Shown: piece after piece, positions 1 through 34,696 of the stretch
Numbering within the stretch: the first letter of the stretch is position 1
Layout of the letters: each line of letters opens with the position of its first letter
IMG/VR virus record: IMGVR_UViG_3300031997_000034
Location: 1 to 34,696 of that record
Length of the DNA: 34,696 bases
Strand: one strand, 5' to 3'
Source of the DNA: a virus
The notes under the pieces: model-generated
Databases searched by the model: none
Told to the model about the DNA's origin: nothing
Seen by the model: only the letters and a program-made list of their open reading frames with translations
Made by a program: the position numbers and the translations under genes

Positions 1-2
1 AT

Positions 3-2048
3 CGCCCTCACACGTTCTTCGTAGGCTACGTGTCGGGTGAGACGTTGAAGTTCAATTGGAGTACGCATGTAGTAGAATTTGAAGCTGCAAGCTTGAACAT
101 CATAATGGATAAGCTCGACGTCTTCGGCGCAACTACCTTATTCAAACCTGGAGTGCAAGATACTACATGGTTCGAAATTCCTCTTATGACTGCAGATAAA
201 GCAGTTGCACACTTCTTGCGATGGCATACTACAGCTCTGACAATCGCCGATTTTCATCCTACGTTGGATACGAGGGAACTCCAAAACGTAGACTTCGAAC
301 GTGGTGGCGGAGCAAATCCAGTTAGGAACTTTTATAAGACTGCAATACTCGCGGATATGCGTTGTGATGCTCAAGGTACTTTCTGGGCAGAGATGATGCA
401 ACAGTTCCTTCCTATTGCGGTTCGCAGTGCACTCGTTCTCAACGATCTTACTCGAAATAAATGGAGAGGTCAACCTCAGATTACAGACGTAATGTTGTCG
501 AACACGTCATATGTCGAGGCTGGGGGGGTTGCCTTCTCAGGGGCTACTGGAACGTTCCAAGCGTACCTTGCAGGATATCCAGGCAACGTTCCTGGTAGAT
601 TCGGAAGGGCAGAAAACGTTACAGGACTCGCTGTAAATTCGCAAACTCAACTAAGCGAGCTTGTTGGACATATTTGGGCAGACAAGGTCTCGAGGAATCC
701 AGAGGTAGTCATGCCCATGGCAGGCAACTATCGTGAGTACGATATTGCTCCATTCAAGTGGTCGACTCTATCGCTTCAGCATGACTTTGTAAACTGGGTT
801 GATAAGAGGTTGCAACCGATCAGAATCTCACACGTATACCATCCAACCAAGAAGGCTCTGCTAACTGATATTACGTTCAAGCCTGAGACTTGGGGCGTGC
901 CAGGCGTTACCGTTACCTTACCGCCTGTAGTTCCTTCAGATCCTGAGAGTCCTCCTTATCCGCCAATACCAGTACCCCCTCCAATACCAGTACCTGTATA
1001 CGAAATCGTGGTGGTTGCAAACGATCACCAGATAGGGTACTCTGCCAATTTCTTCGAAGTTTCTCCTATCTGGGTGAACATCAGGGGTGGCGCTCTTGCT
1101 TCTGCTACTGGTCATATTTCTTGCTTCGACGTCGCAGCAAACGGAGAAGCCTGGTTGTGCACTACCGAAGGGTATGCAGGGGCGAATCTAAGTCTCAATG
1201 GGATCTTCTACTGCCATCACATTATGACTGGAAGCTGGGTACTTGTAAAATCTGAAGTTGCTATCAGAGCGGAAGTACTAAACACTGGCGATGGATACGC
1301 CGAGACGTTGTCTGTAGATAGTAACGGAACTGTTTGGGTTCCGATTACAAATGCAGTAGCCTGGGCTCCAAATGGAGTGTTCCAATACTATACAGGCAGC
1401 GGAGGCTCTTTAGGCGCTATTCAAACTCGCACCTGTACTCCTCCCGCACCTGGCTTTGGCCGAGGCTATGTGGGTGGTAAACAGTTCAGTTGTAGAAGTG
1501 ACGGAACGGTTTCTTGGCTTGCAATCGTAGAGACTAACGGCTATCCTGGCTATTGGGACTTTAGTGCTGACGCTTACGTACCTTACTGGCTTGGATTTGC
1601 AAGTCTTGCCTCAGTAGCTCCAACTACGAATATACTAACTCTTGGTGGGCATGTTTGTGCTGCTGATGGCTCTGTCCTTCAAACAGGTGCAGCACCAGAT
1701 TACCCTTTGGTAGCTAATGGCGGTACGATTTACTGGACCAGAAATGCCGATGGGTACTTGATGCAGGATGGAGGTGTATTTGGAATTCCGAACGACATTC
1801 CAGGAACGGATGGAGTGTTTGCTCCAACGTCCGCATCAAGTGGTGGGTACACAACCGTCAGTACACCAACGGAAGTTATCTGGGTCTCTCGCATACCAGG
1901 ATCGAACTGGCGTCGCTTTATTGCCTTTACGACTTTAGGAGGTACAGGTAGTAACTGGGAAACGAAAGATGGGGACTGGGTTACGAAGATAGGAACCTGG
2001 CCAACCAGTTCTAATATACCTATGGTCAAGTACGCGGTGGTGACATGA
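3..2048 (+). CDS. Tail/baseplate-type structural protein, 5' end cut by window
   Basis: The reading frame is open from base 3, and the residues before the GTG at 30 (…PHTFFVGY) read as normal protein, so I treat the gene as truncated by the window edge rather than starting at 30. Counting from the GTG, about 290 residues of mixed alpha/beta protein are followed by a proline-rich hinge (about 292-325, runs such as PPIPVPPPIPVP) and a C-terminal part of about 340 residues rich in G, S, T, W and Y, which suggests a beta-structured, possibly propeller-like, exposed domain. The stop overlaps the ATG of the tail fibre gene (ATGA). Position and architecture suggest a tail-tip or baseplate component that carries or contacts the fibre. 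No family was recognised with certainty; the structural role is inferred from context. Confidence 0.6.
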   Translation, partial: RPHTFFVGYVSGETLKFNWSTHVVEFEAASLNIIMDKLDVFGATTLFKPGVQDTTWFEIPLMTADKAVAHFLRWHTTALTIADFHPTLDTRELQNVDFERGGGANPVRNFYKTAILADMRCDAQGTFWAEMMQQFLPIAVRSALVLNDLTRNKWRGQPQITDVMLSNTSYVEAGGVAFSGATGTFQAYLAGYPGNVPGRFGRAENVTGLAVNSQTQLSELVGHIWADKVSRNPEVVMPMAGNYREYDIAPFKWSTLSLQHDFVNWVDKRLQPIRISHVYHPTKKALLTDITFKPETWGVPGVTVTLPPVVPSDPESPPYPPIPVPPPIPVPVYEIVVVANDHQIGYSANFFEVSPIWVNIRGGALASATGHISCFDVAANGEAWLCTTEGYAGANLSLNGIFYCHHIMTGSWVLVKSEVAIRAEVLNTGDGYAETLSVDSNGTVWVPITNAVAWAPNGVFQYYTGSGGSLGAIQTRTCTPPAPGFGRGYVGGKQFSCRSDGTVSWLAIVETNGYPGYWDFSADAYVPYWLGFASLASVAPTTNILTLGGHVCAADGSVLQTGAAPDYPLVANGGTIYWTRNADGYLMQDGGVFGIPNDIPGTDGVFAPTSASSGGYTTVSTPTEVIWVSRIPGSNWRRFIAFTTLGGTGSNWETKDGDWVTKIGTWPTSSNIPMVKYAVVT

Positions 2049-5000
2049 GTCTATCTAGAGCTCAACAACAGATACGGAAAGCCTTTCTGGGACACCTCGC
2101 CAAGAAGCAAGATACTCCAATCCTCATTCCTGGACTTCTTGGTACGTACTCGGGTGGGAGTGCGGTAGTACAAGTGCCCAATCGTCCTGACTACGTATAT
2201 GTTCGGTTGCGTGGTGTACAGTCCGAACTCGTTGAAGCTCTCAATAGAAGCGTGTTGAGGTCTTTCAATTTACCAGTGTTGGTAATTAGAGAAGGAGGCC
2301 ACTGGAGAGTATACGACGTCAACGAAGCTGGGATGAGCACAGGAGGCTCCGGTCAAGCGTTCCTTCCGAACCACGGAGCACAGCACTCTTTTAGCGGCGG
2401 AACTGGATCTGCGCAAGGCGATATCACATGGGTGTTCAAGCGACAGTTTATGCCTCTCCTCACACGGCCTACAGCTCCCAACTCGATGGGTGTGTATGTC
2501 GAGTCTGACTACTTCGCTCTTGGTGGTAGCTTTGTATGGTTCGCGGGTACAGGCACACCCCAATTTACCTCTCTCGTCCCCGTAGTATCGAATCAGGCTC
2601 TGTTCGTAACGGTCTATCTTGACCACAACGGAAACTTAGACTATATCACGGGTACGTCGTTTGCGTACACAGGATCCGTTAGCGATCCTGATGGCTTGGT
2701 ACCAATGCCAGCAGTGGGAGACGGCATACCTCTATCTTCCATATTCATCTACAATACACAAACAAAGGTTGGCTGGCCTGATATCTGGGATGTTCGTACA
2801 GTTGTTCAAGATCCAACGGCGGGTGTAGCAGCTGCTGGTTGGGCGTTGGTCGGTAACTTAGGTACAGTGGCAGGCACGAATTTCGTCGGTACCAGAGATG
2901 CTCAAGACCTCGTCGTAAAGACAAACAACGCTGAGGTTGCAAGATTCTATAACGGCGGTGGTTTCTCTGTAGGTAGCCTCACCGCCGATACCGTCGTCTA
3001 CGCTGACGCGAGTAAGAAGCTAGTCAGCCTAGCAAACGCAGCGGGTGTGCTTACTAACAATGGTGTTGGAGTTCTGTCATGGGGTGCCGGCGGAGGAATA
3101 CCGGCGTTAACTGCAACCTATATTGGATATGGCGATGCTGGAAACTTGTTGACCGGAAGCGCAAATCTGACCTGGGATGCCACTCGTCTCACGGCCCAAA
3201 TCTCAGATGCGGCGACTAACACGGTTGTCTATCCGCTTCGAGTTTCGCACATCACAAGTGGTATGGCAGCGGCTCTGTTTGGCGCAGGAATTGACTTTCA
3301 GCTTGAGAACGCAGGCGGAAACAACGTCGTAGCGGGCATGATCGAGGCGGTCTGGAAAACGCCAACCAACGCGGCGGAAGTTGGGCAACTTGTCTTTAGA
3401 ACATTACAGGCCGGAACACTCTTTCCAGCCATCATTGTCACAGGCGGCACCACAACGGAAGTCGGGAACGCACGCGGTCTTGGATCAATCGAAATTCAAG
3501 CTGGGCGCGCTCTTGCCGCTGAGGTTGCGAGTGGTTCTGCCTCAGTATTGATTGCCACGAGAGGCGAGGCAAGCGGCGCTAGCTCACTGGCGATTGGTTA
3601 TTTTCCAGTCGCATCTGGTCCTCAGGCAATTGCAATCGGTAAAGGAACATCGTCTGGAAATGGGTCAATACTGATTGCGCCGTCCCATCCTACTGGTTCT
3701 TCTACCGTCAGCGGGGATACCTCAGTAGCGATTGGGATTTTGCACAATGTATCTGGAGACAAATCCGTAGGGATTGGACAAAGGGCAGTTATCACTCACG
3801 ACGGTTCATTCCTATATGCAGATCAAACAGCCGCCGACTTCAACAGTGTGGCCGCAGACGAGTTTGCCCTTCGCGCTCGCGGCGGACTCCGACATGCTTA
3901 CGATGACGCTTATTATTGGACGGCAAATGTATCTAATGCCGGCGTAACGACATTTGCTACGTTGCCGGTCGGCGCGGGATTCGTGTTCACTCCGCCAGTG
4001 ACATTCAATGCAGCGCAGACTATCAACACGACGACTATCCCACAACTGGCGCTAACGAATCCGACTGGCCCGGCCTCGCTGACTGTGAGCGTGGCTGCGA
4101 CGACAGGCGCAGTAACGTTGGACGCGGCAGGGACTGCACCAAGTTTCTCGTTCACTGACCCCGTAACTGTGAAGGGTACAACTGCTACAGACTCTCCGAC
4201 TTTTAACGTTGAGTTTCTGTCCGCATCCGGTTGGACTTCCGTTGACTGGACGGGTGATTGGGCTACCGGTTGGACACACGATGTAGGCAACACGACCGCG
4301 CTGTCGCAGTCTACAGCGGCGGAAAACACAACCAAATACCAGATTGCTTACACCGTCTCTGGCCCGGCTGGAGGCTCATTTACTATCGCGTTCGGTGGAC
4401 AATCGCTGGCTGGAATTACGGCCACTGGCACATTTGGCCCGACTACTACGTCAACTGCCAATCTCGTTATCACGCCCACGTCTGATTTTGTTGGTACAAT
4501 CGTTATTTCAATCAAGAAAATCACAGCAGCCTCAACTGCGGTCTTTGTGTTGACCAGTTCGGACAGTGTAACCAAGTTCGAGTTACTCGCTAGTTCCGCC
4601 ACGGCCGGGAATACTTTCGTTGGGGCCGGGTGTGGTAGATACAACACAACAGGAATCAGAAACACTGTTCTTGGCTACCAGTCACTTTACAACTCCACGA
4701 CAGGCGACTATAACGTTGCGGTCGGATACCAGGCCCTAAACGCCAGTACAGTCGGGGCAGGTAATTTCGGACTTGGGTATCGCGCTCTGTATAGCAGCGT
4801 TGCCTGTTCTAACAATACCGCAATCGGCGGCTCCGGTCTATTCTATCTGACATCAGGCGATTGCAACGTTGCGCTCGGAGTTAGCGCTGGCAGGTATCGC
4901 GGCGCTGGCTCTAACACGTTGACGACCGCCAACAATGCTGTTCTAATCGGCTATAACGTTCGTGCGAGCGCCAATGGTAACACGAACGAAATCGTCATTG

Positions 5001-5674
5001 GCGCAAACGCAATCGGCGCGGGAGGCAACACCGTAACTCTGGGCCACACGGACATCGTGCAAACACTATTGAACGGAGCGACCTCCATCACTGGACGCTC
5101 CGATGCCAAACAACTTCTCGTCACGGGTTTTACGACACAGGCTGTTGCAACGCCGCTCGTAGGATTCACGCGGGCGGATGCTGCTGCAGGCATCTCGCAG
5201 ATGCTCGGATTGACGGCACTGGGTTCTGGTGCGAATGGCGACGGCGGCAGTATAGTCATGGCTGGCAAGTCCAGCACGACGGCTGCGACGCTAATGGGGC
5301 TTGACCAGTGGCTGTATGTAATTGCGACACACGCAAGTTATACTACTCGTCGTATATGGAGTGCATACGATTCCGGCGGCGTTCGTGAAGGATTCCGGCT
5401 AGAGACGAACGGCGCGGCTGCAATGCTTGGCTTCTACGGCGGGGCGGCAGTAGTTCGTGGCGCAGCATTGACGGCGCAACTAACGACGATCACCCACACT
5501 GCGCCAGGAACACCAGACTATGCCTTGCAGGACTTGGTGCAAAACACTGGTTTTGGATTTGTAACGAAGGATGAAGGTAACTCGACGCTAGCCGTCATCG
5601 CAAATTTGCAAGTGCGGATTGCTCAGTTGGAAGCCAGACTGGACAGTGCCACTGGCGTCAACTTGTTTGCTTAG
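2045..5674 (+). CDS. Tail fibre / receptor-binding protein with adhesin-like repeats
   Basis: A 1209-residue protein starting at an ATG that overlaps the previous stop. The N-terminal ~100 residues look like a compact tail-attachment domain. Two blocks, at about residues 495-590 and 855-1000, carry G-x-x-S-x-A-I-G and N-x-A-x-G-x-x-A-L type repeats (for example SLAIGY, AIAIGKG, NVAVGYQAL, NVALGVSAG), the pattern of trimeric autotransporter (YadA-like) head repeats that form left-handed beta-rolls. The last ~30 residues (NLQVRIAQLEARL) have heptad spacing and could form a trimeric coiled coil. It would act outside the virion in host recognition. From about 2.95 kb onward the codons look richer in GC than in the first 900 bases, consistent with a transferred distal part. 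No peptidase or endosialidase chaperone domain was recognised. Confidence 0.75.
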   Translation: MSLSRAQQQIRKAFLGHLAKKQDTPILIPGLLGTYSGGSAVVQVPNRPDYVYVRLRGVQSELVEALNRSVLRSFNLPVLVIREGGHWRVYDVNEAGMSTGGSGQAFLPNHGAQHSFSGGTGSAQGDITWVFKRQFMPLLTRPTAPNSMGVYVESDYFALGGSFVWFAGTGTPQFTSLVPVVSNQALFVTVYLDHNGNLDYITGTSFAYTGSVSDPDGLVPMPAVGDGIPLSSIFIYNTQTKVGWPDIWDVRTVVQDPTAGVAAAGWALVGNLGTVAGTNFVGTRDAQDLVVKTNNAEVARFYNGGGFSVGSLTADTVVYADASKKLVSLANAAGVLTNNGVGVLSWGAGGGIPALTATYIGYGDAGNLLTGSANLTWDATRLTAQISDAATNTVVYPLRVSHITSGMAAALFGAGIDFQLENAGGNNVVAGMIEAVWKTPTNAAEVGQLVFRTLQAGTLFPAIIVTGGTTTEVGNARGLGSIEIQAGRALAAEVASGSASVLIATRGEASGASSLAIGYFPVASGPQAIAIGKGTSSGNGSILIAPSHPTGSSTVSGDTSVAIGILHNVSGDKSVGIGQRAVITHDGSFLYADQTAADFNSVAADEFALRARGGLRHAYDDAYYWTANVSNAGVTTFATLPVGAGFVFTPPVTFNAAQTINTTTIPQLALTNPTGPASLTVSVAATTGAVTLDAAGTAPSFSFTDPVTVKGTTATDSPTFNVEFLSASGWTSVDWTGDWATGWTHDVGNTTALSQSTAAENTTKYQIAYTVSGPAGGSFTIAFGGQSLAGITATGTFGPTTTSTANLVITPTSDFVGTIVISIKKITAASTAVFVLTSSDSVTKFELLASSATAGNTFVGAGCGRYNTTGIRNTVLGYQSLYNSTTGDYNVAVGYQALNASTVGAGNFGLGYRALYSSVACSNNTAIGGSGLFYLTSGDCNVALGVSAGRYRGAGSNTLTTANNAVLIGYNVRASANGNTNEIVIGANAIGAGGNTVTLGHTDIVQTLLNGATSITGRSDAKQLLVTGFTTQAVATPLVGFTRADAAAGISQMLGLTALGSGANGDGGSIVMAGKSSTTAATLMGLDQWLYVIATHASYTTRRIWSAYDSGGVREGFRLETNGAAAMLGFYGGAAVVRGAALTAQLTTITHTAPGTPDYALQDLVQNTGFGFVTKDEGNSTLAVIANLQVRIAQLEARLDSATGVNLFA

Positions 5675-5758
5675 GTGTCGCTTCCAAGTGCACAAGCAGA
5701 ACGGACTACTATGCCGCTTCTGTCGCCACCGATTCCGCCCATGCCCCCATTCTGCTAA
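5675..5758 (+). CDS. Possible 27-residue proline-rich peptide
   Basis: GTG directly abuts the TAG of the tail fibre gene. The frame encodes 27 residues ending in a proline/methionine-rich stretch (SPPIPPMPPFC) before TAA. The back-to-back stop and start would allow translational coupling, and short proline-rich tail peptides occur near phage fibre genes. There is no separate ribosome binding site and the length is minimal, so it may be chance. Confidence 0.25.
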   Translation: MSLPSAQAERTTMPLLSPPIPPMPPFC

Positions 5759-5813
5759 CCTGGGGGACGACTGAGTGACATTGAAACTCGATTACAGCTA
5801 ACAGGAGGATAAA

Positions 5814-5915
5814 ATGATATCATATTATGTAGCAACGGCGGGCAATGATGGACTAACTACACTAACTCCTTGGCAGACACTTGGCAAAGTGGGTATCAGA
5901 CCAGGTCGTCGATGA
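5814..5915 (+). pseudogene. Truncated tailspike-like N-terminus (33 residues)
   Basis: A strong AGGAGG (5803-5808) sits five bases before ATG 5814. The 33-residue product begins ISYYVATAGNDG and continues with LTPWQTLGKV. That is the opening seen in right-handed beta-helix (pectate-lyase fold, DUF1565-like) proteins: YYV-x-x-x-GND-x…PW-x-T. A real member would run for hundreds of residues; this one stops at TGA 5913-5915, which overlaps the glycosyltransferase ATG (5912). I infer that a tailspike gene was mostly replaced by the downstream cassette, leaving its ribosome binding site and first codons as a leader that couples translation of the glycosyltransferase. The resemblance is from pattern only. 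Confidence 0.5.
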
Positions 5916-6583
5916 TTTCTATCATCGTTCCCAGTATGTATAGACCAGATCAGTTCCGCGAATGTATAAAACGGCTTCGTGAGACTACTACTGGTTTCGA
6001 TGTCGAAATTGTTGCAGTCGTCGACGGCCGTTGTAGCCGAACTCTTGCAGTAGCAGCGGAGTTACAACTTCTTACTATCTTCAACGAAAAGCACCAGGGT
6101 GCGCTTGTAAGTTGGAACAGAGGGTTGAGGGTATGCTCTGGCAATTATGTAGTTACTATTGCTGACGACGTCTATTGTCACGACAATTGGCTAGAAGAAG
6201 CTCTCAAGTCACATGCAACGCTTCCAGGATGGTCAGGAATAGTCGGCCTGAATCCTCTACACGATGAGGGATATAGGAAAACACATTGCTGTCACTTCCT
6301 TGCTGACCGCAAAGCAATTCGTGAGGTACTGGGTGGTGTGCTCTTCTACGAAACAAAGTACAAGCACTACTGCTCCGACAACGAAACTTACGATAGGGCC
6401 GTGAAAGCAAGACGTTACGTTGCATCTGAAAAGTCCATTGTAGAACATCTTCACTGGCGCCACGAGAAAGCTACCAAGGACATCGTTTACGCGTTGACGG
6501 AACAATATCTTGCAGACGACTACAAGGTATTACGTGCACGAAAAGCAGCAGGTTATCCGAATGACTTCCCCTCGATGATATGA
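5912..6583 (+). CDS. Glycosyltransferase family 2 (GT-A fold)
   Basis: The start chosen is ATG 5912, overlapping the leader stop; the upstream TTG extension reads as junk. The product (223 residues) opens with MISIIVPSMYRP, the first beta strand of GT-A glycosyltransferases, followed by VEIVAVVDG, then GALVSWNRGL and a metal-binding acidic motif in VTIADDV (about residues 85-86). This arrangement is standard for family 2 enzymes transferring a sugar from a nucleotide-sugar; the C-terminal half has H- and D-rich segments (CSDNETYDRA, HLHWRHE) typical of the acceptor region. Donor and acceptor cannot be read from sequence. It is the first of five coupled genes (ATGA overlap with the methyltransferase), so it probably acts in the same glycan-modification route. 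Confidence 0.85.
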   Translation: MISIIVPSMYRPDQFRECIKRLRETTTGFDVEIVAVVDGRCSRTLAVAAELQLLTIFNEKHQGALVSWNRGLRVCSGNYVVTIADDVYCHDNWLEEALKSHATLPGWSGIVGLNPLHDEGYRKTHCCHFLADRKAIREVLGGVLFYETKYKHYCSDNETYDRAVKARRYVASEKSIVEHLHWRHEKATKDIVYALTEQYLADDYKVLRARKAAGYPNDFPSMI

Positions 6584-7119
6584 ACACAATCGACTCCCTC
6601 TATAACTTCGCTCTATTTTCTCCTTTCTCAGATATCGCGGAACATCTCGAAACTCTTAGAGACTACGCGAGTAAATGTGATGACATCGCTGAGTTCGGAG
6701 TACGAACTGGTATATCAACTATTGGACTTCTCATGGGTCATCCGAAGAAGATGACCTCGTACGATTACCACAACTTCCCCTACGTTCGAGAATACTTAGA
6801 AGCAGCCCAGCTAGCTGGGATCAACTTCACCTTCAAGGAGCAAGACGATTGTCTAGAATTAATTGAACCTGTAGACTTCCTGTTCATCGACAGCGAGCAC
6901 ACCTATGAACAGACACACCGTGAGCTCCAAATGCACTCCGAGCAGGTTAGGAAGTGGATTGGCTTTCACGATACCTTCTGGGAACTATCTACACAGCTAG
7001 TTGAAGGGCCTTCATGGCCTCTATGGCGTGCTATAAACGAGCTACTAGATACTAGTAAATGGCACGTCATACTCAATCGTCTGAACTGTAACGGACTGAC
7101 AATAATAGAACGAAAATGA
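6580..7119 (+). CDS. Class I SAM-dependent methyltransferase
   Basis: A 179-residue protein starting at an ATG overlapping the previous stop. Motif I appears as IAEFGVRTGIST (AdoMet-binding loop, E-x-G-x-x-x-G variant), and the later strand FLFIDSEHTYEQ matches the D-x-x-H-x-Y signature of the Methyltransf_24 / cephalosporin-hydroxylase-like group, followed by WIGFHDT. The family includes O-methyltransferases acting on sugars. The protein is small and appears to be only the Rossmann domain. Coupling to the neighbouring glycosyltransferase and sulfotransferase suggests a sugar substrate; this is inference. Confidence 0.75.
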   Translation: MNTIDSLYNFALFSPFSDIAEHLETLRDYASKCDDIAEFGVRTGISTIGLLMGHPKKMTSYDYHNFPYVREYLEAAQLAGINFTFKEQDDCLELIEPVDFLFIDSEHTYEQTHRELQMHSEQVRKWIGFHDTFWELSTQLVEGPSWPLWRAINELLDTSKWHVILNRLNCNGLTIIERK

Positions 7120-7775
7120 GCGTTATCTGGGTTGCATCTTTTCCACGAAGCGGGAACTCGTTTGTAATGAGTTTGCTGTGGAATCTATACGGGTGTCGGA
7201 CGAGCTCAATCTTCGATGAGACTGGGTACATAGATGCCCGTAAGCTCTACAAGATGTATGGATACGAGGCACTCACATACGAAAAGTTTGCTTATTGGAT
7301 GCTAGATCAAAAACCTCATTTCATCAAGACGCATAATGCTTGTACTGATTCGCTTCCAGCTATCTATGTAGTACGTGACGGACGCGACACGCTAGTGAGC
7401 CTAGCCCATTTCAAAATCGCGCAGAAGCGGGTAAAGACAGACTTTGAAGACACTCTTCGTAACAGCATTGCAACTCCAGGTTTCAGCTGGAGCAGGCGTG
7501 TGCTATGGTGGGTAAAGAAGCGAGCGTCAGTAGTCGTGAAGTATGAGGATCTAGTTAGAGCACCAGTACTCACACTGCACTATGCTCTCAAGAAGTTGCA
7601 TATCTCATCCGATAAGACTGGTATACCAATCTCGTTCGAGACACTACACAATATCGAACCTACTCAATATCGTAGTGGTAAAGTGGGTGTTTGGCGCGAG
7701 GAAATGAGTGAAGCAAACCAGGAGCTCTTCTGGAAGCTGCACGGTAAGGCAATGAAAGAGTTGGGGTATGACTAA
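7116..7775 (+). CDS. PAPS-dependent sulfotransferase
   Basis: A 219-residue protein with the full sulfotransferase signature. The 5'-phosphosulfate loop is SFPRSGNSF (residues 8-16), the probable catalytic histidine is H73 in FIKTHN, the 3'-phosphate-binding motif is YVVRDGRDTLVS (84-95), then VVKYEDL and the C-terminal GVWREEMS…LGY pattern. The family transfers sulfate from PAPS to hydroxyl groups of sugars, lipids or proteins. No PAPS-synthesis gene is visible in the window, so the donor would come from the host. ATGA overlap upstream and an 8-base overlap downstream place it firmly inside the five-gene cassette. The substrate is unknown; a sulfated sugar on the virion or host surface is the simplest idea. 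Confidence 0.88.
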   Translation: MSVIWVASFPRSGNSFVMSLLWNLYGCRTSSIFDETGYIDARKLYKMYGYEALTYEKFAYWMLDQKPHFIKTHNACTDSLPAIYVVRDGRDTLVSLAHFKIAQKRVKTDFEDTLRNSIATPGFSWSRRVLWWVKKRASVVVKYEDLVRAPVLTLHYALKKLHISSDKTGIPISFETLHNIEPTQYRSGKVGVWREEMSEANQELFWKLHGKAMKELGYD

Positions 7776-8463
7776 GAAGCTTGACTACGGAGAGTTCATA
7801 CAATCAGGAGATCTGGTATTTGATGTAGGAGCGAACGTCGGGGTGAAGACATCCGAATATTTAGCTCTTGGAGCTACTGTCATCTGCTTCGAACCGAGTT
7901 CAGAAGCTCTCGAAGTGCTTCGAAGTAGGTACGGCAATAATCCTCGTGTAGTTATCGAGCCAGTCGGGTTATACGATCACGAAGGCACAAGAAGGTTCTT
8001 TCCAGCAAAAGTATCAGGCCAGTCGACCTTTTCGCGAGCCTACATTCAGAACTCCCCGTGGTTTCCTCCCGAACACTGGAAGACTACGTACTTTGTCAAA
8101 GTAAGTACTCTCGATATCATGTTCAAAAAGTGGGGTGTGCCAAGGTTTCTCAAGGTAGACGTCGAAAGCTCCGAAGTAGAAGTCTTGTCCAGAATGAATT
8201 GGCCAGTCGATGCTCTGTCGTTTGAGTTCCATGTAGGGGAGCAGTGGAAGAAGGGGAGTACGTGGTGTGTGAACTTTCTCCATGACAAGTTTGGATATAG
8301 AAAGTTCAACTACATTGTCAACGATACGATCGACGGAGTGGGGATCGAAAGCAATGAGTACAGGTTTGACGATTGGGTCGATAAAGACACCCACCTTGCA
8401 GCTCTAAACGAAGAACCACGGCACTCAGGAATGAACTGGGGTGACGTCTATGCGAGGATCTAA
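7768..8463 (+). CDS. FkbM-family methyltransferase
   Basis: A 231-residue protein whose ATG overlaps the sulfotransferase stop by 8 bases. AdoMet-binding motif I is VFDVGANVGVKT (18-29), followed by VICFEPS (motif II acidic residue) and LKVDVESSE, the hallmark strand of FkbM enzymes. This family O-methylates hydroxyls on polyketides, glycans and glycolipids. Together with the other methyltransferase it suggests two methylation positions on the same product. The C-terminal 50 residues (from about NDTIDGVGIE) fall outside the core domain. Confidence 0.85.
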   Translation: MTKKLDYGEFIQSGDLVFDVGANVGVKTSEYLALGATVICFEPSSEALEVLRSRYGNNPRVVIEPVGLYDHEGTRRFFPAKVSGQSTFSRAYIQNSPWFPPEHWKTTYFVKVSTLDIMFKKWGVPRFLKVDVESSEVEVLSRMNWPVDALSFEFHVGEQWKKGSTWCVNFLHDKFGYRKFNYIVNDTIDGVGIESNEYRFDDWVDKDTHLAALNEEPRHSGMNWGDVYARI

Positions 8464-8464
8464 T

Positions 8465-9193
8465 ATGAAGGTTGTTGTTATCACACAGACGTGGAACGAG
8501 GAGGAAATGCTGCCGTACTTCCTTCAACACTACTCTCAGTTCGCGGACGAGATCATAATCCTCGACGACGGAAGCACAGACTCGACTTGTGAGATAGCTC
8601 GCACTTGCAATGTTGCCCGTGTAGAACATAGACTAGCTACTGGGGGCCTTATCGACGACGAGGAACGGACGAGGGTTGCAAATACCTTCTACAAGACCAT
8701 CTATGCCGATTGGTACGTCATCGTTGACGTAGATGAGGCAGTGTACCATCCCAGCGGAGACGTGAGAGCAGTACTTGAGGAATGCTCAAGACAAGGAATA
8801 ACGGTACCGCGATGTGAGGGGTACCGGATGGTAGGTACATCGTTACCACCAAAAGGGACTTCGCTTACAAAACACATTAGAACTGGTATACACGATACGA
8901 TGTACGATAAGGTTGCAGTTTTCGCTAGAGATGTAGTTCCTGTTTACCATCCTGGCAGACATCATACTAAATCACTTACCGGGAGCGTCGTACAAAGTAA
9001 GTGGCCAGTTTTCATGTTCCTACACTACAAGTACCCGAGTAGAGAGTTTGTGCAAGCCAGAATTGCGCGAACTCAGATGTCTCCACGCAACTACGAACTC
9101 TATTTAGGCTTCATGCCCGATGGAAGAGAGGGCAAGGATGCTTGGATGGAGATCTACGAGCAAACCCTACACGACGCTGTCCGCATCATCTGA
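8465..9193 (+). CDS. Glycosyltransferase family 2, VDVDE type
   Basis: I start the gene at ATG 8465, which has GAGGA at 8454-8458 and lies one base after the previous stop; a GTG 24 bases upstream is less likely. The 242-residue product begins MKVVVITQTWNEEE and contains IIILDDGSTDST and YVIVDVDEAVY, the strand-1, DDGSxD and metal-binding DxDE motifs of Glyco_tranf_2_4-like GT-A enzymes. The histidine-rich YHPGRHH segment is in the acceptor half. It closes the plus-strand cassette, and its last 27 bases overlap the 3' end of the first minus-strand gene. Confidence 0.85.
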   Translation: MKVVVITQTWNEEEMLPYFLQHYSQFADEIIILDDGSTDSTCEIARTCNVARVEHRLATGGLIDDEERTRVANTFYKTIYADWYVIVDVDEAVYHPSGDVRAVLEECSRQGITVPRCEGYRMVGTSLPPKGTSLTKHIRTGIHDTMYDKVAVFARDVVPVYHPGRHHTKSLTGSVVQSKWPVFMFLHYKYPSREFVQARIARTQMSPRNYELYLGFMPDGREGKDAWMEIYEQTLHDAVRII

Positions 9194-9577
9194 CTCTTCC
9201 TCTTCCTTTTCGACTTCAACTTCCTCGCCAAGCTGTCCAGCAAGGTCTTGCATCATGAGCGATAGGTAGCCCACTGTTGGAGCAATCTCCTGCCCCATTG
9301 CGTTTCTGCCAAATACCCTTGCCGCAGCTCCGCTCAGAGATTTCCACAAGAAGGCCCCCTCGTTCTTCGTGAGCTCGACCTCTATCTCAGTCTGAGGCGA
9401 AGTATCGAGGTCAGAGGACTCGATCGCTATTTGGATCTTCCCTGCCATCAGCATGAGGGAAGATCCCTTTGCGAACGACTTGCCTGCAGATATCGAGGTC
9501 AAAGCGTTCATTATCACTGCAGCATCGTGCCACTCACCCTTGGCGCGAGATCTAAGAGTTAGCGTGATTGTCTTCAT
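9167..9577 (-). CDS. Hypothetical protein with acidic tail
   Basis: A 136-residue product with a good ribosome binding site (GGAGG six bases before ATG 9577). The body alternates beta-type strands (ITLTLRSRAKGEW, KIQIAIESS, EIEVELT) and one helix (SLSGAAARVFG); the last ~20 residues are nearly all E and D (VEVEKEEEESDDAD). An acidic C-terminal tail is typical of phage DNA-mimicking or SSB-like partners, but no family was recognised. It is the promoter-distal end of the long minus-strand operon and converges on the glycosyltransferase gene. Confidence 0.7.
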   Translation of the reverse strand: MKTITLTLRSRAKGEWHDAAVIMNALTSISAGKSFAKGSSLMLMAGKIQIAIESSDLDTSPQTEIEVELTKNEGAFLWKSLSGAAARVFGRNAMGQEIAPTVGYLSLMMQDLAGQLGEEVEVEKEEEESDDADSVV

Positions 9578-9869
9578 TTTTCCTCCGTAGTATATTTGTT
9601 ATTTCCAATCTTCTTCCCGGGCTAGTACCTTCTTGGGCGTACTCAGCTACGTACTCGAGCTTGTCGAACATATCTGGATAGTTCGCTGCAAGTTTGGGTA
9701 CAACACAACGTAATGCCTTTCGACTAGACGTACACGCTTCGAAAACATTCCTGTGTCTGCGAATTCGCATACCGTACTGAGCAGCTAGCAACTCCGCAGC
9801 CTCTCTAGAAGCTACATACATTCGAATTGAGATATAAGCACCATTTACGTAGATATGAAGATCAGCCAT
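9552..9869 (-). CDS. Hypothetical 105-residue basic protein
   Basis: ATG 9869 is preceded by GGGAGAG at good spacing. The product has a beta hairpin start (LHIYVNGAYISIRMYV), a helix rich in alanine (REAAELLAAQYGM), then a run of arginines (RIRRHR) and a basic C-terminus (GRRLEITNILRRKN). The basic surface suggests nucleic-acid contact but no domain was recognised. It overlaps the next gene downstream by 26 bases. Confidence 0.65.
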   Translation of the reverse strand: MADLHIYVNGAYISIRMYVASREAAELLAAQYGMRIRRHRNVFEACTSSRKALRCVVPKLAANYPDMFDKLEYVAEYAQEGTSPGRRLEITNILRRKNEDNHANS

Positions 9870-9870
9870 A

Positions 9871-10314
9871 TTACTCTCCCATTAGTGCATGATGAAGAGG
9901 GCACAACCAGATTATGGTGGTCCAGTGTTGTTGGCTGTATCCGAGATAGTGGTGTGCCTCAATGTCGGTATTCTCGCAATTAGTAAATTCAGTTCCAACA
10001 GGCCAGTGAATACCTTCAAACTTCGTAGCAATACCAAACTGACAACATTGCGGTTTGTAGAGCGTACCGTTCTTGACTGCAGCCTGCACTGCCTGTCGGG
10101 CAAGTAGCTTTATTTGGTTTCTAGGATCGGTTCGGTACTTGAGAGACGAGGTCTTGTGCTTGCCCTCAATTCTGAACTGTTTACGCGATGCTTTATAGCA
10201 CTCAGGGCAGATAGTCATCCTACCACTTGGCTTCGTCGCGTCACGGTAGAATGTTGTGACCGGAAACTCACGCTTGCACACCCTGCATACTGCCCCATCT
10301 GTAACCTGATTCAC
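9871..10314 (-). CDS. Zinc-ribbon / HNH-like small protein
   Basis: A GTG start is chosen because GGAGG lies six bases before it. The 147-residue product has an N-terminal zinc ribbon (CRVC at 10-13 and CPEC at 36-39) and a C-terminal HNH-like element (IEAHHYLGY…WLCPLHHAL) with paired H and C residues. Similar small phage proteins are often annotated as HNH endonucleases, but the catalytic asparagine and second histidine cannot be placed with certainty. The gene start lies inside the 3' end of the polymerase gene (47-base overlap). It could be a homing-type nuclease next to the polymerase or a zinc-binding regulator. Confidence 0.6.
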   Translation of the reverse strand: MNQVTDGAVCRVCKREFPVTTFYRDATKPSGRMTICPECYKASRKQFRIEGKHKTSSLKYRTDPRNQIKLLARQAVQAAVKNGTLYKPQCCQFGIATKFEGIHWPVGTEFTNCENTDIEAHHYLGYSQQHWTTIIWLCPLHHALMGE

Positions 10315-12628
10315 TATCTACCTCCCAAGGCACCTCAGGATAGATTTCGGATGCAACGGCTATCATCTCGTCGTGAACGAGTGTAAGCACTTGGCGTTCA
10401 ACTTCGACATTGTCAGGGAACTCCACCAATATCGAATCGTGAACCGTCAGCACAACCCTAGCACCTAACGATGCTATCTTAGGCCTAACATTGATTGCTG
10501 CAAGCGACGTACAATCCGCTGCCCCACCAGCTAACGGCATATGCACTGCAGTCTTTCTTGCGTCGTCCTCGTTCACATTGTTTATAAGTGGGAATCTCCG
10601 TTTACGTCCTGTCCTCGTCGTTACGTAGCCTTGCTTACGAAGCAGTGTGTATTGCTCCTGTTTGTAGGCTAGGAACCTAGGCATTAGCTTGTTATAGTCA
10701 TGAACGAACTTCTTTGCAATCTCGATCGGCAGGCCAGCACTATCTGCAAAGCTGTATTCGTTTCCCCCATAAAAATATGAGAAGTCGAACATTTTGCAAT
10801 TCATGTACTGAGTCTTCGTGTAGTCGACACCGTACATTGCAATACTAACTTCCTTATGCATACTACGCTTGTCACGAAAGATGCCAAGCAAGAACGGGTC
10901 GCCACTCTCCGCTGCTGCGACACGGATTTCCGCTTGACCGTAATCGCACACTCCAAACTTGTTACCTTGATGTGGGATGTAACAGTTTTTCACTATCTTG
11001 CCGTATTGACCTACTTCCCTATCGTCGGCCCGTGGTATCGTAAGCATTGCTGGCTTGACAATCGCAAGCCTTCCAATCTCCGTCCCAGCAATCTTGGTAT
11101 CGAAGTGTGCATCGTCGTTGTGGTCAAGCATCTCCAACACGTTGTCGAAGTATGAAGTTTGCAGCTTGTGGATACGACGGTACTGACGTATGAGGTCGAT
11201 GACAGGATGTTTTCCCTTCAACGCCTCAAGCACATCCTTGTTCGTCGACCTCTCCTTTATCTTCCTTCCACGCGGCTGCGGTAGCTTTAGAATATCGTAA
11301 AGGTAGTGTGCGACCTGTGGCGGCGAGTTGAGATTCTCAATGGCATTGCCGCTCATCTCTGCAATTTGTCTTTCAATACCAACAAGCGTTTTGTTGAATG
11401 ATGCTTGCTGTGTAACTATGTAGTCAACGTCTACGTGTACACCGATAGTTTCCGCTTCAGTAAATAGGTCAGCGAGAGGCATTGTGATATTGTTGAACGG
11501 ACGTTGGAACAACTTTTCGTCTACAAGTCTATCTTTGAACAAAGGAGCAAGGGAAAAGGCTCGGGTGGCATCGTAAGCAGCATACTGACAGAGTTTAGGG
11601 AAAGGAATCTTGCTATAGTAGTCGTTACGGGAACTGAGATGCTCGTGCAGTCCCACTTCCCAGTCTGGTTCATCGAGGTAACGCGCAGCCAATCCTTTGA
11701 GATCGTGAAAAGAGGCCTTGGCTTCATCGCCACCCGTCCTTTCATCTAATATGCAATGCGAGAGCATCGTATCGAAATCAACACGTGCAGGCCATCCTAA
11801 TTGGTAACGCAGGAAGCGAGCATCGAACTTCCCGTTGTGGCCAACAAAGATAATATCAGAATTCCAGAAACGTCGCCAGAACGGATCGTTCTTTGTTCTG
11901 TAGAGGAGGTTATATGGTGCTCCTGGGTGTGCTCCTGGCGCGATATACGCATGGTATGGGTTTGCCGCAAGTACCATTAGTAGAATGTCGTTATCGAGGC
12001 CAATTTGATCTGTCTCAAGGTCGTACGAGACGACTTTGGCGTCGAGAAAAGGTTCGAGCTGAGCAAGGTTGGTGACAACTTCATAAGACGGAACTTCACA
12101 AGGCTTCTTTGGTCCTGCAGCAAACTTCACAACGTCTTCGATGAACGACTTCGCGAACTTTGGGTCGCGCATGATGAATGCAGGGTGGTATGTCGCTAAC
12201 GAGTTCCCCACCCATCTACCTCTTATAGTTGTTAGCGACATACCCTGCTGTTGCTCAGGAAAGTGCGATTCCCTGGCAACGTCCCCCATGAAGAGCTGGT
12301 GGTTGTTCACGAGCTCCTCTTCCACTCGTCCTTTGCAGCACCAGGCCGCTGCGTTGACGATAGCTTCCTTACCTTCTTCTCCACCAGGAGGGAAACACGA
12401 TGTAACGTTTAGTACATTGCATTGCTCCCTCGCAATGCCGACTTGAGCAAGTAGCTTCCAGAGCTTATCGCCTGAAGGTCCTACGAATGGCCTCTTCTGC
12501 TGTACCTCGTGCCAACCAGGACCTTCACCAATCATTGTATAGAGCGCACCCTCTTTGAGTTCGCTCGGTACAAACGCTTGGTCCTTCAACGGACATGCTT
12601 CGCAGTTAGCTGCTGGATGTTTGTTCAT
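10268..12628 (-). CDS. Uracil-DNA glycosylase / DNA polymerase A fusion
   Basis: A 786-residue replicative polymerase. Residues ~1-165 match family 4 uracil-DNA glycosylase: Fe-S cysteines C9, C12, C78 and C97/98, the IGEGPGWHE loop, PFVGPSG, and the HPAFIMRDP motif. Residues ~195-360 form the 3'-5' exonuclease with DxE (D203, E205), NGKFD (D269) and YAAYD (D353), so proofreading looks intact. Residues ~380-786 are the polymerase: motif A DYGQAEIR (D562), motif B ending KMFDFSYFYG (K612, F616, Y620) and motif C VHDSI (H730, D731). Motif A has G and A in place of the usual S and I, and the conserved motif B arginine four residues before K612 is a tyrosine. The start ATG overlaps the MazG stop (ATGA). 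A 14-base perfect inverted repeat lies in the glycosylase-coding part. Confidence 0.93.
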   Translation of the reverse strand: MNKHPAANCEACPLKDQAFVPSELKEGALYTMIGEGPGWHEVQQKRPFVGPSGDKLWKLLAQVGIAREQCNVLNVTSCFPPGGEEGKEAIVNAAAWCCKGRVEEELVNNHQLFMGDVARESHFPEQQQGMSLTTIRGRWVGNSLATYHPAFIMRDPKFAKSFIEDVVKFAAGPKKPCEVPSYEVVTNLAQLEPFLDAKVVSYDLETDQIGLDNDILLMVLAANPYHAYIAPGAHPGAPYNLLYRTKNDPFWRRFWNSDIIFVGHNGKFDARFLRYQLGWPARVDFDTMLSHCILDERTGGDEAKASFHDLKGLAARYLDEPDWEVGLHEHLSSRNDYYSKIPFPKLCQYAAYDATRAFSLAPLFKDRLVDEKLFQRPFNNITMPLADLFTEAETIGVHVDVDYIVTQQASFNKTLVGIERQIAEMSGNAIENLNSPPQVAHYLYDILKLPQPRGRKIKERSTNKDVLEALKGKHPVIDLIRQYRRIHKLQTSYFDNVLEMLDHNDDAHFDTKIAGTEIGRLAIVKPAMLTIPRADDREVGQYGKIVKNCYIPHQGNKFGVCDYGQAEIRVAAAESGDPFLLGIFRDKRSMHKEVSIAMYGVDYTKTQYMNCKMFDFSYFYGGNEYSFADSAGLPIEIAKKFVHDYNKLMPRFLAYKQEQYTLLRKQGYVTTRTGRKRRFPLINNVNEDDARKTAVHMPLAGGAADCTSLAAINVRPKIASLGARVVLTVHDSILVEFPDNVEVERQVLTLVHDEMIAVASEIYPEVPWEVDSESGYRWGSMQGVQA
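12187..12244. repeat. 14-bp perfect inverted repeat inside polymerase gene
   Basis: GGTATGTCGCTAAC (12187-12200) and its exact reverse complement (12231-12244) flank a 30-base loop. Three-base-bulged pairing of CAGGG/CCCTG extends the stem outward. It falls in the segment encoding the end of the glycosylase domain, around the HPAFIM motif. A long hairpin in coding DNA is unexpected by chance and may affect mRNA or DNA folding. Confidence 0.7.
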
Positions 12629-12957
12629 TTCTTCTTGAACCCGTTCGGATAGCGACGTTGTAGCTTCACAAGATTGCGCTCGGCAACTTCGCTAAGGTTG
12701 ATATCGACCGAGTCGCAAAGCATCGCTAGATACCAGAGAATGTCTCCAGCTTCTTCTGTCACTACTTCGACGTCAAAGTCCTTGCCGTGCCAAAGGACCT
12801 TCTTTAGGAAATTGAGAAGCTCTCCGACTTCCCCAGCAAGGCACATACCCCAACAAGCTAGTGCCTCTGGCCTATTGTCGAGCTTCATTGCTGTCGCCGA
12901 CGCGAGGGCTTGATAAGAGTCTAAGGTTAGAACGACCTTCTCGGCACCGGTAAGCAC
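12625..12957 (-). CDS. MazG-like nucleotide pyrophosphohydrolase
   Basis: A 110-residue single MazG domain. The metal-binding E-x-x-E…E-x-x-D pattern is present as AGEVGELLNFLKK (E43, E46) and EEAGDILWYLA (E69, D72), and the C-terminus has the usual NL-x-K-L-x-x-RYPNGF. The start is GTG 12957 with a GGAG upstream. It lies one base after the FolE stop and overlaps the polymerase start. The family hydrolyses NTPs or dNTPs (or ppGpp) to monophosphates; beside a deazaguanine cluster and a polymerase, a role in tuning the dNTP pool or sparing precursor is plausible. Confidence 0.88.
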   Translation of the reverse strand: MLTGAEKVVLTLDSYQALASATAMKLDNRPEALACWGMCLAGEVGELLNFLKKVLWHGKDFDVEVVTEEAGDILWYLAMLCDSVDINLSEVAERNLVKLQRRYPNGFKKK

Positions 12958-12958
12958 G

Positions 12959-13504
12959 TTACCGCTCCGTCATTAGAGTAAGATACTCATGGCGAGCCTC
13001 GCCACTAGTTAGAAAGACGCCACGCATCTCGGACGTAATGAGGTGTGCATCCTCTTCGCGAACGCCTCGACATGCCATGCAGGTGTGTACGGCATTCATT
13101 GTGACCGCAACGCCCATAGCACTCAGCTCGTGCTTGAGATAGGAAGCAATCTCGGCAGTGAGTTCTTCTTGCGTCGATGGCTTCGTAGCACACCATTTGA
13201 CAAGTCTTGGTATCTTGCTCGCTCCGACCATGAGATCGTTCGGAATATAGCCAACCCACGCTGTCCCCGTATAGGGGAGCAAATGATGCTTGCAAACAGA
13301 ACTGAAGCGAATTGGTCCGCACATGATGAGCTGGTTGACGTCTACAGGAAACGTTGTCAACTTGAACTGACGAGGTCCGGGAGCATACTCCTTCAAGTAG
13401 GCAACGAAACGCTCTGCGGTTCTCTCCGAACTATCGTCCCACTCGAATTCTGGGAAGATGTCGTCGATGATGAGCTTCATCAGTGCAACGTTACTTGGCT
13501 TCAT
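12959..13504 (-). CDS. folE: GTP cyclohydrolase I
   Basis: A 181-residue protein matching FolE: VCKHHLLPYTG with zinc ligands C71 and H74, IGxxR-like KIPRLVKW, and HTCMACRGV with the third zinc ligand C142. The enzyme converts GTP to 7,8-dihydroneopterin triphosphate, the first step of preQ0 synthesis. It overlaps the upstream zinc-finger gene by 14 bases and has TAGGAGA before its ATG. With queE, queD and queC in the same operon it is best read as part of a phage 7-deazaguanine pathway rather than folate synthesis. Confidence 0.93.
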   Translation of the reverse strand: MKPSNVALMKLIIDDIFPEFEWDDSSERTAERFVAYLKEYAPGPRQFKLTTFPVDVNQLIMCGPIRFSSVCKHHLLPYTGTAWVGYIPNDLMVGASKIPRLVKWCATKPSTQEELTAEIASYLKHELSAMGVAVTMNAVHTCMACRGVREEDAHLITSEMRGVFLTSGEARHEYLTLMTER

Positions 13505-13805
13505 TGCGGTCTCCTAGTTTTGCAAGTATGTGATCTATGTACGCGTTCGCTCTAACAACCGAAGCGAGTTGTGGGACAAGCTTCGCAGGTGCACCGTTAC
13601 CTGCTGGCCGTGTTGTTAGAACTTTTTGTCTCGTCCTGCACCTAGGACAAAATGATGTGGCTCCAACCGGCTTCACGTTAGATGCGATAGAGTGCCCACA
13701 CTCTAGATAGGTAATGTACACGTTGTGATGTGGACCTATACCCGCGCAGTCGCAGTCGCAGTCACTTGGTTCACCTGGAACGCTTATGGCCGTGATGATT
13801 TTCAT
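13491..13805 (-). CDS. Cysteine-rich putative zinc protein within the que cluster
   Basis: A 104-residue product with a strong ribosome binding site (TAGGAGAG) and an ATG that overlaps the queE stop. It has an N-terminal CDCDC cluster (from residue 16), then YLECGHSI and FCPRCRTRQ, giving CxH and CxxC pairs compatible with a zinc ribbon, followed by a helical C-terminus. No enzyme family was recognised. Its placement between queE and folE, with overlaps on both sides, suggests co-expression with 7-deazaguanine synthesis. Confidence 0.7.
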   Translation of the reverse strand: MKIITAISVPGEPSDCDCDCAGIGPHHNVYITYLECGHSIASNVKPVGATSFCPRCRTRQKVLTTRPAGNGAPAKLVPQLASVVRANAYIDHILAKLGDRNEAK

Positions 13806-14506
13806 ACACCTCTCCTACTACCCCAAAGTAAATAGTGTAACTGAGGTAAAACGCTGAAGCTGCCAAAGAAATCGTCGTGAGTAAGCGTCTCGACGATGTA
13901 TCTAGTTCGTTCCAAGACGCCTTGTACGTCCGTTCCTAGTGGTGTGCCTATCGAAATGTAACGGTGAGCGTTCGGCAACTTCAGCGATTTGATCCAAGCA
14001 ATATCTTCGCTGCTGAATACTACGAACTTGAGAGTTGTAGATAGGCCGAGTGCTCGGCGTTTGTTGCACGCTTGCGTGATGTTGACCCAATCTGTCCTCT
14101 CGCTCATTCCCGACGACGGAGGCTTCGGTGAGATCGTGAGCTCGTCAAGTAGCTCTACCTGCTCGCTGGTAAGCACTGTCCCTTGCGTCTCCATTGCAGT
14201 GTTGAAACCTGATCTTATAAGCTCTCTGAGCAAAGGTTCGTCGACGAAGAGTGCCGGATTACCTCCAGTAAGAATGATCCAATCTGCGTAGCCTCTTAGA
14301 TGGTCAACGACGTTGACGATCTGCTTCGCCGTTATGTCTTCCTTCTTCCAACCTTCGAAGCTCGGGTTTATCGCGTACTTCGTGTCACACCACGAACAAG
14401 CGCTATCGCAACCTGCGAAACGAACGAAGTAACAGATCTTGCCGATCTGCCTGCCCTCACCCTGGATAGTTGGCCCAAAGCACTCGCTGATAGGATACGT
14501 TTTCAT
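13802..14506 (-). CDS. queE: 7-carboxy-7-deazaguanine synthase (radical SAM)
   Basis: Start at ATG 14506, which overlaps the queD stop and has GGAG upstream; the eight extra residues from 14530 belong to the queD frame region. The 234-residue protein opens with the QueE signature SECFGPTIQGEG and has the radical-SAM cluster CDSACSWC (C33, C37, C40; CX3CX2C). ILTGGNPAL and ISPKPPSSG match the SAM- and substrate-binding segments of the family. It converts 6-carboxy-tetrahydropterin to 7-carboxy-7-deazaguanine. Confidence 0.93.
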   Translation of the reverse strand: MKTYPISECFGPTIQGEGRQIGKICYFVRFAGCDSACSWCDTKYAINPSFEGWKKEDITAKQIVNVVDHLRGYADWIILTGGNPALFVDEPLLRELIRSGFNTAMETQGTVLTSEQVELLDELTISPKPPSSGMSERTDWVNITQACNKRRALGLSTTLKFVVFSSEDIAWIKSLKLPNAHRYISIGTPLGTDVQGVLERTRYIVETLTHDDFFGSFSVLPQLHYLLWGSRRGV

Positions 14507-15006
14507 TTTGGGTCTCCATAGTACTTCCATAGCAACGGCGGCTCAGTTTTTAGAATTTTGCCTCCTACCAAAGCTTCGTAGGAAGCCGAAGTCTTTGGCG
14601 TTTCGCTCACGTTGACAGTAAGTCTCGTACTCGAGGGTATACCGATAGCTAAGATACCCCAGATGTAGTAGCAAATCTCTTCGGCAGTAGACCGCTTGCC
14701 AACGTAGCAACGTTTGAGATCGAGTTGGTTCACGTAGACGTAGACAGAGCTTAGACCTTCAGCACCGACGTCGGCGTCTCCGTAGAGAAACGCGTGATCG
14801 AGTTGTTCGATGACTGGTTTTACGATAATATCAAGGTTGCCGTAATCCATAACCATCGTATCGTCGGACGCTCCGGGGTTATGAATTTGTTCCCCTTCGA
14901 TCTCAACAGTCACGGAATAAGTATGACCATGTAAGTTCTTGCACTTGCCTTCGTGGCCGACAAGTTGATGCGCTGCGTCAAAAGTGTACGTTTTACTAAT
15001 CTTCAC
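14503..15006 (-). CDS. queD: 6-carboxy-tetrahydropterin synthase
   Basis: GTG start at 15006, overlapping the previous stop (GTGA), with GGGAGGT upstream. The 167-residue product carries the QueD zinc histidines H13, H26 and H28 (FDAAHQLVGH, CKNLHGHTY), the catalytic C22 and the LDHAFLYG and STAEEI motifs. It makes 6-carboxy-5,6,7,8-tetrahydropterin from dihydroneopterin triphosphate. It is somewhat longer than a typical ~120-residue QueD, with an insert around residues 75-105. Confidence 0.93.
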   Translation of the reverse strand: MKISKTYTFDAAHQLVGHEGKCKNLHGHTYSVTVEIEGEQIHNPGASDDTMVMDYGNLDIIVKPVIEQLDHAFLYGDADVGAEGLSSVYVYVNQLDLKRCYVGKRSTAEEICYYIWGILAIGIPSSTRLTVNVSETPKTSASYEALVGGKILKTEPPLLWKYYGDPK

Positions 15007-15188
15007 TTCGGACCTCCCACGTAGTAATCAGGATGATCAGGAACAGGCTCCATCCCAATCATACAACCGTGTAGCCGCGATTCGTGATAGATCGGAGTTA
15101 CCCTACCATCATCATGGAAGATATGACCGTCCGCATCCGAATTTGCATTCGGATTAGGATGTTCTTTATCATAGATTACGATTTTCAT
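15003..15188 (-). CDS. Unknown 61-residue protein between queC and queD
   Basis: The longer open frame here overlaps queC in another phase; the true start is ATG 15188, two bases after the queC stop with GGAGTGG ahead of it. The product (MKIVIYDKEHP…YYVGGPK) is short, rich in D, H and P, and has no transmembrane segment. It ends in a GTGA overlap with queD. No family was recognised; tight coupling suggests a job linked to the preQ0 pathway. Confidence 0.65.
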   Translation of the reverse strand: MKIVIYDKEHPNPNANSDADGHIFHDDGRVTPIYHESRLHGCMIGMEPVPDHPDYYVGGPK

Positions 15189-15189
15189 C

Positions 15190-15906
15190 TTACCACTCCA
15201 CCGGAATTGCGTACGGAATTGGATCTGCAAAGCCACATACCTTGAATGCATGAATCCTTTCGGAACACGTTGGACATAGACCACACGCGTATACGTATAC
15301 GGCTCCTGAGTTGACTGCGGACACTGGATCGTAACACGACCAAGTAAGGTGGAATGGGACGTTGAGTTTGTTGCCGCACCATACCACGTCGGCTTTCTGC
15401 ATGTTGATGAGTGGCGCAACGACTTTGATTTGATGATACGTGCCGATGTAAGCCGCGGCAGCGAACGCGCCGACGAAGTCGAAGCGACAGTCAGGGTAGG
15501 CGCTATTATGAGCGTCCTCCGCGTGCATACCTACGTGCACTTCGTCGAACCCTTTACCTGCAGCTAGTGCAACTGCCATTGCGAGGAAGACGCCGTTACG
15601 GAACGGGACAACTGTCTGCGACGGACCTTCGGCCTCTCGAATCTCTCTATACGTCATGTGAGGCATTTTGATCTTCCCGTCGAATAGCAGTGCGCTTTGC
15701 TCGCCGAAGATCTGAGGAACTACGATGACGTTGTCCTGAATTTCATAGAACTCGACGATGCGGAGAGCTGCACCGAGTTCCATTCTCTCGTGCTTGCTTC
15801 CGTAGGAAAACGACACTGTCTCGACTTCGTTGTCGCCATCCTTGAGAGCCATTGCGAGCACGACCGTCGAATCGAGACCACCAGAGTGGACGACTAGAAC
15901 TTTCAT
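15190..15906 (-). CDS. queC: 7-cyano-7-deazaguanine (preQ0) synthase
   Basis: Start at ATG 15906 (GGAGTG upstream, one base after the previous stop) rather than the ATG at 15918, which lies in the previous gene. The 238-residue protein has the ATP-pyrophosphatase PP-loop SGGLDST (8-14), SFSYGSKH, VPFRNGVFL, and the zinc site at the C-terminus (SCYDP…CGLCPTC). It converts 7-carboxy-7-deazaguanine to preQ0 using ATP and ammonia. Length is that of plain QueC; there is no fused amidotransferase domain as in the enzymes that make archaeosine-type products. Confidence 0.93.
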   Translation of the reverse strand: MKVLVVHSGGLDSTVVLAMALKDGDNEVETVSFSYGSKHERMELGAALRIVEFYEIQDNVIVVPQIFGEQSALLFDGKIKMPHMTYREIREAEGPSQTVVPFRNGVFLAMAVALAAGKGFDEVHVGMHAEDAHNSAYPDCRFDFVGAFAAAAYIGTYHQIKVVAPLINMQKADVVWCGNKLNVPFHLTWSCYDPVSAVNSGAVYVYACGLCPTCSERIHAFKVCGFADPIPYAIPVEW

Positions 15907-15907
15907 T

Positions 15908-16090
15908 TTACACTCCATTTCTGAATGCTAGTACCACGGCTAAGATAATGAGAAGAACGAATACAGTAACAAAAATCCCGACGGCAACCCCGCAACAACC
16001 CCCTGGCGAAGTTGATGCAGGTCCTTCGCCCATCTGATCGAGCATCTGAGCGCGCTCCTGTTCCAACTTGATCAAATCAAGATTAGGCAT
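15908..16090 (-). CDS. Small single-span membrane protein
   Basis: A 60-residue product with a near-consensus AAGGAGG before ATG 16090. A charged N-terminal helix (LIKLEQERAQMLDQM) is followed by a Gly/Ser/Pro linker, a CC pair and one strongly hydrophobic segment (about 34-55) with a short basic end. Topology suggests an inner-membrane anchor with a cytoplasmic N-terminus. It sits between the primase and queC. A holin-like role is possible by size, but there is no lysis gene beside it. Confidence 0.7.
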   Translation of the reverse strand: MPNLDLIKLEQERAQMLDQMGEGPASTSPGGCCGVAVGIFVTVFVLLIILAVVLAFRNGV

Positions 16091-16100
16091 GCTATCCTCC

Positions 16101-18497
16101 TTAGAGATCGTATATAACTCGGTTCACGGTAAGTTCTTCGGGTACGTCGAGATTTGCGGCTCGAGCGTGCCTGAGCGAGATACCGTAACACCAGATGTTG
16201 TTGATGTTCTTTGGCCCCATTATGTACTGACCTTTGACACCCAGTTCGATGTTACGTTCGTGTAATTGGTTTCGGATTGCATCTCGATCGAGTGTAGGTT
16301 GTCTCGTAAGTGAACGTGCTCGTAGCCACCACGCAAACGCTGTTGCTAGTTGAAACCATACAACGTTATCTTCAACGTAATAATAGAAATCGGCCTTATG
16401 CCTTGAAACTGAGTTGCAAACTGCTTCGCAGAACTCGTCGCTGGCTACAGAGCCTCTACCTGTCTCTTCGCTCCAGACCGAGGAGAGCACACCCCCTAAA
16501 ACCATCTGGACATCGGGTAGTACCGTTCCGGTGTATTCACAAAATGACGCGATGCCTACTGCTACGACGATCATGTTGTTACGTACTCGTTCGGGTAGCG
16601 ATTGGGGGAATGCGTCTGTAACTACTTCGCGAGCAAACGTAACGAGTCTACCTACATCTAGACCCAAAGTATGTTGTATGTAACCCATTGCGAACTGCGA
16701 AGCGCTAGTTAGGTCAAGCGACTTGAACGCCTTGTATGCTGGTGTGCCTTCGTACACCGTAGCTGGCGTCATTCGTACGCCGACTATCCGCTCCTTCGCT
16801 GCAGGATCGCTTATGACGTCTTCTCCGTCAATGCTGAACGGAGACGTCAACGGATAGTCGACGGTTGTTTGGTCGCTCTTGCCTCTTGGGTCATGGCCTG
16901 TGTCATACGCCAACAACACGTAATGCAATACTTGTTCCACAAGGTGTGCTCTGTACTCGCTAAATGAAATTGGCACAGCGTTAGTAGAACCAAGCAGAGT
17001 TAGTTTTACAAACTTCGTCGTCGCGCAGTCGTACATATGAGGTATCTTGTACCCCATTAGTTTCTGCATCACGCGTAGCGTTGCTGTCTTGCCACTTCCT
17101 TTTGTACCATAGACGTTTAGTACTGGAAAGCGTAACTCATAGATTTCTAACAACGGTTTGTAGGGAGTAGCCATGAACCAGCCTATTATAGGCCATATAA
17201 TGGCTGGGTTGTTGATTTGAAGTAGACTGTTGATGTCCAAACCTACTTCAGGCCCATTGTTGTACAATAGCTCTGGACGCTCTCTTGCAGCTCCGAAGAA
17301 AACAATTGGACCAGTTGTTCCATTCCACATTTCGTCCTTACTCACGCATTGCGTGTTGGCTACGAAGTAGTCTCCGTGTCTACCTAACACCTGCGTTGCA
17401 GCTGTCTTGGGTAAACCTTTTGCCTCTAACTTTGTTAGCAAGTGAGGAAGCAGCAACCTAACATCGTCGTCTCTCCCAAGCCACGTCCAAGCAACTAGTG
17501 ATAGTCTCTTATCGAGCGACTTTCTATCATTGAAAGCCGACCGAGGGAAGATCACATCCTTCCACGTATGATTCGGATGAATCACGTCACAAACAATTGC
17601 GTCTTCACTTGTATCTTCGCTCATGTCCCGAGCGAGCATGATAGTAGGATCTAACACAAACGTTGATATTCTCTTTCTGCCTCTTGCACCATCGATGTAG
17701 TAACCATCTGGACACTCTACGATCATTGGTCCAGTTGACTTCTTTACGACAAGCGAGCCACTAAGAGCTGCCATCCTCGCTTTCTCAATGGTGTGTGCAA
17801 GGTACTCAGGTCCATTAGTTTCTGGATCACGGAATTTATCTCCACATGGTTGCGAGATGAATAGAGTTCGTATAAGATCGTCGCTTGCGCCTGCCTCAAT
17901 AAGCGCAGCTATGATTGCCCAATCACGTTCACTCCTCGACCTATAGCCTCGTCGGTCACCTGTCCGAATCTTGTGCTGTGCTTTACTGTCTAACCCCGCA
18001 AGTACCTTGAAGTCCTGAATGCCGTACATATAGTCGTGAACTTGCCCAAGTTTGCATCTTGCTCCACGCTTCGCATTTAGCGTTCCCGGTACACGTAAGA
18101 AACGATTTACGTTATGGCATGAATCACCTTCGACAAGTTTAGCAAGTAGCTTGTTCGCTTCCTCGATCTTGGCAATGTCAGTGCACCATTCCTTCAGTAG
18201 CCAATAGAGATGAAAACCCCCACCACTGTGCACAATAATTGACGGGTAGTACGTCGATCTCGGTAACGTAAGCACGTCAACGTCGACCCACAAAGCTCTC
18301 GTTCCGTATACGTCAGACTTCTCGTCACCAGGAGTTTTCCTAAGCGCGACACCGTAGTATGTGTCACCACCTCTAGGATCGGTGTCGGAAGCAATTCTAA
18401 CGAAGTCGGCAGGCTTCAGATAGGTAGGCGAGTGCGGCAACGCCCAAAGTGATACGTACGTGTTTTCTGGTGCATCTGCGAAGATTCTGTCGAACAT
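16101..18497 (-). CDS. Primase-helicase (archaeo-eukaryotic-type prim-pol plus P-loop helicase)
   Basis: ATG 18497 is preferred to the GTG two codons upstream. The ~798-residue protein opens with a prim-pol domain: ALWVDVDVL carries the catalytic D-x-D (about 72-74), VHSGGGFHLYW supplies the S-G-x-G-x-H motif and RFLRVPGTLNAK the third motif. The middle (about 180-420) is a linker with basic patches. The C-terminal half is a P-loop NTPase with Walker A YGTKGSGKT (about 463-471), consistent with an SF3/DUF927-like replicative helicase. The two activities would prime and unwind at the fork. The short spacing between AGGTGA and the ATG, and a 12-bp hairpin just upstream, may limit its translation. 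Confidence 0.85.
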   Translation of the reverse strand: MFDRIFADAPENTYVSLWALPHSPTYLKPADFVRIASDTDPRGGDTYYGVALRKTPGDEKSDVYGTRALWVDVDVLTLPRSTYYPSIIVHSGGGFHLYWLLKEWCTDIAKIEEANKLLAKLVEGDSCHNVNRFLRVPGTLNAKRGARCKLGQVHDYMYGIQDFKVLAGLDSKAQHKIRTGDRRGYRSRSERDWAIIAALIEAGASDDLIRTLFISQPCGDKFRDPETNGPEYLAHTIEKARMAALSGSLVVKKSTGPMIVECPDGYYIDGARGRKRISTFVLDPTIMLARDMSEDTSEDAIVCDVIHPNHTWKDVIFPRSAFNDRKSLDKRLSLVAWTWLGRDDDVRLLLPHLLTKLEAKGLPKTAATQVLGRHGDYFVANTQCVSKDEMWNGTTGPIVFFGAARERPELLYNNGPEVGLDINSLLQINNPAIIWPIIGWFMATPYKPLLEIYELRFPVLNVYGTKGSGKTATLRVMQKLMGYKIPHMYDCATTKFVKLTLLGSTNAVPISFSEYRAHLVEQVLHYVLLAYDTGHDPRGKSDQTTVDYPLTSPFSIDGEDVISDPAAKERIVGVRMTPATVYEGTPAYKAFKSLDLTSASQFAMGYIQHTLGLDVGRLVTFAREVVTDAFPQSLPERVRNNMIVVAVGIASFCEYTGTVLPDVQMVLGGVLSSVWSEETGRGSVASDEFCEAVCNSVSRHKADFYYYVEDNVVWFQLATAFAWWLRARSLTRQPTLDRDAIRNQLHERNIELGVKGQYIMGPKNINNIWCYGISLRHARAANLDVPEELTVNRVIYDL

Positions 18498-18506
18498 GGT
18501 CACCTA

Positions 18507-18541
18507 AAGCGAAGGTAGCTGACGGGTTACTACCTTCGCTT
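18507..18541 (-). terminator. 12-bp perfect hairpin before the primase-helicase gene
   Basis: AAGCGAAGGTAG (18507-18518) and its exact complement (18530-18541) flank an 11-base loop. It lies between the SSB-like gene stop (18550) and the primase start (18497). No T-tract follows in either direction, so it is a weak candidate as an intrinsic terminator; it may be an attenuating or mRNA-stabilising hairpin. Confidence 0.5.
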
Positions 18542-18549
18542 ACTAGATG

Positions 18550-18966
18550 CTAGGCGGCGGGAGCTCGAATTCCATATTTCTGGATGCGCGGTCGGACGGT
18601 GCCAGCGTACTCGCCCTTGCCTTCTTCAGGGATGACGAGGCACCACACGGACTGGCCGAGCGCGCTCTCGAAGGCTGCCTTGATGTTCGTGGGCATCTCG
18701 CCCAGGAAGGACTTGAAGAAGTTCACTGTGCGGAACCGCGCATCGGTTTCGAGCATCAGCGAATCGAACACCATGCGGCCGTTGAACTTGTTGTCCTCGC
18801 CGCCAGCTACCTTGAGTTGGATGTTCACCATGCGGTTGTTCGCTTTCGACATCGCACCGCCGTACTTGGTGAGCGTCAACAGCAGAACGCCGCTCGGAGC
18901 TTCTTCGACGCCAGTAAAGTCGGCTTCGAAGAACTCATCGGTCATGATCGGATCTGTCTTCGGCAT
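18550..18966 (-). CDS. Single-stranded-DNA-binding-like protein (DUF669-like)
   Basis: A 138-residue protein with AAGGAG ahead of ATG 18966. It begins with an acidic/hydrophobic leader (FFEADFTGVEEAPSG) and then an OB-like series of strands (VLLLTLTK, MVNIQLKVAGG, GRMVFDSLML), followed by a helical segment FKSFLGEMP and WCLVIPEEGKG. This order is close to phage DUF669 proteins, which stand in for SSB in recombination/replication modules. Its place between a Sak4-like ATPase and a primase-helicase supports that. No acidic C-terminal tail is present. Confidence 0.6.
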   Translation of the reverse strand: MPKTDPIMTDEFFEADFTGVEEAPSGVLLLTLTKYGGAMSKANNRMVNIQLKVAGGEDNKFNGRMVFDSLMLETDARFRTVNFFKSFLGEMPTNIKAAFESALGQSVWCLVIPEEGKGEYAGTVRPRIQKYGIRAPAA

Positions 18967-18993
18967 TTTGTTACTCCTTGGTTTCGGTTAGAG

Positions 18994-19824
18994 TTAGATT
19001 TGCCCTTCAACGACTGGGTGCCCGTCACAACCAATCGTAAGAACATCAAGCAGTTTGGTGATAGTAGGTTCGGAGATGAATGCTGGCCCGTGTTGGACGT
19101 ACTGCTGCTTCGCATCGAACTGGCCTACCTGGTCGATGTACAAAGTGCTGTACGCTCCTACCATCTTCGCACGTTCGGCTGCTGTAGTAATCTTTGCTGT
19201 GCGTACGACACGACCCACGCAGAGCGCGTACGCTGGAACTTCATCACGAGCTTGCCCCCACAGCCATGGAATGGTTTTGACGATACCGTCAGCGTTGCTC
19301 CTATCGTCTTCAAGGCATGAGAACAGCACGTTCATAGGAAGGTTGAAAAACAACCTAGTGACGTGGACCAAGCGATTCAACGCCTCACCCCACTCTGGCA
19401 GCGACGTCTTTTCCAACTTGTCGCCGGGACCCTTCATCTTGTTCCCTGCAACCTCGTTGACAGCGATTCGCTGAAACTCGGTGAGGCCATCGAAGACGAT
19501 AGTGTCGTACGGCGGCTTGAGCTCGATGCCCATGCTGTTGCACATGACGATGAAAGGATGAGGCTTGACCGGAGCCTCGGTCGGCTGCCCTGCAACGAGC
19601 CAATCGTAAATAGGGTTTAGGTCGGAGATCTGCTCGATGGTAAGAATAGGTGGCAGATCGGGTCGAGTACGGATCGATTCCGGGTTGCCACCGCAGTTTA
19701 GCCATAGCATCGCCGCCGTACGAGGATCATCAAGTCCCGTTGAGAATAATGTCGTCTTCCCAGCTCCAGCTGCTCCGTACGCGAATAACTTCAAATGTGT
19801 ACTAGTTGGAGTCCATACACGCAT
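18994..19824 (-). CDS. Sak4/RecA-like ATPase
   Basis: Start at ATG 19824 (AAGGAG upstream and one-base TAATG overlap with the previous stop). The 276-residue protein has Walker A YGAAGAGKTTLF (16-27), Walker B TIVFDGLTEFQR, and a third conserved strand NVLFSCLEDD. This matches the phage nucleotide-binding proteins of the Sak4 group, single-strand annealing/recombinase ATPases that usually sit beside an SSB-like gene, as here. It likely promotes strand annealing or recombination-dependent replication. Confidence 0.78.
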   Translation of the reverse strand: MRVWTPTSTHLKLFAYGAAGAGKTTLFSTGLDDPRTAAMLWLNCGGNPESIRTRPDLPPILTIEQISDLNPIYDWLVAGQPTEAPVKPHPFIVMCNSMGIELKPPYDTIVFDGLTEFQRIAVNEVAGNKMKGPGDKLEKTSLPEWGEALNRLVHVTRLFFNLPMNVLFSCLEDDRSNADGIVKTIPWLWGQARDEVPAYALCVGRVVRTAKITTAAERAKMVGAYSTLYIDQVGQFDAKQQYVQHGPAFISEPTITKLLDVLTIGCDGHPVVEGQI

Positions 19825-20105
19825 TATGATATCTCCTTCTTTACAACAAGTTTGGAAGGTACATAGCGATCGATCCACTCGCTAAAGACGTCGGCGCTGT
19901 GGGCGTGGTAGAAACGCGCGACAATGGGTATCAGTTCAAATATCCACTCCTGCCACGAACTACCTACATACCTAGTTGCAGGTACGTTGCGTAGAGACTC
20001 CAGCGTCTCGGCAGCGAACATCAGGTTCTCTTGCACCTTGTCCGTTTCATCGGGTGCGTTGCTCGGGGCTTTGCAAGGATATACGTGTCCGTTGACTTCA
20101 ATCAT
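19824..20105 (-). CDS. Hypothetical 93-residue protein
   Basis: ATG 20105 overlaps the thyX stop (ATGA) and has GGAGG upstream. The product starts with a small beta unit (IEVNGHVYPCKAP) and continues as a predominantly helical, aromatic-rich chain (WQEWIFELIPIVARFYH). No domain was recognised. It is coupled on both sides, between thyX and the Sak4-like ATPase. Confidence 0.65.
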   Translation of the reverse strand: MIEVNGHVYPCKAPSNAPDETDKVQENLMFAAETLESLRNVPATRYVGSSWQEWIFELIPIVARFYHAHSADVFSEWIDRYVPSKLVVKKEIS

Positions 20106-20740
20106 TGTTCAACCTCCTTCCTAAGATTATTGAAGACTACTGGGAAGTATAGCATGGCCTGCTCTAACCCTAACAGCATGACCTTCTGCATGTGCGGATG
20201 TGCAGCAGGTGATGTTCTGAGATCGAAGATATGGTACCACTCACGAAGATTGGCAGTTACATCAATCTCTGCTTTTAGATCGTTTGGCAATACGCCTCTG
20301 GCTACTTGTGGTGATACACCCATTTTGATCATTTCCAGGTAATGGCGTTCACACATTTGCATACACGTAAACCAAGAAGCTAATGCATCGTCTACCAGTT
20401 CATCGGGCTGAATGAAGGAAAGTTCACCTCCGAACTTTCCTCCCGAATAATTGCAGTATCGAGTGCTCTCCTGCGAGTACGATGCGAGCCTATGGCGTAC
20501 AAGCTCGTGCGTTACTCCACGATTCGTGACGATGTGTGCACGCATTATCGCGTGCTCCACAATGCTCCAGTGTCCACGCTTTATAACACTCTCGATGAAG
20601 ACGCGATAGCTGGATTGAGTGATTCTATCCTCAGACTTGTAACACAGACGGCCGGATGATTCAATGGCCTTCAGTTCTTGCTGGGCATCTACCAAAGACG
20701 CCGGGTATGTAACTTCAAAGGAATGCTGTACAAGTTTCAT
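20102..20740 (-). CDS. thyX: Flavin-dependent thymidylate synthase
   Basis: A 212-residue protein with the ThyX signature RHR-x7-S (R82-H83-R84 … S92, in VRHRLASYSQESTRY) and the upstream GHWSIVEHA segment that binds FAD and dUMP. It makes dTMP from dUMP with methylene-tetrahydrofolate and NADPH, supplying thymidylate during phage replication. It overlaps the nuclease gene stop by ATGA. Normal length for the family. Confidence 0.95.
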   Translation of the reverse strand: MKLVQHSFEVTYPASLVDAQQELKAIESSGRLCYKSEDRITQSSYRVFIESVIKRGHWSIVEHAIMRAHIVTNRGVTHELVRHRLASYSQESTRYCNYSGGKFGGELSFIQPDELVDDALASWFTCMQMCERHYLEMIKMGVSPQVARGVLPNDLKAEIDVTANLREWYHIFDLRTSPAAHPHMQKVMLLGLEQAMLYFPVVFNNLRKEVEQ

Positions 20741-22797
20741 TGTTCAACCTCCTCCTCTTCGATCTCAAGTTCGGGCTGACGAACACGATAGGTATGCTCT
20801 AACACTTGTTCATAGTTAGCTCCGGCGTTGCATAGACGACATGGAGTCTTGAAGCTACACCATTGGCATTTTAGCCAACCCGGAGCGGCGTAGATGGGGA
20901 TGTTCTTGCGAACCATTTCCAAGCCGACGCTCCACAGCTCTCTCGCTTGCATCTCGAGCTCATGTTCCGTCTTATTGATAGGAATCTCAATGAAGTATTC
21001 ACCCCATCCTCGCCCTTTCAGCTCGATGAGAACGTCGTGGTACTCGTCTGTAAGAGCCAGGAAATAGATAGATGTTACTGCAACCGTTGCAGGATCGTCG
21101 ATAGGCTTCAGAGTGTCCTGCATAGCTTGACGTTGAGCAAGTTTCGCAAGAGCTCCGAGGTAAACTTCGTAAGTCGTAGATAGCTGTGAGTTGATCGCTC
21201 GGCTAAGGCTACCGTTCTTGAGCGTGTTAGGCTCTTCGGGTGTACGTTTCATAAGGAACCGGTATTGCACACCCCTGATTGGCTCACCATAAATTTGTCC
21301 TGCGGCCCAGCAGTTACCTGTGATCACAATCTGCCCATCTTGCCGCATCACCCAAGTACGTAGTGAGGTTTGCGGACACCAAACACCTTCGCGTATCCCT
21401 TGATCCGATATCTTGATGACCCTCGTCCACTTACGTCCTTCGCTTACGGTGAAGTACTCACAGTTAGAACCTTCTCCACCGCTCGACTTACTTTTTGTGG
21501 GAAAGGATCCGCATAGGAAGAATGCTAGTTTGAATAAGTCGTGTTTCACTCCGGGATTCTGAAAGAACGACTTGTTGTTGCTACCTTCTGCGAGCATAGC
21601 TGCGTCGCAAAACGCAATACGTGCATCTGCGGACATTCCGAGTACAAAGTTCTCCCATCCACTTAGATCCATTTCAAGCCCAGCCTTGGAGAACAGTTTT
21701 CTAAAGAACGGTACTCTCAAATGCCAGACAAAGATTCCAGGTCCACTATGATCTTTCTCGATTCGAGAGTACACGGAATTCCCACCGAGACGGTCTAGCA
21801 GACCCTGAATCTCTTCCACGTACTTCTTTTGTGCTATCGAGGCGCGAAGTCCTCTGTCGTACTCACCGTACGATCCGTCACTAAGCAGCCACGCTAAGCA
21901 TGCTGCCTCGTCTTCGGTGACGTTTACCGTAGGAGAGTTCAGAAGTGCCGACATCACAACGTACGTTTGTTGGAGTCCCGGACGAATAGGTTCTAGCAAG
22001 ATTTTATCTTTGAAGGTTGACCACTCCGGTCTACGTTGAACCCACTTGTGATCTTTGGTGCAATCAAAGGAAAACGACTTGCCTGAGTAGGTTATCACCG
22101 GCTGGTCTTGGTATACTCGGACTGCTTCTACCTCCGTCCATTCCAAGCAGTCCCCATCGAGGTTGTATCCAAGAGCTTCTTCGCCTACCACAAGTTGGTT
22201 ATACGTCTTCCAACCGGTCCTCGTTAGTATCTCGGATCTCAGTGGTACACAATACGACGTGCACTGATCGTCGAAGTCAAGCCACTCTTCGTCAGGAGAC
22301 CGCTTCGACGTCTTGAACTCGCGAAGCCACAACGATCCAGTATGCTTGTTGCGGATGATCTGATCGAACCGTCCGGCCAAATAGATCCTATTCGACAGCC
22401 TGCCGCGAGGATTGAAGAGGGGAGTCTCGTACTTGACTTCAGTTGCAACAACATCCCAGTCCTTGTCAGGAGACTCTATAGAATTGACCCACAAGACGTA
22501 GTTGTCGCACATCGCTGCACCCAAAGCAAGCTGTTGTTTCAGCAGCTCCGATTCGTTCATCCATAGCGCGCCTTCGGTCCTAAGCGCGCGTTCTGTAAAG
22601 AGGTTGAACGCTGCAGACGGCTTGACGCCTGACTCATAGAACTGAGCTAAGGCCCAGTGCACCGCTCTACCAACGAGGAACTGAATAGGAGTGCGTTCTG
22701 GTTCAAGACCACGACGTAGTGGTGAACTCCAATCCCACTTCCGTCTACACGACTTGAACGATATCAAATCAGAAACGTGGACTTCATATTTGTTCAT
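20737..22797 (-). CDS. Cas4-like Fe-S PD-(D/E)XK nuclease interrupted by an intein
   Basis: Start at ATG 22797 (GGAG upstream, ATGA overlap), giving 686 residues. The mature nuclease (extein) is ~373 residues. It has an N-terminal cysteine (C17, SFKSCRRKWDW), a VGRAVHWAL histidine motif, the catalytic D145 (GRFDQII) and E160-x-K162 (REFKTSK), the QxxxY motif (Q178-Y182), and C-terminal cysteines C644, C647, C653 and C656 (KCQWCSFKTPCRLC). One early and several late cysteines around a PD-(D/E)XK core is the Cas4/AddB-type iron-sulfur layout. The likely role is end resection in recombination with the Sak4-like ATPase. The acidic C-terminus (EIEEEEVEQ) could mediate partner contact. Residues 183-495 are an intein. 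Confidence 0.88.
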   Translation of the reverse strand: MNKYEVHVSDLISFKSCRRKWDWSSPLRRGLEPERTPIQFLVGRAVHWALAQFYESGVKPSAAFNLFTERALRTEGALWMNESELLKQQLALGAAMCDNYVLWVNSIESPDKDWDVVATEVKYETPLFNPRGRLSNRIYLAGRFDQIIRNKHTGSLWLREFKTSKRSPDEEWLDFDDQCTSYCVPLRSEILTRTGWKTYNQLVVGEEALGYNLDGDCLEWTEVEAVRVYQDQPVITYSGKSFSFDCTKDHKWVQRRPEWSTFKDKILLEPIRPGLQQTYVVMSALLNSPTVNVTEDEAACLAWLLSDGSYGEYDRGLRASIAQKKYVEEIQGLLDRLGGNSVYSRIEKDHSGPGIFVWHLRVPFFRKLFSKAGLEMDLSGWENFVLGMSADARIAFCDAAMLAEGSNNKSFFQNPGVKHDLFKLAFFLCGSFPTKSKSSGGEGSNCEYFTVSEGRKWTRVIKISDQGIREGVWCPQTSLRTWVMRQDGQIVITGNCWAAGQIYGEPIRGVQYRFLMKRTPEEPNTLKNGSLSRAINSQLSTTYEVYLGALAKLAQRQAMQDTLKPIDDPATVAVTSIYFLALTDEYHDVLIELKGRGWGEYFIEIPINKTEHELEMQARELWSVGLEMVRKNIPIYAAPGWLKCQWCSFKTPCRLCNAGANYEQVLEHTYRVRQPELEIEEEEVEQ
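21313..22251 (-). mobile_element. Intein with LAGLIDADG homing endonuclease domain
   Basis: A 313-residue insertion starting at Cys and ending at Asn directly before a +1 Cys. Block A is CVPLRSEILTRTGWKTYNQL, block B has the TKDH histidine, block F/G is WVMRQDGQIVITGN then C. Penultimate residue is Gly rather than His, a variant known in phage inteins. The centre carries LAGLIDADG-like elements (LAWLLSDGS and AMLAEGS) that keep the acidic residues. It splits the host protein right after the QxxxY motif (TAT before, TGC after), so unspliced protein should be inactive. Confidence 0.88.
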
Positions 22798-23000
22798 GGC
22801 ATGCTCCAAATAATGAACGCGCGGACGTTCAGAGCTAGAAACACAACTTGCGACGTGGCGATGGCAACTGACTTCTTGCCTCTTACTGCCCAAACGAACA
22901 GTGATATGTTCGCAATAGAATAGACTACTAGTGCCACGCGTGGATTAGTTGGAAGTATAACTAATCCTAAAACGTTTAGTATAGTAGCTAACCAATCCAT
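22794..23000 (-). CDS. Small multi-span membrane protein
   Basis: A 68-residue product with TAGGAG before ATG 23000 and an ATGA overlap with the nuclease gene. Two to three hydrophobic segments (WLATILNVLGLVIL, ALVVYSIANISLFVW, VVFLALNVRAFIIW) are separated by short polar turns (NPR, RGKK). The pattern resembles short PnuC/YgjV-like phage membrane proteins that may handle small metabolites, but the match is only by pattern. Confidence 0.65.
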   Translation of the reverse strand: MDWLATILNVLGLVILPTNPRVALVVYSIANISLFVWAVRGKKSVAIATSQVVFLALNVRAFIIWSMP

Positions 23001-23036
23001 CTAAACTCCTAACCGGTCTTGACTTACGTCTACTAT

Positions 23037-23168
23037 TTATAGATATTTCTCCGCGAGCTGCTTGCCGAACCAGATTGCAAGCTCGCCAGTTCGCCACCCG
23101 ATGGCAAGGAAAAAGCCCCACAAGAACGGAAATGCTGTTACAAGCACAACACCAAGCACAATGTCCAT
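23037..23168 (-). CDS. 43-residue membrane peptide
   Basis: Start at ATG 23168 with GGGAGTG upstream, the ribosome binding site lying at the end of the previous gene. The product (MDIVLGVVLVTAFP…) has one hydrophobic span of about 20 residues followed by an amphipathic helix (ELAIWFGKQLAEKYL). Function unknown; the longer open frame reported from 23420 conflicts with the gene upstream. Confidence 0.55.
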   Translation of the reverse strand: MDIVLGVVLVTAFPFLWGFFLAIGWRTGELAIWFGKQLAEKYL

Positions 23169-23172
23169 TTGT

Positions 23173-23433
23173 TCACTCCCTTCGTCCATGCGAGGTACCG
23201 CTGATGTACCCGTACCCGTCTTCTTCTTCTGTAAGCAGTATTGGCACGGGCCTCCAATCCTTCGGCCACGTAAGGCAGTAGTAGTACTCCGCAATGTTTT
23301 TACATATCGACTGTGAGACACCTTCGTCTGGTCCATACAGCAACGCAACCCAAGCAAGGTGCAGGAAACATAGAACCCAACGTACACGCTTGCTCTTGAT
23401 TCTCGGACCGTATTTTGCAAGTAAGTTGCTCAT
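23173..23433 (-). CDS. Hypothetical 86-residue protein with one hydrophobic segment
   Basis: Start at ATG 23433, just after the previous stop, with AGAGGTG at short spacing. The product has a basic N-terminus (KYGPRIKSKRVR), one hydrophobic stretch (WVLCFLHLAWVALLY) and a polar C-terminus rich in E, D and Y. It could be a single-span membrane protein. No family was recognised. It is one of three adjacent small hydrophobic proteins. Confidence 0.55.
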   Translation of the reverse strand: MSNLLAKYGPRIKSKRVRWVLCFLHLAWVALLYGPDEGVSQSICKNIAEYYYCLTWPKDWRPVPILLTEEEDGYGYISGTSHGRRE

Positions 23434-23435
23434 TG

Positions 23436-23648
23436 TCACCTCTTTGCTAAGACTAGATGTAGCATGCCGTTCCTATCGACAAGCACGTGGTAGTCGCGAT
23501 GTCCCAGCTCAAGTCCAGGAAGTCGCTTGAGCAGCATCGACTGTTTGATCCTTGTTGCCATCATCCACATAGGTTCATCGGGCAGTTCAGCTTCAACTGT
23601 CTTGTGTTCGTCTCCGTTCAAAGCAAAGTAAGTAAGCTTGACGATCAT
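23436..23648 (-). CDS. Hypothetical 70-residue protein
   Basis: ATG 23648 overlaps the helicase stop (ATGA). The product has alternating strands (IVKLTYFAL, HKTVEAELP, YHVLVDRNGMLHLVLAK) around a short helix (MATRIKQSMLL), compatible with a small alpha/beta fold. No family was recognised. Confidence 0.6.
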   Translation of the reverse strand: MIVKLTYFALNGDEHKTVEAELPDEPMWMMATRIKQSMLLKRLPGLELGHRDYHVLVDRNGMLHLVLAKR

Positions 23649-24973
23649 ACTTGCCTCTTCATCTTGAGGAATGCTTCGACTAGCCTACGATCGCTCCACT
23701 TCTTGCGAAGCGCCTCGAGAATAAGTTCGTCAACGGTTCCAGGACAAATGAGCCGAATGATTTCAACACTATCAGGGCTGTTCATTCTATGTATACGGTT
23801 CTCTGCTTGATCCATCATAATGGAAGACCAGTGAAGCTCCATGAAGATCGACACGCGAGCACGTTGGAGGTTGATACTTTCGCTCATCGTATCGATTGTA
23901 CCTACGATGCCACGGAGCTTGCCGGAGTTGAAGTCGGCGAGCACTTTGTCCCTATCAGATTGGCTCACTGACCCCGATATAACTCCAACGTGGGGCAGGC
24001 ACACCCCAAGTGAGTTTGCGTACTCACGCGAATGGACGAAGATAGCAAACGGCACGTCATACAAGTCGATCCACTCCGTTATCCATTGGATCTTTACGCC
24101 TTCTACGTCGACCCCGATCAGCATGGGGTCGAGCGCGACTTTCCTGAGGTGTGCTATACGGGAAAGAATGTTGCCGATGAAGAATGTATCTGCAGGATCG
24201 CCAGTGAGATTCACTAACGTCTCTTCCTCGACCTTTTTGTAGATAGCTGCCTGCTCCTTAGTCATGTCGAGCTCGATGGTTCGATACATCTTCGGTGGCA
24301 GCTGAGGTAACACCTCTTCCTTCGTTCTGCGAAGATAGTATGGCGACAACGTTGTTGCTAGTACTTCGACATTCTTCGGTCCTTTTACCTTTCCTGTATA
24401 TTTGTCAAGCTCGACGTACTCTTCGAAGAATCTCCAGTAAGCCGAGAACACTGCAGGATTCAGCCAGTTCATTACCGACCAAAACTCATTCGGTTGCTTG
24501 TCGAACGGTGTGCCCGTTAGTGCCCAGCGATAGTATGAGGGAATTTGTTTCAGGCACTTCGTCATCTGAGCTTTGCGATTGCGGAACTTGTGCGCCTCGT
24601 CTGCAATGATCACTTCCCAAATACCGAATGCTTGCAACACCTTCACTGCATAGCGCAGTGCTTCGTGGTGAACGATAAGGTACCCACGCTGTCTCTTTGC
24701 GAACCAGCTCTTCACGATGTCTGCATCAAATGCTCCAGCAGGCCCGCAGACTTTGATTGGCACGTTTGGATCGTCCCACTGTCGTATCGTTGAAATCCAG
24801 AAGCGCATGTTGAGAGGACGAACAATGATCAGTATAGGACCTTTCTTCTGTCGTGCTGCGCAGACGGCTTGGACTGACTTTCCAAGACCCATAACGTCAG
24901 CTAGCAGAGCTCCTCTTCGCTCTGCTAAAAACTTTGTGCCGATGATTTGGAATGGGTAGAGAATTTGTTCCAT
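23645..24973 (-). CDS. SNF2-type DEAH helicase
   Basis: I place the start at ATG 24973; a TTG at 25003 is possible and neither has a clear ribosome binding site. The ~442-residue protein has Walker A ADVMGLGKS (about 25-33), the DEAH box IIADEAHKF (about 123-131), motif III LTGTPF, and in the second RecA domain motif V/VI TIDTMSESINLQ and QAENRIHRM. This is the SNF2/SWI2 superfamily 2 layout, in a compact phage form like UvsW-type or DNA-remodelling helicases. It likely remodels forks or recombination intermediates with the neighbouring RuvC-like resolvase. Confidence 0.9.
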   Translation of the reverse strand: MEQILYPFQIIGTKFLAERRGALLADVMGLGKSVQAVCAARQKKGPILIIVRPLNMRFWISTIRQWDDPNVPIKVCGPAGAFDADIVKSWFAKRQRGYLIVHHEALRYAVKVLQAFGIWEVIIADEAHKFRNRKAQMTKCLKQIPSYYRWALTGTPFDKQPNEFWSVMNWLNPAVFSAYWRFFEEYVELDKYTGKVKGPKNVEVLATTLSPYYLRRTKEEVLPQLPPKMYRTIELDMTKEQAAIYKKVEEETLVNLTGDPADTFFIGNILSRIAHLRKVALDPMLIGVDVEGVKIQWITEWIDLYDVPFAIFVHSREYANSLGVCLPHVGVISGSVSQSDRDKVLADFNSGKLRGIVGTIDTMSESINLQRARVSIFMELHWSSIMMDQAENRIHRMNSPDSVEIIRLICPGTVDELILEALRKKWSDRRLVEAFLKMKRQV

Positions 24974-25007
24974 AGCAGTTGGTCTGCCAGTTTCTTGGTA
25001 CAATTTT

Positions 25008-25013
25008 ATTATA
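25008..25013 (-). promoter_or_regulatory. Possible -10 element ahead of the SNF2 helicase
   Basis: A perfect TATAAT lies on the minus strand 35 bases before the helicase ATG, straight after the resolvase stop, in a locally AT-rich spot. The best -35 (TTCACT, 15 bases upstream) is poor. The helicase start has no ribosome binding site. Confidence 0.3.
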
Positions 25014-25015
25014 AT

Positions 25016-25648
25016 CTAGACCAAGATAAGTGAACCAGGGACTTTTGTTCCGTACTTTGAAGGCTTCTTTGGACCATGTGATGGATAGACCTTGCTAAGA
25101 TGGTAATAAAGCGCATGCCGCAAAGCATCCTTGATGTGAGGAGATTTGAATCCTGCTGAATCTGGAAGAAGCTTCAAAAGCTGCTCGTCTCCAAGCATGC
25201 TCTTGCAGGATGGGGACTGTTCTACAATGGGTATAAGGTGCTGCGAGCACAAGTACTTGATGACTCCGATGCGCTCTACTGCAGGAAAGTAGCTTCCTAT
25301 CTGGTCGTGAGCGTGTTGCTGGAACAATCTAAACGACTCAACAACAACAACGGTGGGTCTGTATCTAGGAATCCACCTAGATTCCCACAACGCGAAGTCG
25401 TCCCAGTTGTAGAGTTCGCACGCTACTAGAACTTTTAGTTCCTTGCTCACGACGTTGCAAACCGCAAAGCCTGTAGTCGCACCGGGGTCGAACGCGTGGA
25501 TTACGTACTCTCCTGCTTGCACGCCAACAGGCTCGATGATATCTTCTCCATGTTCGCGCTCGAGCAGTTTGATGTCGTCCATCAACTCGTTTACCTGATC
25601 GCTGGTGAGAATACGACGGTACTTATACACAAAGGATTGAGTGTTCAT
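25016..25648 (-). CDS. RuvC-like Holliday junction resolvase
   Basis: A 210-residue RNase H-fold protein. The first acidic strand is HAFDPGATTGFAV (D54, the RuvC D-P-G-x-T-T-G signature), the second VVVVESFRLF (E104), and the last HIKDALRHALYYH (H171, D174) provides the C-terminal catalytic acid. ATG 25648 overlaps the previous stop. An N-terminal helical extension of ~45 residues precedes the fold. It would cut branched DNA before packaging or during recombination. Confidence 0.85.
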   Translation of the reverse strand: MNTQSFVYKYRRILTSDQVNELMDDIKLLEREHGEDIIEPVGVQAGEYVIHAFDPGATTGFAVCNVVSKELKVLVACELYNWDDFALWESRWIPRYRPTVVVVESFRLFQQHAHDQIGSYFPAVERIGVIKYLCSQHLIPIVEQSPSCKSMLGDEQLLKLLPDSAGFKSPHIKDALRHALYYHLSKVYPSHGPKKPSKYGTKVPGSLILV

Positions 25649-25842
25649 TTCTTTTCAATCGCTTCCATCGTTCGGCGATGCTGCTCAGCTTGACCAGCTA
25701 GAACCCTTGCTCCGTCTTCAAGAGCCTTAGCACCTTTAGAGTCACCTTCTTGCTCTGCACGCCACGCAGCTAGCTCCAACATGGTTGCCTGATCTGTTGC
25801 TGTTTGCCATAGCAACTCTGATAGAGATTTGAAAAAACTCAT
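25645..25842 (-). CDS. Hypothetical 65-residue helical protein
   Basis: ATG 25842 overlaps the HNH gene stop (ATGA) with AGGTGGG upstream. The product is almost wholly helical, alanine- and glutamate-rich (LELAAWRAEQEGD, KALEDGARVLAGQAEQHRR). It may form a coiled coil. No family was recognised. Confidence 0.6.
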   Translation of the reverse strand: MSFFKSLSELLWQTATDQATMLELAAWRAEQEGDSKGAKALEDGARVLAGQAEQHRRTMEAIEKK

Positions 25843-26210
25843 ATCCCACCTACATACTCATAGTGCATGTGAGCATCGTCAAGAAACTTGAGAAGGTTCT
25901 CGGGCTTCAGAAGGTAACGTTGCCCACCGTTAGGAAACGGAAAGAACATTGTACATACGTGGACGACCTCGTGCGCTGTAGCACTCAGCACAATCAAGTT
26001 CTCCGGCTTGTTATTCTTCTTGTTATGGTCGATGTGATGAACATGCAAGTCGGTTATCAGAACGTGGTTGAGAGCCTTGATCGCGATGGCTCGATGCTCA
26101 CCCATCTGCATCTCTTCGTTCCAGACATAGCCTTCTGCGACTACTCTGTTGCGGAACGCTTTGCGTTCGTCGTCGTGCACAGTTTCAAAGCTGAAGTCGT
26201 TCATTGTCAT
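25839..26210 (-). CDS. HNH endonuclease
   Basis: A 123-residue protein with a clear HNH core: HVHHIDHNKKNNKPENLIVL followed by ATAHEVVH, giving the paired histidines, the central asparagine and the terminal histidine. An N-terminal segment with YVWNEEMQMGEHRAIA resembles the DNA-contacting leader of phage HNH homing enzymes (HNH_3 type). Its start overlaps the previous stop (ATGA). It sits inside the recombination operon and may be a free-standing homing nuclease. Confidence 0.85.
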   Translation of the reverse strand: MTMNDFSFETVHDDERKAFRNRVVAEGYVWNEEMQMGEHRAIAIKALNHVLITDLHVHHIDHNKKNNKPENLIVLSATAHEVVHVCTMFFPFPNGGQRYLLKPENLLKFLDDAHMHYEYVGGI

Positions 26211-26410
26211 GTAGATACCTCGTATTGAACGGTTGCAACGAACCTGCCGTTTGCACGCTCAGCTAGAACGCACTCTTCTCCGTAGTAGATCGAGAACCAA
26301 TCCTCGCAGGCAAGAATCATTGTAACGTTGTTGCTTCCGACTTTGAGTACAGTGCCATCGGAGAATATAAGGCCTACGATCACCCTGTTGTCTTCTAGTA
26401 ATTTCTTCAT
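26207..26410 (-). CDS. Hypothetical 67-residue protein
   Basis: The start at ATG 26410 is preferred because AAAGGA lies a few bases upstream; a GTG at 26512 would add 34 residues with a weak site. The product is beta-rich (RVIVGLIFSDGTVLKVG, NVTMILACEDWFSIYYG, RFVATVQYEV). No family was recognised. It is the first gene of a coupled group after a 155-base gap that contains a short GCCTCAGAGGC palindrome and no convincing promoter. Confidence 0.6.
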   Translation of the reverse strand: MKKLLEDNRVIVGLIFSDGTVLKVGSNNVTMILACEDWFSIYYGEECVLAERANGRFVATVQYEVST

Positions 26411-26565
26411 CGCAATCCTTTCGCCATGGATGCACGCACACCCAGACAAACACTCAACATCGCGTAACGGCGTAATGTACACTTGAGCCGCCCTTGCACG
26501 CTTGCTACTCACTTAGTTCTAGCCTCTGAGGCCAAGCGCGTCAGGCCGTCAAAGCTTAGCTGCTC

Positions 26566-26829
26566 CTACTCGTCCAAACGTAAAACGCCATGTTTGGATA
26601 GTATGGCTTGCCAGTCGCCGATTGACTTGCTTGTGGCTAGTTCTTCCATTGGGATCTTCGTAAGGTCGGGGAAGCCATTCTCCAAGTTAGGTATGACGAA
26701 CGTTGCCCGTGATCTCATTAGGTAACATACTCCGTCGCCTACAGCTATCTTGGAGATCGGCTTCACCATATCCTTCGAATAGTACGCTGCCAAGAACGAG
26801 AATGTGGCAAACATACCAGGTGCGATCAT
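26566..26829 (-). CDS. Hypothetical 87-residue protein coupled to dpdA
   Basis: ATG 26829 overlaps the DpdA-like gene stop (ATGA). The product begins with a hydrophobic/aromatic stretch (MFATFSFLAAYYS), then VGDGVCYLMRSRATFVIP and a polar C-terminus. No family was recognised. Overlap with a DNA-modification gene makes it a candidate accessory factor. Confidence 0.6.
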   Translation of the reverse strand: MIAPGMFATFSFLAAYYSKDMVKPISKIAVGDGVCYLMRSRATFVIPNLENGFPDLTKIPMEELATSKSIGDWQAILSKHGVLRLDE

Positions 26830-27560
26830 AGAGGACCTGACAGTAGTCTCTTGCAGTATGCCAAGTTCGCAATTGCAGTCAAAGAGTCTACGTGTTTACC
26901 TTCGACGAGGTGCGGTTTGTAGTCTCTTGGCATATTACTGAGGTACTTGTCTTCCTGTGCCGCAGCGATTGGTAAGCTAGTGTCCCATGACCGGATGAGG
27001 TGATCGTAGGTGAGTTCGCCAACACCTCGCCAGCAGCCGAGGAAGTGTATCTTGCAATGTTTAGGGACCTCGTCAAGCAGCGCGAAGCGGCTAATGAAGC
27101 GTTCCATGTGCATTGCAATGCCGACCGTGCTAATTCGGTTGTAGAACGGAGCTTCCGTCATGTCGTCGCGCGATTGAAGCCACTCGTCAGCCGTATTGCC
27201 TTGAGGAACGAACATGTAAGCTAGTTCGCGCTCGGCGATGTCGGTCGGAAGGTGCTCGAAGAACTTCTTCGTAGATACTAACGTGGCTTTGCTGTCAAGC
27301 AACACGTCCGGCACGACTACTTCGTCTGGCTGGACCCTTCGAATGACACTGTAGTAGGCTTCTAACTCGTCCATCGAGATTGGGCCGCGTTGCACGTTCG
27401 CGGCGCCAGAGACTGGATGTTGCATGTCCAAGATGACGTATTTGTCGTTCAGGAGCTCGAGATCAGGATGTTTCCACCCAGCTTGCAGGAATACTCTGTC
27501 TCCTAGTAGAGCCCACTCAGGAGCACTGCTCGGACTGACGATGCATAGGTCAGTTGACAT
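26826..27560 (-). CDS. dpdA: DpdA-like DNA-guanine transglycosylase
   Basis: A 244-residue protein of the tRNA-guanine transglycosylase superfamily in the short phage form. Catalytic candidates are D85 (VVVPDVLLD) and D193 in the strand after FLGCWRGVGEL (RSWDTSLP), which lines up with the nucleophile motif of Tgt (…G-x-D-x-F-D…). There is no zinc-binding cysteine set as in bacterial Tgt. The phage enzymes exchange guanine in DNA for preQ0 or a derivative. GGAGG precedes ATG 27560, which overlaps the previous gene by 11 bases. The matching synthesis genes are about 11 kb away in the same operon direction. Confidence 0.78.
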   Translation of the reverse strand: MSTDLCIVSPSSAPEWALLGDRVFLQAGWKHPDLELLNDKYVILDMQHPVSGAANVQRGPISMDELEAYYSVIRRVQPDEVVVPDVLLDSKATLVSTKKFFEHLPTDIAERELAYMFVPQGNTADEWLQSRDDMTEAPFYNRISTVGIAMHMERFISRFALLDEVPKHCKIHFLGCWRGVGELTYDHLIRSWDTSLPIAAAQEDKYLSNMPRDYKPHLVEGKHVDSLTAIANLAYCKRLLSGPL

Positions 27561-27954
27561 GCTTAGCCTCCAGTTCCTTCAGCGCGAGTTCAGCGTATCC
27601 GGCGATGTCTTGCCAATTGTCGAGGTAGTTCGGATCTGCCAACGCTCGTACTAACTTGTTTAGGATCATTAGCCAGCAGAAAAAGAGGTTGCTTACTAGG
27701 ATGTTATCTAGTAAGCAACTCTCGCTCAGGAGACGCACAATCCTCGACGTTGTGAGGTGTGCGTCCCCGTACTTCTTGCTACGCTCGGCGACGAGGTCTT
27801 CGATGGCGATCGAGTTAGTTGGAGGGTCGAGGTGCCTGTTGGCATACTCCATAGACGCCGCCGCGTACTTGAATACGTCAGTCGGTGGCTTAGCCGTCGT
27901 TACGCAACCGTTGAGGCCCTCGAATTTAGTCGCTGTTGACTTCGGGTTCGTCAT
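27550..27954 (-). CDS. DUF6378-like protein
   Basis: The true start is ATG 27954; the longer frame to 28152 overlaps an acidic gene in another phase. The 134-residue product has the pattern E-x-R-x-x-x-Y-G-D (VAERSKKYGDAH) near the middle, then a hydrophobic helix and NKLVRAL…LDNWQDIAGYAELAL, closely resembling phage DUF6378 proteins (R-x-x-x-YG … D-x-DIAGYA). Function of that family is not established. The coding sequence contains a 12-bp perfect inverted repeat. Confidence 0.7.
   Translation of the reverse strand: MTNPKSTATKFEGLNGCVTTAKPPTDVFKYAAASMEYANRHLDPPTNSIAIEDLVAERSKKYGDAHLTTSRIVRLLSESCLLDNILVSNLFFCWLMILNKLVRALADPNYLDNWQDIAGYAELALKELEAKHVN
27688..27719. repeat. 12-bp perfect inverted repeat inside the DUF6378-like gene
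   Basis: GTTGCTTACTAG (27688-27699) and its exact complement (27708-27719) flank an 8-base loop; a GAG/CTC pairing with one bulge extends it outward. It lies within codons for SESCLLDNILVSNLFF. Confidence 0.65.
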
Positions 27955-28195
27955 CGTCCTCATCCATTTCGGGGGCAGCGTCGAGCGGGTCGACGCCTTC
28001 CTGACTTTGAACCCAGAGTGTGAAATCTTCGATGATGTCGTCGGTGGTTGCACCGTCTGCGACGAGTGCCGAGATGTTCTCCGTCTTCCAGTACTCGTCG
28101 AATAACTCAATGAGACGTCCTTTGATGACGTCAGGTGAGACGAGTGTTCCATCGTCTAGATTCGCGGCCGGTTTGGTTGGCTGATTAGCTGCCAT
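27926..28195 (-). CDS. Hypothetical acidic 89-residue protein
   Basis: ATG 28195 is preceded by AAGGAGA. The product has a flexible start (AANQPTKPAANLDDG), a helical middle (IKGRLIELFDEYWKTENI) and a strongly acidic end (APEMDEDDDEPEVNSD). Similar acidic phage proteins can bind or inhibit nucleic-acid enzymes, but no family was recognised. It overlaps the genes on both sides (29 and 11 bases). Confidence 0.65.
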   Translation of the reverse strand: MAANQPTKPAANLDDGTLVSPDVIKGRLIELFDEYWKTENISALVADGATTDDIIEDFTLWVQSQEGVDPLDAAPEMDEDDDEPEVNSD

Positions 28196-28469
28196 TTGAT
28201 GCTCTCCTTTTTGGATTGGGAATTGGTTCTGGTGTCGTAAAGCTTTGATACAAGCAAGATATACCGTTGCCGTTTGATGTTACCCAGCATCCAACTTCAT
28301 GAGCTGGGTCGGGATAGAAGTAGATGAATGTAGGAGTGGGAGCAGTAAGGACTGACGGAGCGAGCCGTTCCCAATCAGCTTCGTCGCTGCAGCTTCTCGC
28401 TATGATGAGGAGCAAGAGGATGAGTGCTATGTGTAGAAAAGAGATACTTTTGGGGAACGGCATGACCAT
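28185..28469 (-). CDS. Small exported or membrane-anchored protein
   Basis: ATG 28469 follows GGAG with a 7-base gap. The 94-residue product has a basic start, a hydrophobic segment (HIALILLLLIIA, residues ~12-23) and then ARSCSDEADW; the cysteine is not in a good lipobox, so a membrane anchor is more likely than a lipoprotein. The rest is proline-rich (TAPTPTFIYFYPDP, PEPIPNPKRR), reminiscent of outer-membrane spanin-type proteins. No i-spanin partner is visible. Confidence 0.6.
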   Translation of the reverse strand: MVMPFPKSISFLHIALILLLLIIARSCSDEADWERLAPSVLTAPTPTFIYFYPDPAHEVGCWVTSNGNGISCLYQSFTTPEPIPNPKRRASNGS

Positions 28470-28596
28470 ATTGTTGCTCCCAATGCTTTGTGGACAACCT
28501 GAGCATCGAACTCAGTCTGCGAACATTACATTCGCATACCATTTGGCCTGTCTCACGTACTGCTACGCGGAAGCGTCCGTTGCCCATATAGTTGGT

Positions 28597-28636
28597 TAGT
28601 TAGCTAGGTCGAGCATGTGCTGGACCTAGCTAACTA
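28597..28636. repeat. 14-bp perfect hairpin
   Basis: TAGTTAGCTAGGTC (28597-28610) pairs perfectly with 28623-28636 around a 12-base loop. No T-tract follows on either strand. It is the first of several hairpins packed into the 28588-28960 intergenic stretch. Confidence 0.75.
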
Positions 28637-28670
28637 TCCTAAGGAGGCTACAGGCGCGGATTGTCCGCAC

Positions 28671-28746
28671 CCAACTGCGATCGGCTTTCTTTGCCCGTGT
28701 GTATCGGCGCAAGCGGGATATGTAGTCCCGCACCGATCGCAGTTGG
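28671..28746 (-). ncRNA. Putative structured element A (three-way junction)
   Basis: A 76-base element. P1 is a perfect 14-bp stem (CCAACTGCGATCGG at 28671-28684 with 28733-28746). It encloses two hairpins side by side: P2 (28691-28697 with 28705-28712, one bulge, 7-base loop) and P3 (GCGGGA 28713-28718 with 28726-28731, 7-base loop). No tRNA T-loop or D-arm signature is present. Strand is inferred from the direction of the flanking genes; expression is not shown by sequence. Confidence 0.5.
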
Positions 28747-28761
28747 CTGAGTACAATGTCG

Positions 28762-28844
28762 CACCCTTCTACGATCGACCGCTTCAACCCCCGTTGAAAC
28801 TATGGAGTGGCAAGCACTCCTATAAAGTCGATCGTAGAAGGGTG
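28762..28844 (-). ncRNA. Putative structured element B (three-way junction)
   Basis: An 83-base element. P1 is a perfect 18-bp stem (28762-28779 with 28827-28844). It encloses P2 (TTCAAC 28783-28788 with 28793-28798, CCCC loop) and P3 (GGAGTG 28804-28809 with 28815-28820, 5-base loop). Architecture repeats element A, and both P1 stems carry CGATCG next to the junction. This likeness is the main support for a shared function. Confidence 0.5.
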
Positions 28845-28868
28845 AGGGCAAACCTGACAGTTTGCCCT
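28845..28868. repeat. 9-bp perfect hairpin
   Basis: AGGGCAAAC pairs perfectly with GTTTGCCCT around a 6-base loop, directly adjoining element B. No T-tract follows in either direction. Just beyond it, CACCTTGA is repeated directly at 28870 and 28883. Confidence 0.6.
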
Positions 28869-28918
28869 GCACCTTGAGCCAACACCTTGACACGTTACTA
28901 ACACGCCGGTATTCATGA

Positions 28919-28950
28919 CATGACCGCACGTGCTAGTAAGGTCGGTCATG
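28919..28950 (-). terminator. Hairpin just after the HTH-like gene stop
   Basis: CATGACCG (28919-28926) pairs with CGGTCATG (28943-28950), with a GCACGTGC palindrome in the loop region. It begins about 10 bases after the stop of the gene at 28961-29419. It lacks a T-tract, so terminator function is uncertain. Confidence 0.4.
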
Positions 28951-28960
28951 AGGCCAGCTG

Positions 28961-29419
28961 CTAGGCCTTGGCGGCTGCTTCTTCCTTGTTCTTGCGCTCG
29001 GCCGCGGCACGCTTGATGCGGTAGGCTTTGCTGCGCGCCGGGTCGTAGTTCGTAGCCGGCTTCAAGCTGGCGGACACGGCGTCGCCGAACAGGCTCTTCA
29101 CCTGCTCGAGCTCGGTGCCGGAGAGACGGATGTAGAACTTCTTCCGTCCGTCCTGGCTGCGCGTGCCGGTCGTCCTGGTGGCGAGCGACGTCACGTAAGC
29201 GGTCAACACCGATTCCTCGATTCCTCGCTGATGACGGCCGTTCATCTCGACCCACACGCTCGTCGGGCCGTTCACCTTCACCTCGGGATCAACCTTCTGC
29301 GCTTTGCTCTCGAGGTCCGCTCGCCGGACGATGCTGTTCATCACCATCGGCGACTTGCCGCTGACCTCTGCGGCTTCCTTGATCGAATAGAAAACCTTTC
29401 CGTCGATATTGCTAGGCAT
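28961..29419 (-). CDS. HTH-like early protein, paralogue 1
   Basis: AAGGAGA precedes ATG 29419. The 152-residue product starts with a helix-turn-helix-like segment (VFYSIKEAAEVSGKSPMVMNSIVRR) after a short beta strand, then a beta section (SVWVEMNGRHQRG), FYIRLSGTELEQVKSLF, and a basic, alanine-rich tail (KRAAAERKNKEEAAAKA). Layout and motif order match the proteins at 30575 and 34023 (Y-x-K-x-EA… helix; conserved beta section; late helix and basic tail). The gene is visibly richer in GC than the DNA around it. Probably a DNA-binding regulator; target unknown. Confidence 0.65.
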   Translation of the reverse strand: MPSNIDGKVFYSIKEAAEVSGKSPMVMNSIVRRADLESKAQKVDPEVKVNGPTSVWVEMNGRHQRGIEESVLTAYVTSLATRTTGTRSQDGRKKFYIRLSGTELEQVKSLFGDAVSASLKPATNYDPARSKAYRIKRAAAERKNKEEAAAKA

Positions 29420-29448
29420 TTTGATCTCCTTTCATAGAGAATAGTTTT

Positions 29449-29476
29449 CTCACACGCGTTGCCTGGAGCGTGTGAG
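29449..29476. repeat. 9-bp perfect hairpin upstream of paralogue 1
   Basis: CTCACACGC (29449-29457) pairs with GCGTGTGAG (29468-29476) around a 10-base loop, in the leader of the gene starting at 29419. It may be an operator or a leader hairpin. Confidence 0.55.
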
Positions 29477-29677
29477 TTGATTTGCTCGCTATTATTATTT
29501 TATACTAGAACCAAACATCGTACCTAGTGTCTTTTGTCATGTACATTGAACTGAGTTTTATACCTCCTTTGCTTGTAACATTTGCGTTGCCGTGGTGTAA
29601 TTAGCATTGCTAGCTTCGGCCTATCAATGTAGTAAGGCACACCCCAAATTGACACCCAGTGCACGTCGTAACGGCGC

Positions 29678-29704
29678 AGTGAGCGGTATTTGAATTCGGC
29701 TCGC
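29678..29704. repeat. 27-base repeat, copy 1
   Basis: AGTGAGCGGTATTTGAATTC followed by GGCTCGC. An identical copy lies at 29985-30011 and a degenerate one at 29742-29764 (AGTGAGAGGTATTAGAATTC). Confidence 0.85.
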
Positions 29705-29831
29705 AGTTTTTTGTTCATTTGTCTACATATTTTCGAGAAAAAGTGAGAGGTATTAGAATTCAGCATAGCGAGTTCAAGGCACTTTTAGCGATTTTGTACA
29801 ACACGTAAGTGTTTTGAATTTTGCTACGTGA

Positions 29832-29885
29832 GTAGCGAAAAAGTGGTTTTTTCTATACTCAGCGTAGCGAAAAAGTGGTTTTTTC
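29832..29885. repeat. Tandem pair of a 22-base repeat
   Basis: GTAGCGAAAAAGTGG plus TTTTTTC occurs at 29832-29853 and again at 29864-29885, exactly 32 bases apart. The AAAGTGxG core is shared with the 27-base repeats. Confidence 0.85.
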
Positions 29886-29984
29886 GCTATGCCCGGAATA
29901 TCGAAAATTAAGGATCTATATGTTTTTCTCGTCCCTCATGTTTGTACAAAATTGTTTTTATCACTTTATCCCAAATTAGCATAA

Positions 29985-30011
29985 AGTGAGCGGTATTTGA
30001 ATTCGGCTCGC
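29985..30011. repeat. 27-base repeat, copy 2
   Basis: Identical over 27 bases to 29678-29704, 307 bases away and in the same orientation. Confidence 0.85.
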
Positions 30012-30201
30012 TACTGTTTTGGTGTTATTTTCGCTATGGTGAGAGGGTTTATACTTCTGAAATAACTAACACCGTAATGTGCTTTTTATTTTTGTGCTGT
30101 GTCGAAAGTCCCGGTTTCTGTATGGAATTTGTAAGTTCTTTGCTTCTATGGTTTGTTGTTCGGTTGTGCTATTTCGAGAATTGTACAACTTATGAAACAA
30201 T

Positions 30202-30281
30202 AAAGAATCGTAACGGGTAAGGTAAAGAATCGTTACTTTTCCGGGTGTACTTTGTTACGAATCGTAACATACACGTTACGA
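30202..30281. repeat. GTTACGA/TCGTAAC iteron cluster
   Basis: AAAGAATCGTAAC (30202-30214), AAAGAATCGTTAC (30224-30236), near-palindrome GTTACGAATCGTAAC (30254-30268) and GTTACGA (30275-30281). The first two are 22 bases apart, two helical turns. They are not DnaA boxes. Confidence 0.65.
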
Positions 30282-30353
30282 TAATAGAATGAAGATTACT
30301 TTGTTGTATATATTGTTTTTTGGAGATATATATAAATATAATAATCTAATCTT

Positions 30354-30380
30354 TATATATATATATATATATATATATAT
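30354..30380. repeat. 27-base alternating TA tract
   Basis: An uninterrupted TATATA run inside a broader AT-rich stretch (30300-30410), about 70 bases from the iteron cluster. A candidate DNA-unwinding element. Confidence 0.8.
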
Positions 30381-30574
30381 CATTAGTAAAAAATTGTACA
30401 ACAGAAAATTTCAGACCAAATTTCTGCCATGACGGGCATCGCTTTGCTAAAAGTGCTGTACTCTCCTCACTCGCAGGCTCGTCTGGAACGTTGGTCTGTA
30501 AGAACGACGCTTGCAGGCTCTGTTGCTTTCTGCGTTTGCAAACAAGGCCTGCGAGCTTCCTGTGGTGTGCGTGC

Positions 30575-31096
30575 TTACGCTTCGAGGTGAAGCTTGCCGT
30601 TCGGCATGACGTCGTCCTTCGCCGCCTGCCGTCGCTTGCGGTCGCGCATGTACTCGCTGCTGCGCGCCGTCAAGTTCTTCGCGTGTTGGAGTGCATGAAC
30701 GATCTTGCCGAGCTTCGCGAGTTCTTCGTCGCCGGCTTCGGGATCTGTCATTACGAGCATGATCTTGTCGATCGCGTCGCTCAAGTCGGCCGGGGCGATT
30801 GTGATCTCGAAACGTTGTACCCCGTTTGCTCCGTGATGCCGTACCTCGAGCTTGAAAGCATCCACGCTGTCCGCGTCGAGCAGTAGCTTCGTCGTACCGG
30901 ATTTTTCATTTACTGGCACGTACCCGACCGCGCCCACTTTGCCGGACGTGATCAGTTGCGTGATCTGCGCTGGATGGGCAATTCCGAGAATTGCCATCGC
31001 TTCCTTCTTGTCGTACACGCGGACAGACGCCTTGCCGTCTTCCTGCACGTACGTCTGGTCGTCGTACTCGACCGTCTTATCGAACATCTTAGCCAT
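30575..31096 (-). CDS. HTH-like early protein, paralogue 2
   Basis: Start at ATG 31096 with AAGGAG upstream. The 173-residue product has VRVYDKKEAMAILGIAHPAQI (helix-turn-helix-like), VGAVGYVPV, LLLDADSVDAFKLEVRHHG, QRFEITIAPADLSDAIDKI and a helical C-terminus with ALQHAKNLTARSSEYMRDRKRR. The VRVY-x-K-x-EA, DADSVDA and AK-x-LT motifs are shared with the protein at 34023. It is transcribed from the strong promoter at 31133-31161 and faces the origin candidate, so it could be an early regulator or initiator. GC-rich relative to the DNA beyond it. Confidence 0.7.
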   Translation of the reverse strand: MAKMFDKTVEYDDQTYVQEDGKASVRVYDKKEAMAILGIAHPAQITQLITSGKVGAVGYVPVNEKSGTTKLLLDADSVDAFKLEVRHHGANGVQRFEITIAPADLSDAIDKIMLVMTDPEAGDEELAKLGKIVHALQHAKNLTARSSEYMRDRKRRQAAKDDVMPNGKLHLEA

Positions 31097-31132
31097 CGTA
31101 GTCTCCTTCAACTAGTTTTTGTTCTTGATATA

Positions 31133-31161
31133 AGTATATAACAGAACAAGTGCAAAGTCAA
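31133..31161 (-). promoter_or_regulatory. Sigma70-type promoter for paralogue 2
   Basis: On the minus strand TTGACT (31156-31161) and TATACT (31133-31138) are separated by exactly 17 bases; each differs from consensus by one base. The start point would be near 31126, giving a ~30-base leader. GTGAC-AAAC-GTCAC (31185-31198) just upstream could be an operator. Confidence 0.7.
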
Positions 31162-31459
31162 GTACCCGTCATCACAAGTATTGCGTGACGTTTGTCACAG
31201 TCTCCGCGAGTGAGAGGAGGTGGGCATCGTTGGCAGCGGCTAGGCAGAGTGGGGGCTGGGTACTCCTTCTGTCGTTCGCAGCGCCTTCGGCATTTTTAGC
31301 CGGGATCCCAACGGCCTGCGCAGGATGTGTATTTAGTTGTCGAGAGCTGAGCAGACTACTCCCTTGGGAGGCGGACCTCTAATGCGTGGTGGTCCGATAC
31401 CACGATGGACTGTCCTTGGAGGACCAGGTCCTCTTGGTAGGTACGGGATATGTTTCAGC
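31162..31459. other. Structured noncoding stretch
   Basis: About 300 bases without a gene that has a usable start. It contains hairpin-forming pieces: CTCCCTTGGGAG (31358-31369), CGTGGT…ACCACG (31384-31403), and GAGGACCAGGTCCTC (31419-31433). One minus-strand frame reads as a Pro/Gly-rich peptide (LPRGPGPPR…PPKG) but has only non-standard starts. No terminator with a T-tract was seen. Confidence 0.45.
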
Positions 31460-31756
31460 TTACACCTCCTCTGTGTCCAAGATTGTTGAATGTACCCATG
31501 CATCCCAATCGACCTCGAGCATGTCTTTGTACGGGATGCCCTCGTGCACTTTCGAGTATATGTCCTCGAGGTTCTTGAGTTCGTCTTTGAAGGTTGCGAT
31601 GCCCAAGAGTGATCCTGTGGTTCGTCTGATGAGGTCGTCGATGTCAGGATTGAGGTAATGGAACTCGGGAGAGTTGTAGTCTCCGTGTAAGGCCTCGATG
31701 AGAGTTGCAAGCTCTTTTAGGTCTTCGATCGTCTGCTTAGTGTTCCGTAGGCACAT
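31460..31756 (-). CDS. Hypothetical 98-residue helical protein
   Basis: Start at ATG 31756 with the leader CTAAGGAGGCTAAC, which recurs before the gene at 33939. The product is mainly helical and acidic (QTIEDLKELATLIEALHGD, IATFKDELKNLEDIYSKVHEG, VDWDAWVHS). No family was recognised. It belongs to the early small-gene array. Confidence 0.65.
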   Translation of the reverse strand: MCLRNTKQTIEDLKELATLIEALHGDYNSPEFHYLNPDIDDLIRRTTGSLLGIATFKDELKNLEDIYSKVHEGIPYKDMLEVDWDAWVHSTILDTEEV

Positions 31757-31793
31757 GTTAGCCTCCTTAGCTCGTAGTGCTAGCCTACGCCGG

Positions 31794-31857
31794 CTAGTAC
31801 ACACAAAGGAGGGGTCGAAGCGATGCACGCCTCCACCCCTCGTGTTGTGGGTACTAG
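31794..31857 (-). terminator. Long imperfect hairpin between two early genes
   Basis: Arms 31794-31815 and 31835-31857 pair in three blocks of 7, 5 and 7 bp with small internal loops (CTAGTAC, CACAA, GAGGGGT). It begins straight after the stop of the gene at 31858-32145. It has no T-tract; it may be a terminator, an RNase processing site or a spacer. Confidence 0.5.
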
Positions 31858-32145
31858 TTAGTTACTTGCTGTTGAACACCTTCTCCAGTTTCTTGATGAG
31901 AAGATCAAATCCCAGATGTAGCTGAACGCAAGAGCGTTCTTAGTAATGTTGTCTCCGATCAGATTGCTGTTTGCTTCGTAGTCGTCCGGGATCGCTGCGA
32001 TCACGGCGTTCGTGCATCCAGGGATCTTGAGGAACATGTTGATCATGTTGCAGACGAACTCGTTCGCGCCATCCTCGTCGAGGCTTTCCAAGTGTTTGTA
32101 CATCTCGTAGGATTCTTTGGTCCACTCTTGCAACGTAATGTCCAT
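31858..32145 (-). CDS. Hypothetical 95-residue protein
   Basis: AAGGAGATCACAA precedes ATG 32145, the second leader type of this array. The product is helical and acidic (ITLQEWTKESYEMYKHLESLD, NMINMFLKIPG) with a cysteine-containing middle and polar C-terminus. It ends within TAACTAACTAG, which stops all three frames. No family was recognised. Confidence 0.65.
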   Translation of the reverse strand: MDITLQEWTKESYEMYKHLESLDEDGANEFVCNMINMFLKIPGCTNAVIAAIPDDYEANSNLIGDNITKNALAFSYIWDLIFSSRNWRRCSTASN

Positions 32146-32180
32146 TTGTGATCTCCTTAGGTTGTCTGATAGAAAGTTAT

Positions 32181-32220
32181 AAGGAAGCCTTGCTCCGGTT
32201 TTACCTCACAAGGCTTCCTT
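32181..32220. terminator. 12-bp perfect hairpin between early genes
   Basis: AAGGAAGCCTTG (32181-32192) pairs perfectly with CAAGGCTTCCTT (32209-32220) around a 16-base loop. It separates the genes at 32252-32488 and 31858-32145. On the minus strand it is followed by ATAACTTT, a weak U-rich end. Confidence 0.55.
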
Positions 32221-32251
32221 CTCCGAACTATTCAGTTGTAGTACTAGTTAG

Positions 32252-32488
32252 CTAACTGTCCGTGTCTTCTTCTTCGAACCCGAGTTCATCTTCCAAACTC
32301 GTTTCTTCGACGAAGAGGGCAACTTCGTTGCACATTGCGGGTTCGAACGTCACGGGAACTTCGTCTAGTGTGTATTCGACGAAGTGGTTGATCGTTGCGA
32401 CTGGGATGCCGTCCACGGCGAGTTCGTACGTGTCGTGTACACCACCACGATCGCCGACACGTTCTTCGGTCTGCTTGAGCTGTAACAT
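32252..32488 (-). CDS. Hypothetical 78-residue acidic protein
   Basis: Start at ATG 32488, preceded by AAGGAGATTACAA. The product has a beta-rich middle (VHDTYELAVDGIPVATINHFVEYTL) and an acidic end (ETSLEDELGFEEEDTDS). Its stop TAG begins TAGCTAACTAG, stopping all three frames. A 12-base palindrome TATCACGTGATA (32501-32512) lies just upstream. No family was recognised. Confidence 0.65.
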   Translation of the reverse strand: MLQLKQTEERVGDRGGVHDTYELAVDGIPVATINHFVEYTLDEVPVTFEPAMCNEVALFVEETSLEDELGFEEEDTDS

Positions 32489-32541
32489 TTGTAATCTCCT
32501 TATCACGTGATATCGTATGCGTGACCACGACTCTGGGTTGA

Positions 32542-32814
32542 CTATACGTCGATCGTGCAAAGCAATTCGACGAGGCGATCATGCTCGATCTTCCAGGAAC
32601 GTACTCGCCATCCTGGTTTTTCCTCGATCCACCTGATGCGTTCGCTAACAACCATGTGGATCAGGCGGATCTCGGAATCGCTCACATCGAACTTGTCCTG
32701 ATGTTCTGTTCCGTCTGGCGTCCGGTAGGTTCGGACGACATCCCAGCGGGACGTCGGAGCTTTGAGGACTTGTTCCTTCGGCAGCTCGATAGGCATTGTT
32801 GCCCTTGTGATCAT
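32542..32814 (-). CDS. Hypothetical 90-residue protein
   Basis: ATG 32814 overlaps the previous stop (ATGA) with AGAGGA ahead. The product reads WDVVRTYRTPDGTEHQD (beta) then a helix DSEIRLIHMVVSERIRWIEE and another WRVRSWKIEHDRLVELL. Small alpha/beta protein, family unknown. Start at this ATG is supported by the coupling. Confidence 0.6.
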   Translation of the reverse strand: MITRATMPIELPKEQVLKAPTSRWDVVRTYRTPDGTEHQDKFDVSDSEIRLIHMVVSERIRWIEEKPGWRVRSWKIEHDRLVELLCTIDV

Positions 32815-33026
32815 CGTTCCTCTTTTGTACGAAGTTTGAGTAGAGTTTCCTCGAGGACTTTGACGTAGTATTCCGCCTCTGCCCTCGTTTCCGGATCTGG
32901 GTCGAAGCGTATGCCGTTGTTAGTGAGGTCGATGAGGTCGCTGACAGCTCCTTTGATTACGCTCAGCTCTTCTTCGGTGAACGCGATGGCTTCTTGCTCG
33001 TGGTTGATGAACAGGACCAGTTTCAT
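32811..33026 (-). CDS. Hypothetical 71-residue protein
   Basis: The true start is ATG 33026 with AAGGAGG upstream; the longer frame overlaps the next gene in another phase. The product has one strand (KLVLFINHEQEAIAF) and two helices (TEEELSVIKGAVSDLID, TRAEAEYYVKVLEETLLKL). No family was recognised. Confidence 0.65.
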   Translation of the reverse strand: MKLVLFINHEQEAIAFTEEELSVIKGAVSDLIDLTNNGIRFDPDPETRAEAEYYVKVLEETLLKLRTKEER

Positions 33027-33027
33027 G

Positions 33028-33312
33028 CTATGCCTCCTTATTCTTGAGATCGTCTTCGAGACACACTGCAAAGTCGCAGGCGAGATCCCAGACTGGGTGC
33101 GTGTTCCCATCCAGCCATTCGTCGTGACCGAGTTTGCTGGCACACCACTCAGCGAGTACGGTTGCGCTGACCTTATCGTAACCGTCAACGAACTCGCGGA
33201 CGTGTGCGGCCATGTACTCGACGATCTTGTCGTACATGTCCTTCGAGAGTCCGTAGTCAACCATTAGCTGGTTGCTGTACGGTGTAACTTTGCTTACTGG
33301 TATGTTGTACAC
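33028..33312 (-). CDS. Hypothetical 94-residue protein
   Basis: GTG 33312 is used because AAGGAGG lies six bases upstream and the preceding stop is adjacent. The product is helical with conserved-looking aromatics (DYGLSKDMYDKIVEYMAAHVREFVDGYD) and a C-terminal WCASKLGHDEWLDG…CDFAVCLEDD. No family was recognised. Confidence 0.65.
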   Translation of the reverse strand: MYNIPVSKVTPYSNQLMVDYGLSKDMYDKIVEYMAAHVREFVDGYDKVSATVLAEWCASKLGHDEWLDGNTHPVWDLACDFAVCLEDDLKNKEA

Positions 33313-33313
33313 T

Positions 33314-33625
33314 CTAAACCTCCTTATTAGCTAAATAGCTACCACCGCAGAAATGAGCGATCGTGTTCGCCGAGAGCCATTCGACGACGAGAGTTTCAGC
33401 TTTCTCGACTTCATTGAGATTCTCGTCGTCTTCGCTCTCGAGCTCCGAGCACTCTCGGCATTCTTTGAACCATTGCGTCTTGCGGATCTCTTCTGCTTCG
33501 AGCTCGACGTCGATGTTCCCCGCACAAGCGTTGGCTCGGACGTGTTCGAGGATAGCCTCGTACAGTGCGTCCATCATCTCTTCCGCTCCGACATCGGTGA
33601 TATGTCTGAACAGCTTCGCTTCCAT
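33314..33625 (-). CDS. Hypothetical 103-residue acidic protein
   Basis: Start at ATG 33625 with AAGGAGATTACAA. The product is helical and acidic (VGAEEMMDALYEAILEHVRAN, EAEEIRKTQWFKECRECSELE) with a CxxC pair and an acidic stretch (ESEDDENLNEVEKAE). No family was recognised. A 7-bp hairpin (TGACACG 33638-33644 with 33658-33664) lies just upstream. Confidence 0.65.
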   Translation of the reverse strand: MEAKLFRHITDVGAEEMMDALYEAILEHVRANACAGNIDVELEAEEIRKTQWFKECRECSELESEDDENLNEVEKAETLVVEWLSANTIAHFCGGSYLANKEV

Positions 33626-33681
33626 TTGTAATCTCCTTGACACGGTATCAACGACCACGTGTCATTCGGATGGATGTTGAT

Positions 33682-33939
33682 TTACCCGTAGATCGCCATG
33701 AAGAAGTCTTCGAGGGCTTTGTCTGGAGTAATGTCACCTCCTCCGGCAAGTTCGATGAGCGCTGCCATGGATGCGCCGAGGAGGTCTTCCGCGATGATGT
33801 CTTGGTACGTGTGCTTGTCTCCCTCCTCGGCCTCTCCGACGAGAGCTTCGAAGACAACGTTCTCGACTTCCTCGTCGCCGTCATCTTCGATTTGGATCTC
33901 GTACACAACGACCTCGACACGGTACATTATCTTGGACAT
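33682..33939 (-). CDS. Hypothetical 85-residue acidic protein
   Basis: Start at ATG 33939 with the leader CTAAGGAGGCTAACC, almost the same as at 31756. The product starts with a beta pair (MYRVEVVVYEIQIEDDGDEE) and then an acidic helix set (LVGEAEEGDKHTYQDIIAEDLLG, ALIELAGG). No family was recognised. Confidence 0.65.
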   Translation of the reverse strand: MSKIMYRVEVVVYEIQIEDDGDEEVENVVFEALVGEAEEGDKHTYQDIIAEDLLGASMAALIELAGGGDITPDKALEDFFMAIYG

Positions 33940-34022
33940 GGTTAGCCTCCTTAGGCTATCTTTATTATGAACCAGAACTCTCACCCTGGCTCGTGATCTC
34001 TGTCCCGTCTTTTGGTGTGAAG

Positions 34023-34469
34023 TTACGCCGCGTGCTTGCGCTGTGCGTACTTTCGGCGAGCCTCGGTCAAATCCTTGGCGTCCTTGAGCGCTGGGATGAA
34101 TGCTTCCAAGGCTTTACGGACCTCTTCGACGTTGTGGACCTTGACTTCGTTGATGTATGCGTCGAGGAACTTGAGGACTGGCGTGATGGCTTCCGGCATC
34201 AGCTCGATGACGTACTGGTGCGGAGCGTTGTCATCTTTGTGGCGGAACACTTTCTTGTACGCGTCGACGCTGTCTGCATCGACGAAGAGCGCCGGCGTCT
34301 CGACTCCTTCCCGGTATGGCGCGTACCCGACCTCATAGACCTTGTCCAGGTCCACGAGTTTGCTCACGTACATCTTGTCGCAGTCGAGGACTGTCGCCGC
34401 CTCGGTCTTGCTGTACACGCGAACGTTGTTGAGATACTTTCCGTCTTCACGAACTTCGATCTTGTCCAC
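34023..34469 (-). CDS. HTH-like early protein, paralogue 3
   Basis: A GTG start at 34469 with CAGGAGG. The 148-residue product has VRVYSKTEAATVLDCDKMYVSKLVD (helix-turn-helix-like), YEVGYAPY, ALFVDADSVDAYKKVFRHK, QYVIELMPEAITPVL and ALKDAKDLTEARRKYAQRKHAA. The VRVY-x-K-x-EA, DADSVDA[F/Y]K and AK-x-LT motifs are the same as in the protein at 30575. Probably a DNA-binding regulator; the family was not recognised by name. Confidence 0.7.
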   Translation of the reverse strand: MDKIEVREDGKYLNNVRVYSKTEAATVLDCDKMYVSKLVDLDKVYEVGYAPYREGVETPALFVDADSVDAYKKVFRHKDDNAPHQYVIELMPEAITPVLKFLDAYINEVKVHNVEEVRKALEAFIPALKDAKDLTEARRKYAQRKHAA

Positions 34470-34471
34470 GG

Positions 34472-34696
34472 TTAGGCCTCCTGGAGTTGATAGCAGGTGC
34501 TGCTGAAAACAGCACCCTGTGCGATTACGAACGGCTTGATGGCATCGACGCCTTCGAACAGTGCGTCCTGAGTTAGGAGAGGCAGCCTCCTTATGGTGTC
34601 TCTCCCGCTCACTACGACGAGTTCGAGTGCGTCGAGCTCTGGGTTGTACATTGCACGTACAACCTGACCTCGGCGGACTAAGCTTGCGTTACCCAT
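34472..34696 (-). CDS. Hypothetical 74-residue protein at the window edge
   Basis: The frame opens with ATG at the very last bases, so the start may lie beyond the window. The visible product is beta-rich (LVRRGQVVRAMYN, LDALELVVVSGRDTIRRLPLL) with a hydrophobic C-terminal part (KPFVIAQGAVFSSTCYQL). It ends two bases before the next gene's GTG, sharing its ribosome binding site. Confidence 0.55.
   Translation of the reverse strand: MGNASLVRRGQVVRAMYNPELDALELVVVSGRDTIRRLPLLTQDALFEGVDAIKPFVIAQGAVFSSTCYQLQEA

Follow-up and report, generated by a model that had tools for sequence, protein, structure and literature searches.

A five-gene glycosyl-, methyl- and sulfotransferase cassette at the end of a phage tail operon: a candidate pathway for virion decoration

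Two glycosyltransferases, two methyltransferases and a sulfotransferase behind the tail fibre of an uncultured phage raise the question of what sugar these enzymes build and on which surface it is placed. The window analysed here is the whole of IMG/VR record IMGVR_UViG_3300031997_000034, a linear fragment of 34.7 kb (34,696 nucleotides) without head genes. Its rightward genes (positions 30-9193) comprise a tail protein, a fibre-like protein and the cassette (5912-9193, all on the plus strand), which terminates the tail operon. The cassette faces a convergent, leftward replication module encoding a PolA-type polymerase, MazG, FolE, QueE, QueD, QueC, Sak4, ThyX, a PD-(D/E)XK exonuclease and a helicase; a large leftward protein of this module gives weak primase-like matches.

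Features at the end of the tail operon in the window
Feature	Position	Strand	Evidence
Fibre-like virion protein, 1209 aa	2045..5674	+	phrog_6002 virion structural, 2e-13; phrog_4636 tail spike, 7e-12
33-codon ORF	5814..5915	+	Own AGGAGG Shine-Dalgarno; ATGA-coupled to GT2A
GT2A, family 2 glycosyltransferase, soluble	5912..6583	+	PF00535 Glycos_transf_2, 2.7e-15; no hydrophobic segment
SAM methyltransferase, Methyltransf_24	6580..7119	+	PF13578, 5.2e-07
PAPS sulfotransferase, Sulfotransfer_1	7116..7775	+	PF00685, 1.4e-12
FkbM-family O-methyltransferase	7768..8463	+	PF05050 FkbM/Methyltransf_21, 4.3e-10; NCBIfam TIGR01444 fkbM_fam, 2e-18
GT2B, second family 2 glycosyltransferase	8465..9193	+	PF13704 Glyco_tranf_2_4, 1.3e-11

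The original prediction placed the cassette straight after the fibre and described its genes as joined mostly by ATGA overlaps. Its position behind the fibre is borne out, but a 139-bp gap and then the 33-codon ORF intervene. The coupling is indeed tight, yet of the four internal junctions just two (6580 and 7116) are ATGA overlaps, the others being an 8-base overlap (7768/7775) and a 1-base gap. An AGGA-type ribosome site precedes the ATG of GT2B, for which a longer ORF is possible from a GTG at 8441. The 33-codon ORF has no Pfam match; read as sequence, it looks like the N-terminal part of a beta-helix tail spike (YYVATAGNDG...PWQTL) and is possibly the stub of a spike gene that the cassette replaced. 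The cassette region holds no promoters or terminators beyond chance, and no flanking repeats pointing to a mobile element were found around it. A foreign origin was also sought in base composition, which gave no clear signal (45-49% GC in the cassette against about 48-51% in the replication genes).

The predicted gene identities stand, since all five proteins score above Pfam curated cut-offs. For the FkbM methyltransferase, TIGR01444 membership is supported by a score of 67.2 bits (cut-off 37.7), and among phage families the glycosyltransferase domains give only weak phrog_841 matches. None of the five proteins contains a hydrophobic segment. The product originally proposed, which would be a methylated, sulfated sugar, is likewise well supported.

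The sulfotransferase had been said to carry complete motifs, and each was located: the PRSGN loop (residues 10-14) as the 5' phosphosulfate-binding loop, KTH73 with the catalytic histidine, R87 and S95 as the 3' phosphate-binding pair, and RSGK near residue 186 as the C-terminal RxG. Across 26 homologues, P10, S12, G13, K71, T72, H73, R87, D88, R90 and S95 are invariant. The AlphaFold model (pLDDT 92.5) adopts the SULT fold, matching 2zyu with a Z score of 16.5 and an rmsd of 3.5 over 203 residues, nearly the full length. With its motifs complete, their core residues invariant and a modelled fold that matches SULTs, the protein very probably functions as an active PAPS enzyme. The glycopeptide sulfotransferases Teg12 and StaL score below mammalian SULTs against this model; differences of 1-2 Z are not interpreted, and the fold identifies a PAPS sulfotransferase while saying nothing about its acceptor. 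The closest structures are cytosolic SULTs, whose substrates are small molecules and phenols. This likeness is consistent with direct sulfation of either a small molecule or a virion protein (at tyrosine or serine residues), the other four genes forming an independent glycan module. The tight translational coupling of all five genes speaks against such a division of labour, which is taken up again below.

An alignment search with the polymerase returned 451 related contigs. Four syntenic relatives (L008, L009, L011 and L015) keep the tail protein and, at the syntenic place, a homologue of the fibre, convergent with the polymerase, but the cassette is absent from their fibre-polymerase interval. 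Read by eye, the ORFs there are holin-like, glycosidase- or HD-domain-like and fibre-accessory genes. Among 50 polymerase-relative records no sulfotransferase was found. The cassette is thus an accessory insertion and not a trait of the lineage. Searching for co-occurrence of the five genes, as had been suggested, showed that sub-sets recur in phages, but the complete set was present in no other virus searched. Against GenBank phages, neither the cassette sulfotransferase (tblastn, E 1e-5) nor GT2A nor the sulfotransferase of viral contig L145 found a match. Single-protein scans of viral contigs with the sulfotransferase or GT2B yielded nothing, so that alignment queries were needed; a scan of IMG/VR with GT2B gave one relative.

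The same relatives bear on a link to the 7-deazaguanine genes folE, queD, queE and queC, through which the cassette would hypermodify DNA or nucleotides. This phage encodes preQ0-type genes, and nucleotide modification based on glycosyl- and sulfotransferases has been reported in phages (PMC10829341). The four syntenic relatives, however, retain several que genes without the cassette, which in the window is encoded on the opposite strand, at the tail-operon end, away from the replication and que genes. None of the scanned window proteins could be recognised as an insertase resembling tRNA-guanine transglycosylase, and in HK97-type phages the sulfotransferase sits between head genes. A role in DNA modification is therefore highly improbable.

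Where other phages keep such enzymes is more informative about the acceptor. Two alignment-guided scans recovered 22 viral contigs with a Sulfotransfer_1-family sulfotransferase, all above the Pfam cut-off. The gene mostly lies within a run of structural genes, and nine of the contigs carry an HK97-type capsid gene. The distance between the two genes is about 2.2 kb or less in eight of these nine and 5.7 kb in the other, with both on the same strand where ORFs were read. The sulfotransferase lies downstream of the capsid gene in L094, L142, L145, L146 and L148, and ahead of a connector-like gene in all of these except L146 (HMM-tested in L145 only). In L145 the protease and capsid genes flank a gene for GDP-mannose 4,6-dehydratase, and in L094 (by eye) and L150 this gene is found upstream of that for the capsid. 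The pattern extends to other virion genes: a P22-like coat gene stands directly upstream of the sulfotransferase in L154 (phrog_283, 5.6e-78) and, by resemblance seen by eye, before it in L155; an SU10-type portal gene lies upstream and near in L149; and collar-fibre-like genes adjoin it in L095-L098 (by eye). HMM annotation of structural neighbours in L139, L151 and L153 (in part) gave no or weak families. A placement test of capsid proximity in six longer records gave a Fisher P of 0.02, which is only suggestive because the contigs are short; the argument for virion placement rests on the repeated position inside operons rather than on this value.

Eight HK97-type phages also carry, together with the sulfotransferase, a methyltransferase-glycosyltransferase (MT-GT) fusion. 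The fusions are 38-65% identical and the capsids 36-82%; HMMs support both halves of the fusion only in L140, while that of L143 matches no family. This association weighs against direct sulfation of a protein or small molecule, which draws support from L154 and L155, where the sulfotransferase follows a coat gene without an evident glycosyltransferase. Overall, direct sulfation is an unlikely explanation for the cassette.

The other parts of the cassette have relatives in phage sugar clusters. For Methyltransf_24 there are 267 viral relatives, of which the best 80 are about 40% identical (range 36-45%). The tally of 80 ORFs flanking such relatives includes 14 GT2 genes, eight epimerases or dehydratases, three hexapeptide transferases and two TylF-type genes, and because it is so rich in GT2 and epimerase types, this methyltransferase is assigned to a pool of phage sugar genes. 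Matches to FkbM and GT2B in GenBank phages fall mostly in huge-phage records, where the relatives belong to sugar clusters; GT2B shares 32-34% identity with a portion of a fused sugar enzyme from a huge phage. Relatives of FkbM and GT2B are paired with each other or with Methyltransf_24 in L193/L195 and L199. In L177 and L202, fibres like that of the window (47% and 38% over short stretches) are followed, a few kb behind, by sugar clusters that include FkbM.

The nearest relatives of the sulfotransferase are bacterial (L101 and L102; tree support 91/89, not strong). One adjoins two Methyltransf_24 genes, and the other is close to GDP-mannose dehydratase and GT2 genes. Further bacterial homologues are found in polysaccharide clusters, one of them in an LPS cluster, where an FkbM gene directly precedes it, and others beside glycosyltransferase, epimerase, cysC and sugar genes. 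Such neighbourhoods, together with a weak resemblance of the GT2 enzymes to EPS/Agl glycosyltransferases, favour modification of the host envelope. Under this alternative, a lipid-linked precursor of LPS, O-antigen or capsule would be methylated and sulfated late in infection and the receptor altered, so that progeny would not stick to debris or superinfecting phages would be excluded. The gene content argues otherwise, as the cassette has no flippase, polymerase or membrane glycosyltransferase. Because its proteins lack membrane segments, it provides no GtrABC-type O-antigen conversion machinery, which consists of a flippase, a membrane-anchored GtrB-type glycosyltransferase and a membrane acceptor-specific transferase. 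The scan of window proteins recognised no integrase, and viral homologues of the sulfotransferase lie among capsid and connector genes, not with lysogenic-conversion genes. Envelope modification is accordingly the main rival reading, though less probable than decoration of the virion.

The original choice between virion and host envelope can thus be narrowed. The virion is favoured because sulfotransferase homologues occur in head, neck and tail operons, because the cassette lacks a flippase and a membrane glycosyltransferase, and because it sits at the end of a tail operon. Two soluble phage-encoded glycosyltransferases and a genetic link to structural genes, both in the window and beside capsid and portal genes elsewhere, agree with what virion glycosylation would need. 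That the cassette serves late-expressed glycosylation of the tail fibre or head, with methyl and sulfate capping, has about an even chance of being correct. Counting against it are the surface-polysaccharide and sugar clusters that house the closest bacterial homologues, the moderate significance of capsid proximity and the lack of recurrence of the full set.

In the proposed pathway, GT2A and GT2B would attach one or two sugars taken from the host to a protein of the virion late in infection. The likeliest acceptor would be the fibre encoded just upstream, a candidate by its position, or a head or tail-tube protein whose gene would lie past the left end of the record, which does not include the head genes. 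FkbM and Methyltransf_24 would then O-methylate the sugars, and the sulfotransferase would transfer sulfate from host PAPS to the glycan. The presumed product is a methylated, negatively charged sugar coat that may mask the particle or tune its adsorption. Such a coat, if real, would change particle charge and could affect adsorption, stability and recognition by host surface defences.

Viral sulfotransferases are interspersed with bacterial ones in the tree, with at least three forced changes of the viral label. A broader proposal, put forward tentatively, is that tailed phages sulfate their virions as a general strategy that has gone unrecognised until now. PAPS sulfotransferases would have been acquired more than once and become lodged in head and tail operons, where they would build sulfated methylated glycans on the particle together with MT-GT enzymes. 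In several unrelated phages these enzymes are encoded among capsid, portal and tail genes, which makes the particle as sulfotransferase substrate a testable hypothesis and suggests that sulfation of phage particles may have been overlooked.

Sulfotransferases as such are not new to phages. The original prediction called one in a tail region unusual; its placement with virion genes is worth noting, but annotations of Synechococcus phage S-SRM01 and OM43-phage genomes already list sulfotransferases as auxiliary metabolic genes whose function is called unclear (PMC10580990), and BFVD holds them in cyanophages S-SCSM1 and P-SSM7 and in Ralstonia phage phiRSL1. These proteins share the PAPS sulfotransferase fold in tailed phages, although the enzyme in PMC10580990 belongs to Sulfotransfer_3 and that of the window to Sulfotransfer_1. 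A literature search, which left out most subscription journals, found no paper tying phage sulfotransferases to virion genes; virion glycosylation in mycobacteriophages and phage sulfotransferases are already known, and the placement with virion genes is the notable element.

Bacterial surface-polysaccharide sulfation clusters on Dinoroseobacter pDSHI04 and Nitratidesulfovibrio pDVUL01 likewise set Sulfotransfer_1 beside GT2, with FkbM in Dinoroseobacter, but, being host loci, they contain additional genes for nucleotide sugars, ligases or transport. The sugar clusters of large phages (huge phages LR745206 and LR756501; L177, L202, L218 and L233) group relatives of Methyltransf_24, FkbM and GT2, and those of L177 and L202 stand behind a fibre resembling that of the window. 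They differ in having many more genes, including epimerases and Glf-like and DegT-like enzymes, and no sulfotransferase was detected in them. The cassette of the window is a minimal set by comparison and must draw its sugars from the host.

The closest functional parallel comes from mycobacteriophage Che8 and its relatives, in which phage-encoded glycosyltransferases decorate capsid and tail-tube proteins with glycans (Freeman et al. 2023, as cited in PMC11256854, PMC12619734 and PMC13313380). In Rhodococcus phages, a glycosyltransferase together with a methyltransferase has been taken as a hint of virion glycosylation (PMC13313380). The available text of the citing papers mentions no sulfotransferase in the mycobacteriophage systems, and in Maravista the glycosyltransferase genes are found towards the 3' end of the genome and not beside a fibre (PMC11256854). 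If the proposed role of the cassette is correct, virion glycosylation extends beyond the mycobacteriophage cases known to the authors.

Homologues of the cassette sulfotransferase also lie inside the head operon of uncultured HK97-type phages, together with a methyltransferase-glycosyltransferase fusion (viral contigs L093, L094, L142, L145, L146, L148 and L150; L140, L143 and L144 are further members of the group, although the L143 fusion matches no family). The fusion is present twice in L093 and in L146, and the head operon of some of these phages also includes a GDP-mannose 4,6-dehydratase or cytidylyltransferase-like gene. Among GenBank phages, the L145 sulfotransferase had no matches and its fusion only weak, partial ones. 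Near the sulfotransferase gene of two podophage-like contigs, L154 and L155, no glycosyltransferase is evident. Two other contigs, L139 and, on a reading by eye, L152, carry more than one sulfotransferase-like gene.

Features of the window and of contigs with sulfotransferase homologues
Location	Feature	Remark
L154:4544-6846	P22-like coat gene, sulfotransferase gene immediately 3'	phrog_283 match
L155:4500-6846	P22-like coat gene, sulfotransferase gene immediately 3'	coat gene by resemblance
L139:1902-6750	Sulfotransfer_2-like, methyltransferase, two glycosyltransferase and Sulfotransfer_1 genes in a row	phage contig
L152:4659-5246	second sulfotransferase-like ORF (PHSGTRS...RDPLAVSLSW)	short distance 5' of the main sulfotransferase; by eye only
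Window 12959-15918	folE, queE, queD, queC	replication arm
Window 5814-5915	small ORF	strong ribosome site

In the window itself, the replication arm encodes a 7-deazaguanine pathway; no DNA-inserting transglycosylase was recognised among the window proteins scanned. The small ORF ahead of the cassette is ATGA-coupled to the first glycosyltransferase gene. Its sequence looks like the N-terminal part of beta-helix tail spikes, and the ORF is possibly the stub of a replaced spike gene.
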